Source of the DNA: Maribacter sp. MMG018
GTDB taxonomy: Bacteria; Bacteroidota; Bacteroidia; Flavobacteriales; Flavobacteriaceae
Length of the DNA stretch: 64,000 nucleotides
NCBI RefSeq assembly: GCF_018100785.1
Contig: NZ_JAGJEC010000001.1
Location: forward strand, 1,488,001-1,552,000
Direction of reading: 5' to 3'
Shown piece by piece: positions 1-64,000 of the stretch (position 1 is its first letter; the number at the start of each line of letters is the position of its first letter). A program made the translations under genes and the position numbers. Under the pieces are notes generated by a model. The model saw only the letters and a program-made list of their open reading frames with translations, searched no databases and was not told the DNA's origin.

Positions 1-112
1 AAGACGAACTACGTTTCAAAGAAAAATGCTTTCCAAGGATATTCTGGTAAGACATGAAAAACTTTTTCAGGGCAAAGCCCATAAGGCTCCTTATTTATAC
101 AGTTTTAAATAG
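1..112 (+). other. Left edge, possible 3' end of an upstream gene
   Basis: All three plus-strand frames are open at the very edge. The frame starting at base 2 runs furthest, 36 codons to a TAG at 110-112, and stops 30 bases before the next gene, which would suit a co-transcribed upstream gene. The fragment is too short to recognise, and the other two frames stop at 57 or earlier. No function can be given. Confidence 0.2.
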
Positions 113-142
113 ACAAAACAATTAATACTTAATTCTTTAACA

Positions 143-1021
143 ATGAAAAAAACAACTCAAAAATCAATATTTCAAATAGCTTTTGTAGGCCTTCTTCTTA
201 TATGTGCCACTTCTATATATGCGCAAGATAAATTTGGAGGTCTGGCCTTGTATACCGTCCGTGACGATATGGGTACGAATGCGAAAGCAACATTACAGGC
301 GGTTGCCGATGCAGGTTATAAGAACATTGAAGCGGCCGGATATGAAGATGGTAAGTTTTATGGTATGAGTCCGAAAGAATTCAAATCTATGGTAAAATCT
401 ATGGGGTTGAAACCTGTTAGTACACACCAGGGAACCGTTACCATGGAGAATGCCGATAAGATGATGGCAGATGTTAAGGCGGCAGGTTTCAAGTACTTTG
501 TTATTCCTGTTCCTCCAATGGGTATGTTCGAGTTTAATATGGAGGAGAGAACGATGAATATGAAGGGCAGTGCGGCCGAATTGGCAGAAATTTTAGATGT
601 CTTAGGGGAAAAAGCTCATAAAGCAGGGTTAAAATTATTATATCACAACCATAATTTTGAATTTGAAAAGAATGCGCAAGGTATTGTGACCATCGATTAT
701 TTGTTGGAGAACTGTAATCCTAAGTATGTCAATTTTCAAATGGACCTTTATTGGGTGACAAAGGCCGGTGCAGATCCCGTGGCCTATTTTGAGAAATACC
801 CTGGTAGATTTAAGATTTGGCATGTAAAGGATATGGACGAACAAGGTAGGTTTGCTCCCGTTGGTAATGGAAGTATTGATTTCAAACGCATTTTGGATAA
901 CAAAAAATTATCCGGAATGAAATATTACATGGTCGAACAAGATATGACCTTCGACGGGTTAAAGCCATTGGAAGCTATAAAAATCAGTCATGACGGATTA
1001 AAAAAGTTCGGCTTTCATTAA
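143..1021 (+). CDS. Exported sugar phosphate isomerase/epimerase-like TIM barrel protein
   Basis: 292 residues. Residues 1-27 form a signal peptide (lysines, hydrophobic core, then YAQ), so the protein is exported. The rest matches the xylose isomerase-like/AP endonuclease 2 TIM barrel: an ALYTVRD start of strand 1, a metal-site strand HNHNFEF at about 168-174, MDLYWV near 200, WHVKDMD near 229, and a final VEQDMTF. Family members isomerise or epimerise sugars or inositols using a divalent metal. A periplasmic form next to an esterase and a GH3 glycosidase points to carbohydrate breakdown, but the substrate cannot be read from sequence. Clear family assignment, specificity unknown. Confidence 0.85.
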   Translation: MKKTTQKSIFQIAFVGLLLICATSIYAQDKFGGLALYTVRDDMGTNAKATLQAVADAGYKNIEAAGYEDGKFYGMSPKEFKSMVKSMGLKPVSTHQGTVTMENADKMMADVKAAGFKYFVIPVPPMGMFEFNMEERTMNMKGSAAELAEILDVLGEKAHKAGLKLLYHNHNFEFEKNAQGIVTIDYLLENCNPKYVNFQMDLYWVTKAGADPVAYFEKYPGRFKIWHVKDMDEQGRFAPVGNGSIDFKRILDNKKLSGMKYYMVEQDMTFDGLKPLEAIKISHDGLKKFGFH

Positions 1022-1124
1022 TAGGTCGAGCTAGGTATATACCTAGCCATGTTGTGTTTGAATATACACATGGTGTTTTGGTCGATTTAAATATTTATAT
1101 ATAATCAAACTAATTAGTAAGCCG

Positions 1125-2741
1125 ATGAAAAATAGATTTTCAAAAATTTGTTTGATCATTAGCCTTGTTACGGTGTTGCCGGTTTGTTCGCAAGAAATAC
1201 AAACGGGAAGCGATGTCGCGGTTACCGATACCGAATCGGGCAAGGTGCGTGGTTACATAGAGAATGGGGTGTACATTTATAAAGGTATTCCCTATGCAAA
1301 GGCAAAACGATTTGAGGCAGCTGTAAAACCAGATGCTTGGCAGGGTGTTCGCAGTTCTACAATGTATGGCCCAGTGGCACCTTTGTTGACCCCGACCACA
1401 TCTGTACAAGATGAGATCGAGTTCGTTTTTGATCACGATTGGGGGTATACCAATGAGGACTGTTTAAACTTGAATGTATGGACTCCCAGTATATCCGACA
1501 ATAAGAAGAGACCTGTGATGGTTTGGATTCATGGTGGTGGTTTTACGGCAGGATCCAGTCACGAACTGCCTTCCTATGATGGTCTCAATATTAGTAAAAA
1601 AGGTGACGTAGTAGTGGTGTCCATTAACCATCGTCTTAATGTCTTGGGCTTTTTGGACTTATCCGCTTATGGAGAAAAGTACCGTCATGCGGCCAATAAT
1701 AGTATTTTGGATATCGTAATGGCATTAGATTGGGTAAAAAAGAATATTTCCAATTTTGGGGGCGATCCCAATAATGTGACCATTTTTGGACAATCGGGAG
1801 GAGGTGCCAAAGTGAATACCTTGATGGCGATGCCAAAGGCAAAAGGTTTGTTCCATAAGGCAATTAATCAGAGTGGCTCTTTTAGGACTGCTATACTAGA
1901 GAAGGAGGATACGCAAGCTATAGCTTCCGAGACTTTGTCAATATTGGGTTTAGATGCCTCTTCGGTAGATAGTATTCAGAAAATACCATTTGAGATGTTG
2001 GTGGATGCAAGTTCAAGGGCATTAAAAATAGTTGAGAAGAAAATGAGGGAACAAGGCAAACCGGTCATTGGTTTTGGTCTTGATTGGGGGCCAAGTAGAG
2101 ATGGCGAAGATCTGCCGTATCAGGTAAGCTCAAACGAGGCTTTGGCTCTTTCTAAGCATATACCTTTGTTGATAGGGACTACAAAGAATGAATTTACCCC
2201 TTTTACCAATATGAAATTTGCCAATGCTTCGGAAGCGGAGGTAATGGCCCATATTAAAAATCGGTATAAAGAAAAAGCCGATGATTATGTAAAAGCTGTA
2301 AAAAAAGCCTATCCAAACGATACGGATCCAAAAGACTTGTTGTATGTGGATACCATGTTCAGGCCAGGTGCTGTAGAGCAGGCAAATGCCAAATCTAGCT
2401 TAAAGGACGGGGCAGATGTTTTTATGTATCTGTTTACATGGCAATCTCCTGTTTTTGATGGTAAATACAAGGCGGTACATTGTATGGAATTGCCCTTTGT
2501 TTTTGATAATGTCGATTTGGCCAATCATATGACAGGGGGTGGGGTAGAGGCTCACTCGCTTGCCGAAAAAATGAGTTCGGCCTGGATAAATTTTGCCAAG
2601 ACAGGAAATCCGAACACCGAGGGTTTGCCAGAATGGCCAAGTTATAATCAAAGTAACACGGCTACTATGCATTTTGATGTAAAATGTGAGGTAAAGCCGC
2701 AGTTGGATAAAGAATTGTTTGAAATAGTAATTGGAAATTAA
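1125..2741 (+). CDS. Secreted type-B carboxylesterase
   Basis: 538 residues with an N-terminal signal peptide ending near PVCSQ (about residue 22). It has the type-B esterase signatures: EDCLNLNVWTP, an oxyanion-hole HGGGF, the nucleophile elbow GQSGGG with Ser224, and the His motif AVHCMELPFVF with His452. Such enzymes (para-nitrobenzyl esterase group) hydrolyse carboxylic esters. It lies 103 bases after the sugar isomerase-like gene and 9 bases before the GH3 gene, so it is probably co-transcribed with the latter. It may remove ester decorations from glycans or plant/algal compounds, which is inference from context only. Confidence 0.88.
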   Translation: MKNRFSKICLIISLVTVLPVCSQEIQTGSDVAVTDTESGKVRGYIENGVYIYKGIPYAKAKRFEAAVKPDAWQGVRSSTMYGPVAPLLTPTTSVQDEIEFVFDHDWGYTNEDCLNLNVWTPSISDNKKRPVMVWIHGGGFTAGSSHELPSYDGLNISKKGDVVVVSINHRLNVLGFLDLSAYGEKYRHAANNSILDIVMALDWVKKNISNFGGDPNNVTIFGQSGGGAKVNTLMAMPKAKGLFHKAINQSGSFRTAILEKEDTQAIASETLSILGLDASSVDSIQKIPFEMLVDASSRALKIVEKKMREQGKPVIGFGLDWGPSRDGEDLPYQVSSNEALALSKHIPLLIGTTKNEFTPFTNMKFANASEAEVMAHIKNRYKEKADDYVKAVKKAYPNDTDPKDLLYVDTMFRPGAVEQANAKSSLKDGADVFMYLFTWQSPVFDGKYKAVHCMELPFVFDNVDLANHMTGGGVEAHSLAEKMSSAWINFAKTGNPNTEGLPEWPSYNQSNTATMHFDVKCEVKPQLDKELFEIVIGN

Positions 2742-2750
2742 AATAAACCG

Positions 2751-5048
2751 ATGTTAGGAAGAGAAAAACTAATGATAGGATGTGTGCTCTTGTTGGGAAG
2801 TGCACTGGTGAGCAGTTGTGGAAATAAATTCACAACAGAACAGAAACAGGATTATATAAGTGTTATAAATGAGGAGGGAGCTGTCCTAGGGTATCATCCA
2901 GAATCTGGAGTGAAACTGCTAACGGTCGATGGATTTGCGTTCAAGGATTTGAACAAAAACGGAACGCTTGATGTTTATGAGGATTGGAGATTGTCTGCAG
3001 AAAAACGTGCCAATGACCTGGCAGCAAAGTTAAGTTTAGAAGATATAGCCGGCCTCATGTTATACAGTTCGCATCAGTCAATTCCCGGAGCTATTCAAGG
3101 GTTTGGAGCTTCCAAATATGGGGGTAAACCTTTTAATGAGAGTGGGGCCGTCGCCAGTGATTTGTCGGATGAGCAAAAAGAGTTCTTGAAAGATGATTAT
3201 TTAAGACATGTGTTGATTACAAAGGTGGAAACACCGGCGATTGCCGCAAAATGGAATAATAATGCGCAAGCATATGTAGAGGCCATTGGTTTCGGAATTC
3301 CTGTAAATACAAGTTCCGATCCCCGTCATGGTAGCGATTCCTATGCAGAGTTTAATGCCGGTGCCGGTGGTGCTATATCAATGTGGCCCGGTACTTTGGG
3401 TATTGCGGCTTCTTTTGATCCGTCCCTTATGCAACAGTTTGGTGAAATAGGGTCTATAGAGTATAGGGCTTTGGGTATTGCGACGGCTTTGTCTCCGCAA
3501 ATTGATTTGGGAACAGAGCCCAGATGGAGCCGTTTTGATGGTACCATGGGGGAAGATCCCGATTTGGCAACCGATATGGCTAGGGCGTATGTAGATGGTT
3601 TTCAATCTACTAAAGATGAAGGCTGGGGCTTTGAGAGTGTCAATGCTATGGTAAAACACTGGCCGGGGGGTGGACCCGAAGAAGGAGGACGTGATGGTCA
3701 TTTTGGATATGGGGCCTATGCCGTTTATCCAGGTAAAAATATAAAGGACCATATGAAAACGTTTACGGAAGGTGCTTTTAAGCTAAATGGCAAGACAAAA
3801 ATGGCCTCTGCCGTAATGCCCTATTATACAATTTCAAATGGAGAGGGAGAGGCTGTTGGTAACGGATTCAATAAATACTTGATTACCGATGTTTTACGTG
3901 GTGAATATGGGTATGATGGAGTGGTTTGTACCGATTGGGCCATAACAAAAGATGTTTCTGCAGTGGATAAGTTTGAAGGAAAAAGTTGGGGTGTAGAAAC
4001 CTTGTCAGTAGCCGAACGCCATTATAAGGCAATTGAGGCTGGTGTAGATCAATTTGGTGGCAACAATGAAATGGGACCTATTCTTGAAGCGTATAAATTG
4101 GGTGTAGCGGAACATGGCGAGGAATATATGCGTAAGCGTTTTGAGGCTTCCGCGGTTCGTTTGCTAAAAAATATTTTTAGGGTAGGGCTTTTTGAAAATC
4201 CTTATTTAGATGTTTCCGAAACTGAGAAAATAGTTGGAAATTCTGAATATATGAAGGCTGGATATGAAGCTCAGTTACGGTCTATAGTAATGCTTAAAAA
4301 CCATAACAATACGCTACCCGTAAAAGAGAGGAAGAAAATGTATGTGCCGCAGAGGTATATAGCGCCAAGTACCAATTGGTGGGGGATAGTTACGCCCGCA
4401 AGAACCGAATCGCCGTTTAATATGGATCTAATATCAAAGTATTTCGAGGTAGTGGACAATCCAGCAGATGCAGATTTTGCCTTGGTGGGAATAAAGAGTC
4501 CTGACGGTGGTGTAGGTTATGATAGGGCCGATTTAGAAAAGGGAGGTAACGGATATATTCCAATAAGCCTTCAATATAGTACCTATACCGCTAATAATGC
4601 CAGAGAAACAAGTTTGGCCGGCGGTAGTGTGTTCGAAGATTTTACAAATAGGTCCTATAAAGGTAAAAGTGTGATGACCAATAATGTTACCGATATGACC
4701 TTAGTAAACGAAACAAAGGCTAAAATGGGGGATAAACCTGTTATTGTAGTTGTACATGTGTCAAAGCCTATGGTGTTTTCGGAAATTGAGGCCAGTGCTT
4801 CGGCTATTCTGATTCACATGGGGGTTCAAGATCAGGCATTGATGGATATTATCTCTGGCAAAGTTGAACCTTCTGCTTTATTGCCTTTTCAAATGCCTGC
4901 GGATATGTTGACGGTAGAAACTCAATTTGAAGATGTACCAAGGGACATGAAGGTGTATATGGATGAAGATGGAAACTCCTATGATTTTGCCTTTGGGTTA
5001 AACTGGAGCGGTGTTATAGAGGATGCCCGTGTAAATAAATACAGGTAG
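2751..5048 (+). CDS. Glycoside hydrolase family 3 lipoprotein (beta-glucosidase-like)
   Basis: 765 residues. The N-terminus carries a lipobox (LVSSC, Cys23), so the mature protein is a lipoprotein, probably outer-membrane anchored. A short acidic loop DLNKNGTLDVYED at about residue 66, resembling an EF-hand calcium loop and common at the start of such GH3 enzymes, precedes the TIM barrel. The (V)CTDW motif places the likely catalytic nucleophile at Asp395. The C-terminal alpha/beta sandwich domain is present. GH3 enzymes release beta-linked monosaccharides from non-reducing ends. It follows the esterase closely and ends the cluster before a strong terminator. Exact substrate not predictable. 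Confidence 0.88.
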   Translation: MLGREKLMIGCVLLLGSALVSSCGNKFTTEQKQDYISVINEEGAVLGYHPESGVKLLTVDGFAFKDLNKNGTLDVYEDWRLSAEKRANDLAAKLSLEDIAGLMLYSSHQSIPGAIQGFGASKYGGKPFNESGAVASDLSDEQKEFLKDDYLRHVLITKVETPAIAAKWNNNAQAYVEAIGFGIPVNTSSDPRHGSDSYAEFNAGAGGAISMWPGTLGIAASFDPSLMQQFGEIGSIEYRALGIATALSPQIDLGTEPRWSRFDGTMGEDPDLATDMARAYVDGFQSTKDEGWGFESVNAMVKHWPGGGPEEGGRDGHFGYGAYAVYPGKNIKDHMKTFTEGAFKLNGKTKMASAVMPYYTISNGEGEAVGNGFNKYLITDVLRGEYGYDGVVCTDWAITKDVSAVDKFEGKSWGVETLSVAERHYKAIEAGVDQFGGNNEMGPILEAYKLGVAEHGEEYMRKRFEASAVRLLKNIFRVGLFENPYLDVSETEKIVGNSEYMKAGYEAQLRSIVMLKNHNNTLPVKERKKMYVPQRYIAPSTNWWGIVTPARTESPFNMDLISKYFEVVDNPADADFALVGIKSPDGGVGYDRADLEKGGNGYIPISLQYSTYTANNARETSLAGGSVFEDFTNRSYKGKSVMTNNVTDMTLVNETKAKMGDKPVIVVVHVSKPMVFSEIEASASAILIHMGVQDQALMDIISGKVEPSALLPFQMPADMLTVETQFEDVPRDMKVYMDEDGNSYDFAFGLNWSGVIEDARVNKYR

Positions 5049-5072
5049 TAATAAACCAACATTGTAGTAAAG

Positions 5073-5104
5073 GCCTTGACAATAGTAATTGTCAGGGCTT
5101 TTTT
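5073..5104 (+). terminator. Intrinsic terminator after the GH3 gene
   Basis: An 11-bp stem (5073-5083 with 5088-5098, GCCTTGACAAT against ATTGTCAGGGC with one G-T pair) is followed by a T-rich run to 5104, 25 bases after the GH3 stop codon. It closes the carbohydrate cluster. Confidence 0.8.
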
Positions 5105-5167
5105 GTTTGTATTCTGTGTTATTTAAGCAAAGAACTGTAATTTCTGACTATACCGTCTAAAAACGAA

Positions 5168-5191
5168 AAAACCCCCTATAATTAGGGGGTT
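5168..5191 (-). terminator. Terminator hairpin after tRNA-Leu
   Basis: Stem ACCCCCTA / TAGGGGGT around a TAAT loop. On the minus strand it is followed by a run of six T, just downstream of the tRNA-Leu 3' end. It marks the end of the tRNA transcript. Confidence 0.7.
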
Positions 5192-5195
5192 TAAG

Positions 5196-5279
5196 TACTC
5201 GAGGCGGGACTTGAACCCGCACGGCCCAAAGGCCACAGGATTTTAAGTCCGGCGTGTCTACCAATTCCACCACTCGAGC
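5196..5279 (-). tRNA. tRNA-Leu (anticodon UAA)
   Basis: 84-base class II tRNA. Acceptor arms GCTCGAG (5279 downward) and CTCGAGT (ending 5197) pair with one G-U, and the discriminator A is at 5196. The anticodon loop CTTAAAA gives UAA. The long variable arm (GTGGCC...GGCCGTGC region) and the T arm GGGTTCAAGTCCC are intact. CCA is not encoded. Confidence 0.95.
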
Positions 5280-5306
5280 CTAAATACCTATCGATGGTAT
5301 TGGACT

Positions 5307-5334
5307 AAAAAAAAACGCTGTAACCAGCGTTTTT
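5307..5334 (-). terminator. Hairpin between the two tRNA genes
   Basis: A perfect 10-bp stem AAAAACGCTG / CAGCGTTTTT with a TAAC loop lies 2 bases beyond the tRNA-Gly 3' end. On the minus strand it ends in a T run. It is a likely terminator that would give tRNA-Gly its own transcript, or a processing boundary if the two tRNAs are co-transcribed. Confidence 0.6.
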
Positions 5335-5336
5335 TG

Positions 5337-5409
5337 AGCGAAAAACGGGATTCGAACCCGCGACCTCCACCTTGGCAAGGTGGCGCTCTACCAGCTGAGC
5401 TATTTTCGC
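5337..5409 (-). tRNA. tRNA-Gly (anticodon GCC)
   Basis: 73-base tRNA with acceptor GCGAAAA pairing TTTTCGC, D arm TAGCTCAGCTGGTAGAGC, anticodon loop TTGGCAA (GCC), and T arm CGGGTTCGAATCCCG. CCA is not encoded. It lies 57 bases from tRNA-Leu on the same strand. Confidence 0.95.
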
Positions 5410-5504
5410 AAGTTTAAAGAACGTGCATCTATATCTAAAGATGCGGGTGCAAATTTAATATAATTCTATAAATTCCAAAGCAAAATTCGAAAAAAGAAAT
5501 ATAA

Positions 5505-8129
5505 TTATGAGGTCGCTTTCTTCTTCTTTGATAATAAGCGTTTTATTTCATTGAGCTTCATTAATGCCTCTACCGGAGTTAGCGTATCAATGTCTAAATG
5601 CAATATTTCTTCTTTTATTTCTTCTAAAAGTGGGTCGTCTAGATTAAAGAAACTCAATTGCATTTCGTCTTGGGCCGAGTTGAGCTTATCGGTCAACTCT
5701 TCATTGGAATGCGATTTCTCCAGTTTCTTTAATATTTTATGGGCTTTGGCGATTACCTGTTGTGGCATGCCGGCCATTTTAGCTACGTGTATACCAAAAC
5801 TATGCTCGCTTCCGCCCGGTGTAAGCTTTCTGAGAAACAATACGTTGTCCTTCAGTTCTTTTACCGAAACATTGAAATTTTTAATACGCTCAAAAGTGGC
5901 GGACATCTCATTAAGTTCATGGTAATGGGTGGCGAACAACGTTTTGGCTCTTGCAGGGTGTTCGTGTAAGTATTCTGAGATGGCCCATGCAATGGATATA
6001 CCGTCGTACGTACTGGTACCTCGCCCTATTTCGTCTAAGAGTACCAAACTTCTTTCGCTGAGATTATTCAGTATAGAAGCGGTTTCGTTCATCTCTACCA
6101 TAAAAGTAGATTCGCCCATAGAGATGTTGTCACTGGCGCCCACTCGAGTAAATATTTTATCTACGTAGCCTATTTTAGCAGCTTCGGCAGGAACAAAACT
6201 TCCCATTTGGGCCAATAGTACTATGAGTGCGGTTTGCCTTAGAATGGCCGATTTACCGCTCATATTGGGCCCGGTTATCATTACTATCTGTTGGTTGTTG
6301 CGGTCCAGGGCTACATCATTGGCTATATAGGCTTCTCCAATGGGCAATTGTTTTTCAATGACAGGGTGTCTGCCGTTTATGATGGATATATCCGTAGAGT
6401 CGTTAAGCTCGGGGGCGACATAATTGTTTTCCTTTGCCAATTGTGTAAAGCCGCATAAACAGTCTAATTGGGCAATAAGTTGGGCATTGTTCTGTACCGG
6501 TTGAATGTATTCTTGCATCCAAACCACCAATTGTGAGAACAACTGCTGCTCCATGGCCAGTATGCGTTCTTCGGCCCCCAGTATTTTAGACTCGTATTCT
6601 TTGAGCTCTTCGGTGATGTAACGCTCCGCATTGACCAAGGTCTGTTTTCTGATCCAAGTTTCCGGAACTTTGTCTTTATGGGTGTTTCTGACCTCTATGT
6701 AGTAGCCGAAAACATTGTTGGAGGCAATCTTTAATGATGTGATGCCCGTTGCTTCGGTTTCACGCTCCAGCATTTTGTCCAAATAGTCTTTGCCCGAGGT
6801 GGCTAAGCCTCTAAGCTCGTCCAATTCTTCTGAGAACCCTTGGGCTATAACATTTCCTTTTAAAATATTCACGGGCGCCTCCTCGTTGAGCATTTCTTTG
6901 ATCTTTGTTCTTAACAGATCACAAGATTGTAGTTGATCGCCGATTAGGGCCAATGCCTCGTTTTTGGAACTGGAAGCCAGTTGTTTAATGGGGATGATGG
7001 CTTCTATCGAATTTTTTAGTTGTACTACCTCTTTTGGATTTACTTTTCCGGTAGAAACTTTTGATATAAGACGCTCCAAATCGCCCATTTGCTTTATATG
7101 GGACTGAAACTTATGGAGTATGTCCTCATTTTCGGATAGATGGGATACCACCTCATGCCTACCCTTTATTTTTTGAACGTTTTTTAGTGGTAAGGCCAAC
7201 CATCTTTTTATCATTCGGCCTCCCATTGGTGAAATGGTCTTGTCGATAACATCGAGAAGGGTAACCGCGTTTTCGTTGTAAGAATGGTATAGTTCCAAGT
7301 TTTTGATGGTAAAACGGTCCATCCAAATATATTCGTCCTCGGCAATGCGTTGTAAGGTGTTTATGTGCTGCAATTGCCTATGTTGTGTTTCCGATAGGTA
7401 ATGCAATACTACACCAGAGGCTATGATGCCATCCTTTAAATGATCTACTCCAAATCCTTTCAAGGTTTTGGTCTTAAAGTGGTTGGTGAGGTTTTCCAGT
7501 GCATAATCTTCTTGAAAAACCCAATCCTCAACAAAAAAGGTATGGAATTGTACCCCGAATACCTCTAAGAATTCTTTTTTATGGGCCTTTGATATCAATA
7601 CTTCATTGGGAGCGAAATTCTGTAGAAGTTTGTCGATTTGCTCTTCGCTTCCCTCGGAGGTCAAAAATTCTCCTGTAGAAATATCAACAAAGGCAACACC
7701 TATTTTTTTTCTGCCAAAATGTACGGCACATAAGAAGTTGTTGCTCTTCGCACTTAATATATCGTCATTAAGTGCAACGCCCGGGGTAACCAGTTCGGTA
7801 ACCCCTCTTTTTACAATGGTCTTGGTCTGCTTTGGGTCTTCCAATTGGTCGCAAATAGCAACTCTTTGGCCGGCTTTTACAAGTTTTGGCAAGTAGGTAT
7901 TTAACGAGTGGTGCGGAAAACCTGCTAATTCTGTACGGTCCCCACCATTGTTTCTATGAGTGAGGATAATTCCAAGGATCTTAGAGGCCTTAACAGCGTC
8001 TTCTCCGAATGTTTCGTAAAAATCACCAACACGAAACAGCAACATGGCATCAGGATACTTGGTCTTGATGGTGTTGTACTGCTTCATCAAAGGGGTTACC
8101 TTTTTTGTCTTTACTTTTTTGTCCGCCAC
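5505..8129 (-). CDS. mutS: DNA mismatch repair protein MutS
   Basis: 874 residues, full length. The N-terminal mismatch-binding domain has the [22 protein letters not shown] stretch carrying the conserved F-x-E wedge. The clamp and lever follow, and the C-terminal ABC ATPase has a Walker A GPNMSGKS at about 620-627 and the Walker B/signature region [12 protein letters not shown]. It recognises base mismatches and recruits MutL. The start codon is GTG at 8129; the next in-frame Met lies 14 residues further, after the usual lysine-rich leader. It is transcribed divergently from the SpoU methyltransferase gene. Confidence 0.97.
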
Positions 8130-8169
8130 TTCTTTTATCTACCTATTTTTGTTGTAAAAAGACGAATAT

Positions 8170-8188
8170 ATAGCATTCTCTATGCTAT
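8170..8188. repeat. 7-bp inverted repeat in the mutS/methyltransferase divergent region
   Basis: ATAGCAT (8170-8176) and ATGCTAT (8182-8188) flank five bases. It lies between two divergent start codons and could be an operator or a small RNA hairpin. No T run follows, so it is not a terminator. Confidence 0.4.
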
Positions 8189-8235
8189 TTGAATTTTTGT
8201 TGATATTTAAGGTCTATAAGTTGAAAAGTATCTAG

Positions 8236-8766
8236 ATGAGAAAATTAAAGAACGAAGAACTGGGAAGGTTGAATGTTGATCAGTTTAAAAAAACGGTGAA
8301 AATACCGGTTAGCATTGTTTTGGACAATATTAGAAGTTTAAACAATATAGGGTCGGTTTTTAGAACGGCCGATGCCTTTCTTATCAAGAAAATATATCTC
8401 TGTGGAATAACGGCTAAACCGCCACATAAAGATATTCATAAAACGGCCCTTGGTGCTACGGATAGTGTGGAGTGGGAGTATGTGGAAGATATTATGGTGC
8501 TGTTGGAAAGATTTAAGGGGAACAAAGTCAAGACCATCGCAATAGAACAAGCGGAAGGGGCAGAAATGCTTCATGAGTTTAAGCCCGTATCAAATAATTC
8601 ATATGCTTTAATATTTGGTAATGAAGTAAAAGGGGTGCAGCAAAAAGTTGTGGATAGTTGCGATTCGGTATTGGAAATTCCGCAATTCGGAACCAAGCAT
8701 TCTCTGAATATATCTGTAAGTGCCGGGGTGGTTATTTGGGATTTTTGGTCAAAATTAAACGCATAA
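8236..8766 (+). CDS. SpoU/TrmH-family RNA 2'-O-methyltransferase
   Basis: 176 residues, a minimal SPOUT knot domain with no N-terminal substrate domain. Motif 1 (NIRSLNNIGSVFRTADAF, near residues 32-49) has the catalytic Asn/Arg pair. Motif 2 is ALIFGNEVKGV near 129-139, and motif 3 (HSLNISVSAGVVIW) carries the SAM-binding knot. These enzymes methylate ribose 2'-OH in tRNA or rRNA using SAM. The target is unknown: it resembles TrmH/TrmL-like short forms. It ends 5 bases before a strong terminator hairpin. Confidence 0.87.
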   Translation: MRKLKNEELGRLNVDQFKKTVKIPVSIVLDNIRSLNNIGSVFRTADAFLIKKIYLCGITAKPPHKDIHKTALGATDSVEWEYVEDIMVLLERFKGNKVKTIAIEQAEGAEMLHEFKPVSNNSYALIFGNEVKGVQQKVVDSCDSVLEIPQFGTKHSLNISVSAGVVIWDFWSKLNA

Positions 8767-8792
8767 AAAAAGCCCAGCGAATGCTGGGCTTG
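8767..8792 (+). terminator. Terminator after the SpoU methyltransferase gene
   Basis: Perfect stem AGCCCAGC / GCTGGGCT (8772-8779 with 8784-8791). There is an A run before it and only a short T stretch after, so it would work better on the minus strand, where the A run becomes T. The convergent folK-dNK gene ends at 8882, so it probably serves both genes. Confidence 0.6.
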
Positions 8793-8881
8793 AGGTATAG
8801 TTTGAGTTAGTTAGTTTCTCGTTAGAGTTACACAAGAAAGCAAAATCATTTCTATTGTGCAAGAAATTTACTAAAATTATG

Positions 8882-10027
8882 TTAATCGTATTTTGATAAT
8901 GCGAAATCCTGAATGTTTTCTAAAATGGTTTCGTAATCTTCTCTTTTGTTAACAAAATCTAACGACGAAACATCTATAATTAATTGATTTTCTGGCGGAT
9001 ATGTTTTTAAAAAATCTAGATATCCCCTGTTGATATTTTCAAGATATTGGCTGTCAATACTTTGTTCGTAATCCCTGCCCCTTTTTTTAATTTGCTCCAA
9101 TAATCTTTCAGGTGTTTGGTACAGATAAACGTAGATTTTTGGCTTTTTCACCTCCTTGTACATGAAATTGAAAATCTTTCGATATAGGTCAAATTCATCT
9201 TTTTGAAGGGTTACATTGGCAAAAATCAAGGATTTAAAAATATCGTAATCACTCACCATAAAGTTCTTGAAAAGGTCGAATTGTTTGGTGTCGTCCATAT
9301 ACTGTTGGTATCGGTCTGCCAAAAAGGACATTTCCAAAGGAAAGGCATAACGGGCCTGGTCTTTATAGAAATTTGGTAAAAACGGATTGTCGGCAAATCT
9401 TTCCAGAATTAATTTGGCATTAAAATCTTCGGATATTTTTGTTGCCAAACTTGTTTTTCCCGCTCCAATATTCCCTTCGATAGCAATAAACTGCGTTTCA
9501 GAGAATAGACTTGTGCGATTAGGGAAAAGCTTTTCCTTTAATTTGGTCAATTTGCTTTTGTCCCTACATTCTTGTAACAGGTTTCGCGTGTCTTTATTAA
9601 AGATAGGATGGTAAAATTGTGGGGCGACATCTGCCAATGGCTTTAGTACAAACCTTCTTTCCTGTAATCTTGGATGAGGAATTGTTAAATTGTCGTTGTT
9701 GATAATTTCATAGCCGTAATAGATAATGTCTAAATCTATGATCCTACTTTCATAACCATCACTATTTTTTCTCTCCCTTCCCATGTTTTTTTCGATAAGC
9801 ATCAGCTTATCCAATAAGGGCTCGGGCTTCAATGCGGATTCTACCTTTACACAGGCATTAAAAAAGTCATCGGATTCAAAGCCCCAAGAAGGAGTATTGT
9901 ATATGGGCGATAATGCCGTAATTTCTCCGATATGCTTTTCAATTGAAAAAACTGCATGCTGAAGATTCTGTCTTTTGTTTCCTAGATTGCTTCCGATGGA
10001 AATATATACGGTTGTTGTTCTTGTCAT
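8882..10027 (-). CDS. folK: Fusion: HPPK (FolK) and deoxynucleoside kinase
   Basis: 381 residues counted from ATG 10027; an upstream in-frame ATG at 10060 would add an atypical 11-residue leader. The N-terminal ~150 residues are 6-hydroxymethyl-7,8-dihydropterin pyrophosphokinase of folate synthesis: SIGSNLGNKRQNL at the start, then the signature GYESRIIDLDIIYYG and IPHPRLQERRFVLKPL. Residues ~180-381 are a deoxynucleoside kinase with P-loop EGNIGAGKTS, DRYQQYMDD and the basic RGRDYEQ lid region, phosphorylating a deoxynucleoside for dNTP salvage. The fusion is in frame with no stop between the halves. The kinase substrate (dG, dA or dC) cannot be told from sequence. Confidence 0.9.
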   Translation of the reverse strand: MTRTTTVYISIGSNLGNKRQNLQHAVFSIEKHIGEITALSPIYNTPSWGFESDDFFNACVKVESALKPEPLLDKLMLIEKNMGRERKNSDGYESRIIDLDIIYYGYEIINNDNLTIPHPRLQERRFVLKPLADVAPQFYHPIFNKDTRNLLQECRDKSKLTKLKEKLFPNRTSLFSETQFIAIEGNIGAGKTSLATKISEDFNAKLILERFADNPFLPNFYKDQARYAFPLEMSFLADRYQQYMDDTKQFDLFKNFMVSDYDIFKSLIFANVTLQKDEFDLYRKIFNFMYKEVKKPKIYVYLYQTPERLLEQIKKRGRDYEQSIDSQYLENINRGYLDFLKTYPPENQLIIDVSSLDFVNKREDYETILENIQDFALSKYD

Positions 10028-10066
10028 AATCTGACAGCAAAATAAGTAAAACAATTTCACATTAGT

Positions 10067-10074
10067 TATCTTTG
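10067..10074 (+). promoter_or_regulatory. Candidate -7 element of the sppA promoter
   Basis: TATCTTTG matches the Bacteroidota TAnnTTTG -7 consensus, 24 bases before the sppA ATG at 10099. A TTG at 10072 that would lengthen the reading frame lies inside this element, which argues for the ATG. No clear -33 TTG is visible. Confidence 0.5.
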
Positions 10075-10098
10075 TCGGCTAATAAAAATTGCTATCGC

Positions 10099-11859
10099 AT
10101 GAACTTTTTGAGAAATTTTTTAGCATCGATTCTCGGCACTTTGTTTGCTTTTGGGATCCTCTTTGTTATGTTTTTGGTACTGGTAAGTCTATTGGGTAGC
10201 GGTGAAGATGCGGTAGTGGTGAAAGATAATTCTGTGTTGGAAATACAGTTGCAACGTCCGATTTCAGATTATACCGGTAGCGGTGAAGCAGACCCGTTTT
10301 CTGGAATATTCGAGGAGTCTCAGGGGTTGGATGAAATTCTACATGCCATAAAGGTGGCCAAGAACGATAAACGTATCAAGGGCATAAGTATCAATAATAA
10401 TTTTATTCTAGCCGGTCTATCACAAACCCAGAGCTTACGAAAGGTCTTAAAAGATTTTAAGGCATCTGGCAAGTTCGTATATGCCTATGGTGACTTTTAT
10501 TCACAAAAAGACTACTATTTGGCAAGTGTTGCGGATTCTGTTTTTTTGAATCCAGTAGGAGTGATGGATTTTAAAGGGTTGTCATCTGAGGTGTTGTACT
10601 ATAAGGATCTTCAAGAAAAAACAGGTATTAAAATGGAAGTGGTACGCCATGGTAAGTATAAAAGTGCCGTAGAACCTTATTTGGAAAATGAAATGAGCGA
10701 TGCAAATAGGACCCAGATCAAAGAGTTGATACAGTCTTTGTGGAATTCTATGCTTTCCGATATTTCTGAAGATAGAGGTATTGCCGAGCAAGACCTAAAT
10801 GTTATCGCGGATACCTTGGGGGCTAGATTGCCAAAGTATGCCAAAGAAAATGGGTTGATAGACAATATTCTTTTTTATGATGAATATGAAGGTACAATCG
10901 CCAGTATGCTGTCCGCCGAAGAAAATAAGGATGTAAATTATATCGCTTTAGACGATTATGCGAAATACGCTAACGGTAAGAAGCTTAAGGCCGGAAGTGA
11001 TAAAATTGCCGTAATCTTTGCGCAGGGAGAGATTTTGTATGGTGAAGGAGGTCCTGATATAATAGGTCAGGGTTTAATAAACGAAGCGCTTATAAAGGCA
11101 AAAGAAGATGATGGGGTAAAAGCGATAGTTTTAAGGGTAAATTCGCCGGGTGGTAGTGCGCTAACTTCCGATATAATTTGGAGGGAAGTAGAACTGGCCA
11201 AGGAGAAGAAACCTGTAGTGGTATCTATGGGTGATGTAGCTGCATCTGGTGGGTATTATATCGCGGCAGGTGCCGATAAGATATTTGCAGAGCCTACTAC
11301 TATTACTGGATCTATTGGTGTTTTTGGTACCGTGCCGAATATCAATGGTCTTGCAACGGATATAGGTATCAATGCAGAGCAGGTGGGTACCAATAAGAAC
11401 TCTGTAGATTATTCTTTATTCGAACCTATGAGCGATTCTTTTAGAAACCAGGTGCAAGAAAGTATAGAGGTAACTTACAATACTTTTTTAAGTAGGGTAG
11501 CTGCTGGCAGAAATATTTCTATGGCAGAGGCCGATAGTGTGGCACAAGGAAGGGTATGGAGCGGGGTCGATGCAAGACGGTTGGGTCTCGTAGATGAACT
11601 GGGGACTTTGGAGGATGCCATATCGGAAGCGGCCAACATGGCCGGGGTAGAAACCTATGGTGTTAAAAAATTTCCAAGATACAAATCTGGTTTTGAGAGA
11701 TTTATGGAAGATTTTTCGGGTGCTAGTGCAAAAACCAAAGATAATCTTATTAGGGAAGAAATAGGCGACAAGGCCTATAATGTACTGAAAGAGGTGCAAT
11801 CGATCATGAATCAAAAAGGGGTACAGGCCAGAATGCCCTTTACCCTAAATATAAATTAG
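10099..11859 (+). CDS. sppA: Signal peptide peptidase SppA, 67K type
   Basis: 586 residues, the long form with two tandem ClpP/crotonase-fold halves. One N-terminal membrane segment (about residues 10-33) anchors it in the inner membrane facing the periplasm. The catalytic dyad is visible: Lys188 in the N-terminal half (GKYKSAVEPY) and Ser383 in the C-terminal half (DVAASGGYY). It degrades cleaved signal peptides. The gene ends one base before the downstream transporter gene's ATG, so the two are co-transcribed. Confidence 0.95.
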   Translation: MNFLRNFLASILGTLFAFGILFVMFLVLVSLLGSGEDAVVVKDNSVLEIQLQRPISDYTGSGEADPFSGIFEESQGLDEILHAIKVAKNDKRIKGISINNNFILAGLSQTQSLRKVLKDFKASGKFVYAYGDFYSQKDYYLASVADSVFLNPVGVMDFKGLSSEVLYYKDLQEKTGIKMEVVRHGKYKSAVEPYLENEMSDANRTQIKELIQSLWNSMLSDISEDRGIAEQDLNVIADTLGARLPKYAKENGLIDNILFYDEYEGTIASMLSAEENKDVNYIALDDYAKYANGKKLKAGSDKIAVIFAQGEILYGEGGPDIIGQGLINEALIKAKEDDGVKAIVLRVNSPGGSALTSDIIWREVELAKEKKPVVVSMGDVAASGGYYIAAGADKIFAEPTTITGSIGVFGTVPNINGLATDIGINAEQVGTNKNSVDYSLFEPMSDSFRNQVQESIEVTYNTFLSRVAAGRNISMAEADSVAQGRVWSGVDARRLGLVDELGTLEDAISEAANMAGVETYGVKKFPRYKSGFERFMEDFSGASAKTKDNLIREEIGDKAYNVLKEVQSIMNQKGVQARMPFTLNIN

Positions 11860-11860
11860 A

Positions 11861-12571
11861 ATGCTCCATAAGGATAAATTGTTGGCCCGTAGAATTTATT
11901 TGTACCTAGGGGCCCTATTTATAACATCTTTGGTGGTTTCCAATCTAATATTTCAAAAGTTTTTCTATTGGAACCCCTTTGGTGATGTAACGATTTTTGG
12001 AGCCCCTTTGTTTGAGATATCGGTAGGTGTATTGCCTTATCCCATAACTTTTTTGATAACCGATTTAATATCGGAGATTTTTGGTAAGAAAAAGGCAAAC
12101 CAGATAGTGGTAGCCGGTATTTTTGCGTCCTTCTTTTCGTTACTCATCGTATACACCGGAAATTCGGTGCCCGCGACTTCTTGGTCTCCTGTTGCCGATG
12201 GTTTGTTTTCTAAAGTGTTCGGTAACACTATAATCGCGGTTTTTGCCTCTATGATGGCTTATTTGTTGGCCCAGTTCGTAGATATACAGATATATCATTT
12301 TTGGAAAAACCTTACAAGGGGAAAGTATCTTTGGCTACGGAATAATTTTTCTACTTTTTCCTCTCAGTTGATAGATACCTTTACCGTGGTCTTTCTTTTA
12401 TGCTCTTTTGGGGAGATACCTTGGGCTAGGTTCACGGGTCTTGTGATCAGTGGGTTTATTTTTAAGATAATTATAGCACTTTTAGACACCCCTTTGTTAT
12501 ACTTCTTCGTATATATAATGAGAAAACGCTTTAAGTTGGCGGTGAATCAAGAAATTGATCTGGACGCATAA
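11861..12571 (+). CDS. Queuosine precursor transporter (YhhQ/VUT family)
   Basis: 236 residues, about six membrane segments. It carries the family hallmarks VSNLIFQK near the start, YPITFLITDLISEIFGKKKA in the second segment, and RNNFSTFSSQLIDTFTVVFL. YhhQ proteins import 7-cyano-7-deazaguanine or a related queuine precursor for tRNA queuosine synthesis. The gene starts 1 base after sppA. The functional name follows the family; the substrate is inferred. Confidence 0.88.
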   Translation: MLHKDKLLARRIYLYLGALFITSLVVSNLIFQKFFYWNPFGDVTIFGAPLFEISVGVLPYPITFLITDLISEIFGKKKANQIVVAGIFASFFSLLIVYTGNSVPATSWSPVADGLFSKVFGNTIIAVFASMMAYLLAQFVDIQIYHFWKNLTRGKYLWLRNNFSTFSSQLIDTFTVVFLLCSFGEIPWARFTGLVISGFIFKIIIALLDTPLLYFFVYIMRKRFKLAVNQEIDLDA

Positions 12572-12617
12572 TATAAAGCCGATTTTTCTGTTTTTATCAC
12601 ACACGCAAAGTACAATT

Positions 12618-15371
12618 ATGAAAAAGAAGATTTTAAAGATCGCAGGTGTCTTGTTATTATTGGTAATTGGGGTGTTAGTGGCCATACCTTTTTTTCTGGA
12701 AGCCAAGATCGGCGATATTCTAAAGAACAATGTCAATAACTCGGTGAATGCCGACTTCGATTTTTCTGAGGCGAGCTTAAGTCTGATCCGTAGTTTTCCA
12801 AATGCGGAAGTGCGCTTACAAGATGTGAGTATGATCAATAAACAACCTTTTGAAGGCGATACGCTATTTGCGGCCAAAGAGGTTTCTTTGTCTATGGGGC
12901 TTATGCAATTATTGAAGGGCAGTGATGAACCGATTTCCATAAAAAATATTGCTATTGGCGATGCGCTGCTTCAAATTAAAGTGGATGAAAACGAAAATGC
13001 GAACTACGATATAGCTAAAGAAACCGGATCTGAAACTTCTACGGATACAGAGCCTGCTTCAACAGACGGGTTTTCGTTCAATATGGAATCGTACGAAATA
13101 ACCAACACAAAAATATCTTACGATGATTTTTCGACAGGAATTCATTTGGGTATTACCGATATGAACCACCGGGGAAAAGGAGATTTGTCTTTGGAGACAT
13201 CTGAGTTGGATACACATACCGATGCATTGGTGTCATTTGAAATGGATAGCGCCAATTATTTGAACAATAACAAAATACAGTTGGATGCCTTGATCGGTAT
13301 AGATCTAAAAGAGAACAAGTATTCTTTCTTAAAGAACGAAGCACTGTTGAATCAACTTCCTTTGGTATTCGATGGCTTTATAAAGATGAACGATGATAAC
13401 CAAGAGGTAGATATCAGCTTTAAAACACCTTCTTCGGATTTTAAAAATTTCTTGGCCGTTATTCCAGAGGCATATTCAAAAGATATAGCCAATGTTGCGA
13501 CTACCGGTAATTTTGAGGTAGAGGGTGCATTTGAGGGAATCGTGGATGAAGAGCATATACCTAAATTTAATATTACTATCAATTCCGATAATGCTTCTTT
13601 CAAATATCCGGATTTGCCAAAATCTGTAAAGAATATCTTTATTGATGTGGCGATAAATAATACTACAGGTATTGTAGAGGATACCTATGTAGATATTAAT
13701 AAGGCATCTTTTATGATCGATGAGGATAAATTTAACCTTACATCAAAAATAACGGAACTCATGGGCAATACACATGTAAATGCCCATATGGATGGTAAGA
13801 TGAACCTGGCAAATTTGGAAAAGGCATATCCTGTACCAGAGGGACTTAGTTTAAAGGGACTTTTGGATGCCGATATAAGTACCGCCTTTGATATGGAGAC
13901 CTTGGAAAAGAAGCAATATGAGAATACAAGGACCGAGGGGCAAATGACCTTGAGCGATTTTGAGTACAAGTCGGAGGAAATGCCAAATCCGGTCGTTTTA
14001 AAAACTACTTCGGTTAGTTTTAATCCTAAAACGGTGACGCTAAAAGAATTGGATGGTTCTACGGGTAAGACCGATTTTAAAGTGACGGGAGTCGTTAATA
14101 ATTTCTTGGGCTACTTTTTTAATGATGAGAATATAGAGGGTAATTTTAATCTAGACTCCAATACCTTTGCCCTGAACGATTTTATGGTAGAGGAGGCCCC
14201 AAAAACGGAAAGTGGTGAAGAGGAAGCAAATACTTCCGATTCATCGACCGAAAAAATTAAAATACCTTCTTTTCTCGATGCTACTTTTGTCGCCTCTGCC
14301 AATACGGTATTGTACGATGATATTACATTGAAGAATGTAAAGGGGAATTTGAAGATCAAAGATGAGAAGGCTACTTTGAGCAATATGACGTCTTCTTTAT
14401 TCGATGGCCAAGTTGCTTTTAGCGGTGAGGTTTCCACCAAGACCGATACTCCTACCTTTGCCATGAAATTGGGAATGGATCAGTTACAGGTAAGTGAAAC
14501 TTTTGAGGCTTTGGAACTTTTTAAGGTGTTGGCGCCGGTAGCACAAGTGATAAAAGGGACTTTTAGTTCAGATATTTCCTTGTCCGGAAATTTGACCGAT
14601 GATTTTTCTCCAGACCTTTTGTCTTTAAGTGGAGATATACTTGCAGATATTTTAACTAGGGAAATAAGTGCCGAAAAGGCGCCTATGCTTACCGCTTTGG
14701 ATAGTAAATTGAATTTTCTTGATTTGGAACAATTGAACCTCAAAGAGCTAAAGACAAAATTATCTTTTAAGGACGGATTGGTTTCTGTAAAACCCTTCAC
14801 CGTTAACTATAAAGATATAGCCATTAATGTTGATGGTAATCACACTTTTGACCAAAAAATGAATTACAAGGCTACTTTAGAGGTGCCTGCTAAGTATTTA
14901 GGTAAAGACATTACTGATTTAATTGCTAAAATAGACGATAGCTCTCTAGAAGGCTTAACAATTCCCGTAACCGCGAATATTGGAGGTATGTATAATAGTC
15001 CCGAGGTAACTACGGATTTAAGTTCGGGGGTGAAGAATTTGACCAATCAGTTGATAGAGATACAGAAGCAAAAACTAATTAGCGCAGGAAAAGATAAGGC
15101 CAAAGATTTAATAGGGGGGTTATTGTCCAATAATACTACCGAAAACGATTCTACCTCCGGTGATGATGTTAAAACGGATGCCAAAGAAGTGCTTGGAAAT
15201 ATTTTGGGGACCGTTAAAAAATCTGACACGACTACATCCAGTGCCGATACGACCGCTACAACACCGAAAAAGGAAGAGACGGTCAAAGAAGCGGCCAAAG
15301 ATATTCTAGGAGGTTTGTTCGGAAAGAAGAAAACAAGTGAAACGGAAACTCAAAAAGACTCGATCAAATAA
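12618..15371 (+). CDS. AsmA-like inner-membrane-anchored protein
   Basis: 917 residues from ATG 12618; a longer in-frame start at 12555 would overlap the upstream gene by 17 bases and give an atypical leader before the MKKKILK start. One N-terminal membrane helix (about residues 5-26) is followed by a long beta-strand-rich periplasmic region with the AsmA N-terminal pattern LSLIRSFPNAEVRLQDV. AsmA/TamB-type proteins are bridge-like proteins that affect outer-membrane lipid and protein content. The last ~110 residues are low complexity (D/T/S/K) and hold three related short segments: AKDLIGGLL, AKEVLGNIL and AKDILGGLF. Its 3' end overlaps the convergent DUF2797 gene by 8 bases. Confidence 0.85.
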   Translation: MKKKILKIAGVLLLLVIGVLVAIPFFLEAKIGDILKNNVNNSVNADFDFSEASLSLIRSFPNAEVRLQDVSMINKQPFEGDTLFAAKEVSLSMGLMQLLKGSDEPISIKNIAIGDALLQIKVDENENANYDIAKETGSETSTDTEPASTDGFSFNMESYEITNTKISYDDFSTGIHLGITDMNHRGKGDLSLETSELDTHTDALVSFEMDSANYLNNNKIQLDALIGIDLKENKYSFLKNEALLNQLPLVFDGFIKMNDDNQEVDISFKTPSSDFKNFLAVIPEAYSKDIANVATTGNFEVEGAFEGIVDEEHIPKFNITINSDNASFKYPDLPKSVKNIFIDVAINNTTGIVEDTYVDINKASFMIDEDKFNLTSKITELMGNTHVNAHMDGKMNLANLEKAYPVPEGLSLKGLLDADISTAFDMETLEKKQYENTRTEGQMTLSDFEYKSEEMPNPVVLKTTSVSFNPKTVTLKELDGSTGKTDFKVTGVVNNFLGYFFNDENIEGNFNLDSNTFALNDFMVEEAPKTESGEEEANTSDSSTEKIKIPSFLDATFVASANTVLYDDITLKNVKGNLKIKDEKATLSNMTSSLFDGQVAFSGEVSTKTDTPTFAMKLGMDQLQVSETFEALELFKVLAPVAQVIKGTFSSDISLSGNLTDDFSPDLLSLSGDILADILTREISAEKAPMLTALDSKLNFLDLEQLNLKELKTKLSFKDGLVSVKPFTVNYKDIAINVDGNHTFDQKMNYKATLEVPAKYLGKDITDLIAKIDDSSLEGLTIPVTANIGGMYNSPEVTTDLSSGVKNLTNQLIEIQKQKLISAGKDKAKDLIGGLLSNNTTENDSTSGDDVKTDAKEVLGNILGTVKKSDTTTSSADTTATTPKKEETVKEAAKDILGGLFGKKKTSETETQKDSIK

Positions 15372-16158
15372 TGGAGAGTCCTACATAGTAGCCCTCGTTG
15401 CTCCTAATATTAAAGACGGTTTCATCATCAAAGATGAGGTATTGGCCCTTGATGCCCATTAACGTTCCAGAGTAGCTTGGGGTTTTGTCCAGATTCAGGC
15501 TTTTTACTTTCTCGGGGTATTTTAATACAGGAAACTCAAGGTGGGTCTCAGCGTTGTCGGTGATATAAAAAGGCAGAGCCTCTTCTGGTATGTACTGTTT
15601 TAGTTTGTTTCGCCATGCCACAAGATCTTGGTCCTCTGTGTTATTGGTAAGCATTTTTCGCCAATTTGTTTTGTCGGAGAGGTGATCTTTTAACGCAACT
15701 TCGGTTATGCCTGCCAAATATCTGTTGGGTACTTCTACGATCTCTATGGCTTCATGTGCGCCTTGGTCTATCCATCTCGTAGGAACCTGAGATTTTCGGG
15801 TAACGCCAACTTTTATGTTACTAGAGTTGGCGAGGTAAACAATATGGGGTTGTAATTGTACTTTTTTCTCATAGGCCAAATCACGGTCCTCTATATCTAG
15901 ATGTGCCTTGCTCAGTTCGGGTCTCATGATCCAGTCGCCCGCCGAGGGAATTTCAAAAAAACACGATTTGCAAAAGCCCTGTCGGTAGATAGGCCGGTCA
16001 TTGCCGCAATTTAAACATTGGTGTTTTATGAAGTCTATTTTTATCTTCTTTCCCAATACTTGGTTCAGGTTCAGAAAATCCGATTCAAAAACTAAGTAAT
16101 ACTGAATAGGGCTATCGGCCTCGGTCTCCATTTTTCTTAAGACTCCTTCGTATTGCAT
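15364..16158 (-). CDS. DUF2797 protein with zinc ribbon and GIY-YIG-like region
   Basis: 264 residues from ATG 16158 (start MQYEGVL, which fits the family; an in-frame upstream start at 16254 would overlap the divergent gene). Four cysteines, CLNC near 48-51 and CKSC near 62-65, form a zinc ribbon. Further on, HIVYLANSSNIKVGVTRK...PTRWIDQGA and then a conserved Glu followed by DHLSDKTNW resemble the Y-L, KxGxT, R and E...W layout of T5orf172/MUG113-like GIY-YIG proteins. No function is established for this family that I can name with confidence. It is divergent from the GH3-type adenylating enzyme (76-base gap). Confidence 0.75.
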   Translation of the reverse strand: MQYEGVLRKMETEADSPIQYYLVFESDFLNLNQVLGKKIKIDFIKHQCLNCGNDRPIYRQGFCKSCFFEIPSAGDWIMRPELSKAHLDIEDRDLAYEKKVQLQPHIVYLANSSNIKVGVTRKSQVPTRWIDQGAHEAIEIVEVPNRYLAGITEVALKDHLSDKTNWRKMLTNNTEDQDLVAWRNKLKQYIPEEALPFYITDNAETHLEFPVLKYPEKVKSLNLDKTPSYSGTLMGIKGQYLIFDDETVFNIRSNEGYYVGLSII

Positions 16159-16234
16159 ATATGGTCTAATTAAAATTTCAATTTGAAAATGATGGGGATA
16201 AACCCTATTTTTAGGGCGTAAAGATACCCAAAAA

Positions 16235-17773
16235 ATGTCCATTCCTCTGTTCAATTCAATAGCGTCCTGGTTGTTAAAAAAACGCTATCATCAAATAGAA
16301 CTTTTCTTGAAATATCCTGAAGAGGTACAGGAAGAAGTGTTGTTGCAGTTATTGGAAATTGCTGAAGATACCGAAGTGGGGCGAGCATATGATTTTGAGT
16401 CCATTAATTCTTACAATACGTTTAAAGAGCGTGTTCCCGTGGTCTGCTATGAGGATGTGGAGCCTATTATAGAAAGAACCAGAAAGGGAGAACAAAATCT
16501 TTTTTGGCCTACTACGGTAAAACTATTCGCAAAAAGTAGTGGAACCACCAATGCGAAAAGCAAATTTATACCTGTAAGTTCCGAAGCATTGGAAGACTGT
16601 CATTATAAATCAGGAAAAGACTTGCTGTGCCTTTATTTGAACAATAATGAAAACTCTCAACTTTTTACCGGCAAAAGTCTAAGGTTGGGGGGTAGTAAAG
16701 AACTTTATGAGGACAATGGCTCGTTTTTTGGTGATCTATCGGCTATACTAATAGATAACATGCCGTTATGGGCAGAGTTTAGTAGTACCCCCAGTAATAA
16801 GGTTTCCCTGATGAGTGAGTGGGAAATTAAATTAAAGGCAATCATAGAGGAAAGTGTTCAGGAGAATGTAACCAGTTTGGCAGGGGTGCCATCTTGGATG
16901 TTGGTTTTGTTGAACAATGTTTTGCAAGAAACAGGTAAAGAACATCTTTTTCAGGTCTGGGAGAATTTAGAAGTCTATTTTCATGGCGGTGTCAGCTTTA
17001 GTCCCTATAAAGAACAGTACAAGAAATTACTGCCCAGAAAGCAGTTTAGGTATTATGAGATCTATAATGCCTCAGAAGGTTTTTTTGCAATACAGGACCG
17101 TAACGATGCCGATGATTTGTTGTTGATGTTGGATTATGGAATATTCTATGAGTTTATTCCTATGGATGTCTATGGAAGTGAAGATCAGCAGTGCATACCT
17201 ATTTGGGAAGTAGAGGTTGGTAAGAACTATGCAATTGTCATTACTACAAATTCTGGGTTATGGCGATATAAGATAGGTGATACGGTTCGTTTTACCTCGA
17301 AAAATCCGTATCGTATTCGTATTACAGGGCGAACCAAGCACCATATTAATGTTTTTGGAGAGGAATTGATTATTGAAAATGCAGAAGAGGCGCTAAAGAC
17401 CGTATGTCTTAAGACGGGTGCGGAAATTAAGGATTATACGGCTGGCCCCATATTTATGGAAGGTAATGAAAAGGGCGCCCATGAGTGGATTATTGAGTTT
17501 AGGAAACCACCGAAGGACTTGGATTATTTTACCGAATTTTTAGACAATGCATTAAAGTCGTTGAACTCAGATTATGAGGCAAAACGATACAATAATATTA
17601 CTTTAAAAATGCCCAAGGTGCATATAGCACGTGAGAACCTTTTTTATGATTGGCTTAAGGTGAATGATAAATTGGGAGGGCAACATAAAATTCCTAGACT
17701 TTCCAATCGAAGAGATTATTTAGAAGAGTTGCTTCTTATGAACAAAGAGAAGGGCAATTTGGTGGTAAATTGA
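16235..17773 (+). CDS. GH3-type acyl-adenylating enzyme (plant GH3 auxin-responsive family)
   Basis: 512 residues. This is the bacterial branch of the plant GH3 acyl-acid amido synthetase family, unrelated to glycoside hydrolase family 3. ATP-binding motifs are visible: FAKSSGTTNAKSKFIPV near residue 95, IYNASEGFFA near 277, YKIGDTVRF, and RITGRTKHHINVFGEE with the hinge basic residues. Plant members join acyl acids such as jasmonate or auxin to amino acids through an acyl-AMP. In Bacteroidota the substrate is unknown. The short 76-base gap to the divergent DUF2797 gene probably holds both promoters. Confidence 0.88.
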   Translation: MSIPLFNSIASWLLKKRYHQIELFLKYPEEVQEEVLLQLLEIAEDTEVGRAYDFESINSYNTFKERVPVVCYEDVEPIIERTRKGEQNLFWPTTVKLFAKSSGTTNAKSKFIPVSSEALEDCHYKSGKDLLCLYLNNNENSQLFTGKSLRLGGSKELYEDNGSFFGDLSAILIDNMPLWAEFSSTPSNKVSLMSEWEIKLKAIIEESVQENVTSLAGVPSWMLVLLNNVLQETGKEHLFQVWENLEVYFHGGVSFSPYKEQYKKLLPRKQFRYYEIYNASEGFFAIQDRNDADDLLLMLDYGIFYEFIPMDVYGSEDQQCIPIWEVEVGKNYAIVITTNSGLWRYKIGDTVRFTSKNPYRIRITGRTKHHINVFGEELIIENAEEALKTVCLKTGAEIKDYTAGPIFMEGNEKGAHEWIIEFRKPPKDLDYFTEFLDNALKSLNSDYEAKRYNNITLKMPKVHIARENLFYDWLKVNDKLGGQHKIPRLSNRRDYLEELLLMNKEKGNLVVN

Positions 17774-17971
17774 TTTTATAAATGTAACTAATACACTGAT
17801 ATTGTGTTTGTTATGTTGAATATTTTTTGAAATATTTCTTCTTCTTTTTAAATTGCCAAACCGTGTTACATCGAGTAATTGTGGCGTCTAACCAAATAAA
17901 TTATTGTTTTCGGCGTTAATAAGTCAATTTAGTAAGGCAGTTCCCAAATTAATAATTTACCAAATAATATT

Positions 17972-18541
17972 ATGACACAAAGATTAGTAATAGTATCCGA
18001 CATGTGGGGAGCAAAAAAAGGCTTGTGGATAACTTCATATCTCGGTTATCTGCAGCAATATTTTGATATTACTTTTTATGATAGTCAGCAATTGGCAAAT
18101 TTGGATTTGGCCGTGCAGACAGAGGAAAATGTACATGAGGCGTTTTTAAATGGAGGAATCGATACAGCTGTATCCCATTTATTAAAGAAAGAAAAAACAC
18201 CTAGTTATTATTTAGCCTTTAGTACTGGTGGTACCATAGTCTGGAATGCTGCAAAAAAAGGACTTCCCGTTAAATCATTGTATTGTATATCCGCTACAAG
18301 AATTAGATTGGACAACGATAAACCGAACGTTCCTTTTAGTTTGCTATATGGCGGTAAAGATAGTAATAGACCCAGTGAGGTTTGGGCCAGTAATTTAGGT
18401 GTTGAAATGGAGGTGCTGCCTAATTATGGACATACCTTGTATGAGGATGAAAAAATCATCAAAAAGGTATGCTTAAGTCTTCTAAAAGAGGTTACCAATA
18501 TAACAATACCTCAACAATCATTAGAAAAAAAGGTGGTTTAG
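17972..18541 (+). CDS. Small alpha/beta-hydrolase-fold protein
   Basis: 189 residues. A central YLAFSTGGTIVWNA element has the geometry of a nucleophile elbow (F-S-T-G-G in place of G-x-S-x-G), and PFSLLYGGKDSNRP plus PNYGHTLYEDE supply the usual Asp and His positions. This supports an alpha/beta hydrolase without a lid domain. There is no signal peptide, so it is cytosolic. It sits alone between the GH3-type enzyme (198-base gap with nothing recognisable) and the convergent clpX, 14 bases away. Substrate unknown. Confidence 0.75.
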   Translation: MTQRLVIVSDMWGAKKGLWITSYLGYLQQYFDITFYDSQQLANLDLAVQTEENVHEAFLNGGIDTAVSHLLKKEKTPSYYLAFSTGGTIVWNAAKKGLPVKSLYCISATRIRLDNDKPNVPFSLLYGGKDSNRPSEVWASNLGVEMEVLPNYGHTLYEDEKIIKKVCLSLLKEVTNITIPQQSLEKKVV

Positions 18542-18555
18542 CGATTTACTGATCT

Positions 18556-19791
18556 TTAAGAGACCGCTTTTAACTTCTTAACTGTTTCGTACGACAATTT
18601 TTGTTCGGCATAAGGTTTTGTTACCTTAAATTCCGTCTCTTCCGTACTGGGCATTTCAAACATGGCATCAGTGAAAATTGCTTCACAGAGCGATCTGAGG
18701 CCTCTTGCGCCAAGTTTGTACTCAACAGCTTTGGCAACTATATAGTCAAGAGCCTGGTCTGTAATGGTGAACGTAATATCGTCCATGGCAAACAGCTTTT
18801 CATATTGCTTTATAATAGCATTTTTAGGCTCTGTTAGTATAGCTCGCAATGTTTTCTCATCTAAAGGATTCATGTGTGTCAATACGGGTAATCTTCCGAT
18901 TATCTCCGGTATTAGACCAAACTCCTTTAAATCTTTTGGGATAATATATTGCAGTATGTTTGTTTCGTCCAGGTTTTCATCTGCTTTTGAGGCGCTATAC
19001 CCAACGGCCTGTAGGTTAAGCCTTTTTGTGATAGCTCTTTCGATACCATCAAAAGCTCCACCTGCGATGAACAAAATGTTTTCTGTGTTTACTTCTATAA
19101 ATTTCTGATCTGGATGCTTTCTTCCTCCTTTTGGGGGTACGTTTACAGTGGTTCCTTCCAATAATTTAAGTAATCCCTGTTGTACGCCTTCTCCAGAAAC
19201 ATCGCGCGTAATGGACGGATTGTCACTTTTTCTTGCGATTTTGTCTATCTCATCGATAAAAACAATCCCTCTTTCCGCTTTTTCTAAATTGTAATCTGCA
19301 GCTTGTAATAATCTGGTAAGTATGCTTTCTACATCTTCGCCTACGTAGCCCGCCTCGGTAAGTACTGTGGCGTCGACTATTGCCAAAGGCACGTTCAGCA
19401 TTTTGGCTATGGTTTTGGCCATAAGGGTCTTTCCGGTCCCTGTTTGGCCGACCATTATAATATTACTTTTCTGTATTTCAATATCATCTTCTTTTGAAGA
19501 AGGCTGCAAAAGTCTTTTGTAATGGTTGTATACGGCAACGGACATTACTTTTTTGGTACGCTCTTGACCAATAATAAAACCATCCAAGAAAGCTTTTATC
19601 TCTTGGGGTTTTTTTAAGGTCAATTCTGAGGAAAGGTCATTGGTTTTTGTTTGCCTTGATTCTTCCGCCACTATACCATGCGCCTGCTCTATACAACGGT
19701 CACAAATGTGAGCGTCCAAGCCTGCTATCAACAAGTTTGTTTCTGGTTTTTTCCTTCCACAAAACGAACATTCTAAATTTTCCTTTGCCAT
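18556..19791 (-). CDS. clpX: ATP-dependent Clp protease ATP-binding subunit ClpX
   Basis: 411 residues, full length. The N-terminal C4 zinc-binding domain (CSFC near residue 8, CDRC near 31) is followed by an AAA+ module: Walker A GQTGTGKT, Walker [12 protein letters not shown], sensor and arginine-finger regions, and the IGF-type loop region that docks ClpP. It unfolds tagged substrates for ClpP. It lies 86 bases downstream of clpP on the same strand, the common clpP-clpX order. Confidence 0.97.
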
Positions 19792-19877
19792 AAATTATAT
19801 AAACTGTCCAAAAGCACAACGTTTTTATTTCGCTTTTGGTTCAAAAAAAATACTAAAATTCTAGATTTTGGAACAAG

Positions 19878-20558
19878 TTATTCTTTGTCTCGAACCAAAA
19901 TCTCGTCAATCATACCATATTCTTTGGCCACATCGGCTTTCATCCAGAAATCACGATCACTGTCCTCATGGATTTTTTCCATTGGCTGACCAGAATGTTT
20001 TGAGATGATCTCGTAGAGTTCTTCTTTAAGCTTTAGAATTTCTCTGGCGGTAATCTCAATATCACTAGCCTGTCCTTGTGCACCGCCCATTGGTTGGTGG
20101 ATCATTACCCTAGAGTGACTAAGTCCACTACGTTTACCTTTTTCTCCGGCACAAAGAAGTACTGCGCCCATAGAGGCCGCCATACCTGTGCATATAGTGG
20201 CTACGTCCGGTTTTATGAACTGCATGGTGTCATAAATACCTAAACCTGCATATACACTACCACCTGGCGAATTAATATATATCTGTATGTCCTTAGAGGC
20301 ATCGGCGCTTTCCAAAAATAATAATTGGGCCTGAACAATATTGGCGACCTGATCATTTATACCGGTGCCTAAAAATATAATCCTATCCATCATCAAACGA
20401 GAAAATACATCCATGGCAATGGCATTGAGCTGTCTTTCCTCAATTATATTCGGCGTCATGTTTGTAGGGTACATGCTACTCATGATTTTGTCATAGTACA
20501 TGCTGTTGATTCCCTGATGCTTTATGGCGTAATTCTTGAACTCTTTTCCGTAATCCAT
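19878..20558 (-). CDS. clpP: ATP-dependent Clp protease proteolytic subunit ClpP
   Basis: 226 residues. The catalytic Ser129 (GMAASMGA) and His154 (MIHQPMGG) are present, with the oxyanion strand [11 protein letters not shown] and the handle helix. The N-terminus has about 25 residues of extension compared with E. coli, probably a propeptide. It forms the tetradecameric protease chamber for ClpX. It follows tig with a terminator hairpin in between. Confidence 0.97.
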
Positions 20559-20590
20559 AAATTCCTAAACGATTTTTAAGTAGTAAAAAA

Positions 20591-20618
20591 AGGTGCCGAA
20601 AAAAAGATTTCCGGCACC
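20591..20618 (-). terminator. Terminator or attenuator between tig and clpP
   Basis: On the minus strand GGTGCCG and CGGCACC (20618-20612 with 20598-20592) form a stem followed by a run of seven T. It ends the tig transcript, or lets only part of it continue into clpP-clpX. Confidence 0.75.
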
Positions 20619-20647
20619 GTAAAGATACTTAAATTATTGTTTGAATA

Positions 20648-21970
20648 CTATCCGTAAACTTCTTTCACGAAGTTTTCGTAGGTAACCTCTTTTGTCTTTA
20701 GGTTGGCCTTTTCTTTATAAAGGTTCAATAATTTTTGGCTCATAAGTTGTTCGGACAGACGTCTTACCTCGTCTTGGTTTCCTAGAACACGAGCTGCAAT
20801 ATTGTCCAATTCTTCTTCTTTTGGGTCCATTTGGCCAAATTGTGCCATTTGAGATTTTATGAATCCTTTGGCAAATTCCTTCAATTCGTCGAACTGAACC
20901 TGAAGGTCATTGTCTTTTATGATCTTGCCTTCTATAAGTTGGTAGCGCAAGCCTTTTTCCGACTTTTTGTATTCTTCGCTAGCTTCTTCCTCGGTCAATT
21001 CTTTTTCGCCGGTCATCTGAATCCACTTGGTCAAGAATCCTGCAGGAAGATCAAACTTGGTATTTTCTATAAAATACTCCGTTACATCGTTCAGTAATTT
21101 TTGATCGGCCTGTTGTTCGAATTGTTTTTCAGAATCTTCCGCAATACGCTCTCTAAGCTCTTTTTCAGATTTAATAACGTCTTTGCCAAAAAGTTTGTCG
21201 AACAATTCTTGGTTTAGTTCGGCAGGCTCTCTTTCGTTTATTTCAGTAATGGTGAAGGTAACTTCAGTATTTAGGTCATCTGCTTTGTCCTTGGCTATTC
21301 CTAATGCGCTAGACAATAGGTGATCCTCTTTGAACAGCCCTTTGGTCTTTAGTGTAACTACGTCACCTACCTTTTTGCCTACAAGACTGTCAATCGCTTT
21401 TTTGCTTTTAAGGCTATCCATCTCGATCAAGGTCTGGTTGTCTATACCTTCTTCTTCGTTGGTGAACTTGCCTGAAACTTCATCCTTTTTGCCTACCTCA
21501 TCCTTGCTTACCAATTTTCCGTATTGCTTTTGAATACGCTCTACCTGTTCGGTAATCATTTTTTTGTCGGCCACTATCTTGTAATGGGTAATGGCTTTTT
21601 TGGTTTTAAGGGATACTTCAAAATCAGGAGCTAGGCCCAACTCAAATTCAAAGTCAAGTTCTTCTTTGTCCCAATCAAAATCATCTCTTTGCTTAGGTAG
21701 TGGGTTTCCTAGTACATCTAATTTTTCTTCTGTAAGGTATTTGTTCAAGTTGTCTTGTAACAATTTATTTACCTCATCCACCAAAACAGCTTTTCCGTAC
21801 TGTTTTTTTATAAGACCCATAGGTACTTGTCCTTTTCTGAAACCAGGAATGTTCGCCTGTTTCTTATAATCTTTAAGGATGGTGTCTACTTTATCTTGAT
21901 AGTCTTCTTTGGTAATAGCAACTTTAACAACAGCGTTTAAATCGTCTATTTGCTCTTTTGTAATATTCAT
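20648..21970 (-). CDS. tig: Trigger factor, ribosome-associated chaperone
   Basis: 440 residues. The N-terminal ribosome-binding domain contains the FRKGQVPMGLIKKQYG signature near residue 43. A PPIase-like middle section (about 150-240) is followed by the long helical arms domain ending in LYKEKANLKTKEVTYENF. Bacteroidota trigger factors often have a degenerate FKBP domain, and this one looks the same. It binds nascent chains at the ribosomal exit. It stands upstream of clpP-clpX, the same arrangement as in E. coli (tig-clpP-clpX). Confidence 0.93.
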   Translation of the reverse strand: MNITKEQIDDLNAVVKVAITKEDYQDKVDTILKDYKKQANIPGFRKGQVPMGLIKKQYGKAVLVDEVNKLLQDNLNKYLTEEKLDVLGNPLPKQRDDFDWDKEELDFEFELGLAPDFEVSLKTKKAITHYKIVADKKMITEQVERIQKQYGKLVSKDEVGKKDEVSGKFTNEEEGIDNQTLIEMDSLKSKKAIDSLVGKKVGDVVTLKTKGLFKEDHLLSSALGIAKDKADDLNTEVTFTITEINEREPAELNQELFDKLFGKDVIKSEKELRERIAEDSEKQFEQQADQKLLNDVTEYFIENTKFDLPAGFLTKWIQMTGEKELTEEEASEEYKKSEKGLRYQLIEGKIIKDNDLQVQFDELKEFAKGFIKSQMAQFGQMDPKEEELDNIAARVLGNQDEVRRLSEQLMSQKLLNLYKEKANLKTKEVTYENFVKEVYG

Positions 21971-22012
21971 TCCTTCGGTATCTACTTAAATTACTTATAT
22001 AAAAATGGGATG

Positions 22013-22043
22013 CAAAATTACTCTATTTTATAATGTTGACCAA
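22013..22043 (-). promoter_or_regulatory. Promoter of tig
   Basis: On the minus strand TTG (22043-22041) is followed after 20 bases by TAATTTTG (22020-22013), a full match to the Bacteroidota -33/-7 pattern. The -7 box ends 42 bases before the tig ATG. Confidence 0.6.
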
Positions 22044-22081
22044 GTTTTTAAAGCCTTGAATTTCAAATAATAACTTGCTTT

Positions 22082-22426
22082 TTACTCATCTTCTTTGAGT
22101 AATGAAAACAGAATGGATTGTAAAAAAGACAGTAGAAGGCTAAAAAGAAGTGCCCACCAAAGTCCGTCAACATTAAACCCGTCTATCAAATTATCGGCCA
22201 ATAATATGAGTATTGCGTTTATGATCAACAGAAATAGCCCAAAGGTTACAATAGTGACCGGAAGCGTGAGTATCACCAAGATCGGTTTCACCAAAAAATT
22301 AAGTAAGCTCAGTACTATGGCCACTATTATTGCGGTCATGTACGAATCAACCGATACGTGGGGTAAAAAATTAGCTAAAAGTATAACGGCCAGTGCGCTT
22401 AGTAGAATTCTGATTATAAGTTTCAT
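22082..22426 (-). CDS. Small four-helix membrane protein (phage holin family IV-like label)
   Basis: 114 residues, almost all hydrophobic, with about four membrane segments and short loops (SVDSYMTA, NLIDGFNVDG). This pattern is the widespread chromosomal family usually labelled phage holin family protein, although nothing phage-like is nearby. The C-terminus is KEDE, charged and cytosolic or periplasmic. Its function is not known. It lies 72 bases downstream of the hydrolase gene on the same strand. Confidence 0.75.
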   Translation of the reverse strand: MKLIIRILLSALAVILLANFLPHVSVDSYMTAIIVAIVLSLLNFLVKPILVILTLPVTIVTFGLFLLIINAILILLADNLIDGFNVDGLWWALLFSLLLSFLQSILFSLLKEDE

Positions 22427-22498
22427 ATTGGGTGTGTTTATATGTTTTGCCGACAGGTTTTAATTGTTATTAAAGGTAAAAAAATAAGTTGGTATGTG

Positions 22499-23281
22499 TT
22501 AAGGTAGGTCGTTGTTTAGGAAAACCAGTGATTTTTCTAAAAATTGAGTCGGGTTCTCTGCGTGTAGCCAATGACTGGCATTGTCGATGGTTTCAATTTT
22601 GGCATTGGGAAAATGCCTTTTTATCTCTGGTATATCGGCCTGCGTAATGTACTCCGATTTACTGCCTTTTAAAAATAGGGTAGGGCCATCGTAGTGATCG
22701 GTACTGTTAATGTTCTCGCCTACCTCTTCCATTTTGTCGCTGAGCACTTCCAGGTTAAACCTGAAAGCTAGTTTTTTGTCTTCTGTCCTATACAGGTTTT
22801 TCAGCAAAAATTGACGGACACCAAAATTGCTTAAATATTGTTGTAGTTGCTCGTCCGCTTTGCTTCTTGATTTTAATTCGGATAAATCAAGGGAGTTGAG
22901 CGCGTTAATGATATCGTGGTGGTGTGGCGGATAAAACTTTGGGGCGATATCGGCCACTATCAGCTTTTGTGTTTTTTCTGGATAGGAACATGCGAATTGC
23001 ATGGCTGTTTTTCCTCCCATGGAATGGCCTATTAGAAAGGTACTTTCGATATTCTTGGCAAGTAAGTAATCGTTGAGGTCGTTGACAAGAAAATCGTAGT
23101 TGAAATCGGGTGAATGAAAACTTCTGCCATGGTTTCGCTGGTCTATTAAATGTACTTCAAAACCGTTTTCGGCATAGGCGGTTCCCAGTGTTTTCCAGTT
23201 GTCCGACATTCCTAAGAAACCGTGGAGTATGCAAAGGGGCTTGCCCGAACCAATGATATTGGAGTATAAGATTTGATTCAT
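22499..23281 (-). CDS. Alpha/beta hydrolase, YbfF-like esterase
   Basis: 260 residues. [10 protein letters not shown] gives the oxyanion region, [12 protein letters not shown] holds the nucleophile Ser near residue 89, and [10 protein letters not shown] near the C-terminus holds the catalytic His. The layout matches YbfF-type acyl-CoA/short-chain esterases. It overlaps the end of pdxJ by four bases (ATGA-type coupling), so the two are translated from one mRNA. Physiological substrate unknown. Confidence 0.85.
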
Positions 23282-23991
23282 TTTAATTTGTTCAAATACA
23301 TGTTTATAACATTCTCTAGGCCTAAATAAATAGATTCACATATTAACGCGTGCCCGATGGAAACTTCCAGTAGGCCTGGAATATTCTTTTTAAAATATTC
23401 GATGTTGTCCAAGCTAAGGTCGTGACCGGCATTAATGCCCAAACCTAGTTCGTTGGCCTTTATCGCTGCGTCGACGAAGGGTTTTATGGCCTCTTCTTTG
23501 TTTGTGGGGTATTGCTTGGCGTAACTTTCCGTATATAGTTCTATGCGGTCGGTATTTGTAGCTTTGGCACCTTCTACCATATCTGTATTGGGGTCTACGA
23601 AAATGGAGGTTCTGATACCTGCTTTTTTAAAAGTGGCGATAACGTCCGTTAAAAAATCGGCATGTTCAATGGTGTTCCAGCCTGCGTTAGAGGTAATGGC
23701 GTCCACGGCATCGGGGACCAAGGTTACTTGTTCAGGTTTTACGTTCAATACCAGGTCGATGAATTTAGGGTTGGGGTTGCCTTCAATGTTGAACTCGGTC
23801 GTTACTATTTTCTTTAGGTCTCTTGTGTCTTGGTACCTTATATGGCGTTCATCGGGTCTTGGGTGTACGGTTATGCCCTGTCCCCCAAATCTTTCGATAT
23901 CCGCTGCTACTTTTAAAAGGTCGGGCATGTTGCCTCCTCTTGCATTTCTTAGGGTGGCAATTTTGTTTACATTAACGCTTAGTTTCGTCAT
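23278..23991 (-). CDS. pdxJ: Pyridoxine 5'-phosphate synthase
   Basis: 237 residues, full length. Family signatures are present: [15 protein letters not shown] at the N-terminus, [13 protein letters not shown] with the catalytic histidine, EFNIEGNPN, and [14 protein letters not shown] near residue 185. It condenses 1-deoxyxylulose 5-phosphate with 3-amino-2-oxopropyl phosphate to pyridoxine 5'-phosphate. It is divergent from the CBS-protein gene. Confidence 0.97.
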
Positions 23992-24083
23992 ATTATCGAT
24001 TCTGGATTAAAACGACTTCAAAAATACGAATTAGGCATGCCTTTTGATATTATTAATTGTTATTTTGCGTTATAATTTCGTCT

Positions 24084-24740
24084 ATGTATATTCAAAAACA
24101 TATTATCCATAACATACCTGTCTTCGATGTTCAGGATTCTTTTGAGAAGGTACTCGACTTTTTCAAGGAAAATACTTTTTCACACATAGCCGTTGTAGAA
24201 AAAGGAAGGTTTTTAGGGGTCTTTTCCGAGAATGATATAGATGTTATATCGCCTACCGCTAAAATTGATGAGTATAGATATGACCTAGAGGCTTTTTTTG
24301 TGAATAGAGATACCAATTGGTTGGATGTGCTAGAGGTATTTGCCAGAAATGAGGCAAATTTGGTTCCGGTGCTTGGAGAGGGTGAAGAGGTTTTTGGCTA
24401 TTATGACCTAACGGATGTGGTGGCCGTGTTTATCGATACCCCTTTTTTTACGGATCCCGGCAATATTTTGGTCGTGGCGACCGGGATCAAGGATTATTCG
24501 TTCAGTGAAATTGCACAAATAGTGGAAAGTAACAATGCCAAGCTGATAGGTGGTTTTATAACCGATATGCAGAACGATGTGGTGCAGGTTACCATTAAGA
24601 TCAGTACCGTTAATTTTGATAAGGTGGTACAGACCTTTAGACGTTATAATTATCATATTATATTTGGTAATAGTGACGATCAGTTTTTGGAAGATCTAAA
24701 AAATAGATCGGATTATTTGGATAAGTACCTAAATGTCTAG
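24084..24740 (+). CDS. CBS-domain protein with ACT-like C-terminus
   Basis: 218 residues from ATG 24084. The N-terminal half holds a CBS pair (HIAVVEKGRFLGVFSENDI and NLVPVLGEGEEVFGYYDL). The C-terminal half, from about residue 125 (ILVVATGIKDYSFSEIAQIVESNN onward), looks like an ACT-type regulatory domain, as in AcuB-like proteins. Such proteins sense adenine nucleotides or amino acids. Its stop codon lies just before the NAD kinase start, so it may modulate or simply accompany that enzyme. The ligand is unknown. Confidence 0.82.
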   Translation: MYIQKHIIHNIPVFDVQDSFEKVLDFFKENTFSHIAVVEKGRFLGVFSENDIDVISPTAKIDEYRYDLEAFFVNRDTNWLDVLEVFARNEANLVPVLGEGEEVFGYYDLTDVVAVFIDTPFFTDPGNILVVATGIKDYSFSEIAQIVESNNAKLIGGFITDMQNDVVQVTIKISTVNFDKVVQTFRRYNYHIIFGNSDDQFLEDLKNRSDYLDKYLNV

Positions 24741-24741
24741 T

Positions 24742-25623
24742 ATGAAGGTTGCCATCTACGGTCAAACGTATCAGGATAATGCAATAGAATATGTAATAGA
24801 GCTATTGGACGAACTCAAGAAAGAGTCGGCCGAGGTTTTTATTGAAGAAGAGTTTTATTGCCTGTATAAAAAAAGCCCCGAGTCTTTAACTTTTCCTGTT
24901 TTTACGGCCAAAGAAGGGCTGGACGGCTCTTTTGACATGTTCGTTAGTTTTGGTGGGGACGGTACCATATTAAGGGCGACCACGTTTGTAAAGGATTTGG
25001 GCATTCCTATTGTAGGGGTAAATACGGGTAGGCTTGGTTTTTTGTCGACCTTTAAAAAAGAGGATGTCAGAAAAGTGGTGAAAGAGTTTGTACACGGTGC
25101 CTATACCGTTGTAGAAAGAAGTTTGGTGCAAATACATGCCAATGCGCTGGAAGCCGAGTTCGGCGACCTTAATTTTGCATTGAACGAAATTACGGTCAGT
25201 AGAAAAGATACCACATCTATGATTACCGTAGAAACGCATTTAAACGATGAGTATCTTACCTCTTACTGGGCAGATGGTCTTATAATCTCTACCCCTACGG
25301 GTTCAACAGGGTATTCTTTGAGTTGCGGAGGTCCGGTTATAGTGCCAACGGCCAAATCTTTGGTGCTTACGCCCATTGCGCCCCATAATTTGAACGCACG
25401 GCCTTTGGTTATTTCCGACGATACCAAAATAAGACTACGGGTTTCGGGTAGGGAAGAAAACCATTTGGTGTCATTGGATTCTAGGATCGCATCTTTAGAG
25501 AACGGGCAGGAAATTACCATTACAAAGGCGCCTTTTGCCATAAAGATGATAGAGTATACCTCAGAAAGCTTCTTAAAAACACTTAGAAACAAATTGTTGT
25601 GGGGCGAGGACAAAAGAAATTGA
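24742..25623 (+). CDS. nadK: NAD kinase
   Basis: 293 residues from ATG 24742 (MKVAIYG); an ATG at 24733, overlapping the CBS gene, is also possible. Motifs: SFGGDGTILRA (the GGDGT phosphate-binding site), NTGRLGFLSTF, and TPTGSTGYSLSCGGP near residue 190. It phosphorylates NAD to NADP. First enzyme of the plus-strand cluster leading into envelope assembly genes. Confidence 0.96.
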   Translation: MKVAIYGQTYQDNAIEYVIELLDELKKESAEVFIEEEFYCLYKKSPESLTFPVFTAKEGLDGSFDMFVSFGGDGTILRATTFVKDLGIPIVGVNTGRLGFLSTFKKEDVRKVVKEFVHGAYTVVERSLVQIHANALEAEFGDLNFALNEITVSRKDTTSMITVETHLNDEYLTSYWADGLIISTPTGSTGYSLSCGGPVIVPTAKSLVLTPIAPHNLNARPLVISDDTKIRLRVSGREENHLVSLDSRIASLENGQEITITKAPFAIKMIEYTSESFLKTLRNKLLWGEDKRN

Positions 25624-25735
25624 ACTTTTGTTGAAACAATAAATGCCCTCAAAAGCTGTTTATCTTGTGAGAACTCAATTAATGTGTGGTGCATAAATAT
25701 ATAGTGGCTACATAAGATTACAAACCTTAATAGAT

Positions 25736-26422
25736 ATGCGTAAACTTGTTTTTGTTGCTCTTTTGTCCATTTTTTTTGGAGCAAATGCACAAACCTATGA
25801 GGTAGGTGTTTTTGCTGGTGGAGCCAATACTATCGGTGATGTAGGTAGAACAAATTATATTTTGCCTTCCGATATTGCCTTTGGTGGTATTTTTAAATGG
25901 AATAAGAGTAAAAGATATGCATGGCGAGGTAGTATCATGTACGGTAAGTTTACCGCAGACGATAATAAGTCCAGTATGGCTTCTCGACAACAAAGAGGGT
26001 ACGTGGTGGATAATTCCATTTTTGAGGTTTCGGCAGGTCTAGAGTTTAATTTTGTAGAATATAATTTACATAAGTTGGGACCGGCCTTTACTCCATATCT
26101 GTATACCGGAGTTACTTATTTTAGGTATGATTTCGAATATTTTAATGGAGGTATTTTGCAAGAGACGGGTCAAAGGGATGGTTCTTTTGCCATACCAATG
26201 ACGGCAGGTTTTAAGTATCGTATCAATCAGTTTCTTATTTTTGGGGCAGAAATAGGGGCGAGGTATACCTTTACGGATAATCTGGATGCCAGTAATCCCT
26301 TAGGTTCCAATTTTGAAGAATTCAGTTTTGGAAATATTTTTAGTGACGATTGGTACGTTTTTTCCGGGGTGACATTAACATACACCTTTGGTAGAAAACC
26401 ATGTTCCGATTGCTTCGAATAA
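25736..26422 (+). CDS. DUF6089 outer-membrane beta-barrel-like protein
   Basis: 228 residues. A signal peptide (residues 1-19, ending ANAQ) is followed by alternating aromatic strands typical of a small outer-membrane barrel, ending in LTYTFGRKPC. The family is found next to uppS and bamA in Flavobacteriia, as here. Its 3' end overlaps the sequence just upstream of the uppS start. No function is established; the location suggests a role in or near outer-membrane assembly. Confidence 0.85.
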   Translation: MRKLVFVALLSIFFGANAQTYEVGVFAGGANTIGDVGRTNYILPSDIAFGGIFKWNKSKRYAWRGSIMYGKFTADDNKSSMASRQQRGYVVDNSIFEVSAGLEFNFVEYNLHKLGPAFTPYLYTGVTYFRYDFEYFNGGILQETGQRDGSFAIPMTAGFKYRINQFLIFGAEIGARYTFTDNLDASNPLGSNFEEFSFGNIFSDDWYVFSGVTLTYTFGRKPCSDCFE

Positions 26423-26430
26423 AAACATCA

Positions 26431-27171
26431 ATGAGTAAAATAGAGGATATTGAACCGATTAACTTGCCAAGGCACATGGCCATTATTATGGATGGTAATG
26501 GAAGATGGGCAAAGCAGAGAGGCAAGATGCGTGTGTTTGGTCATGAAAATGGCGTAAAAACAGTTAGGTCCACAGTTGAGAACTGCGTTAAGATTGGTAT
26601 AGAATACCTTACCTTATATACATTTTCTACCGAAAATTGGAACCGACCAAAATATGAGGTGGAGACTTTGATGCGTTTGTTGGTTTCTTCTCTTAGAAAA
26701 GAACTTAAGACCTTTAATAAGAATAATATAAAGTTAAATACCATTGGTAATATTTCGGCCTTGCCCGATAGGGCTCGCAAAGAATTGGTAGAAGTGATGC
26801 GGAAAACCGAAGAAAATACAGGTATGACACTTACTTTGGCCTTGAGTTATGGAGCTAGGGAAGAGCTGCAATCAGCGGTTAAATCAATAGCTATCAAAGT
26901 TAAAAATAATATAATTTCACCTGAAAATATTGACGAAACCATTATTAATAACCATCTTTACACGCAAAATTTGCCAGACGTAGACTTGCTTGTACGAACT
27001 AGCGGAGAGCATCGGATAAGCAATTTTTTGTTATGGCAGATAGCATATGCCGAATTATATTTTATTGATGTATTTTGGCCCGATTTTAATGAGCATCATT
27101 TGGTAGAGGCCATAAAAAATTACCAGAACAGAGAACGAAGATTTGGAAAAACTAGCGAACAACTCACTTAA
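26431..27171 (+). CDS. uppS: Isoprenyl transferase (undecaprenyl diphosphate synthase)
   Basis: 246 residues from ATG 26431 (MSKIEDI), 8 bases after the DUF6089 stop. Catalytic Asp21 sits in IIMDGNGRWA, and the C-terminal signature RTSGE...RISNFLLWQ...AYAE...WPDF is complete. It condenses isopentenyl units on FPP to make the C55 lipid carrier used for peptidoglycan and O-antigen. bamA follows within 5 bases. Confidence 0.96.
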   Translation: MSKIEDIEPINLPRHMAIIMDGNGRWAKQRGKMRVFGHENGVKTVRSTVENCVKIGIEYLTLYTFSTENWNRPKYEVETLMRLLVSSLRKELKTFNKNNIKLNTIGNISALPDRARKELVEVMRKTEENTGMTLTLALSYGAREELQSAVKSIAIKVKNNIISPENIDETIINNHLYTQNLPDVDLLVRTSGEHRISNFLLWQIAYAELYFIDVFWPDFNEHHLVEAIKNYQNRERRFGKTSEQLT

Positions 27172-27175
27172 AGAT

Positions 27176-29770
27176 ATGACCAAGTTCATGTCCTTGAACC
27201 CATTATTTACAATCCTATTAATTTTTATTGCAACCAATGTTTTTTCCCAGGACATGTCCTATGAAAATGGGAAGAAATATATATTGGGAGGACTGGAAGT
27301 CGTTGGTCTGGAAAGTTACAACGAGCAAACGGTTAAAACCTACACGGGCCTTAGGGTAGGGCAGCCAATTACCTTGCCCGGTGAAAAAATCAGCGAGGTC
27401 ATCAATAAATTATGGGGACTGGAGCTTTTTAGCGCGATAGATTTTTATATCACCAACATAGAGGGCGATAAGGTTTTTCTAGAACTAAATATTACTGAAC
27501 GCCCTACGCTGACAAACGTTACCTTTTATGGGGTTAAAGAAAGAAAGGTAGATGAGTTGATAGATGATACGGACTTAAAAAAAGGAAAGAAGATTACAGA
27601 AAGTCTTATCTCGAATACCAAAAATTACCTTGTCAATAAATACAAAAAACAGGGTTACCTTAATACAAAGGTCAGTATAACTACCGCGATGGATACCTCT
27701 GCGACCAATGCAAGAAGTATGGTGGTGAACATTAATAAAGGAGATAAGGTAAAGATAAAGGATATCGAGTTCGAGGGCAATGAGCAGATGTCGGACAAAA
27801 AACTTAGAAAGGCACTTAAAAACACCAAAAAGAAAAGGTTTGGTCGTTTCTGGAAAAAATCTAAGTTTATAAAGGATGACTACGAAGAGGATTTGGGCTC
27901 TTTAATTGATAAATATGCCGAAAACGGATATAGGGACGCCCGTATTATTTCTGATACCGTCGTAAAGGTAGATGAGAATAATATCAATCTAAAGATAAAG
28001 GTAGAAGAGGGGAATAAATATTATTTCGGAGATATAGATTTTGTTGGTAATACGGTGTATACCGACCGTCAATTAAATCAAGTTTTGGGAATTAAAAAAG
28101 GGGAAACCTATAACGGGGTTCTTTTAAGGGAGCGTATTGCCGATAATACCAAACCAGACCCTAATGATATTACCAGTCTATATCAGAACAACGGGTATTT
28201 GTTTTCAACTATCAACCCAGTAGAGGTATCTGCGGAAAATGATACCATAAATTTTGAAATAAGAATTATAGAGGGTAAGGAGACTTTCTTGGATCACGTT
28301 ACCGTTTCGGGTAACGATAAGACTAATGATCATGTTATTTTCAGGGAACTACGTACGCGCCCTGGACAAAAATATAATAAATCGGATATTATTAGGAGTA
28401 TCCGTGAATTAGGGCAACTCGGATTTTTTGATGCAGAGCAGATTACCCCCGATGTTTTAAATGCGAATCCTAACGAAGGTACGGTAGATTTGGCTTGGAG
28501 CTTGGTAGAATCAGGGTCTAGTCAAATAGAATTACAAGGTGGCTATGGTGGCGGTGGTTTTATCGGTACTTTAGGACTGTCTTTTAGTAACTTCTCTATT
28601 CAAAACTTGTTTAAAGGAGAAGCATACAAACCTGTGCCCATGGGAGATGGACAGACCTTTGCCCTTAGGGTACAGGCCAGTCGTACCTTTAGGGTATATA
28701 GTTTAAATTTTTCTGAACCATGGTTGGGAGGTAAAAAACCGGTTCGTTTTAGCTTAAACATGTCTAGAACACAACAATTTGCCGCTTCATACAGTAGTAG
28801 TGGAAATATAGAGGTAAATAAAGACCAACAATTTTCGATAACCGGTGTAACCCTTGGTCTTGCAAAACGTGTACAATGGCCAGATGATTATTTTACAATA
28901 TCTCATTCACTTGGTTACCAATTGTACGATTTTAGAAATTATAATATTGGTCTGTTCAATTTTGGAAACGGTAAGGCTAATTCATTGGCGTACACATTGG
29001 GTATTTCTAGAAGCTCTCAGGGTCCAAGTAGAATATTCCCTATGACAGGTTCTACTTTCGAATTAACGGCCAAGTTTACTCCTCCATATTCGCTTTTTAG
29101 TAATAAGGATTTTGCCTCTTTAAAAGATAGAAGTGAAGAGTTGACCGAAAAACAATATAGTGAAGGGCTGACCGCTGCCGAATCAAGTGAGTTAGAAGAT
29201 ATAGACCAAGAAAGATTTAGGTTGTTGGAGTACTATAAAATTAAGTTTAAAGGTGATTGGTATACTACTTTGATCGATAAGTTGGTTTTGCGTACCAATG
29301 CTGAATTCGGATTTTTAGGAAACTACAACAGTGATATTGGTGATGTGCCGTTTGAGCGATTTTTTGTAGGTGGTGATGGTCTTGGTAACTTTACTTTGGA
29401 TGGTAGGGATGTTGTACAGTTGCGTGGTTATGATGAGCAGGCCTTAACGCCATTAGACCCAATTACAGGACAACAGGAAGGTGGTTTGATCTATAATAAG
29501 TTTTCTATGGAACTGAGATATCCACTAACGCTTAAGCCATCTGCGTCCATCTACGGACTTGTATTTTTAGAGGGTGGTAATGCCTTCAACAATTTTCAGG
29601 AGTTTAATCCGTTTCAATTAAAACGATCGACCGGAGTGGGGCTGAGAATATTTATGCCGGCATTTGGTTTACTGGGCATTGATTTTGGATATGGCTTCGA
29701 TGAAGACAATACCGGTGCCACAGGACCCAGTGGATGGCAAACACACTTCATTATTGGTCAGCAGTTTTAA
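27176..29770 (+). CDS. bamA: Outer membrane protein assembly factor BamA
   Basis: 864 residues from ATG 27176, 4 bases after the uppS stop; ATG 27188 is an alternative. A signal peptide ends near NVFSQ. Several POTRA repeats follow (for example VVGLESYNEQTVKTYTGLRVGQPI, IKDIEFEGNEQMSDKKLRKAL, YFGDIDFVGNTVYTDRQLNQVL, LDHVTVSGNDKTNDHVIFRELRTRPG), then the 16-strand barrel with FFVGGDGLGNFTLDGRDVVQLRGY, the Omp85 lid-lock region. It inserts beta-barrel proteins into the outer membrane. Located in the DUF6089-uppS-bamA-ompH-ompH order common in Flavobacteriia. Confidence 0.95.
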   Translation: MTKFMSLNPLFTILLIFIATNVFSQDMSYENGKKYILGGLEVVGLESYNEQTVKTYTGLRVGQPITLPGEKISEVINKLWGLELFSAIDFYITNIEGDKVFLELNITERPTLTNVTFYGVKERKVDELIDDTDLKKGKKITESLISNTKNYLVNKYKKQGYLNTKVSITTAMDTSATNARSMVVNINKGDKVKIKDIEFEGNEQMSDKKLRKALKNTKKKRFGRFWKKSKFIKDDYEEDLGSLIDKYAENGYRDARIISDTVVKVDENNINLKIKVEEGNKYYFGDIDFVGNTVYTDRQLNQVLGIKKGETYNGVLLRERIADNTKPDPNDITSLYQNNGYLFSTINPVEVSAENDTINFEIRIIEGKETFLDHVTVSGNDKTNDHVIFRELRTRPGQKYNKSDIIRSIRELGQLGFFDAEQITPDVLNANPNEGTVDLAWSLVESGSSQIELQGGYGGGGFIGTLGLSFSNFSIQNLFKGEAYKPVPMGDGQTFALRVQASRTFRVYSLNFSEPWLGGKKPVRFSLNMSRTQQFAASYSSSGNIEVNKDQQFSITGVTLGLAKRVQWPDDYFTISHSLGYQLYDFRNYNIGLFNFGNGKANSLAYTLGISRSSQGPSRIFPMTGSTFELTAKFTPPYSLFSNKDFASLKDRSEELTEKQYSEGLTAAESSELEDIDQERFRLLEYYKIKFKGDWYTTLIDKLVLRTNAEFGFLGNYNSDIGDVPFERFFVGGDGLGNFTLDGRDVVQLRGYDEQALTPLDPITGQQEGGLIYNKFSMELRYPLTLKPSASIYGLVFLEGGNAFNNFQEFNPFQLKRSTGVGLRIFMPAFGLLGIDFGYGFDEDNTGATGPSGWQTHFIIGQQF

Positions 29771-29830
29771 TTTTATTGTAAAATTATGCAATCGGTCAAT
29801 ATGCTAATCTATTCATTTTAAAAGTTTTAG

Positions 29831-29838
29831 TAATTTTG
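29831..29838 (+). promoter_or_regulatory. Candidate -7 element before ompH
   Basis: TAATTTTG matches the TAnnTTTG consensus in the 104-base gap after bamA, 36 bases before the first ompH ATG. It could give the two chaperone genes their own promoter. No -33 TTG is at the expected distance. Confidence 0.45.
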
Positions 29839-29874
29839 GCACGATATTTTCTATTGGATTAAACGATATCAAAG

Positions 29875-30711
29875 ATGAAGTCAAAAACAAAAGTTCTTAT
29901 ATTTCTTGTTACCGTAATTACAGGGTTGTATGTCTCAGCTCAAAGAGGTGTGCGAATTGGTTATGTGGATATGGAATATATACTGCAAAATGTTGAGGAG
30001 TACCGTGAGGCTAGTGAGCAACTAGAGGCTAAGGTCCAAAAATGGAAGATAGAGATTGAGCAGAAGCAAAATGTGGTAGAGCAAATGAAGAAAGATTTAA
30101 TGGCGGAGAAAGTATTGCTTACCCCTGAACTTATTGAGGAGCGTGAGGAGGAAATCCAAATTCTGGAGCGGGAGATGATAGAGTACCAACAAGACAGGTT
30201 TGGGCCACAGGGAGATTTAGTGCTGCAGAAAAGAAGGTTGATACAACCAATACAAGATCAGGTGTTCAATGAAGTGCAAAAATTGGGTGCAAATAAAAAA
30301 TATGATTTTATTTTTGATAAATCTGCGGATGTTGTAATGTTGTATTCCGAAAAAAGGCACGATATTAGTGATCTGGTATTGAGAGGTATTGCTAGAACCA
30401 GAAAAATAAGCAAGCCTAAACAAAAAGCGGACAATAGAAGTAAATTGGATGATTTTGAGGATGAAGAGGAGATAAGTGAAGCTTTACAAGAAAGAATAGA
30501 TAAGGCGAAAGAAGCGGAGGAAGCCAGGGAGAAAACGGCAAACGAAAAGAAGGAAGAGCAGCTTAAGTTAAGGGAAGAGAGAAAAAAGGCCTATGAGGAG
30601 CGAAGAAAAAAACTATTGGAGGAGAGAGAGGCAAAGCGTAAGGCTAAATTAGAGGAGCGTAAAAAAGATAACGAGAATAGTGAAGAGGCTGAAGAAAATA
30701 AAGAAAACTAA
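29875..30711 (+). CDS. OmpH/Skp-family periplasmic chaperone with long charged tail
   Basis: 278 residues. A signal peptide ends near VSAQ. The Skp core (about residues 25-170) begins with RIGYVDMEYILQNV and continues as a coiled coil (VEQMKKDLMAEK...ILEREMIEYQQD). The last ~90 residues are almost wholly Lys/Glu/Arg/Ala, a predicted single long helix not found in E. coli Skp (~160 residues). Skp holds unfolded outer-membrane proteins on their way to BamA, encoded just upstream. The function of the tail is unknown. Confidence 0.88.
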   Translation: MKSKTKVLIFLVTVITGLYVSAQRGVRIGYVDMEYILQNVEEYREASEQLEAKVQKWKIEIEQKQNVVEQMKKDLMAEKVLLTPELIEEREEEIQILEREMIEYQQDRFGPQGDLVLQKRRLIQPIQDQVFNEVQKLGANKKYDFIFDKSADVVMLYSEKRHDISDLVLRGIARTRKISKPKQKADNRSKLDDFEDEEEISEALQERIDKAKEAEEAREKTANEKKEEQLKLREERKKAYEERRKKLLEEREAKRKAKLEERKKDNENSEEAEENKEN

Positions 30712-30767
30712 CTCAGTAAAATCAATAACCATTAATTAATACTTAAATAAGAATTAAATTTTAACTC

Positions 30768-31277
30768 ATGAAACAAGTAAAGAAAATTGCGGTAGCCTTA
30801 ATGTTGTTCGTGGCGGCGACCAGTTTTGTTAATGCGCAGAGTAAAGTGGCACATATAGATGTTACACAATTGTTATCTGCCATGCCAGAAATGAAAGCAG
30901 CTGAAGCAGAACTTAAAAAGCTTCAAGAAACATATAATGCCGATATACAAGCTTCTATGACCGAACTCCGTAATAAATTTACGCAGTATCAGAACGAGGC
31001 AGCTTCTAAGTCCAAAGAAGAGAACGATAAAAGGGCGGCAGAACTTCAAGGTTATGAAAAGAACATAGGAGAGGCGCAGCAAGCAGCTCAGCAAGAGTTT
31101 CAAAAGAAACAAGCGGAATTGTTCGCCCCAATATCAGAAAAGGCAAAGGCGGCCATAGAAAAGGTTGCAGCGGAACAAGGATTTGATTACGTTATAGATT
31201 CACAAGCGGGTGGAGGTCTTATCGTAGCAAAAGGAAAAGACCTTTTGGCAGACGTAAAAAAAGAACTAGGTTTCTAA
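30768..31277 (+). CDS. OmpH/Skp-family periplasmic chaperone
   Basis: 169 residues, standard Skp length. A signal peptide ends at FVNAQ. The core starts KVAHIDVTQLLSAMP, has a coiled-coil tentacle (LKKLQETYNADIQASMTELRNK through EEFQKKQAELF), and closes with the FDYVIDSQ strand. This is the second, shorter Skp copy, 56 bases after the first, ending the envelope cluster before a terminator. Confidence 0.93.
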   Translation: MKQVKKIAVALMLFVAATSFVNAQSKVAHIDVTQLLSAMPEMKAAEAELKKLQETYNADIQASMTELRNKFTQYQNEAASKSKEENDKRAAELQGYEKNIGEAQQAAQQEFQKKQAELFAPISEKAKAAIEKVAAEQGFDYVIDSQAGGGLIVAKGKDLLADVKKELGF

Positions 31278-31300
31278 GAACTAGAAACTAAGATTGTAAA

Positions 31301-31332
31301 AAAAACCATTCCTTATTAGGGATGGTTTTTTT
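31301..31332 (+). terminator. Bidirectional terminator, ompH / glycosyltransferase
   Basis: Nine-pair stem AACCATTCC / GGGATGGTT (31304-31312 with 31319-31327), A-rich before and T-rich after. It lies between the convergent ompH and GT2 genes and can serve both strands. Confidence 0.8.
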
Positions 31333-32185
31333 ATGCCATAATTTTTTGTTTAATGTTCCTCCAGCGGAGTTTTCTGATGAACCTTCCTTCCTTCTCGGTA
31401 ACTAGAAAGGGTGTTTTTTCTTTTTCGGCTTCAAAATAACCGTACATGTTATCGGATAGGGCTTGTAGCTTTTTGTTTTTGATGGCCATCTTCAATGATG
31501 CTATCAAGGTTATCCAAAAACCATAGCGCATGGTGTACATGGCTTTTCCCTGTAAAAGTTTTGCCTTGGGGTCGTAAGCGTTTCCGGTTGGTCTTAAATG
31601 TTTTACTCTTAAAGTATCGTCGGTATATAGTTCAAATCCGTGGTACTGCGCCAGAAGCTCGTCTACGGTATCCCATCCCATAGCACTTTTAAGCCCTCCA
31701 ATGGCTTTGTAGCAACTTTTAGAGTATGCTTTAATGGCTCCTCTAATATGATTCTTGTCCATAGGGTGGTTCAGTACCCATTTGTCCTCGTTGTCTTGCT
31801 CATATATAAACCCACCGGAAATACCAATTTGTGGTCTTTCTTTAAAAATGTAAGCTATTTTTTCAAAATAGTTGTGGGGTAAAATGATATCGGCATCCAA
31901 TTTTACTATAAAAGCATAGTTGTCGTCTGTTAGCTCTGTTCCCTTTTTAAAGGCGTTTATCACTTTGCTGCCCGGCATGTGCAAGGTAGAGGATGCCGTA
32001 TTTAGTTTTGTGATGAATGGGTGGGTGGATGCAAATTCATCAATAATTTTTTCAGTGCCATCAGTGGAATTGTCGTTGACAACGATAACTTTTTTGGGAA
32101 GGAGTGTTTGCTTTACGATACTGTCCAATGTGAGCCCTATAAAGGTCTCTTCGTTATGTGCCGGAATAATGACATAGTAATCCAT
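31331..32185 (-). CDS. Family 2 glycosyltransferase
   Basis: 284 residues. The GT-A fold is shown by the N-terminal YYVIIPAHNEETFI, VVNDNSTDGT and the LDADIIL metal-binding motif (about residue 95). No membrane helix is seen except possibly a weak one near residue 230 (YGFWITLIASLKMA). It transfers a sugar from a nucleotide donor to an unknown acceptor. It is the last gene of an operon with a methyltransferase (8-base gap) and a KAS III-like enzyme, suggesting a glycosylated lipid or aryl product, though this is inference. Confidence 0.85.
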   Translation of the reverse strand: MDYYVIIPAHNEETFIGLTLDSIVKQTLLPKKVIVVNDNSTDGTEKIIDEFASTHPFITKLNTASSTLHMPGSKVINAFKKGTELTDDNYAFIVKLDADIILPHNYFEKIAYIFKERPQIGISGGFIYEQDNEDKWVLNHPMDKNHIRGAIKAYSKSCYKAIGGLKSAMGWDTVDELLAQYHGFELYTDDTLRVKHLRPTGNAYDPKAKLLQGKAMYTMRYGFWITLIASLKMAIKNKKLQALSDNMYGYFEAEKEKTPFLVTEKEGRFIRKLRWRNIKQKIMA

Positions 32186-32193
32186 TTAAACCT

Positions 32194-32724
32194 TTAATTA
32201 TCGGTTTTTCTGATGGCGTATACGATATAGTACCTGTGGGTGAACAATCTAAGAAGAGGCCGAAAACCTATTTTTTTAACAGGATGTGCCCATTTTTTGG
32301 TTTCCTTTATTTCCCATCCGGCTTTTTCTAAAAGCCAGTTAAATTGCCAATCTTCAAATTCGTGGTAATGACGGTCCCAAGGGTCTGTTTTACTTCTGTA
32401 CGCCGGTGCAAACCACAAACGAAGGGGAATACTGGCCACTAATTTAGTAGCCTTAACTTTTGATAGTACGTTCAAAGGAGCTAAAAGATGTTCAAAAATC
32501 TCGAAGGCGGTAACAACCTCGGCATCCGAGTCCAATACCGATGAAAAGTCTATGTCCAGATCTTCGCCCTTTGTATTTTCTACCGAATAGCCTTCAGATT
32601 GCATTATCTTAGAAAAAGGGTTTTCTACTCCTAAGTCTAAAATAGGCTCATTGGGCGAAACATGTTTCTTTAAAAAATCGAGGGTATGTTTAAATCTTTT
32701 GCTCGGAAAACTTTTTTCGTACAT
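32194..32724 (-). CDS. Class I SAM-dependent methyltransferase (type 11-like)
   Basis: 176 residues from ATG 32724, one base after the KAS III stop; an ATG at 32748 inside the upstream gene is less likely. Motif I is short (PILDLGVENPFS), and a later AFEIFEHL motif and HYHEFEDWQFNWLL match the methyltransferase type 11 group. The middle ASIPLRLWF region is typical. The substrate is unknown. The tight coupling implies it acts on the product of the neighbouring KAS III-like enzyme or glycosyltransferase. Confidence 0.8.
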   Translation of the reverse strand: MYEKSFPSKRFKHTLDFLKKHVSPNEPILDLGVENPFSKIMQSEGYSVENTKGEDLDIDFSSVLDSDAEVVTAFEIFEHLLAPLNVLSKVKATKLVASIPLRLWFAPAYRSKTDPWDRHYHEFEDWQFNWLLEKAGWEIKETKKWAHPVKKIGFRPLLRLFTHRYYIVYAIRKTDN

Positions 32725-32725
32725 T

Positions 32726-33781
32726 TTAGATTCTGTAAACGATTGCATTGACGTTCATTCCTGCGCCAACACTTGCAAATATAACAACATCGCCCTTGTG
32801 TAGATGGTGATTTTCTATTTTTCCTTTTAAAATACCGTCCAATAGGGTGGGAATGGTGGCTACGGAACTATTGCCCAGTTTTTCGATTGTCATGGGCATT
32901 ATGTCTTTTGGGGCCTCCATTTCGTATAGGTCGTAAAATCTTTCGACGATTGCCTCGTCCATTTTTTTATTTGCCTGATGAATCAATATTTTTTTTACCT
33001 CTGTAATATCCACCCCGCTTTGCTGAACGCAGTCGGCCATGGCTTGAGGGACATTTGTTAAGGCGAATTCATAGATTTTACGCCCGAACATCTTTATGTA
33101 TTTGGTGTCTTGTTCAGATTTGTTGTAACTCTTTCCGTTAAACAGAAAGTAGGCTTCTTCATACGTGAACGACGCACTGTTATGGGCTAAAATACCGTTT
33201 TCGCCGTTGGTTTTTTCTATAATAACGGCTCCTGCACCATCGGCATATATCATAGAATCACGGTCATAGGGGTCTGTCAACCTTGATAATGTTTCTCCTC
33301 CGATTACCAAACATTTTTTTGCAATACCACTTTTAATAAAAGCATTTGCCTGGATCACGGCTTCTATCCATCCAGGGCACCCAAAAAGCATATCGTAGGC
33401 GACGCATTTTGGATTTTTGATTTTAAGTTTGTGTTTAACACGGGATGCCAAACTGGGAACGGCATCACTTTGCGATTGCCCGTAGGAGACGTCACCAAAG
33501 TTATGGGCAAAAATAATATAGTCTATTTCTTCCTTGTCTATGCCAGCATCTTTTATGGCTTTTTCAGAGGCCTTAAAAGCGATGTCCGAATTGTTTAGGT
33601 CGTTGCTGACATAACGTCTTTCTTTAATGCCCGTAATCGCCTCAAACTTGCGAATGATGACATCATTGCTTTGAGGAAATTTACTGCCATCGTTGTTTAG
33701 AAATGTATTGTTTATAAAAGCCATATTTTCTACAGTGTTGGTTGGGATATAGCTACCTGTGCCGGTAATACTTACACTCAT
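32726..33781 (-). CDS. 3-oxoacyl-ACP synthase III family protein (FabH-like)
   Basis: 351 residues. The KAS III triad is present: Cys135 in FGCPGW, His in ILIHQANKKM and Asn in KLGNSSVATIP. N-terminal ITGTGSYIPTN and the C-terminal GAGMNVNAIVYRI fit the thiolase fold. The central insertion and the MSVSITGTG start are closer to specialised KAS III-like enzymes than to housekeeping FabH. It makes C-C bonds from acyl-CoA or acyl-ACP. It leads the three-gene operon with a methyltransferase and a glycosyltransferase. Confidence 0.88.
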   Translation of the reverse strand: MSVSITGTGSYIPTNTVENMAFINNTFLNNDGSKFPQSNDVIIRKFEAITGIKERRYVSNDLNNSDIAFKASEKAIKDAGIDKEEIDYIIFAHNFGDVSYGQSQSDAVPSLASRVKHKLKIKNPKCVAYDMLFGCPGWIEAVIQANAFIKSGIAKKCLVIGGETLSRLTDPYDRDSMIYADGAGAVIIEKTNGENGILAHNSASFTYEEAYFLFNGKSYNKSEQDTKYIKMFGRKIYEFALTNVPQAMADCVQQSGVDITEVKKILIHQANKKMDEAIVERFYDLYEMEAPKDIMPMTIEKLGNSSVATIPTLLDGILKGKIENHHLHKGDVVIFASVGAGMNVNAIVYRI

Positions 33782-33823
33782 ATACTTTTATCATGGTTTA
33801 GAATGTAAAAGTTATAATAAAAA

Positions 33824-33857
33824 GTAAAACTTGCTATGCGTGCATAGCAAGTTTTAC
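33824..33857 (-). terminator. Terminator after gcvP
   Basis: A perfect 16-bp inverted repeat (33824-33839 with 33842-33857) with a 2-base centre. On the minus strand it is followed by a TTTTTATT run. It lies 91 bases past the gcvP stop and ends its transcript before the KAS III operon. Confidence 0.8.
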
Positions 33858-33948
33858 GATGTTCAAAATTCATTGTTTTTCGAATGAAAGAGTCACCTTA
33901 GGTTCTTAAACAAGCAAAAGTCAATGTTTGCAAGAACTTTGAGTGTTT

Positions 33949-36798
33949 TTATGCCTCGGCGTACGCCTCAATAGGGGTACAGGTACATATTAAATTACGA
34001 TCTCCATAAGCATCATCTACCCTGCGTACCGATGGCCAGAATTTGTTTTCCGAAACATAAGGCAAAGGAAACGCGGCTTTCTGTCTGGTATATGGAAATT
34101 CCCAAGTATCGTTGGTAACCATATCCATGGTATGCGGAGCGTTTTTAAGCACGTTGTTAGAGTCTCCGGCTATTGCCTCGTCAATTTCTTGTCTTATGGA
34201 TATCATTGCGTCGCAAAAACGATCTAGTTCTTCCAGGCTTTCACTTTCCGTGGGCTCTATCATTAGTGTGCCCGCTACTGGGAAGGACACCGTAGGAGCG
34301 TGAAAACCATAGTCCATTAAACGTTTTGCTATATCGGTAACTTCGATACCGTTTTGTTTAAATGGCCTACAGTCGATAATCATTTCATGGGCGGCCCTTC
34401 CTTTTTCTCCACTATAGAGAACATCAAATTTTCCGTTTAAACGATGTTTGATATAGTTGGCGTTTAAGATGGCTATTTTGGTAGATTGTGTTAAACCTTC
34501 CAAACCTAACATTTTAATGTATCCGTAAGATATCAAGCATACAAGGGCGCTTCCCCAAGGTGCTGCGGAGACAGCCGTTATACCTTTTTCGCCACCAGTT
34601 TTTATAACGGGGTTGCCCGGTAAGAACGGTGCTAATTGCGGAGCTACACAAATAGGGCCTACGCCAGGTCCGCCACCACCGTGGGGTATGGCGAATGTCT
34701 TATGTAAATTAAGGTGGCATACATCTGCGCCAATGGTTGCAGGATTGGTTAATCCTACTTGGGCGTTCATATTGGCACCGTCCATATATACTTGTCCTCC
34801 ATGGTCATGGATCAATTTCGTAATATGTTTAATAGAAGACTCAAAAACTCCATGTGTTGATGGGTATGTAACCATTAAAGCCGCAAGATTATCGGCGTGC
34901 AGTTTTACCTTGTCTTCAAGGTCTGAAACATCAATGTTTCCTTTTTCATCCGTTTTGGTTACTACTACTTTCATTCCTGCCATTACTGCAGATGCCGGGT
35001 TGGTACCATGTGCAGATGCGGGAATGATACAGATGTTTCTATGTTCTTCTCCTCTAGATTTGTGATAGGCCCTAATTACCATTAGACCGGTGTATTCACC
35101 TTGGGCACCAGAATTGGGCTGTAAAGAAGTGTCGGAGAACCCTGTGATTATAGAGAGGTCTTTTGCTAACTCCTTTAGAACTATTTGATAGCCTTCTGCT
35201 TGCTCAACAGGTACAAATGGGTGTATGTTTCCCCAACTAGCGCTGCTTAAAGCCAACATTTCCGAAGCGGCATTTAATTTCATGGTACAGCTTCCTAAAG
35301 AAATCATGCTATGGTTCAAAGACAAATCTTTGCGTTCCAGTTTTTTGATGTAACGCATCAACTCTGTTTCTGAATGATAACTGTTGAATACCTTGTTTTC
35401 TAAAAATGAGGATGTGCGCCTTACCTGATCTAAAATGGCAGATTCGTTCAATAGCCCGTCAACCTGTATGCTTTCTTTTTCTTTGGCTTTCGCAAAAATG
35501 GATATAATCTGGTTAAGGTCTTTTATAGAGGTCGCTTCGTTTATAGAAATTGAAACGGTTTCGTTGTCTATATATAGGAAATTGACTTCTTCTTTTTCAG
35601 CAATTGGCCTTACTGCATTGGCATCCGCTTTTATTACGATGGTATCAAAGTAAGAAGTGTTAAGCTGGTAGTACCCTAGTTTTTCTAAAGAATCTACTAA
35701 GGTTTTTGTGGTTGAGTGTACTTTGTTGGCGATATAGCTTAATCCTTTTGGTCCGTGATAGACTGCATACATACCTGCCATAACTGCCAATAATACTTGG
35801 GCCGTACAGATATTAGAGGTTGCTTTATCTCTTTTTATATGTTGTTCACGTGTTTGCAAGGCCATTCGTAAAGCCGGTTTTCCATCCTTGTCCTTGGTGA
35901 TACCGATGATTCTTCCCGGAATGCTTCTTTTGTATGCTTCTTTAGTGGCAAAAAAAGCGGCATGTGGGCCTCCGTAACCTAACGGAATTCCGAAGCGTTG
36001 AGTGGTTCCGACAACTACGTCTACGCCAAATTCACCAGGAGGTGTCAATAGTACCAAACTTAGAATGTCTGCGGCAACGGCGGTTTTTATGTCCGCTTCC
36101 TTTGCCTTGTCTACAAAAGAAGAGTAATCATAAATTTGGCCATATTTGCCAGGATATTGTAATAGGGTACCATAAAACTCGGAACCAAATTCAAACTCCT
36201 CATGATTACCTATGACTAGCTCAATACCCAATGGTAACGCTCTTGTCTTAAGTAGCGATATTGTTTGAGGCAACACCTCCTCGGATACGAAAAATTTAAC
36301 AACGTTGTTTTTTTTCTGATCTCTAGAACGAAGGTCGTAAAGCATGGTCATCGCTTCCGCTGCCGCAGTACTTTCATCTAACAACGAAGCATTGGCCATT
36401 TCCATTCCGGTAAGGTCAGATACCATTGTTTGAAAATTTAGCAGGGCCTCTAGCCTACCTTGCGCTATTTCTGCCTGGTAAGGAGTATATGCCGTGTACC
36501 ATCCGGGGTTTTCTAAAATATTTCTTTTGATCGCAGATGGCATAAGACTTTCGTGATATCCTAGACCAATATAGGAACGAAAAATTCTATTTTTTTTCGA
36601 TAAGGCCTCAAGATGCGCCAAGAACCTATGTTCGCTCATGGGGGCTTCCAGATCCAAAGGCTCTTTTAATCGAATGTCATCTGGTATTGTTTCAAAAATC
36701 AACTGTTCCAAACTATCTGCGGATACAGTTTCTAGCATGTGTTGGAGATTTTCCTCTCTTATTCCAATATGTCGGGATGCAAACACGTCAGTCTTCAT
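33949..36798 (-). CDS. gcvP: Glycine dehydrogenase (decarboxylating), P-protein
   Basis: 949 residues, the single-chain form. The PLP-binding lysine is Lys700 in HLNLHKTFAIPHGGGGPG; the N-terminal half shows SYIGLGYHESLMPSAI and the YTPYQAEIAQGRLE signature. It decarboxylates glycine and transfers the aminomethyl group to the H-protein lipoyl arm in the glycine cleavage system. The T and H genes are not nearby. It has its own promoter and terminator. Confidence 0.97.
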   Translation of the reverse strand: MKTDVFASRHIGIREENLQHMLETVSADSLEQLIFETIPDDIRLKEPLDLEAPMSEHRFLAHLEALSKKNRIFRSYIGLGYHESLMPSAIKRNILENPGWYTAYTPYQAEIAQGRLEALLNFQTMVSDLTGMEMANASLLDESTAAAEAMTMLYDLRSRDQKKNNVVKFFVSEEVLPQTISLLKTRALPLGIELVIGNHEEFEFGSEFYGTLLQYPGKYGQIYDYSSFVDKAKEADIKTAVAADILSLVLLTPPGEFGVDVVVGTTQRFGIPLGYGGPHAAFFATKEAYKRSIPGRIIGITKDKDGKPALRMALQTREQHIKRDKATSNICTAQVLLAVMAGMYAVYHGPKGLSYIANKVHSTTKTLVDSLEKLGYYQLNTSYFDTIVIKADANAVRPIAEKEEVNFLYIDNETVSISINEATSIKDLNQIISIFAKAKEKESIQVDGLLNESAILDQVRRTSSFLENKVFNSYHSETELMRYIKKLERKDLSLNHSMISLGSCTMKLNAASEMLALSSASWGNIHPFVPVEQAEGYQIVLKELAKDLSIITGFSDTSLQPNSGAQGEYTGLMVIRAYHKSRGEEHRNICIIPASAHGTNPASAVMAGMKVVVTKTDEKGNIDVSDLEDKVKLHADNLAALMVTYPSTHGVFESSIKHITKLIHDHGGQVYMDGANMNAQVGLTNPATIGADVCHLNLHKTFAIPHGGGGPGVGPICVAPQLAPFLPGNPVIKTGGEKGITAVSAAPWGSALVCLISYGYIKMLGLEGLTQSTKIAILNANYIKHRLNGKFDVLYSGEKGRAAHEMIIDCRPFKQNGIEVTDIAKRLMDYGFHAPTVSFPVAGTLMIEPTESESLEELDRFCDAMISIRQEIDEAIAGDSNNVLKNAPHTMDMVTNDTWEFPYTRQKAAFPLPYVSENKFWPSVRRVDDAYGDRNLICTCTPIEAYAEA

Positions 36799-36819
36799 AA
36801 GTTGTTCGAATTAATTGTG

Positions 36820-36827
36820 CAAAATTA
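36820..36827 (-). promoter_or_regulatory. Candidate -7 element of the gcvP promoter
   Basis: TAATTTTG on the minus strand, 21 bases before the gcvP ATG. A TTG lies 23 bases further upstream, slightly more than the usual spacing. It faces the promoter of the UbiA-like gene. Confidence 0.5.
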
Positions 36828-36842
36828 GCGATTAATTATCGC
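36828..36842. repeat. Inverted repeat GCGAT-N5-ATCGC between facing promoters
   Basis: Five-base arms around TAATT, directly next to the gcvP -7 box. It could be an operator, but it is short enough to be chance. Confidence 0.35.
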
Positions 36843-36913
36843 AAAAATGGCAAGTATGTGTGCAAGGAAAGCGAAAGTTTTTAACCAAAAACCATGGTTA
36901 TAAACAGTTTGGG

Positions 36914-36921
36914 TATTTTTG
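36914..36921 (+). promoter_or_regulatory. Candidate -7 element, leaderless-type, of the UbiA-like gene
   Basis: TATTTTTG fully matches TAnnTTTG and ends only 4 bases before the ATG at 36926, so transcription would start at or next to the start codon. Confidence 0.5.
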
Positions 36922-36925
36922 TGCA

Positions 36926-37750
36926 ATGAAGTTTTGGCAACGTTTTTTAGATTTTTATGTTAATGCCAGTATACATGTTGCTTTTGGGGTGTTGGCCCTA
37001 ACACAGGTTACCATATTAACATTCGACATTCATGGAGATGAGCATCTTTCTTGGTTTATATTTTTTGGTACTATAGCGTGCTATAATTTTATAAAGTATG
37101 GCGTAGAGGCCAAAAAGTACATTATAGTGGCCACGCCTTACCAAAAGAACATACAAATTGTAAGTTATATCGCAATTGTGTTGGGGCTTTACAATGGGTA
37201 TTTCTTAAGCGAATATGTTTGGCTCAGTATTTTATTGTTGCTGTTTCTAACGGGACTGTATGCGGTGCCGGTATTGCCCCACACAAAGAATTTGAGGAAT
37301 TTAGGTGGCCTTAAAATTTTTATAGTAGCCATGGTGTGGGCGGGGACAACCGTTATTCTCCCTTTCGCAAACATTAACCATACCGTTACATGGGACGTTT
37401 GGGTGGAAACTTTTCAACGCTTTTTGTTCGTGCTTGTATTGCTTGTGCCTTTTGAGATAAGAGACCTGAAATTTGATGATCCGGCACTGAAGACTTTGCC
37501 TCAGCGTTTTGGGGTGGCGAATACAAAAGTAATAGGGGCTTTTCTTGTGGTCGTCTTTTTCTTTGCAACAATGTTAAAAGATAGTGTTTCTACGACCGAA
37601 CTGTGTATGAAAGGGGTGTTGTTTTTGGGTTTGGGGGCTTTAATGTATGTTACCAAAAGGCACCAGTCAAAGTATTTTGCTTCTTTTTGGGTAGAGAGTA
37701 TTCCTATTCTATGGTGGGTTGGCTTATATCTGTTGGGCTTGGTGGTTTAG
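36926..37750 (+). CDS. UbiA-like integral membrane protein
   Basis: 274 residues from ATG 36926 with about eight or nine membrane segments. A segment ending VPFEIRDLKFDDPALKTLPQRFG resembles the second Asp-rich motif of UbiA prenyltransferases, which is often followed by TLP and G. The expected first motif (N/DxxxD) is absent: the equivalent loop reads CYNFIKYGVEAKK with no aspartate. So it is related in fold to UbiA but may not transfer prenyl groups. It stands alone, convergent with and overlapping the anti-sigma-like gene by 47 bases. Confidence 0.7.
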   Translation: MKFWQRFLDFYVNASIHVAFGVLALTQVTILTFDIHGDEHLSWFIFFGTIACYNFIKYGVEAKKYIIVATPYQKNIQIVSYIAIVLGLYNGYFLSEYVWLSILLLLFLTGLYAVPVLPHTKNLRNLGGLKIFIVAMVWAGTTVILPFANINHTVTWDVWVETFQRFLFVLVLLVPFEIRDLKFDDPALKTLPQRFGVANTKVIGAFLVVVFFFATMLKDSVSTTELCMKGVLFLGLGALMYVTKRHQSKYFASFWVESIPILWWVGLYLLGLVV

Positions 37751-37973
37751 GGTTGTCTTTAAGTTGTTTTTTTAGGGCGATTTTCTCTTGCTCGGTAAGA
37801 CTGTGCAGGTTCGCCTTTTCACATAATTTGGATAACTCGGTATTTTTTTTAGAAAAACCCTTACATGTTTTGCAGTACAATAAATGTAATCTGAGCTTCA
37901 TTTTTTCTAAAAATGAGGCCTCGTTATATTGAACTTTATTACAGATAGTGGCTGCTTTATCGCAAGAAATCAT
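37704..37973 (-). CDS. Small zinc anti-sigma-factor-like protein
   Basis: 89 residues from ATG 37973, two bases after the sigma factor stop codon; an in-frame TTG at 37985 would overlap the sigma gene. HLLYCKTC (H-x3-C-x2-C) near residue 29 and an upstream CDKAATIC match the ZAS zinc motif of anti-sigma factors. There is no membrane segment: the C-terminus is hydrophilic and Lys/Pro-rich. It probably binds and controls the adjacent ECF sigma factor from the cytosol. Partner and signal are inferred. Confidence 0.7.
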   Translation of the reverse strand: MISCDKAATICNKVQYNEASFLEKMKLRLHLLYCKTCKGFSKKNTELSKLCEKANLHSLTEQEKIALKKQLKDNPKPPSPTDISQPTIE

Positions 37974-37975
37974 AA

Positions 37976-38530
37976 TTAAAACCAATTTTCATTTAAACAC
38001 TCCATTAAAGATGTTCTGGCACGATGGATCATCACCCATAAGTTTGACGGATTAATTTCCAATTCATTACAAATATCATCAGTACTAATACCTTGAATCG
38101 TTTTCATGTTAAAAACCAAGGCTTGTTTTTTTGGTAATTTTGAGATGCATTTTTGTATGGCAAGACCAAGCTCTTCGTTTTCAATGTTACTGTTCTCAAA
38201 ATTGCTAAAAGGGTCGGCAACTTGCTCTTCTAGCCAATCGCCATCGGTATCTGAACTCGAAGCATAGTTCATTCTTACTTCCGCTTTTCCTTTGTTAGAG
38301 TTTATTTTTCGGTAGTGGTCTATTACTTTGCGTTTAAGTATGGCAATAAGCCATGTTCTTTCAGCTGCGTCTCCTTTAAAATTCTTTGCGGATTTAAGTC
38401 CTGCCAAGAACGTTTCAGATACCAGGTCTTTGGCAACTTCACTATTGCTCACTCTACCAACGGCATAGTTGTATAGGTAATCCGCGTAGTTGTCTACCCA
38501 ATTATCTGGTTGTAGTCGATGTGATGCCAT
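37976..38530 (-). CDS. ECF-type RNA polymerase sigma factor
   Basis: 184 residues from ATG 38530 (MASHRLQ); an ATG at 38539 is also in frame. Region 2 is DYLYNYAVGRVSNSEVAKDLVSETFLAGLKS with RTWLIAILKRKVIDHYRK, and region 4 is LPKKQALVFNMKTIQGISTDDICNELEINPSNLWVMIHRARTSL. Regions 1 and 3 are absent, as in extracytoplasmic-function sigma factors. It is coupled to the small zinc protein downstream, its likely anti-sigma. The promoter region upstream is long and structured. Confidence 0.9.
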   Translation of the reverse strand: MASHRLQPDNWVDNYADYLYNYAVGRVSNSEVAKDLVSETFLAGLKSAKNFKGDAAERTWLIAILKRKVIDHYRKINSNKGKAEVRMNYASSSDTDGDWLEEQVADPFSNFENSNIENEELGLAIQKCISKLPKKQALVFNMKTIQGISTDDICNELEINPSNLWVMIHRARTSLMECLNENWF

Positions 38531-38539
38531 TTGTTTCAA

Positions 38540-38990
38540 TTGCCGTAAAAAGTAACGGTATTTTGTTTTGTGTGCTTGCTTGTTTTTTGGTTTTAAAACC
38601 TCTATCGTTCACGGTCCTATTTTTTGTTCCTCGAAAGGAAGTATGAGCCTATATTTTTTTGGCTCACATGTTAAAATATAAATATATGCTATTTTAAAAT
38701 GTTGTTTTCATCTTTTTGTGCTCAAAATTAAAAAGTGTTAAACCGTAACTATATGTTTCTTTTGTAATCATACATAAAAGTTGTTCGGCATTTATTGGAA
38801 AAGTACATCTGTTGTACATATAACCGATTGGCGATATGCCGAAAAATATACTCGACCATTTTCTCTATATACTATTTTGTGTTGATATGCGAACTAGTCG
38901 TAATGATTGTCAAATTCTTTCAGAATTTGAATTTTAAAGGGCTTCCCTTTCTACATTCTTTAATGTCGACAAAAAACAAAGCAGGGGGTA
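38540..38990. other. 451-base gene-free stretch upstream of the sigma factor
   Basis: AT-rich, with no reading frame that looks coding. It holds a TGAGCC / GGCTCA hairpin at 38644-38666, the long inverted repeat at 38784-38843, and the M3 peptidase terminator at its right end. The structured part is 5' of the sigma gene, so an untranslated leader or a small RNA is possible. No homologous RNA family is recognised. Confidence 0.5.
38784..38843. repeat. Nested inverted repeat, 60 bases
   Basis: Outer arms TTCGGCAT (38784-38791) and ATGCCGAA (38836-38843) pair perfectly and enclose an inner hairpin GTACA-N5-TGTAC (38803-38817). The transcript of either strand could fold into a stem with an internal hairpin. 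Confidence 0.5.
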
Positions 38991-39006
38991 CTACAGTAAC
39001 CCTGCC
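38970..39006 (-). terminator. Terminator at the end of the M3 peptidase gene
   Basis: On the minus strand GCAGGG (39005-39000) and CCCTGC (38986-38981) form a stem that spans the stop codon, followed by a T-rich run near 38970-38980. Confidence 0.6.
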
Positions 39007-41012
39007 CGTTCTAATAACGCCTCTACTTTTGGTTCTGCGCCCCTAAATCTTTTGTACAGTTCCATGGGGTTTTCCGTACCTCCTTTAGAAAGTACGTTTT
39101 CTTTAAATTTCTTGGCAACTTCTTTATTGAAAATACCTTTCTCCTTAAAATAGGCAAAAGCATCCGCATCCAGTACTTCGGCCCATTTATAGCTGTAATA
39201 GCCAGAAGAATAACCGCCCTGGAAAATATGGGAGAAAGAGGTGCTCATACAGGTTTCCGGTGTATCTGGATACAGCTGTGTGTTTTTAAAGGCTTCTGTC
39301 TCGTGTTCTTTAACATTGTTGATGTCTGTGGGGTCTATGCCATGCCAAGACATATCCAATAAACCAAAGCTAAGTTGTCTTAAGGTTTGCATGCCTTCTT
39401 GAAAAGTGGCAGTGTCCTTAATTTTTGTAATCAGGTCCATAGGTATTACCTCACCGGTCTCATAGTGGGTGGCAAAAAGCTCCAAGGCTTCTTTTTCGTA
39501 ACACCAGTTTTCCATTACTTGGCTAGGAAGTTCTACAAAATCCCAGTAAACAGATGTACCCGATAAGCTGGGGTAGGTCGTATTGGCCAACATGCCATGA
39601 AGGCCATGACCGAATTCATGGAACAAGGTGGTTACCTCGTTAAATGTAAGTAACGAAGGTTTACTTTTTGTGGAAGGTGTAAAATTGCAGACATTGGAAA
39701 TATGAGGGCGTATATTCTCGCCATCCTTTTTCCATTGCGATTTATACGAGGTCATCCAAGCCCCGCCACGTTTTCCCGGACGTGGATGAAAGTCCGCATA
39801 AAATATGGAAATGAAATTTTTGTCCTTGTCATATACCCTGTACGTTTTTACATCGTCATGGTATTTGTCTATATCGAAAACCTCCTCGAATTGAAGGTCG
39901 TAGAGTTTTTCGGCTACCTTAAAAACACCGTTGATTACGTTTTCTAATTTAAAATAGGGTTTTAACTGCTCATCGTCCAGACTAAAAAGTTTTTGTTTCA
40001 GTTTTTCTGAATAATAGCTGCCGTCCCATTTTTCAAGAGAATCGATGTCGTCCAATTCTTTAGCGAAATCTTCAAGCTGTTTAAACTCCCTTTCGGCCGC
40101 AGGTTTGGCTTTTTCCAATAGTTCGTTTAAGAAAGAATGTACTTTTTCTGGGGTTTCGGCCATTCGCTCTTCCAATACAAAATGGGCGTGTGTTTTGTAA
40201 CCTAGTAATTGAGCTCTCTCAAAACGTAGTTTGGCTATTTGTAACACATTGTCTTGGTTGTCCAGCTCGTCACCGTGAAAGGCCTTACTGCCAAAGGCAA
40301 TGGCCAGTTCTTTTCTTAAAGAACGTTTCTTGGCATATTTCATAAACGGTATATAGCTTGGGTAGTCTAGGGTTATCAACCAGCCATTCTTTTTTCCTTT
40401 TGATAAAGCTAACTGTGCTGCCGCTTCTTTGGCGCCTTCGGGCAGCCCCTCCAAGTCAGATTCGTCGGTTAGGTGCATTTCGTATTTATTGGTCTCTGCC
40501 AATACGTTTTCACCAAATTTTAAGGACAGCTTAGAAAGTTGCGCATCTATTTCCCTAAGTCGTTTCTTTTTGTCTTCGCTCAGGTTGGCACCGTTTCTAC
40601 TAAAGCTTTTGTATTTTTTTTCTAACAGTGTCTTTTGCTCAACGTTCAACTCTAGGGAGTCTAGTTGTTCGTATACCGTTTTTATTCTTTTGAAAAGTTT
40701 TTCGTTTAACGTAATATCATTACTGAACTCTGATAGTAAAGGGGAAACTTCTTGAGCTATCTTTTGAATCTCTTCGTTGGTTTCCGCAGAGTTAAGGTTA
40801 AAGAAAATACTGGATATTCTATCTAACTGTTGCCCAGAGAATTCCAAGGCTTCGATAGTGTTTTCAAAAGTAGGGGCTTCTGTATTCTCTGTAATAGCGT
40901 TTATTTCTTCACGTGCATCCTCCATCGCCTGTAAAAAGGCAGGTTTAAAATGTTCGTTCTTAATATTGGAAAAGGGTGCGGTGTCGAATTTCTGTAATAA
41001 CGGATTCGTCAT
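38991..41012 (-). CDS. M3 family oligopeptidase (Dcp/PrlC-like)
   Basis: 673 residues. The zinc site HEFGH spans 465-469 in TTLFHEFGHGLHGMLA, with a downstream glutamate region NWCYEKEAL. It also has the family's LDYPSYIPFMKYA and FSHIFQGGYSSGYYSYKWAEVLDADAF segments. There is no signal peptide, so it is cytosolic. It cleaves short peptides, as dipeptidyl carboxypeptidase or oligopeptidase A. It follows purE by 66 bases on the same strand. Confidence 0.93.
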   Translation of the reverse strand: MTNPLLQKFDTAPFSNIKNEHFKPAFLQAMEDAREEINAITENTEAPTFENTIEALEFSGQQLDRISSIFFNLNSAETNEEIQKIAQEVSPLLSEFSNDITLNEKLFKRIKTVYEQLDSLELNVEQKTLLEKKYKSFSRNGANLSEDKKKRLREIDAQLSKLSLKFGENVLAETNKYEMHLTDESDLEGLPEGAKEAAAQLALSKGKKNGWLITLDYPSYIPFMKYAKKRSLRKELAIAFGSKAFHGDELDNQDNVLQIAKLRFERAQLLGYKTHAHFVLEERMAETPEKVHSFLNELLEKAKPAAEREFKQLEDFAKELDDIDSLEKWDGSYYSEKLKQKLFSLDDEQLKPYFKLENVINGVFKVAEKLYDLQFEEVFDIDKYHDDVKTYRVYDKDKNFISIFYADFHPRPGKRGGAWMTSYKSQWKKDGENIRPHISNVCNFTPSTKSKPSLLTFNEVTTLFHEFGHGLHGMLANTTYPSLSGTSVYWDFVELPSQVMENWCYEKEALELFATHYETGEVIPMDLITKIKDTATFQEGMQTLRQLSFGLLDMSWHGIDPTDINNVKEHETEAFKNTQLYPDTPETCMSTSFSHIFQGGYSSGYYSYKWAEVLDADAFAYFKEKGIFNKEVAKKFKENVLSKGGTENPMELYKRFRGAEPKVEALLERAGLL

Positions 41013-41078
41013 GAATTTTATAATTTTTTAGAAGTGTAGGTAAAAAAGATGTTTTTACCTTCGTTTTAAGTGAACGTA

Positions 41079-41570
41079 CTATTTTTTGTCCTTTACTTGT
41101 TTTGCGCCTTCTATGACCTTTTGTTTTAGGCCTTCTTTGTAAAAAATAATTTTGTCCAAGACACATTTGTCAGAACTACCAATAATCTGGGCGGCCAAAA
41201 TACCGGCATTTTTTGCCCCGTTCAAAGCTACGGTAGCAACGGGAACACCACCTGGCATTTGTAATATGGATAAAACGGAATCCCAGCCATCTATAGAGTT
41301 ACTACTTTTTACGGGTACACCGATTACGGGTAGGGGAGACATAGATGCGACCATACCGGGTAGATGTGCCGCTCCACCGGCACCGGCAATAATTACGGCG
41401 TAACCGTTGGTATGTGCATTTTTGCTGAATTCGAAAAGTTTCTCGGGAGTTCTGTGTGCGGAAACAATGTCGACATCTACTTCAATATCAAATCCCTTTA
41501 AGATATCAATAGCGTCCTGCATAACAGGTAAATCGCTAGTGCTTCCCATTACTACGGCTACTTTACTCAT
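41079..41570 (-). CDS. purE: N5-carboxyaminoimidazole ribonucleotide mutase
   Basis: 163 residues, full length. VAVVMGSTSDLPVMQDA at the start, SAHRTPEKL, and GAGGAAHLPGMVAS with the active-site His are all present. It rearranges N5-CAIR to CAIR in purine synthesis, using the product of PurK, encoded 3 bases upstream. Both genes are in one operon, purK then purE. Confidence 0.97.
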   Translation of the reverse strand: MSKVAVVMGSTSDLPVMQDAIDILKGFDIEVDVDIVSAHRTPEKLFEFSKNAHTNGYAVIIAGAGGAAHLPGMVASMSPLPVIGVPVKSSNSIDGWDSVLSILQMPGGVPVATVALNGAKNAGILAAQIIGSSDKCVLDKIIFYKEGLKQKVIEGAKQVKDKK

Positions 41571-41573
41571 AAT

Positions 41574-42728
41574 TTATTTGCTGATTACTTTAATCGTTTC
41601 CTTTACTTTTTGTGCTATGGCCCTGGCTTGTTCAATGTCTTTGTTAACAATGGTTACATGTCCCATTTTACGAAAAGGCCTTGTTTTTTTCTTGCCATAT
41701 ATATGCGGGGTCACCCCGTTCATTTGTAAGATATGGTCCATGTTTTCATAGACGACATCACCCTCATGATCTTCTTCGCCGACAAGGTTTACCATAATAC
41801 CGGCTACTTTGCTTTCGGTGGAGCCCAAAGGTAGGTTTAAGATACAACGGATGTGTTGTTCGAACTGATTGGTGTAGCTGGCCTCTATACTGTAATGGCC
41901 GCTATTATGAGGTCTTGGGGCTACTTCGTTTACCAGAATGTCATCTTCTTGGGTCTGAAACATCTCCACGGCCAATAAACCGGTCAGTTCAATTTTCTCC
42001 GCTACCTTTAATGCTAGGTCACGAGCTTTTTTAGCTACCTTGTCATCTATACGCGCCGGACAGATAACATACTCTACCTGGTTGGCCTCTGGGTGAAATT
42101 CCATTTCCACTACAGGGTAGGTCTTAATAGCTCCGTCACTATTTCTTGCTACAATAACGGCAAGCTCGTTTTTAAAGGGTACCATACTTTCGGTAATACA
42201 TTCGCCTGGTGGTAGTCCTTTTAGGTCTTCTATTTTTCTGATAACCTTTACACCCTGTCCGTCATATCCGAATTGTGCCGCTTTCCATACAAAAGGGAAC
42301 GAGAGTCCACCATTATGAATGCTGTCATCTATTTCGCTTAGGTATGCGAATCGCAGAAAATCGGCCGTAGGTATATCATTATCTACATAAAAGAGTTTTT
42401 GCTTTGCCTTGTTCTGTATAATGCGAAGGGCCCTTGGTTGCGGAAAAACCTGTACGCCCTCTTTTTCCAACTGCTCTAATGCATCGAGATTTACATTCTC
42501 TATCTCTATGGTAAGTACGTCTACATCCTTACCAAAACTATACACTGTTTCATAATCCAATAAATCGCCCTGCACAAATTCGTTACAGGCCAATTTAGAT
42601 GGGGCTTCGGGCGATGCATCCAATACTTTGGTCCATACGTCCCATTTACGGGTTTCGTAAAGCATCATCTTGCCCAATTGGCCTCCGCCTAATATTCCAA
42701 GCTTAAAATCTGAAGAAAAATAGTCCAT
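41574..42728 (-). CDS. purK: N5-carboxyaminoimidazole ribonucleotide synthase
   Basis: 384 residues from ATG 42728 (MDYFSSDFKLGILGGGQLGKM); an upstream in-frame start at 42773 would span the promoter. ATP-grasp fold with GGGQLGKMM at the N-terminus, FPFVWKAAQFGYDGQGVKVI, and EVAPRPHNSGHYSIEA. It carboxylates AIR using ATP and bicarbonate. Divergent from the hpt-adk fusion, so purine synthesis and salvage share one intergenic control region. Confidence 0.96.
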   Translation of the reverse strand: MDYFSSDFKLGILGGGQLGKMMLYETRKWDVWTKVLDASPEAPSKLACNEFVQGDLLDYETVYSFGKDVDVLTIEIENVNLDALEQLEKEGVQVFPQPRALRIIQNKAKQKLFYVDNDIPTADFLRFAYLSEIDDSIHNGGLSFPFVWKAAQFGYDGQGVKVIRKIEDLKGLPPGECITESMVPFKNELAVIVARNSDGAIKTYPVVEMEFHPEANQVEYVICPARIDDKVAKKARDLALKVAEKIELTGLLAVEMFQTQEDDILVNEVAPRPHNSGHYSIEASYTNQFEQHIRCILNLPLGSTESKVAGIMVNLVGEEDHEGDVVYENMDHILQMNGVTPHIYGKKKTRPFRKMGHVTIVNKDIEQARAIAQKVKETIKVISK

Positions 42729-42736
42729 ATGAGTTA

Positions 42737-42744
42737 CAAAAATA
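42737..42744 (-). promoter_or_regulatory. Candidate -7 element of the purK promoter
   Basis: TATTTTTG on the minus strand, 8 bases before the purK ATG. It matches TAnnTTTG. It implies a very short or absent leader. Confidence 0.5.
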
Positions 42745-42798
42745 CGCTTAAATCTTAGAATGTAATTCCTCAATTTTCAAAAACACAGGTCAAAACCC

Positions 42799-42806
42799 TA
42801 TATTTG
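42799..42806 (+). promoter_or_regulatory. Candidate -7 element of the hpt-adk promoter
   Basis: TATATTTG matches TAnnTTTG. It contains the TTG at 42804 that would otherwise be the first in-frame start, so translation probably begins at the next one, TTG 42831. Confidence 0.5.
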
Positions 42807-42830
42807 CCAACCTTATTAATTTTATTAGAA

Positions 42831-43943
42831 TTGATACAGTTACACGACAAGTTCTTTAAGCCTTTTCTAAGTGAAGAGGAAATTATGCAGGCTATACAGC
42901 GTATAGCCGATGATATTGCCGTGGACTATAAAGACGAGACCCCCATTTTTGTAGGGGTGTTGAACGGGGCTTTTATGTTCGTTTCCGATTTTTTAAAGGC
43001 CTACCAACATCCGTGTGAAGTTTCTTTTGTGAAATTGAGTTCCTATCACGGACTTACCTCTACGGGTATTGTTGAGACCCTTTTGGACGTGCCAGAGAAT
43101 ATAGAAGGCCGTAGTGTCATTATATTGGAAGATATTATAGATACCGGGCGAACGTTAAAAGAACTGGTCCATTTGTTTAGTAATACAAAAGTTAAGGAGT
43201 TTAAGATAGCTAGTCTGTTTTACAAATCGGAAGTCTACAATGGAGAATATGCCATAGATTATTTTGGGCTGGATATTCCTGATAAATTTATAGTAGGGTA
43301 CGGTCTAGATTATAAAGAGCTAGGTAGAAATTTAAGAGAAGTATACCAATTAAACCAAAAACATATGATAAATCTTGTCCTCTTTGGGAAACCGGGAGCA
43401 GGTAAAGGGACCCAGGCCCAATTTTTAAAGGAAAAGTACAACTTGAAACATATTTCTACGGGCGATGTGTTTCGATATAATATTAAAAATGGAACCGAAC
43501 TCGGTACCTTGGCCAAATCGTATATAGACAAAGGTGATTTGGTGCCAGATGAGGTTACCATTAAAATGTTGGAGGACGAAGTTTGTAAAAACCCGGATGC
43601 GGATGGGTTTATTTTTGATGGTTTTCCAAGAACAGCCGCCCAAGCGGAAGCATTGGATAACTTTTTGGAATCCAGGGATATGAAAGTTGATGCCACTATT
43701 GCATTAGAGGCCAATAATGATGTTTTGATAGAGCGTTTGTTGGAAAGAGGAAAGGTGAGCGGAAGATCGGACGATCAAGATGTAGAAAAAATTAAAAACC
43801 GTTTTGAAGAGTACAATCTAAAAACGGCTCCTTTAAAAGAATACTATGAAGAACAGAACAAGTTTCATAGTGTTGACGGTATTGGTTCTATCAAAGAAAT
43901 TACCGAACGTTTGACCAAAGTAATAGAATCTCTTTCTAAATAG
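42831..43943 (+). CDS. adk: Fusion: hypoxanthine phosphoribosyltransferase and adenylate kinase
   Basis: 370 residues from TTG 42831 (product M-IQLHDKFFKPF, a typical HPRT start). Residues 1-170 are HPRT with the PRPP loop VIILEDIIDTGRTL, making IMP or GMP from hypoxanthine or guanine. Residues 179-370 are adenylate kinase: P-loop FGKPGAGKGTQ at about 184-194, ISTGDVFRYNI, FIFDGFPRT, and a short lid (RGKVSGRSDDQDVEK) without the zinc domain. An internal ATG at 43365 lies exactly where a separate adenylate kinase would start. It joins purine salvage to AMP phosphorylation. Confidence 0.92.
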   Translation: MIQLHDKFFKPFLSEEEIMQAIQRIADDIAVDYKDETPIFVGVLNGAFMFVSDFLKAYQHPCEVSFVKLSSYHGLTSTGIVETLLDVPENIEGRSVIILEDIIDTGRTLKELVHLFSNTKVKEFKIASLFYKSEVYNGEYAIDYFGLDIPDKFIVGYGLDYKELGRNLREVYQLNQKHMINLVLFGKPGAGKGTQAQFLKEKYNLKHISTGDVFRYNIKNGTELGTLAKSYIDKGDLVPDEVTIKMLEDEVCKNPDADGFIFDGFPRTAAQAEALDNFLESRDMKVDATIALEANNDVLIERLLERGKVSGRSDDQDVEKIKNRFEEYNLKTAPLKEYYEEQNKFHSVDGIGSIKEITERLTKVIESLSK

Positions 43944-44018
43944 TTTTAGAAAGTTTTTCCGGTCAAAAAGAGGTCTACGGCAAACGCCGTGTAAAACAGA
44001 ACACTTTTAATTTATGGT

Positions 44019-44156
44019 ATGGCAGAAGAAGTAATAAGGCCTAAAGATGCATTAAAGGGATGTTTTATTACAGGGTGTTCTTCTGTGTTGGTGGTGGTTA
44101 TTATCGCCATTGCATACCTGATCTACTTATATTATTTTAATGACCCCTTGACTTAA
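44019..44156 (+). CDS. 45-residue single-pass membrane miniprotein
   Basis: ATG 44019 to TAA 44154-44156. A charged N-terminus (EEVIRPKDALKG), one hydrophobic helix of about 24 residues rich in V and I, then YYFNDPLT. It contains two cysteines. It has no relative that I recognise by name. It sits in the 316-base gap between hpt-adk and obg, on their strand, and the codon use looks coding. It could be a small membrane regulator or a subunit of an unknown complex. Confidence 0.55.
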   Translation: MAEEVIRPKDALKGCFITGCSSVLVVVIIAIAYLIYLYYFNDPLT

Positions 44157-44208
44157 ACCGAGAGAACATAAGGTTTATCGTAAAAGGTATAGTAACATCA
44201 TTTTTTAA

Positions 44209-44236
44209 TTGCTCACGGCTATATTGTGTATTTTTG
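44209..44236 (+). promoter_or_regulatory. Promoter of obg
   Basis: TTG at 44209-44211 is followed after 17 bases by TATTTTTG at 44229-44236, a full Bacteroidota -33/-7 pair, 23 bases before the obg ATG. Confidence 0.65.
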
Positions 44237-44259
44237 TGGGCTAATAAATAATTGGGAAA

Positions 44260-45261
44260 ATGACCGAAGGTAATTTTGTAGACTATGTAAAAGTGTTTTT
44301 GGCTTCTGGAAACGGAGGTAAGGGATCTGTACATCTACACAGAGAAAAGTATATTACCAAAGGTGGACCCGATGGTGGAGACGGTGGACGTGGAGGCCAT
44401 GTTATAATTCGTGGCAACCAAAACCTATGGACCCTAGTAAATTTTAAGTTCAAAAAACATTTTAAGGCCGGCCATGGAGAACATGGTAGCAAAAGCCGTA
44501 GCACGGGAGCCGATGGGCAAGATGTGTATTTAGATGTGCCTTTGGGTACCGTAGTGAAGGACCCTGAAACGGGAGAGGTGTTGTTTGAGATCACCGAACA
44601 TGGCGAAGAAAAAATTGCTTTGGAAGGTGGTATGGGCGGCCGTGGTAACTGGCACTTTAAATCACCTACGAATCAGACGCCCAGGTACGCACAGCCCGGG
44701 GTAGAAGGTAAAGAAGGTTATTTTCTTTTAGAATTAAAAATATTGGCCGATGTAGGTTTGGTCGGTTTTCCAAATGCAGGTAAATCTACCTTATTGTCGG
44801 TGATTACTTCTGCCAAGCCCAAAATAGCGGATTACGAGTTTACTACCCTAAAACCAAACCTTGGAATTGTGGAGTACCGTGATTTTAAGAGTTTTGTAAT
44901 GGCGGATATTCCCGGTATTATAGAGGGAGCCGCAGAGGGTAAAGGTCTTGGGCATTATTTCTTAAGGCATATAGAACGTAATGCGACCTTGTTGTTCTTG
45001 ATTCCTGCGGATAGCAATGATATTAGCAAAGAATACGAAATTTTATTGGACGAGCTAAGAAGGTACAATCCAGAACTATTGGATAAGGAGCGCCTAGTGG
45101 CCATTTCGAAGAGCGATATGCTAGATGAGGAATTAATGGATGAAATGAAAAAGGAGCTCGACGTTGAGTTAAAAGGGGTGCCCTACATGTTTATTTCTTC
45201 TGTGGCACAGATGGGTATTACCGAACTTAAAGATAGGCTCTGGAAGATGTTGAACGCGTAA
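44260..45261 (+). CDS. obg: GTPase Obg
   Basis: 333 residues. The glycine-rich Obg fold (about 1-160) contains [11 protein letters not shown] and [11 protein letters not shown]. The G domain follows, with G1 [12 protein letters not shown]3 DIPGIIEGA and SKSDMLDEE. It associates with the large ribosomal subunit and ppGpp, and links growth to ribosome assembly. The C-terminal OCT domain of some species is absent, which is normal in this group. Confidence 0.96.
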
Positions 45262-45273
45262 AAGTATTTGATA

Positions 45274-45984
45274 ATGAGACGGTATCTAAAAAATATTGTT
45301 GAATTAAACGACAACCCCAAGAGCAGATACTTTGCTTACTTTATCCAAATTTTAATATTTGTTTCCATTGTTTCTTTTTCTGTTGAAACAATTCCTGATC
45401 TATCGTCCTCTACAAGAAGCATATTAAGGGTTATAGAGGTTTTTTGTGTGGTAGTGTTTACTGTAGAATACCTCTTGCGCATCTATGTGTCGGATCGTAA
45501 ACTTAGATTTATTTTCAGTTTTTATGGCCTGATCGATTTTTTGGCTATTCTGCCATTTTATTTGGCCTTGGGAATAGACCTAAGATCGTTAAGGGCGCTG
45601 AGGTTCTTGCGTCTCTTTAGATTGTTGAAATTAATGCGTTATAACCGTGCGATCAATCATTTTACAAGGGCTATAGCAACGGCAAAAGAAGAGATCGTAC
45701 TGTTCTTGATCGTTACCTTGATTTTGATATATATATCGGCTGTCGGGATTTATTATTTTGAAAATGAGGCTCAGCCAGAGCACTTTGCATCCGTATTCGA
45801 TAGCCTTTGGTGGTCTATAATTACATTGACCACGGTCGGTTACGGTGATGTGTATCCTGTAACTGTCGGTGGTAGGGTATTTACTTTTTTTATTCTAATG
45901 ATCGGGTTGGGTATAGTGGCCATACCTACGGGTATTATTTCATCGGCACTTACAAAGAGTGTGGATAAGAACGAGGAAGGTTGA
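45274..45984 (+). CDS. Voltage-gated-type potassium channel / ion transporter
   Basis: 236 residues from ATG 45274; an in-frame TTG lies 6 bases earlier. Six membrane segments are visible. S4 holds regularly spaced basic residues (LRSLRALRFLRLFRLLKLMR), and the pore loop has the K+ filter TTVGYGD with GYGD at 189-192. It forms tetrameric cation channels in the inner membrane. It starts 12 bases after obg, so the two may be co-transcribed. Gating and ion selectivity are inferred from sequence. Confidence 0.9.
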   Translation: MRRYLKNIVELNDNPKSRYFAYFIQILIFVSIVSFSVETIPDLSSSTRSILRVIEVFCVVVFTVEYLLRIYVSDRKLRFIFSFYGLIDFLAILPFYLALGIDLRSLRALRFLRLFRLLKLMRYNRAINHFTRAIATAKEEIVLFLIVTLILIYISAVGIYYFENEAQPEHFASVFDSLWWSIITLTTVGYGDVYPVTVGGRVFTFFILMIGLGIVAIPTGIISSALTKSVDKNEEG

Positions 45985-46015
45985 TTTTTTCTTATATTGG
46001 GTTAAAATATTGATA

Positions 46016-46537
46016 ATGAAACCCTTTTGTGCTATTTTGATTCTGTTTTTTATCACTTCGTGCGGGGCTGTAAAGGTGAATTACGACTATGAAAAGGAGA
46101 CCGATTTTTCAGGGTACAGTACCTATGGTTATTTTGATGATATGCAAACCGGGTTAAGTGAGCTTGATGAAAAGAGATTTTTAATGGCCATGGATATTAC
46201 CTTACAGAGCAAGGGACTAAAGTTTTCAGAAGAATCAGACCTGCTAATAGATGTTAAAAGTGCCGTTTATGAAGATGGGCCCAAAAATACCGTTGGTGTA
46301 GGTATTGGTGGTGGCGGGCGCAGTGTAGGTGGAGGGGTCTCTATGGGCATACCTGTTGGGGGGGAGAAGCTAAAAAGAGAATTGCAAATAGACTTCATAG
46401 ATGCCAAAAAGAATGTTTTGGTATGGCAGGCCATAAGTGAGAGTGTTTTTAAAGAAGAGGACCCACCAGTTGTGAAAGAAGAAAAAATGCAAGAATTGGT
46501 ATTAAAAATATTTGAAAAATATCCTCCCAAAAAGTGA
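46016..46537 (+). CDS. DUF4136 lipoprotein
   Basis: 173 residues from ATG 46016. A signal sequence with lipobox FFITSC is followed by the DUF4136 fold: GYSTYGYFDD, a glycine-rich stretch VGVGIGGGGRSVGGGVSMG, and LQIDFIDAKKNVLVWQA. The family is common among Bacteroidota periplasmic or outer-membrane lipoproteins of unknown function. It follows the channel by 31 bases. Confidence 0.88.
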   Translation: MKPFCAILILFFITSCGAVKVNYDYEKETDFSGYSTYGYFDDMQTGLSELDEKRFLMAMDITLQSKGLKFSEESDLLIDVKSAVYEDGPKNTVGVGIGGGGRSVGGGVSMGIPVGGEKLKRELQIDFIDAKKNVLVWQAISESVFKEEDPPVVKEEKMQELVLKIFEKYPPKK

Positions 46538-46654
46538 GTACATATAGCTGCTCCAAAGAAATTTCCATAGGTTTTTAAATAGGTGCAATAACGTGGAAAG
46601 CCCCGTTTTTTCTAGATAAATTGTCCTTTTTCGATTATTTGTTAAACCATAAAG

Positions 46655-46668
46655 TATTGATAATGAGG
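46655..46668 (+). repeat. Third copy of a TATTGATAATGA initiation-like sequence
   Basis: TATTGATAATGAGG repeats the sequence that precedes and includes the start codons of the channel gene (45266-45279) and the DUF4136 gene (46009-46022). Here the frame closes after seven codons, so it begins no gene. Confidence 0.45.
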
Positions 46669-46694
46669 TTGTTACATTTTGGTTAGGTAAAATA

Positions 46695-46727
46695 TCCGTT
46701 CGGTCATTTCTTTCTACCGTTCATCAT
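46695..46727 (+). promoter_or_regulatory. LytTR-type operator 1 (direct repeats, 21-base period)
   Basis: CCGTTCGGT at 46696 and CCGTTCATC at 46717 are direct repeats separated by 12 bases, so the period is 21, the geometry of AgrA/AlgR-type LytTR sites (known core CCGTTC-like). It lies upstream of the 68-residue membrane protein gene, about 33 bases before a TAnnTTTA element. Confidence 0.65.
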
Positions 46728-46757
46728 AATTCATTCATTTTATCCCCATTTGCTCTT

Positions 46758-46765
46758 TAGTTTTA
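46758..46765 (+). promoter_or_regulatory. -7-like element of the 68-residue protein gene
   Basis: TAGTTTTA matches TAnnTTTG except for the last base. It lies 41 bases after the start of the second operator repeat. No TTG is at the -33 position, which fits an activator-dependent promoter. Confidence 0.5.
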
Positions 46766-46798
46766 CATCGTATTACGAACAATTAAAAACTTATAATC

Positions 46799-47005
46799 AT
46801 GAAAACTTTAGACAGAACAAAACTTGCAGTATTAATTATCGGAACCTTAACAACGGTCGTATCGCTTATCGGAGTGGCAATAGATTTAAATTTGACCAAC
46901 TATTTCTTTCCACTATATGCCGGGTTAACATTGGTAGGTGTATCCCTCCTGCACAACGATGCAACAAAAGAGGGCAAGAGCGATAATCTGGTGATAGAAA
47001 AATAA
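46799..47005 (+). CDS. Small two-helix membrane protein, likely LytTR target
   Basis: 68 residues. Two hydrophobic helices (about 9-29 and 35-52) with a short DLNLTN loop and a hydrophilic tail LLHNDATKEGKSDNLVIEK, so probably both ends face the cytosol. No named family is recognised. It follows a LytTR-like operator pair and precedes the lytS/lytTR operon, making it a candidate effector of that system. Confidence 0.65.
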   Translation: MKTLDRTKLAVLIIGTLTTVVSLIGVAIDLNLTNYFFPLYAGLTLVGVSLLHNDATKEGKSDNLVIEK

Positions 47006-47017
47006 TTTGTAAACGTA

Positions 47018-47025
47018 CCATTTAG
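47018..47025 (+). promoter_or_regulatory. Possible additional LytTR half-site
   Basis: CCATTTAG at 47018 repeats the first half-site of operator 2 (47048) 30 bases earlier, close to three helical turns. It may add a binding site; alone it is weak evidence. Confidence 0.3.
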
Positions 47026-47046
47026 TGGCGAGAGCAATCTATAAAA

Positions 47047-47079
47047 ACCATTTAGAACATTCTTTTTGCCGCTTATCAT
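47047..47079 (+). promoter_or_regulatory. LytTR-type operator 2 (direct repeats, 21-base period)
   Basis: CCATTTAGA at 47048 and CCGCTTATC at 47069 keep the 21-base period. Aligned without gaps to operator 1, 24 of 35 bases are identical (ending CATAAT in both). It lies upstream of the kinase operon, so the system appears autoregulated. Confidence 0.6.
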
Positions 47080-47109
47080 AATATGGGCAAATTCGACCAT
47101 ATCAACCAT

Positions 47110-47117
47110 TAAATTTA
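47110..47117 (+). promoter_or_regulatory. -7-like element of the lytS/lytTR operon
   Basis: TAAATTTA (TAnnTTTA) lies exactly 41 bases after the start of the second repeat of operator 2, the same offset as in the upstream promoter. There is no TTG at -33. Confidence 0.5.
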
Positions 47118-47140
47118 TCTCAATATTTAAAAAACGTACT

Positions 47141-47194
47141 ATGATTGCAATTGTGAAAATACTATTAGTGCTTATTATCTATATATTTATTTAA
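47141..47194 (+). CDS. Possible 17-residue hydrophobic leader peptide
   Basis: ATG 47141 to TAA 47192-47194. The product is almost entirely I, L, V with one K, like a short membrane peptide. It lies in the leader of the kinase operon after the predicted start site. It could be chance; no ribosome-binding signal decides it. Confidence 0.25.
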   Translation: MIAIVKILLVLIIYIFI

Positions 47195-47210
47195 GACCAC
47201 ATCTATAAGC

Positions 47211-47282
47211 ATGAAATTAGAAAGAACAGTATATTCCGCTATATTTGGATGTAAAATGGGACTGCATGACTTCTTTTGTTAA
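47211..47282 (+). CDS. Possible 23-residue upstream ORF overlapping the kinase start
   Basis: ATG 47211 to TAA 47280-47282 in another frame than the kinase, overlapping its ATG at 47266 by 17 bases. Such an overlap could couple or dampen kinase translation. The peptide (MKLERTVYSAIFGC then KMGLHDFFC) has no known relative. Confidence 0.25.
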   Translation: MKLERTVYSAIFGCKMGLHDFFC

Positions 47283-48336
47283 AAAATATAGATGGTCGAT
47301 ATCCTTTTGGGTCGTTCAACTTATGTCTTGGGGAGGTCTGGTCTTCATAGCATATGCCTTTACGCCCGATATGGATGGCTATAAAAGTAGCAAGGTATTT
47401 AGTTATGGTTTAGTTTCTACTTTTTTAATCGGTATTGTATCTACAAGTTTATTACGCTCTTATTTAAAGGGGATCGTAAATTTTGAAGCCTTTGAGAAGA
47501 AACAGATAGTAAAAATTCTTTTGGGGGTAGCGTGTGCTTCTTTGTTATATTTTGCCCTTTCTTACGGTTTTGGGTATTGTGTGGGTAAATATTCGGAAGA
47601 GGATGTAAAGGTGCCGGAAATGTATAAAAATTTCGGTATCGGGCTAATGATCGTAAATTCGTTCATCACCATTTTTGGATGGACCATTTTTTATCTTTCT
47701 GTGAAGGTCGCGGCAAAATTGAACGCCAATAGGGTAGAGCGGGCAGAGCTTAACGCTACCCTAAGACAAGCGCAGTTGAATACGTTAAAGGGGCAGATAA
47801 ATCCTCATTTTATGTTCAATAGCCTAAATAATATTCGAGGGCTCATGTTGGAAGATGTAGAAAAATCTAGGGACATGCTCACAAAACTGTCAGAGATGTT
47901 GCGTTATTCTTTGACCAAGAACAACGTGAATGCCATTAATCTAGAGGAAGAATTGGATATGGTAGATAATTACATTGCCCTTTCAAAAATACAGTTCGAA
48001 GAACGTCTTGAGTTCGTTAAGCATATAGACAAAACTACGTTGGATATAAAGATTCCACCAATGATCATACAGCTTTTGGTAGAAAATGCCGCTAAACATG
48101 GTATTGCGAATCTAAAATCTGGGGGAATAATAAAGTTGACTACAGAAAAATCTTCCGATAATTTAATAATAAAGGTGATCAATACCGGTAAACTTATGAT
48201 CGTTAAGGGGTCTACACAATTAGGACTCAAGAATATAAGACAACGATTAAGGCTGTTGTATGGTTCCAATGCTTCTTTTACCATTAATGAAATAGATGGG
48301 GAAGTCGTCGCCACAATAAAAATTCCTCTGTCATGA
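47266..48336 (+). CDS. LytS-type sensor histidine kinase
   Basis: 356 residues from ATG 47266; an in-frame TTG at 47245 is possible. Four membrane segments in residues 1-150 form the sensor. The His_kinase motif LNTLKGQINPHFMFNSLNN holds the phosphorylated His181. The C-terminal ATPase has LLVENAAKHGI and GLKNIRQRLRLLYG. It phosphorylates the LytTR regulator, whose start overlaps its stop by four bases. The stimulus is unknown: no extracytoplasmic domain is seen, so it may sense the membrane. Confidence 0.92.
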   Translation: MTSFVKKYRWSISFWVVQLMSWGGLVFIAYAFTPDMDGYKSSKVFSYGLVSTFLIGIVSTSLLRSYLKGIVNFEAFEKKQIVKILLGVACASLLYFALSYGFGYCVGKYSEEDVKVPEMYKNFGIGLMIVNSFITIFGWTIFYLSVKVAAKLNANRVERAELNATLRQAQLNTLKGQINPHFMFNSLNNIRGLMLEDVEKSRDMLTKLSEMLRYSLTKNNVNAINLEEELDMVDNYIALSKIQFEERLEFVKHIDKTTLDIKIPPMIIQLLVENAAKHGIANLKSGGIIKLTTEKSSDNLIIKVINTGKLMIVKGSTQLGLKNIRQRLRLLYGSNASFTINEIDGEVVATIKIPLS

Positions 48337-49064
48337 CCCAGATAAAAGCTGTAATTGTCGAAGATTCCCGTTTGGCACGTAACGAGCTTAGGGAGCTAAT
48401 TAAAAAACATGCTCGATTACAGGTAGTAGGGGAGGCGGAAAACGTGGACGATGCCTATGCCCTTATTCGGGAAACGCAGCCCCAATTGCTGTTTTTGGAT
48501 ATAAACATGCCAGAAAAAGATGGGTTTGAACTGTTAGAGATGTTGGATCAGATACCTATCACCATTTTTACCACTGCCTTTGATGAATATGCCATAAAAT
48601 CTTTTGAATACAACGCATTGGACTATTTGTTGAAACCTATCAACGAAAGACGATTTGCCCAGGCAATTGAAAAGGTGGAGCAAAAATTGAATTCACAAAA
48701 AGAAGAACCTATTTCTGAAAACCGACATTTAACAGGTAACAGCCAAATTTTTATCAAGGACGGAGAAAAATGCTGGTTGATCAAGATCGGTGATATTTCA
48801 CACTTTGAAATTGTAGGTAACTATACCCGGGTATTTTTTCAGGATGAAAAACCCATGCTCTATAAATCATTGAACCAAATAGAAGAGAAATTGCCCCAAA
48901 AGTATTTTTTCAGGGCCAATAGACAACAAATAATCAATACCAATTATATCGTAGATGTAGTGCCATGGTTTAACGGAAAATTAAAATTGACGATGACCAA
49001 CGGTGATGAGATAGAGGTGTCTAGAAGACAATCGTATCTTTTTAAGGACAAGATGAGTCTTTAG
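48333..49064 (+). CDS. LytTR-family response regulator
   Basis: 243 residues. The receiver domain has the phosphoacceptor Asp56 (LLFLDINMPEKDG), the Thr/Lys pair (FTTAFDEYA, DYLLKPI) and a linker. The LytTR DNA-binding domain spans about 135-240 (IFIKDGEKCWLIKIGDISHFE...RANRQQIINTNYI). LytTR proteins bind paired direct repeats about 21 bases apart, as found upstream of its own operon. Coupled to the kinase by a 4-base overlap. Confidence 0.94.
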   Translation: MTQIKAVIVEDSRLARNELRELIKKHARLQVVGEAENVDDAYALIRETQPQLLFLDINMPEKDGFELLEMLDQIPITIFTTAFDEYAIKSFEYNALDYLLKPINERRFAQAIEKVEQKLNSQKEEPISENRHLTGNSQIFIKDGEKCWLIKIGDISHFEIVGNYTRVFFQDEKPMLYKSLNQIEEKLPQKYFFRANRQQIINTNYIVDVVPWFNGKLKLTMTNGDEIEVSRRQSYLFKDKMSL

Positions 49065-49086
49065 TTGTTTCCTGTTTCCCTTGTTT

Positions 49087-52000
49087 TTATTGTGCCACCG
49101 AAACTCTTACTCCTTCACTGTGGCTACTGAATTCTGGAGCGTACATGCTCTGTATGGTCGTAATACCATTACTGAAATTCCCCGAATTGTTTACCCTCAG
49201 GTCATACTCAAAAATATAGATTCCCTTTGGTAGGTAATCAAAAAAGAAATTGGTGCTGGCGTCCTTTGTACTTTCGTAATAGCCTAGACCATCTTGCCAT
49301 TTGTATTGAGAGTTTACATTTATCGGCTCAAAACCTGCGGCACGCATATCTTTCATATGAACAAATTCCATATCCCTGTCCGATCTTAGTTCTATTCTAA
49401 CACGTATGAGGTCTCCTACTTCTAAATGGGTGTTAGTATCTATTTCTGTTATTTTTTCTCCGGTATCGGTGTTCTTTTTTAAGAACAGCTTTTTCTTTAA
49501 TTGTAGTGGGGTTTCTGCCGTGGTTATTTTGTCCAGGTCCTCAAAATACTGCCAGTAAAGGGCTCCCCAGGCAATACCCTTTCCTTTTTTTCTGATTTTT
49601 ACGGTGGCCATTTGTGGGGTTATCTCACCTTTGTTCCACGAGGTTTTGTAATACCCTGTACCCGCTTCTACTTTAACATTTTCCAATTGGGCGGAATCTA
49701 TATGTTTCTCACCTACTTGTACCTCTACGGCATCGGTTACCGAAAGCCAATCACTACCTTGCAATAATAGGGCATAGACCGCTTCGGCGGTTGCCTTGGT
49801 TGTTTTCCACTGATTGGTCTGTTTGTTTTTTAACAACCAAATCTTAAGGTTGTCTATCGTTGTAATATCGTTCTCTATTTCGGAGAAAGCTTCTATGAGT
49901 AAAGATTGTGTTTCTATGGGGGCTTGGTACCAAAACCAAGAACTGGTGTTTTCTTTCCAATACATTCCAAGTTCGTCGGAGACGATGCTATTTTCTCTTA
50001 GGGAACGTAGTATTTTTTTAGATGTATCAGAATCGCCCATTCTATGTAGGGCCAATGCCAACATACCTTTGGAATACAAATTTCGGTTTTGCCAATACTT
50101 GCTTGCCTGTCCTTTGTAATAGTCCATTACCTCGGTTACTTTTTCCGAAGTTTTAATGTTTTTAAAGAAACTTCGCATGTATAGGTAGTGTGTTTGTGTA
50201 TGGCTCAAATGGTCTTTGGATAGATCTTTGGAGTATTTTCTCATCTGCTCGTACTCCTTAATAAATTCATTGTCCAAATATTTGATAGCCCTTGTTACTA
50301 CGTCGTTTTTAGTGCTTTCGGGTAGTTGGGTAAGTTTTTCTAAGTGTCCAAAACCTGTTACTATATATTGGGTTATGTACCTATTTTCCCGACCACCCTT
50401 AAACCATGGCCATGCCCCGGACAACATTTGGTTCTCTTGTAGTTTATGTAAGGCGATCGCTTGCTCGTTCTTCATCTTGTTCAAATTGAAAAGTAAGGCG
50501 ATTCGCTTTTTTTGTTCGCTTTCAGATTGGGCGTCCCTCAACCAAGGGGTTTCTTGTATCAATAGTGATTTAAGTTCTTGGTTCTTTTCCAGATTGCTTA
50601 CCAAGGCATCTGCATTGGCCCATTGGTCAAATACGGCTTTTATTCTCGGGTTGGAATTGGCAATGTGGCTAGCCAAGGTGTTCGCATAATATTTAGAGAA
50701 CGTTTGTTCGTTACATTCATAAGGGTACTCCATTAAATAGGGTAGGGCCTGTACGGCATACCACGCAGGGTTGGATGTTATTTCTAAACTTAGTTTATGG
50801 TTATTAAGGGTATTGGAGGTGTTGTTTTTTAGCTTATCTAGAACAAAGATTTTACTTTGGTCGGTTCTTACCCACATCGGTAAGGTTTCGGTTACCAGCA
50901 TACGGTTGGTCAGTACCGGAAGTACATTTTGCTCGCCATCGCTAAAATTCCCGGCCTTGGCCACAATTTTATATGCTACTCCTTGTAGCCCTTTGGGTAT
51001 ACTTAGATTCCACGACAATTGCGTGTTTCCTTTTGCATCTACTCTAAAAGATTGTTTTTTATCGGCATTCAGAAATAGATGGTCAATTGTTTTTCCGGTT
51101 ACAACATCGGTCAGTTCCAATTGTCCGACACCCTCCAAAGCTTTATCCGTTATATTTGATATTTTGCTGCTTATGGTAATAGTATCTCCTTCCCTAAGAA
51201 ATCTTGGGGGGTTGGGTAGCACCATTAACTCTTTTTGTGTGACCGAAGAAAGAGTTTTGGTTGCGGACTTAAGGTCTTTGGTATATGCCAATAATTGAAG
51301 GTTCCAACGGGTAAGTGCTTCTGGAGTGGTAAATTGGAACGAGACGTTGCCTTGTTCGTCGGTGGTTAAGTGAGGATAGAAAAAGGCCGTTTCCTGTAAG
51401 TTTTTACGGATTTGAACATCATTAAGATTGGTGTTTTTAGAACTTTCCGTTGTAGTTTCTTGGGGCTGTGGAACACTGGATCCGGTGATTACAACTTCTT
51501 CCAATACTGCATCCTCTGTGTCCATTAGCTCCATGGTAGGAGCGCCCATGGCCATATCTTCTCGCTCCATTTTGCGTGTCGCTGCCCTATTGGTCCGGTA
51601 AAAGGCGGTTGTAGGTTGCTCAAAATAGAGACCAAACCACTCTAAACGATCATAGCTTACTGCAGAAATAATGGGAAGTCTGTTAGAAGTGTGTTGGTAG
51701 TTTCTAAAATGGGTGGTTGCAAAACTTTTATTGGCATTGGTGTAAGAGCGAGAATAGTAATGGGGCTTTGCCAAAGGGGAAAAATTCCAACTATGGAATG
51801 CAAATTGATCCAAAGAAGCATCGTACATGCTGGCCAATAGTTCTGCGGTCACTTGCTCGCCTTTGTCTCCTTTTATCCTAAAACTCCATGTTTCATCTGT
51901 TCCGGGCTGAATTTTGTCTCTAAAAGTAATCGTTTCTATTTCTAGGTCGCTACTTGGGTATGGCACGGCAATTTGAACATTTCCAGATTGAAAGGAATTA

Positions 52001-55000
52001 TAAATAGAAAAACTATATCCGATTACAAAACCTCCTTCATCGTCTTTGGTGACAGGAACATGTATGGCCTCAAAACCTTCGTTTAAACTCAATATTTTAG
52101 TGTTGGTGCGTTTTCCGTTTTTTTCTACCCAAGTGGTAATGTGCATATCTTTTGCATTGCCATAAAAAGAAATTTCCGCAATATCACCGGGTTGGTAGGT
52201 GTTCTTGTCGGTTTTTACTTGAAAAAGCTGATTGTCGGGCAATGATTTTTCTTTTGGGCTAGAAACCATGGTTTGGGCCTTGGCGGTTACTTTTTGTCCA
52301 AAGGTATCTGTGGTCTCCAATGTGATGAGGTAGAGACCGGATGACCATTTTTTTATGCTTTTTAAATCAATGTTGTTACCGTCCTCGGTATTAAAACTGG
52401 TTTTATAAACCAGTTTACCTCGATCCCAAGTATTGGGGTCGTGTTCATTGCCAAAAGCATCGTGAGGATATAGGGCTTTAAAATCTGCTTTGCTCCAATA
52501 TTGATAATCTGGTGCTTGCCATGGTCTGGGCCTGAGCACATAGTTAGGGGCCTTTAGTTTATATATTTTAAGATTTCCTTGTGCCGGCACGGGTTGACCG
52601 TTCAGGTTCTGGGTATAAACCTGAAAAGTATTCTCTTTGTTCTCTTTGTTCAAAGGTTCGTTTACCGATATAGTAGCGCTCATGGCATGGTACCCAACTT
52701 GCACTTGAGTTTGGGTGCTGCGTGTTTCTCCGTTAATATCGGTTACATCGGCCGTTACATTGTATGAAAATATAGGAAGGGCGTCTTTGTCCGATTTTAA
52801 GTCGGGAATTGCCTTAAAGGTTATCTGGAAGTTGCCATGTTCATCGGTCAAGGTCTCACCGTGGGTTATCTCTTGGTGCTCTCCATATAAATAAGGCCTT
52901 CTCCAATAGTACCAGTAAGGGTAGTTTACGGTACGCTGAACACGGTAGCTGACCTTGGCATTGGTAATGTTGCTTCCGGCAAAGGCGTTGGCTTTTCCGT
53001 GTACCGTAACACTATCGTTTACTTTGTAGGTTTCCGTTACAGGTTCAAAATAGGTTTCGAATTTTGGACGTTTATATTCCTCGACCCTAAAATAATAAGA
53101 TTCGTCTATTAGTCCTGAAAGCCCAGTAACCCGTATGTAATGTTGTCCCGTTAGCCCATTGTTAGGAATTATAAATTCACCCGAAAATGAACCAAAGTCA
53201 TTTGTTTGGGTATCTAAATCAGTTATTTTTTGACCGTTTGGGTCGTATAATTCTACGGTAAGCAATTCTTCTGTTGCTACTTTAGAGTTTCCGTTGTAGC
53301 TCTCAACAAGTACACCTTTAAAGAAAAGCGGTTGCCCAGGTCGATAAATACTTCTATCCTTAAACAGAAAATTTTTATAGGTCACCTTTGGACCGTCATT
53401 ATCGTTTGGTTTTGGATATATATGGGTGCTTCCAAAAAAGGCTGTTTCTTGGCCATCGGTTACTTTTATATATTCTATAATTATATTATCGTTGTCCCGG
53501 TCTAGATAAGCAAAGCCGTTTTTGTCAGTTGTTAGTGTTTTTGTTAGAGACTTGGTGCCGTAATTTTGCCTGTAAGAAATGGTTATTTGAGCATTTTTAA
53601 TTTCTTTGCCGTTTCTTCTGTCAACTACCTGAAATATATGTTTTTCAGGATTGTTGTTTTCTATAAGGGCCAAGTTGGTTACTTGGATGTGGCTATAGGA
53701 AAAACTATTGTCTGTATCTGTAGAGGCCTCTTTTACTGGTGTTGCAAGAATTATGTATTGCCCATTGGAAAGCTTGGGTACGGGAATTTCGATCCCATGT
53801 TGCTGATGGTCGTCTTCATTTTTCAACGATACCGACCAACCAGTGTTCAATTTTAATTTTTTAATATAGGAAAGCTGTTTTTGAATAGGATAGAGGTCTT
53901 CTAATTCTTGTAATTGTTTGCGTGAAATATGATAGGCCTTTAGGTCTAACCCTTCTCGGTTTTTATAATTGATCAATAAGCGAGATGGGCTATTGTTAGG
54001 TACATACTTTTCGGCTGTTACCTGGAGAGAGGGAGCTAGTATTTGAGATTTTAGTACCTCACATTGTTTTGCGCCCCTACTGTTCGGAAAATTAGAAATA
54101 ACCAGATCACAAAGGGCAATGGCTTCTTTTAATTTCCATCTATTTTTTTCGTTGTCCGTAGTATAGGTGTTGCCCTGGTTTTTTAGTGTTTGTGCAATCT
54201 GAAAGTTATAGAGTCCCGAAACCTCATGATGTTTTAAGTTGTCGGCAGATTGTTTTAATGTTTGTAAAAACTGCGTGTCCTTGTCATCAAATGCCGCTTT
54301 TGAGTATATATAGTTCAATCGGTCTATGTCTATATTTACGAGTACATCCAATTGCACATCCGAAAAATGGAAAGCAATTAAGTTCTGATATATTTTTAGG
54401 GCTTTGGCCTGTAGCGATGTTTCGTCATCCGTAGTAATGGTCAATTCGGTAAAAGAATAAGCATCACAGAGAATGTCGCGAGAATTTATCTCAAATTTAT
54501 CTGCCGGTCTTGTAATACTGTTTTCATCCGTTTTGTAAAAATTCAAAGCATCATGGGCCAATAGGTCATAGAGTGTGGAGGGGTACATTTCAGAACCATC
54601 TTGTTGGGCTATGATCTCTTTAAAATCGGTTAGCCCTTCTTTTTGTAATGCCTCTGGATTGCTCAGGGCATTTTCAAAATGCGTATCTATTTCCCTAAAG
54701 AGGGTGGTAAGGTCCCATGTCCTAAAATCGGTACTGTCCACTTTGGTGTCTGTGGCCGTTCTGTTGTAAAACTTATACCTGTTTTGTGCAAAATATTGCC
54801 AATACATATTGGCCAAATAACTTTCCAATACATTTTTGACCGGAAATTCGGCTTTCGATATTTCTTCCTTAAAATTATTGATGATGGACAACTGGGCGTC
54901 CTCTTCTAAGATCAAGGTGTATTTTGAAGAAAATAATATCGATTTTATTAACTGACCGTTGTTCTGTTCTTTTTTTGCTTTGGAACGAATGGTTTCCACA

Positions 55001-55146
55001 ACTTTTAAGGCCGACTTGGTATAGTTGTCTTTCTCTAACTTTAAGACCTTTGACCATAATTCTTTATATGATTCAGGTGTTTCTTGTGTATAGGTCATCT
55101 GAGAGAATAAGACTATGGACAGTATTATGGGTATATTTTTCATCAT
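49087..55146 (-). CDS. Alpha-2-macroglobulin family protein with thioester motif
   Basis: About 2,019 residues from ATG 55146 (ATG 55143 is adjacent). A signal peptide ends near MTYTQ; there is no lipobox. MG-type domains with SIYRPGQPLFFKG occupy the first half. A TonB-box-like EEVVITG precedes the alpha-2-macroglobulin domain (ETAFFYPHLTTDEQGN). The thioester motif CNEQ starts at Cys1477 counted from ATG 55143, followed by the helical thioester domain and a C-terminal binding domain. It is thought to trap proteases that breach the outer membrane. It ends 22 bases from the convergent regulator gene. Confidence 0.92.
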   Translation of the reverse strand: MMKNIPIILSIVLFSQMTYTQETPESYKELWSKVLKLEKDNYTKSALKVVETIRSKAKKEQNNGQLIKSILFSSKYTLILEEDAQLSIINNFKEEISKAEFPVKNVLESYLANMYWQYFAQNRYKFYNRTATDTKVDSTDFRTWDLTTLFREIDTHFENALSNPEALQKEGLTDFKEIIAQQDGSEMYPSTLYDLLAHDALNFYKTDENSITRPADKFEINSRDILCDAYSFTELTITTDDETSLQAKALKIYQNLIAFHFSDVQLDVLVNIDIDRLNYIYSKAAFDDKDTQFLQTLKQSADNLKHHEVSGLYNFQIAQTLKNQGNTYTTDNEKNRWKLKEAIALCDLVISNFPNSRGAKQCEVLKSQILAPSLQVTAEKYVPNNSPSRLLINYKNREGLDLKAYHISRKQLQELEDLYPIQKQLSYIKKLKLNTGWSVSLKNEDDHQQHGIEIPVPKLSNGQYIILATPVKEASTDTDNSFSYSHIQVTNLALIENNNPEKHIFQVVDRRNGKEIKNAQITISYRQNYGTKSLTKTLTTDKNGFAYLDRDNDNIIIEYIKVTDGQETAFFGSTHIYPKPNDNDGPKVTYKNFLFKDRSIYRPGQPLFFKGVLVESYNGNSKVATEELLTVELYDPNGQKITDLDTQTNDFGSFSGEFIIPNNGLTGQHYIRVTGLSGLIDESYYFRVEEYKRPKFETYFEPVTETYKVNDSVTVHGKANAFAGSNITNAKVSYRVQRTVNYPYWYYWRRPYLYGEHQEITHGETLTDEHGNFQITFKAIPDLKSDKDALPIFSYNVTADVTDINGETRSTQTQVQVGYHAMSATISVNEPLNKENKENTFQVYTQNLNGQPVPAQGNLKIYKLKAPNYVLRPRPWQAPDYQYWSKADFKALYPHDAFGNEHDPNTWDRGKLVYKTSFNTEDGNNIDLKSIKKWSSGLYLITLETTDTFGQKVTAKAQTMVSSPKEKSLPDNQLFQVKTDKNTYQPGDIAEISFYGNAKDMHITTWVEKNGKRTNTKILSLNEGFEAIHVPVTKDDEGGFVIGYSFSIYNSFQSGNVQIAVPYPSSDLEIETITFRDKIQPGTDETWSFRIKGDKGEQVTAELLASMYDASLDQFAFHSWNFSPLAKPHYYSRSYTNANKSFATTHFRNYQHTSNRLPIISAVSYDRLEWFGLYFEQPTTAFYRTNRAATRKMEREDMAMGAPTMELMDTEDAVLEEVVITGSSVPQPQETTTESSKNTNLNDVQIRKNLQETAFFYPHLTTDEQGNVSFQFTTPEALTRWNLQLLAYTKDLKSATKTLSSVTQKELMVLPNPPRFLREGDTITISSKISNITDKALEGVGQLELTDVVTGKTIDHLFLNADKKQSFRVDAKGNTQLSWNLSIPKGLQGVAYKIVAKAGNFSDGEQNVLPVLTNRMLVTETLPMWVRTDQSKIFVLDKLKNNTSNTLNNHKLSLEITSNPAWYAVQALPYLMEYPYECNEQTFSKYYANTLASHIANSNPRIKAVFDQWANADALVSNLEKNQELKSLLIQETPWLRDAQSESEQKKRIALLFNLNKMKNEQAIALHKLQENQMLSGAWPWFKGGRENRYITQYIVTGFGHLEKLTQLPESTKNDVVTRAIKYLDNEFIKEYEQMRKYSKDLSKDHLSHTQTHYLYMRSFFKNIKTSEKVTEVMDYYKGQASKYWQNRNLYSKGMLALALHRMGDSDTSKKILRSLRENSIVSDELGMYWKENTSSWFWYQAPIETQSLLIEAFSEIENDITTIDNLKIWLLKNKQTNQWKTTKATAEAVYALLLQGSDWLSVTDAVEVQVGEKHIDSAQLENVKVEAGTGYYKTSWNKGEITPQMATVKIRKKGKGIAWGALYWQYFEDLDKITTAETPLQLKKKLFLKKNTDTGEKITEIDTNTHLEVGDLIRVRIELRSDRDMEFVHMKDMRAAGFEPINVNSQYKWQDGLGYYESTKDASTNFFFDYLPKGIYIFEYDLRVNNSGNFSNGITTIQSMYAPEFSSHSEGVRVSVAQ

Positions 55147-55148
55147 GT

Positions 55149-55156
55149 TAAAGATA
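55149..55156 (-). promoter_or_regulatory. Candidate -7 element, leaderless-type, of the alpha-2-macroglobulin gene
   Basis: TATCTTTA on the minus strand lies 2 bases before ATG 55146 and 5 before ATG 55143. It fits TAnnTTTG except for the last base. Confidence 0.4.
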
Positions 55157-55279
55157 TAATACAAAAGTGTGCCAAACATTTTCTGAAAACAATGTCAATT
55201 GAGTGTATGGTGCCTTTTGGTTAGTGAACACTGGTTTTTTTATGAAAAGAGTCCTTGAAATAGTGTTCAATTCGCCTTG

Positions 55280-56065
55280 TTACAACGATTTTAAGAGTCC
55301 GCCATCTATAGGTATGTTGGTTCCCGTAATAAACGCGGCATTTTCAGATGCCAGAAAGGTTGCCAAATAACCATATTCTTTGGGGTCGCCAATACGTTTT
55401 AATGGAACTTTCGATTCCATTTCATTACGGACTTCATTTTGCGTAATGCCCATTTGCTCGGCCTTTTTTGCATTTAGTTGTGCAATACGGTCGGTGTCGA
55501 AATAGCCCGTTAAAATATTGTTCACGGTAATTTGATAGGGGCCTACATCGTTTGCAAGAGATTTTGCCCATGTAACTACGGCCGCCCTAATAGAGTTCGA
55601 TAATGCTAGGTACGATAAAGGTTCTTTTACAGAAACAGAGGCTACATTTATAATACGCCCCCATTTGTTCTTCATCATGCCTTTTAGGGCTAATTCTGTT
55701 GTTAGAACAACGGTTTTAAAGAGTAGGTCAAAGGCTTCTTGATAGTCATCCATAGTTTTTTCCAATGCACTTCCCGCACTGGGTCCTTGTGTGTTGTTTA
55801 CCAGTATATCTACCTGATTGACTTCGAAGAAGTGCTCTATGATTTCTTTATAATGCTTAAAATTGGTAAAGTCGACTACTAAAAAACGATGTCTTTGACC
55901 TTGGTCCGTGGGTAGGTCTGCAACTATGTTCTTTAATTTGTCGGCGCTACGGCTCATTAGGGTCACACTGGCACCGCTTTCTGCCAACTGTAGGGCTATA
56001 GCTTTTCCGATGCCCCCGCTGCTTCCGCCCACTAGCGCAGTTTTTCCACCTAAAGATATATTCAT
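55280..56065 (-). CDS. Atypical short-chain dehydrogenase/reductase-like protein
   Basis: 261 residues with an SDR Rossmann fold: glycine motif GGSSGGIGKAIA and NNTQGP in place of NNAG. The catalytic Ser region INVASVSVK is present, but the Tyr-x3-Lys pair is replaced by Ser156 and Arg160 (SNSIR). This resembles the beta-ketoacyl-ACP reductase-like SDR subgroup that lacks a perfect catalytic tetrad. So it binds a nucleotide, but may use other chemistry. It lies 8 bases after the cupin gene on the same strand. Confidence 0.85.
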   Translation of the reverse strand: MNISLGGKTALVGGSSGGIGKAIALQLAESGASVTLMSRSADKLKNIVADLPTDQGQRHRFLVVDFTNFKHYKEIIEHFFEVNQVDILVNNTQGPSAGSALEKTMDDYQEAFDLLFKTVVLTTELALKGMMKNKWGRIINVASVSVKEPLSYLALSNSIRAAVVTWAKSLANDVGPYQITVNNILTGYFDTDRIAQLNAKKAEQMGITQNEVRNEMESKVPLKRIGDPKEYGYLATFLASENAAFITGTNIPIDGGLLKSL

Positions 56066-56073
56066 GTCTAAAC

Positions 56074-56397
56074 CTATTTGTATTCTTCCCTTACGGGGCT
56101 AAAAACATCCATTAATTTACAATTGGTCAATGCTTTTCCGCTATGTTTTTGGTGAGAGCCTATCACTACAATATCGCCCGTGGTGTATACCTTGGTGTTA
56201 CCGTCTAAGGTAAATTCGAAATCACCTTCGATGACATGCATGATCTGTTCGTGCATATGTGCGTGTTCGGGTACTTCGGCCTCTTTTTCTACTTCCCAAA
56301 ATACAAGGCTCATGGTATCGCCATGTACAAGTTTGCCATGGTAGCCCGGCATTATTTCCTTTGATGGAATATTGTTGATGTTTAAGTTCATGTCCAT
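56074..56397 (-). CDS. Cupin-domain protein
   Basis: 107 residues; ATG 56391 (MNLNINN) is an alternative start. A single cupin barrel: PEHAHMHEQIMHVIEGDFEF gives the metal-binding histidines and glutamate of motif 1, and GDIVVIGSHQKHSGKAL gives motif 2. Small cupins of this type bind metal and act as sugar or aromatic-ring enzymes or sensors. It is coupled to the SDR gene and divergent from mpl. Substrate unknown. Confidence 0.85.
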   Translation of the reverse strand: MDMNLNINNIPSKEIMPGYHGKLVHGDTMSLVFWEVEKEAEVPEHAHMHEQIMHVIEGDFEFTLDGNTKVYTTGDIVVIGSHQKHSGKALTNCKLMDVFSPVREEYK

Positions 56398-56484
56398 AGA
56401 TCTGGTTCTAAGTTAAAAAGAATATTACTGTTCCTAAAATCATTTGTGCTAAGTATGTCAATATGTATCTTTACCCCATAATTT

Positions 56485-57849
56485 ATGATGATGAAGATAC
56501 ATTTTATAGCGATCGGTGGCAGTGCAATGCATAACTTGGCCTTGGCTTTACAACATAAAGGGTACATGGTTACAGGTAGTGACGATGTAATATTTGAACC
56601 CTCTAGATCTAGGTTGGATTCAAAGGGATTGCTGCCCAAGGAATTTGGATGGTTTCCGGAGAAAATAAACAAAGATTTGGATGCCGTGGTACTGGGAATG
56701 CATGCCAAAGAGGATAACCCCGAATTGTTGAAGGCGCAAGAACTGGGTTTAAAAATATACTCTTATCCCGAGTTTCTATACGAACAATCTAAGAACAAAA
56801 CCAGGGTCGTAATAGGTGGTAGTCATGGTAAAACTACCATTACTTCTATGATTTTGCATGTGCTCAATTATCATGATATTCCGGTAGATTATATGGTAGG
56901 TGCCCAATTGGACGGTTTTGATAGAATGGTGCATTTGACCGAAGAGAACGATTTTATTGTTCTAGAAGGGGATGAGTATTTGTCGTCTCCTATAGATCGT
57001 AGACCAAAGTTTCATTTATACAGGCCCAATATTGCTTTGTTGAGCGGTGTAGCTTGGGATCATATTAACGTGTTTCCCACTTATGAAAACTATGTAGAGC
57101 AGTTTAAAATATTTGTGGATAGTATCGTAAAAGGTGGAAGTATTACCTACAACGAAGAAGATGCCGAGGTAAAAAATGTCGTAGAAGCTTCTGAAAACCC
57201 TATAAGAAAATTGCCATATACAACGCCCGAGTATACTGTAGAGGACGGACAAACTTTATTGCAGACATCCGATGGGCCTATGCCTATCGAGATATTTGGC
57301 AAACATAATCTTAGCAATTTGGCAGGGGCAAAATGGATCTGTCAAAATATGGGAGTGGACGAAGAAGATTTTTACGAGGCCATTGCAACTTTTAAAGGAG
57401 CCTCTAAAAGACTTGAGAAAATTGCGGAGGCAGCCAATAGTGTGGCGTTTAAGGATTTTGCCCATTCGCCAAGCAAGGTGGCGGCAACTACAAGGGCGGT
57501 AAAAGAACAATATCCCGATAGAAAACTTATTGCCTGTTTAGAACTACATACCTATAGTAGTTTTAATCCAGAGTTTCTTAAAGAATATAAAGGCGCCCTG
57601 GATGCCGCCGATGAGGCGGTAATATTTTACCTGCCAGAATCCGTGGCCATTAAGAAGTTAAAAGAAGTGACACCCGATCAAATTTCGGAAGCTTTTCAAA
57701 GAAAGGATCTGAATATATTTACTGAAGCCTCTTCGTTTCATGAATTTATTAAGAGACAAGATTATTCCGACACTACGTTATTGCTTATGAGTTCTGGTAA
57801 TTATGGTGGTTTGGATTTAAATGAGGTGAAGGGGATCATAGAGGGGTGA
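56485..57849 (+). CDS. mpl: UDP-MurNAc:L-Ala-gamma-D-Glu-meso-Dap ligase (Mpl)-like
   Basis: 454 residues; start at ATG 56485 or 56491. IHFIAIGGSAMHNLALAL opens the UDP-binding domain. The ATP site VIGGSHGKTTITSM lies at about 110-123, and HSPSKVAATTRAV with the YSSFN stretch follows in the C-terminal domain. This is the Mur-ligase layout of Mpl, which recycles the murein tripeptide by attaching it to UDP-MurNAc. Specificity is assigned from the family, not tested. Confidence 0.88.
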   Translation: MMMKIHFIAIGGSAMHNLALALQHKGYMVTGSDDVIFEPSRSRLDSKGLLPKEFGWFPEKINKDLDAVVLGMHAKEDNPELLKAQELGLKIYSYPEFLYEQSKNKTRVVIGGSHGKTTITSMILHVLNYHDIPVDYMVGAQLDGFDRMVHLTEENDFIVLEGDEYLSSPIDRRPKFHLYRPNIALLSGVAWDHINVFPTYENYVEQFKIFVDSIVKGGSITYNEEDAEVKNVVEASENPIRKLPYTTPEYTVEDGQTLLQTSDGPMPIEIFGKHNLSNLAGAKWICQNMGVDEEDFYEAIATFKGASKRLEKIAEAANSVAFKDFAHSPSKVAATTRAVKEQYPDRKLIACLELHTYSSFNPEFLKEYKGALDAADEAVIFYLPESVAIKKLKEVTPDQISEAFQRKDLNIFTEASSFHEFIKRQDYSDTTLLLMSSGNYGGLDLNEVKGIIEG

Positions 57850-57912
57850 TAGCCATGTTCGTACGTTTGTTTTGATAATTGTTTTAGATCTGCATTAGAA
57901 TAATTAGTTCAG

Positions 57913-57920
57913 TATCTTTA
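57913..57920 (+). promoter_or_regulatory. Candidate -7 element, leaderless-type, of radC
   Basis: TATCTTTA ends 4 bases before the radC ATG, the same spacing as in the UbiA-like gene. Confidence 0.45.
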
Positions 57921-57924
57921 ACAA

Positions 57925-58623
57925 ATGCAAGAAAGGCACACTTCATTTTCTATAAAGCATTGGTCCGACGATGATAAGCCACGCGAAAAATTGGTACATA
58001 AGGGGCGTTCTGTTCTTTCGGATGCCGAATTAATAGCAATTCTTATAGGGTCGGGGAGCAGGTCTGAAAGTGCCGTAGAGCTTTCCAAAAGAATTTTGGC
58101 CTCTGTAAACCATAATTTAAATGAACTGGGAAAACTATCTGTTCAACAGCTAATGCAGTTTAAGGGAATTGGGGAAGCGAAGGCGGTTACCATTGCGGCC
58201 GCATTGGAAATGGGAAGAAGGAGAAGGGGAGAGGAAGGTGCGCAAATTTCCAAGATTGGAAGTAGCAAAGATGCCTTTGAGCTTTTACAACCTATTATGG
58301 GAGAATTGGAGCATGAAGAATTTTGGATCTTGTATTTGAACAACTCAAATAAAGTGTTGCATAAGGCCCAGTTGAGCAAAGGCGGTATTACGGGAACCCT
58401 GGTAGATGTGCGTTTAATAATGAAACAAGCTTTGGAGACCGGAGCCGTTGCGTTGATCCTGGCACACAACCATCCTTCAGGTACCTTAAGGCCCAGTGCG
58501 GCCGATGAGCAGATTACCAAAAAAATAGTACAGGCTTCCAAATCTTTGGATATAAAGGTTTTGGATCATCTTATAATTACGCAAAAGGATTATTTTAGTT
58601 TTGCAGATAAACAGGTATTGTAA
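57925..58623 (+). CDS. radC: DNA repair protein RadC family (JAMM domain)
   Basis: 232 residues. An N-terminal UPF0758 helix-hairpin-helix-like part has LSDAELIAILIGSGSR and GIGEAKAVTI. The C-terminal JAB/MPN domain holds the metal motif HNHPSG at 181-186 and SAADEQITKKI. RadC is known by name only: its role in repair is not proven and its JAMM activity is unclear. Its stop codon touches the downstream gene's ATG. Confidence 0.9.
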   Translation: MQERHTSFSIKHWSDDDKPREKLVHKGRSVLSDAELIAILIGSGSRSESAVELSKRILASVNHNLNELGKLSVQQLMQFKGIGEAKAVTIAAALEMGRRRRGEEGAQISKIGSSKDAFELLQPIMGELEHEEFWILYLNNSNKVLHKAQLSKGGITGTLVDVRLIMKQALETGAVALILAHNHPSGTLRPSAADEQITKKIVQASKSLDIKVLDHLIITQKDYFSFADKQVL

Positions 58624-59919
58624 ATGCTGTTGATTTATACACATAAGATTACACCGCGTGTAACCTACACCATGAAACACATCTTCACCACAATGTTGGG
58701 TATAGAGATTGGTTTTACTACCAAAGTAGAAGATTTCATAAAACATGGTGACGAAAAGATTACGTACACCAAACAACCCTTGCAAAACGAATTTTTTATC
58801 AGAAGTCATGGGCTTTTGTTCGAACAGGGTATCGAAGACGTAGAAATTCAGGTGAAGAGTTGGGACAATGTTCCTTGTTTTTTTTCAACGGGGGAACGTA
58901 GTAATTTGCCCTTTGATGTTTTTGCGGCCACTTTCTACCTAATAAGCAGGTACGAAGAATATTTGCCGCATGTAAAAGATGCACATGGCCGTTTTTCGTA
59001 TAGGGACAGTCTCGCATATAAACATAAATTCTTGGAAAGGCCCGTAGTGGATATCTGGGCCATGAAATTGTTTATGGTTCTTAAAGAGCGTTTTCCGGGT
59101 TTAAAACAACGACCAAGAAAATACCGGTACCTATCGTTGATCGATGTTACTACCTCACATTGTTATGCGAACCGTGGTTTTATTCGTGGGTTGGCGGGCT
59201 TTTTGTTGGATTTGGGGACCTTTAAGTTTAAAAGACTGGTAGAAAGGGTAGCCGTAGGTTTAAACATCAAGAAAGATCCCTATGATAATTTTGAGATACT
59301 GATAGAGTGGCATAGAAAGTTAAAGGTAAAGAGTATCTTCTTTTTTCAGTTTGCCAATTATTCCAAATACGACAAAAATGTATCTACCAATAGTAATAGG
59401 TTTAGGGCATTGATCAAGCATGTGGGCGACTATTCCAAAGTAGCATTGGCGGCTTCCTATAGTTCTTTTAACGATTTGGATCTACTTAGAAATGAGAAAC
59501 ATAATTTGGAACAGGTTGTAAATAGACCTGTTAACTGCTCAAGAATGCGCTATAACCGTGTAGATATACCGGATACTTATAGAAACTTGGTCTCAGCGGA
59601 ATTTACCGATGATTATACCATGGGCTATAGCCATAAGATAGGTTTTAGGGCCGGTACATGTACCCCGTTTCAATTTTACGATATTCCTTTAGAGGTAAAA
59701 CAGCCGATTATGGTGTATCCTTTTGTTTTACATGATTATGCCTTGTTGGATATAAAAAAGAAGGCTGAGGTCGAAAAAAGGATGGACCTTGTATATCAAG
59801 AGGTGAAATTGGTAAAGGGTATGTTCATCTCCGTATTCTCCAACGAACTGCTTGGAACCAACGAAAAGTATGATTGGAAGGAAATCTATAAAAATCTAAT
59901 TTCGAAATATAATGTTTAA
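58624..59919 (+). CDS. Polysaccharide deacetylase-like protein lacking metal ligands
   Basis: 431 residues, cytosolic. An N-terminal all-alpha/beta part with FDVFAATFYLISRYEEYLPH (DUF7033-type) precedes a NodB-like barrel. Where related proteins have a DID metal site this one has DVT at 174-176. The GIHPSY His is replaced by Ala276-Ala277, and SRQH becomes SRMR (Arg309). The DYTMGY and GFRAGT positions are kept. Catalytic deacetylation is therefore doubtful. Overlaps the next gene by 8 bases. Confidence 0.75.
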   Translation: MLLIYTHKITPRVTYTMKHIFTTMLGIEIGFTTKVEDFIKHGDEKITYTKQPLQNEFFIRSHGLLFEQGIEDVEIQVKSWDNVPCFFSTGERSNLPFDVFAATFYLISRYEEYLPHVKDAHGRFSYRDSLAYKHKFLERPVVDIWAMKLFMVLKERFPGLKQRPRKYRYLSLIDVTTSHCYANRGFIRGLAGFLLDLGTFKFKRLVERVAVGLNIKKDPYDNFEILIEWHRKLKVKSIFFFQFANYSKYDKNVSTNSNRFRALIKHVGDYSKVALAASYSSFNDLDLLRNEKHNLEQVVNRPVNCSRMRYNRVDIPDTYRNLVSAEFTDDYTMGYSHKIGFRAGTCTPFQFYDIPLEVKQPIMVYPFVLHDYALLDIKKKAEVEKRMDLVYQEVKLVKGMFISVFSNELLGTNEKYDWKEIYKNLISKYNV

Positions 59920-60601
59920 AGATTTAGTTACAGATGTCTTTTTTGATCTGGACCATACCCTTTGGGATTTTGAAAAAAATTCATCACTGACCTTCGAAAA
60001 AATATTGGCGGAACATAAAATTGATATAGCCCTTGAAAGCTTTTTAGAAGTGTACGTTCCGGCCAATCTGTCTTTTTGGAAATTGTACCGAGAAGAAAAA
60101 ATAACAAAGGCAGAACTAAGGTATCAACGATTAAAGACCGTTTTTGATGAAATAGGGTATCGTGTAGCGGATGAAACCATTCATAGCCTATCTGATGAAT
60201 ATATAAATCATTTATCGTCTTACAATCATCTTTTTCCGAATACCATCTCCGTTTTAGATTACCTGCGTCCCAAATATAATTTACATATTATCACCAATGG
60301 TTTTCAAGAAATTCAGGAGCGAAAATTGATGAACTCTGGCATTCACCATTATTTTGAACAAATAATAGATTCTGAAATGGCGGGAGTTAAAAAGCCCAAT
60401 CCTGTTATTTTTGAACTGGCCTTGCAAAAAGCAAATACCGACCCGGAAAAATCGATTATGATCGGCGATAGTTTAGAAGCCGATATATTGGGAGCCAAAT
60501 CGGTAGGGTTTCACACCATACATTTTAATCCGCACGACGAACCTGCACATGATTATAGTCCAATAATTACAGAATTACAGGAAATAAAAAGTTATTTATA
60601 G
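59912..60601 (+). CDS. HAD-family phosphatase, YjjG-like nucleotidase
   Basis: 229 residues. Motif I FFDLDHTLWDF near residue 10 gives the nucleophile Asp; motif II is IITNGFQEIQ, motif III has the conserved lysine in GVKKPNP, and motif IV is MIGDSLEADI. The helical cap matches YjjG-type pyrimidine nucleotidases that hydrolyse non-canonical nucleoside monophosphates. It is translationally overlapped with the NodB-like gene. Confidence 0.9.
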   Translation: MFKDLVTDVFFDLDHTLWDFEKNSSLTFEKILAEHKIDIALESFLEVYVPANLSFWKLYREEKITKAELRYQRLKTVFDEIGYRVADETIHSLSDEYINHLSSYNHLFPNTISVLDYLRPKYNLHIITNGFQEIQERKLMNSGIHHYFEQIIDSEMAGVKKPNPVIFELALQKANTDPEKSIMIGDSLEADILGAKSVGFHTIHFNPHDEPAHDYSPIITELQEIKSYL

Positions 60602-60658
60602 AGTTGTTATTTATAGGTTGTGTTCTATGATAGAATTTACTGCTAAAAGTTGCTCTAT

Positions 60659-61204
60659 ATGAAAGCTTTAAGAAATTTTGGGTTGATTGTTTTAAGTGTA
60701 GTTTTACTTTGGTCTTGTTCAGAAGAACAAGATTTTGGGCAATATGATGATCTATCCATAACCCCGACTTTTGAAACCAGTATATTTTTTGTTAAAGCAC
60801 AAGAGTCCATCATTAATAGGGTGAGCGGGCTTAATTTCTATACACAAGATTTTAATTTCGATGCCTTTGAGGAAGAATTTTTTTCGGAAAGGGTGCAGGA
60901 AGGCGTCATTACCTATGAACTGGAAAACACCACTAGTAAAGAGATCGAGGTTTTGATCGAATTTTTAGACGATAATGAAACAGTACTGGACAGCGAGTTT
61001 TTTCGAATGGATGGAGCTCCCACGGCCCAACTTATTAGAGAGGTGGCCTATGGTAGTACTGGAAAGAATTTAGATATTATAAGAAACACTTCGGAAGTTA
61101 GGTTGTCCGCAAGAAACCTGGGGGACAATAGTAGTACCTCAGACCTACCGGATCCAGCGATAGTCTTAAGGTCAAGCGCTAAATTCACGGTACGGGTAAA
61201 ATGA
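60659..61204 (+). CDS. Lipoprotein of unknown function
   Basis: 181 residues from ATG 60659 (MKALRN); an ATG at 60650 is also in frame. The lipobox LLWSC gives a lipidated Cys at residue 18. The rest is hydrophilic with beta-strand character (YELENTTSKEIEVLIEFLDDN) and ends in RSSAKFTVRVK. It overlaps the DUF5723 gene by four bases (ATGA), so the two proteins likely work together at the outer membrane. No known domain is recognised. Confidence 0.75.
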   Translation: MKALRNFGLIVLSVVLLWSCSEEQDFGQYDDLSITPTFETSIFFVKAQESIINRVSGLNFYTQDFNFDAFEEEFFSERVQEGVITYELENTTSKEIEVLIEFLDDNETVLDSEFFRMDGAPTAQLIREVAYGSTGKNLDIIRNTSEVRLSARNLGDNSSTSDLPDPAIVLRSSAKFTVRVK

Positions 61205-62637
61205 TATTCCTTAGAAATCTTTCCGTATTTCTTTTCCTTGTCAGTAATCTATTGGTTTCACAGAACAAACAGTTGCTTTATGACTTTACGGAAATACCGC
61301 AATCGTTAATGGTAAACCCTGGTATGGAAACCAGTTTTAAATGGTACGGTGGTGTTCCCTTATTGTCGGGTGTTTCTGGTTATGTAGGGAGTAATGGTGT
61401 GTCTGTCAATGATATTTTTGCGGATGACGGCCTAGATATAAACGACAAGGTTCGCGATCGTATGGTCAGGGGCCTATCAACGAAGGACGAGTTTAGCGGT
61501 AACCTGCAATTAGAACTTTTTAATATAGGCTATAGAAGCTCAGACCCAAATGTATTCTATTCTTTTGGGGCCTATTTGGAAATGGACAATATTTCATATT
61601 GGCCGCAAGACTACGCGGTATTGCTTTTTGAGGGAAATGCCGATCAGCTAAACAGAAGGTTCGACCTTAGCGATTTAAAAGCAAGGGGCTCTATGGTGAA
61701 CGTGTTTCATATTGGGGTCAATAAAAGAGTAAGCAACGATTTGACTATTGGTGCCAGGGGTAAGCTGTATTCCGGAATTTTTGATTATACCTCTACCAAT
61801 AACAAGGGGTATTTGGTGAATACCGAGGGAAGTAACAATACTTTTACCACGACCCTGAGCTCTGATATGAAACTAAAGACTTCGGGAGTCAGGGAGCTAA
61901 ATACCGCCCAAGAAGACGATGAACTTGTGAATGCGATAATGAAGCGCGCTTTTTTTGGAGGTGATCTGGGCTTGGGACTGGATCTAGGGTTTTCCTATAA
62001 TCTAAACGAAACAACTGTTATTTCCGGTAGCTTATTGGATGTAGGTTTTATATATCATAGTGGAGATGTTGTAAGTTATAGTCTTAAAGGTACCGCTAGC
62101 ACAGAAGGAATAGAAATAAATGTTTTGGAAGATTTCGCGGATCTCAACAGGGATTATTGGCAAGACTTGGTAGATGAGGTAGAAGAGCTGGTACCTTTTA
62201 AAAAATATGGTACTGGGTATATTACCTTTAGGCCAACAAAATTGAATATGGCTATACGTAAAGATTTTGGCGAATCAATAGGTGGACCATCAAATGATTG
62301 TGATTGTGACCCTTTAAAAGGGACAAGTGCCAGTTTAAGATCTCGTTATAGAAATTCTGCTGGAGCACATTTATATATGATCAACAGGCCTAGGGGGCCA
62401 CAGATGGCCTTGACAGGTTTTTATACCCGTAGAATCGGAAATATATTGGCCCTGAAAGGGACTTATACCGTAGATAAATTTACCTATACCAATGTGGGGC
62501 TTGGGCTTAATGTACAGGCCGGTCCTGTAAATATATATGCCATGGCCGATAATTTGTTTTCTTACGGCAATATCGCCGCAAGCAATTATGCTTCTTTTCA
62601 GTTAGGATTAAATATTATATCTTGGGGGCGAAAGTAG
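61201..62637 (+). CDS. DUF5723-family outer-membrane protein
   Basis: 478 residues. A signal peptide ends near LLVSQ. The DUF5723 pattern MVNPGMETSFKWYGGVPLLSGVSGYVGSNG and FNIGYRSSDPNVFYSFGAY is followed by many aromatic beta strands up to GLNIISWGRK, as in a large outer-membrane barrel. The family is common in Bacteroidota and unstudied. Coupled to the lipoprotein upstream; the next gene follows by 64 bases. Confidence 0.82.
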   Translation: MIFLRNLSVFLFLVSNLLVSQNKQLLYDFTEIPQSLMVNPGMETSFKWYGGVPLLSGVSGYVGSNGVSVNDIFADDGLDINDKVRDRMVRGLSTKDEFSGNLQLELFNIGYRSSDPNVFYSFGAYLEMDNISYWPQDYAVLLFEGNADQLNRRFDLSDLKARGSMVNVFHIGVNKRVSNDLTIGARGKLYSGIFDYTSTNNKGYLVNTEGSNNTFTTTLSSDMKLKTSGVRELNTAQEDDELVNAIMKRAFFGGDLGLGLDLGFSYNLNETTVISGSLLDVGFIYHSGDVVSYSLKGTASTEGIEINVLEDFADLNRDYWQDLVDEVEELVPFKKYGTGYITFRPTKLNMAIRKDFGESIGGPSNDCDCDPLKGTSASLRSRYRNSAGAHLYMINRPRGPQMALTGFYTRRIGNILALKGTYTVDKFTYTNVGLGLNVQAGPVNIYAMADNLFSYGNIAASNYASFQLGLNIISWGRK

Positions 62638-62701
62638 ACCCCGTATACGATTCTGGCATACTTTTTTCATATCCATTGGTAATTATTAAACATAGTATAT
62701 T

Positions 62702-63553
62702 TTGAAAACCCTAATAGTGTCGTTTTTCGTATTGTTGAATGTTATGGGATTTGGTCAGGCAAATCTGAATGACTATAAGTACATTATAGTCCCCAAACAA
62801 TTCGAAGCTTTTAAAAAGCAAAATGAACATCAAACAAGTACCTTGGTAAAGTTTCTTTTTACCGAAAAAGGATTTAATGTGGTATACGACGATGCACTGC
62901 CCGATGACTTAAAATTTAATAGATGTTTGGGCCTTATGGCTTCGTTGATCGATGATTCCACAATGTTTACAACAAAGACCTCTATTTCACTGACAGATTG
63001 TAATGGTGAGGAAGTGTTTAAGACACAACAGGGCAAAAGCAAGGTTAAAGAATTCAGGGGCGCATATTCCGAAGCTATTAGAATGGCAATGAAAAGCTTT
63101 AACGGAGTAAATTATGTGTACAACAATAAAGGAGGGGAGAAAGAGACGGTAACGCTTAATTTTAAAAATGACGTAAAAAAACTGGAGGAGAAAAATGTTG
63201 AGGCGGACGTTGCCGCAAGTAAACCAAAGAATACGAATCCTATGGTGGTACAGCAGGCTACCACAGAAGACCAATTGTATAAAAATAGGGAGCCCGTTTC
63301 TTCTGAAATACAACTAAATAAGGTAGGGGAGGCAACAGAGATCCTGTATGCTCAAAAACTCGCCAATGGTTATCAGTTGGTAGATAGTACCCCTAAGGTC
63401 AGAATGAAGTTAATGAAAAGTTCTACCGACAATGTATATATGGCACAGGGCGACGGCAAAAGTGGCATGGTCTATCAAAAAGATGGTCAATGGATCTTCG
63501 AGTATTATGAAGGGGATAAGCTCACACAAAAAGAACTGAACATCAAGTTCTAA
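62702..63553 (+). CDS. Secreted protein of unknown function
   Basis: 283 residues from a TTG start at 62702, chosen because it gives a clean signal peptide (MKTLIVSFFVLLNVMGFGQA). The N-terminal part, NDYKYIIVPKQFEAFKKQNEHQTSTLVKFLFTEKGFNVVY, looks like a small alpha/beta domain; a Lys/Glu-rich linker near 155-190 and a C-terminal beta domain (VYMAQGDGKSGMVYQKDGQWIF) follow. No family can be named. It overlaps the convergent rarA end by four bases. Confidence 0.65.
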   Translation: MKTLIVSFFVLLNVMGFGQANLNDYKYIIVPKQFEAFKKQNEHQTSTLVKFLFTEKGFNVVYDDALPDDLKFNRCLGLMASLIDDSTMFTTKTSISLTDCNGEEVFKTQQGKSKVKEFRGAYSEAIRMAMKSFNGVNYVYNNKGGEKETVTLNFKNDVKKLEEKNVEADVAASKPKNTNPMVVQQATTEDQLYKNREPVSSEIQLNKVGEATEILYAQKLANGYQLVDSTPKVRMKLMKSSTDNVYMAQGDGKSGMVYQKDGQWIFEYYEGDKLTQKELNIKF

Positions 63554-64000
63554 AAGTCATATTTATCTTTCCATCGCTTTTTTAAAAACTCGCTGAGCGC
63601 ATTTTCTCGTTGGTTATGACCAGGTCGGTAAAATGAGGTGCCCGTAAGTTCATCGGGCAAAAATTCTTCGTTTACAAAATTATTCTCATAATCGTGGGCA
63701 TATTTATAGTCGGTACCATAGCCAAGATCCTTCATTAGTTTTGTAGGGGCATTTCTTAGATGTAGGGGAACGGATAGATTTCCGGTCTGTTTAACGGTCT
63801 GTTGTGCCTTTCCAATAGCCATGTAACTAGCGTTGCTTTTTGCTGAGGTAGCCAAATAAATGGCACATTGGCTTAGAATGATACGAGCCTCTGGATAACC
63901 GATGGTCGTCACCGCCTGAAAGGTGGTATTGGCAATTACCAGTGCGGTCGGGTTGGCCAATCCTATATCTTCAGAAGCTGAAATAAGCATTCTTCGTGCA
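63550..64000 (-). CDS. rarA: Replication-associated recombination protein A (RarA/MgsA), 3' part
   Basis: Partial: the gene runs off the right end. About 150 C-terminal residues are visible, with ARRMLISASEDIGLANPTALVIA at the edge, then PEARIILSQCAIYLATSAKSN and a final zipper of FYRPGHNQREN and LSEFLKKRWKDKYDF. These match the tetramerisation domain of the AAA+ protein RarA, which acts at stalled forks. Confidence 0.9.
   Translation of the reverse strand, partial: ARRMLISASEDIGLANPTALVIANTTFQAVTTIGYPEARIILSQCAIYLATSAKSNASYMAIGKAQQTVKQTGNLSVPLHLRNAPTKLMKDLGYGTDYKYAHDYENNFVNEEFLPDELTGTSFYRPGHNQRENALSEFLKKRWKDKYDF

Follow-up and report, generated by a model that had tools for sequence, protein, structure and literature searches.

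The pair of direct repeats at 47048 and 47069 lies in front of an operon encoding a sensor kinase and its response regulator, which raises the question of whether this operon controls its own transcription, through which regulator, and in which direction. The window, i.e., the whole stretch of 64,000 nucleotides that was analyzed, contains two such repeat pairs ahead of the kinase gene, here called operator 1 and operator 2; both operators, their -7 boxes, and the genes behind them are on the plus strand. The region 47048 to 47117 is quite probably a real LytTR-type operator-promoter bound by the cognate regulator, which would give autoregulation, most likely positive, of a peptide gene together with the kinase and regulator genes. 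The sequence itself shows that the operator exists, that it is conserved with a fixed geometry, that it co-occurs with the regulator and mostly stands near it, and that the peptide open reading frame (ORF) bears a coding signature. The kind of operator is already known; what is newer is the offset kept rigidly across the family, the location of most sites close to the regulator, and a first gene of tiny size.

Organization of the kinase operon and its two operators

The kinase gene (47266 to 48336) encodes a LytS-type sensor histidine kinase (PF06580, 90.9 bits, cut-off 25.2), and the response regulator (48333 to 49064) carries a receiver domain (PF00072) and a LytTR domain (PF04397) with 76.7 and 83.5 bits, respectively, both above the cut-offs. 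With the kinase domain and both regulator domains present, the pair belongs to the LytS/LytTR two-component systems. LytTR regulators are described as binding two imperfect direct repeats approximately 12 bp apart (PMC4064291), and the 9-bp repeats found here, with a period of 21 and ahead of a promoter, correspond to a LytTR operator.

Operator 2 comprises half-site 1 CCATTTAGA (47048 to 47056), part of a perfect pattern match in the genome, and half-site 2, which begins as CCGCTTATC at 47069 and together with its TCATAAT extension reads CCGCTTATCATAAT (47069 to 47082). The -7 box TAAATTTA (47110 to 47117) is situated 41 nt from the start of half-site 2. With the box taken as positions -12 to -5, following the passages of PMC9723704 used here, the transcription start is predicted at 47122, and the half-sites would be centered near -70 and -49, which is the position of an activator. 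The box of operator 2 has the form TAnnTTTA, compared to the Bacteroidota sigma-A -7 consensus TAnnTTTG given in the same source (PMC9723704); in the 81 family operators with the box at +41, the eighth base was A in 55 and G in 26.

Operator 1 is built in the same way, with half-site 1 CCGTTCGGT (46696 to 46704), half-site 2 beginning as CCGTTCATC at 46717 and reading CCGTTCATCATAAT with its extension (46717 to 46730), and the -7 box TAGTTTTA (46758 to 46765). The preliminary description had given these letters and positions for both operators, a repeat period of 21, a repeat-to-box distance of 41, and a displacement of 352 between the sites, all of which were found exact when the window was reread. 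Behind operator 1 lies a gene for a small membrane protein of 68 amino acids (46799 to 47005), which had no match in Pfam or NCBIfam; its relatives are proteins of 57 to 71 amino acids encoded behind the peptide gene in other genera (19 to 43% identity in six). In a simple scan, the stretch from operator 1 to the kinase showed no terminator-like site, and read-through from operator 1 is therefore likely.

A TTACA(T/A)TTT element (46672 to 46683), located about 24 nt above operator 1, was kept in all 12 genus loci (window, L047 to L057). This element is in phase with the repeats (21 nt up), but as a third half-site it was rejected, with just 3 of the 5 core letters fitting and no trace of it in the family profile. 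A search for sigma-70 type promoters was uninformative, yielding 7 against 5.0 expected from shuffles.

Proposed mode of control

In the proposed mechanism, the LytS-type kinase would activate the cognate response regulator, which would bind both half-sites, sharing one face of the DNA at a spacing of two helical turns, and bring RNA polymerase to a -7 box that has no clear -33 element. Transcription from the promoter of operator 2 would cover the 17-codon ORF as well as the genes for the kinase and the regulator. Operator 1 would act likewise on the 68-amino-acid membrane protein, with probable read-through into the same operon. Autoregulation is well supported by inference and its direction is probably positive; we infer the binding and the direction, as well as activation, read-through, and translation.

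Precedents for such an arrangement exist. According to PMC6193735, positive autoregulation in Streptococcus mutans comes from repeats that closely precede the promoter, there is a strong bias in other species toward repeats 10 bp above the -35 element, and a comparable promoter in Bacteroides thetaiotaomicron has a repeat pair before a TATCTTTG box. LytTR direct-repeat autoregulation being already known, the operator is ordinary in kind. The same operator, read by the same regulator, could also serve feedback repression or merely set the basal level, for sequence does not reveal the direction of control. We regard this as unlikely: the half-sites near -70 and -49 precede the promoter instead of covering it, the constant +41 offset is activator-like, and the LytTR precedents whose repeats occupy such a position are activators (PMC6193735).

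Conservation of the operators in the genus and the family

Operators were analyzed in 89 regulator loci, consisting of 13 genus loci (window, L047 to L058) and 76 of 80 named loci, the latter being the best 80 among the matches listed; L067, L068, L069, and L078 were dropped as they are on the same contigs as genus loci. The named loci nearest to the regulator of the window are from Maribacter, and the window is taken to belong to this genus or one near it. Counts over the 89 loci include close relatives unless given as non-redundant. The operators were collected up to 4 kb upstream of the regulator with the pattern CCRYT-N16-CCRYT-N3-CAT(A/T), so the core letters are conserved by construction, while the collecting pattern put no constraint on the box and its offset, on the T preceding CAT, or on which of the allowed bases fills R or Y.

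At least one operator was present in 82 of the 89 loci, with two or three in 20 of them and 105 operators in total. The seven loci with none were L058, L096, L104, L136, L137, L139, and L145, with little upstream DNA in L096 and L136. A TA..TTT box stood at exactly +41 in 81 of the 105 operators, at a background chance of 0.0037 per position. Among the remaining 24, TA at +41 was accompanied by a slightly different box in 18, many of them from Allomuricauda or Muricauda, the box was one base off in five, and none was found near +41 in one (the most distal site of L070). TA at exactly +41 was thus seen in 99 of the 105 operators, 81 by pattern and 18 read by eye. In the 65 non-redundant operators, T preceded CATA in 59, and the fourth letter of half-site 2 was C in 38 and T in 27, so that operator 2, with CCGCT, conforms to the family.

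The ungapped match between operators 1 and 2, given in the preliminary description, was recounted at 24 of 35 bases. The number stands, but it is weaker evidence than it had been taken for, since such a value is usual between any two operators of the class: pairs among 43 non-redundant operators matched at a mean of 21.8 of 35 bases (standard deviation 2.3), and 23% of the pairs reached 24. A match of this size signals membership of the same class and not a recent copy, and a recent duplication was rejected as the reason for it.

Within the genus, operator 1 was present in all 12 loci (window, L047 to L057); 11 of them had the +41 box, and the remaining one had its box at +40. Operator 2 was exact in six (window, L047, L052, L053, L055, and L056), all with the box at +41, and imperfect in L051 (two mismatches) and L048 (eight mismatches). 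In L049, L050, L054, and L057, the 17-codon ORF begins within about 50 nt of the small membrane gene, which leaves no room for operator 2, so that operator 1 alone must serve the operon there and autoregulation would not depend on operator 2 alone. In the 13th genus locus, L058, the N-terminus of the kinase differs and no such operator was found.

These genus loci bear on the possibility that operator 2 is a decayed, functionless remnant and that the operon is controlled solely by read-through from operator 1. The four loci that manage without operator 2, the imperfect versions in L048 and L051, and the result of the simple terminator scan would all suit such a reading. It is nevertheless decidedly improbable, as the half-site variants CCATT and CCGCT of operator 2 are normal in the family, its distance of 93 nt to the peptide ORF falls within the family range of 91 to 124 nt, and the +41 box was kept in each of the six exact genus cases.

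Other features of these loci were noted in passing. An extra operator precedes a secreted-looking S9 (prolyl oligopeptidase) family gene located upstream of the system in three loci (L075:338-2368, L090:145-2523, and L126:265-2550), and an operator stands before the gene for a 127-amino-acid ankyrin-repeat protein in another (L077:628-1011). Judged from the translations, two kinase-like genes seem to lie in tandem ahead of the regulator in L058, L072, and L077. The kinase reading frame is broken in the assemblies of L049 and L051, perhaps by assembly errors.

Co-occurrence of the site and the regulator

An orthologous regulator (76 to 93% identity) was found in 12 of 35 genus relatives. The perfect site was present in 11 of these 12 genomes and in none of the 23 without the orthologue, four of which are less than 95% complete. 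The only genome with the orthologue and no perfect site was G010, where the box lies at +40. For the family, one set of 149 genomes, the own genome included and each at least 95% complete, was used for both the operator and the regulator searches. The orthologue was detected at E ≤ 1e-100 in 17 of them, and the perfect site in 14 of these 17 compared to 1 of the 132 others. The association corresponded to Fisher P values of 3e-8 for the genus and 6e-16 for the family, in which shared descent is ignored. A backward control pattern gave no match in the 149 genomes and one match in 60.

The sites were also mostly local. In the family draw, 17 of 19 preceded the regulator on the same strand by 1.3 to 4.3 kb, the exceptions being G036, which has no orthologue, and G102, whose site is far from its regulator. 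In the search of 60 genomes, 17 of 20 sites were at the regulator locus, with the G036 site and two sites in G009 as exceptions; G009 is a fragmented assembly in which both perfect operators are on contigs other than that of the regulator. This divergent genus member (L058, L160, and L167) encodes a 20-residue peptide of the same type upstream of its kinases.

The simplest reading is that the regulator reads the operators, and its strict site set would be mostly local. A different LytTR regulator could read a real operator, in which case there would be no autoregulation; the own genome contains 39 regions resembling the regulator at E ≤ 0.001. This is very unlikely, given that the 23 genus genomes without the orthologue contain 18 to 44 regulator-like regions each and still none has a perfect site. 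A paralogous kinase/regulator pair (L059 to L066) with a regulator 49 to 53% identical has its own conserved upstream region; in the seven loci examined of eight (L065 excepted), alignment and the ORF list showed no such operator and no peptide ORF, and the paralogue was rejected as a carrier of the same layout. Five genomes with this paralogue but without the orthologue likewise had no perfect site. Some observations speak against the proposed autoregulation, namely the 7 of 89 loci with no operator, the 6 of 12 genus loci in which operator 2 is not exact, the 3 of 17 family genomes with the orthologue and no perfect site, the perfect sites of G102 and G036 away from such a regulator, and the two G009 sites on other contigs.

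Specificity of the sites in the window and the genome

Two CCRYT half-sites at period 21 occurred at six places on both strands of the window, and adding either CATA or the +41 box reduced these to 46696 and 47048 each time, with a pattern composed after inspection of both window sites. A matrix of 36 columns was trained on the operator 1 sequences of ten genus loci (L048 to L057), the window and its nearest sister L047 being left out. Over 127,930 window positions on both strands, it ranked operator 1 first (56.8) and 47048 second (7.6), with the next position at 2.5.

The full pattern CCRYT-N16-CCRYT-N3-CATA-N29-TANNTTT, composed once both sites and the family loci were known, had exactly two perfect matches in the 4.13-Mb genome, operators 1 and 2, which is also the outcome of the genome-wide search proposed in the preliminary description. 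With up to two mismatches, two further matches appeared, compared to three for the backward control. Loose pairs were common, CCGTT-N16-CCGTT with up to two mismatches matching 70 times in the window versus 42.8 expected, and as a regulon motif this pair was rejected (16 exact genome sites versus 34 for its backward control).

Chance resemblance, for which the frequency of loose half-site pairs might speak, is scarcely credible against the matrix rank, the uniqueness in the genome, the recurrence in genus and family, where other species keep the half-sites and the box offset, and the nearly empty backward control. The cross-species matrix, genome uniqueness, and pattern counts agree that the two sites exceed chance, and together with recurrence in other species and co-occurrence with the regulator they bear out the original proposal of a second operator of equal geometry in front of the kinase operon. 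The rule for the operator (CCRYT, 16 nt, CCRYT, 3 nt, CATA, box at +41) is so exact that sequence alone suffices to locate the system in Flavobacteriaceae together with its targets, and the circuit can thereby be put to a direct test.

The 17-codon ORF behind operator 2

The proposal that operator 2 serves the kinase operon is supported, with one addition: the first gene behind it is a 17-codon ORF (47142 to 47195) absent from the earlier account, with the peptide MIAIVKILLVLIIYIFI. The ORF starts 93 nt after operator 2, roughly 20 nt past the predicted transcription start. An ORF of 16 to 26 codons was found 91 to 124 nt past an operator in 58 of the 89 loci, compared to 246 of 35,600 random anchors (0.7%) meeting the peptide rule in the same loci; this was one loose hydrophobic rule, composed once the peptides were known. 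An ORF fitting the rule anywhere between -2600 and -1000 of the regulator was present in 79 of the 89 loci, a count that was not used because chance would often meet the wider range. A 23-codon ORF at 47212 was rejected, as it was similar only in the sister locus L047.

Codon positions were compared in 46 hand-picked 17-codon ORFs using 36 nearest pairs, which are not independent. Differences at codon positions 1, 2, and 3 numbered 124, 23, and 202, whereas the 51 nt upstream had 308, 316, and 332; the uncorrected pN/pS of these pairs was 0.31. Lysine occupied residue 6 in 38 of 42 peptides, and positions 3, 10, and 14 were mostly small or polar. The mean helical moment was 0.307 compared to 0.181 in shuffled peptides, with 15 of the 42 peptides significant singly. 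The product looks like a translated amphipathic helix under selection, and the ORF like an overlooked gene, conserved, tied to a sensor kinase, and far below the usual length limits of annotation.

Beyond the autoregulation proposed above, a more speculative extension is that the operator fires a family of amphipathic membrane peptides of 17 to 18 residues, conserved in many Flavobacteriaceae genera and produced just before the kinase, which might act back on the kinase or on the membrane that it monitors. The system may then form a nearly closed, self-controlling circuit that also controls neighboring small membrane proteins, with the peptide as a built-in feedback signal; we put this forward tentatively and hold it to be possible rather than probable. 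Small membrane proteins and peptides can switch kinases, as reported for ScrA on SaeS (PMC12239555) and for the de novo Dcr peptides on PmrB (PMC7790251), which makes a feedback role of the 17-mer plausible. What these two cases share with the present one is the association of a two-component kinase with a peptide or small protein of the membrane; for the 17-residue peptide an interaction would be hypothetical, and no sequence relation is claimed. The gene is of interest for the unsettled question of how very small proteins adjust membrane kinases.

Relation to known regulatory systems

No description of the operon, the peptide, the rigid offset, or the mostly local sites was seen among the open-licence PubMed Central papers listed. 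The best NCBIfam match of the regulator was BtsR, with 167 bits below the cut-off of 246. The BtsR motif, ACC(G/A)CT(C/T)A occurring twice at period 21, resembles the half-sites found here. The pyruvate transporter targeted by BtsS/BtsR has no counterpart in the present finding. The Escherichia coli pyruvate system BtsS/BtsR (YehU/YehT; PMC5552118) likewise consists of a LytS-type kinase and a receiver-LytTR regulator. The Riemerella system of PMC5399024 was rejected as a relative, being of the OmpR/BaeS type in that report.

In operator layout there is a resemblance to the LytTR Regulatory Systems (LRS), namely, HdrRM and BrsRM of S. mutans and the LRS-like operons of Bacteroides, in which the operon of a LytTR regulator has, just ahead of its promoter, 9-bp direct repeats separated by 12 bp (PMC6193735). 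The BrsRM repeats ACCACTTAT-12 bp-ACCGCTTAT are close to the CCATTTAGA/CCGCTTATC pair of operator 2 (PMC6193735). In contrast, LRS regulators have neither a receiver domain nor a kinase partner (PMC6193735), a membrane inhibitor replacing the kinase, whereas the regulator here has its receiver and a PF06580 kinase; the operator would thus work like an LRS promoter, yet the system is not an LRS. The box spacing, the TCATA extension, and the 17-codon first gene do not figure in the description of LRS in the portion of PMC6193735 used. Sites of the LytTR regulator AlgR from Pseudomonas aeruginosa are not necessarily direct repeats 12 bp apart, as far as PMC4064291 covers them, but the AlgR half-site CCGTTCGTC is identical, letter for letter, to half-site 2 of operator 1 in several genus loci (PMC4064291).
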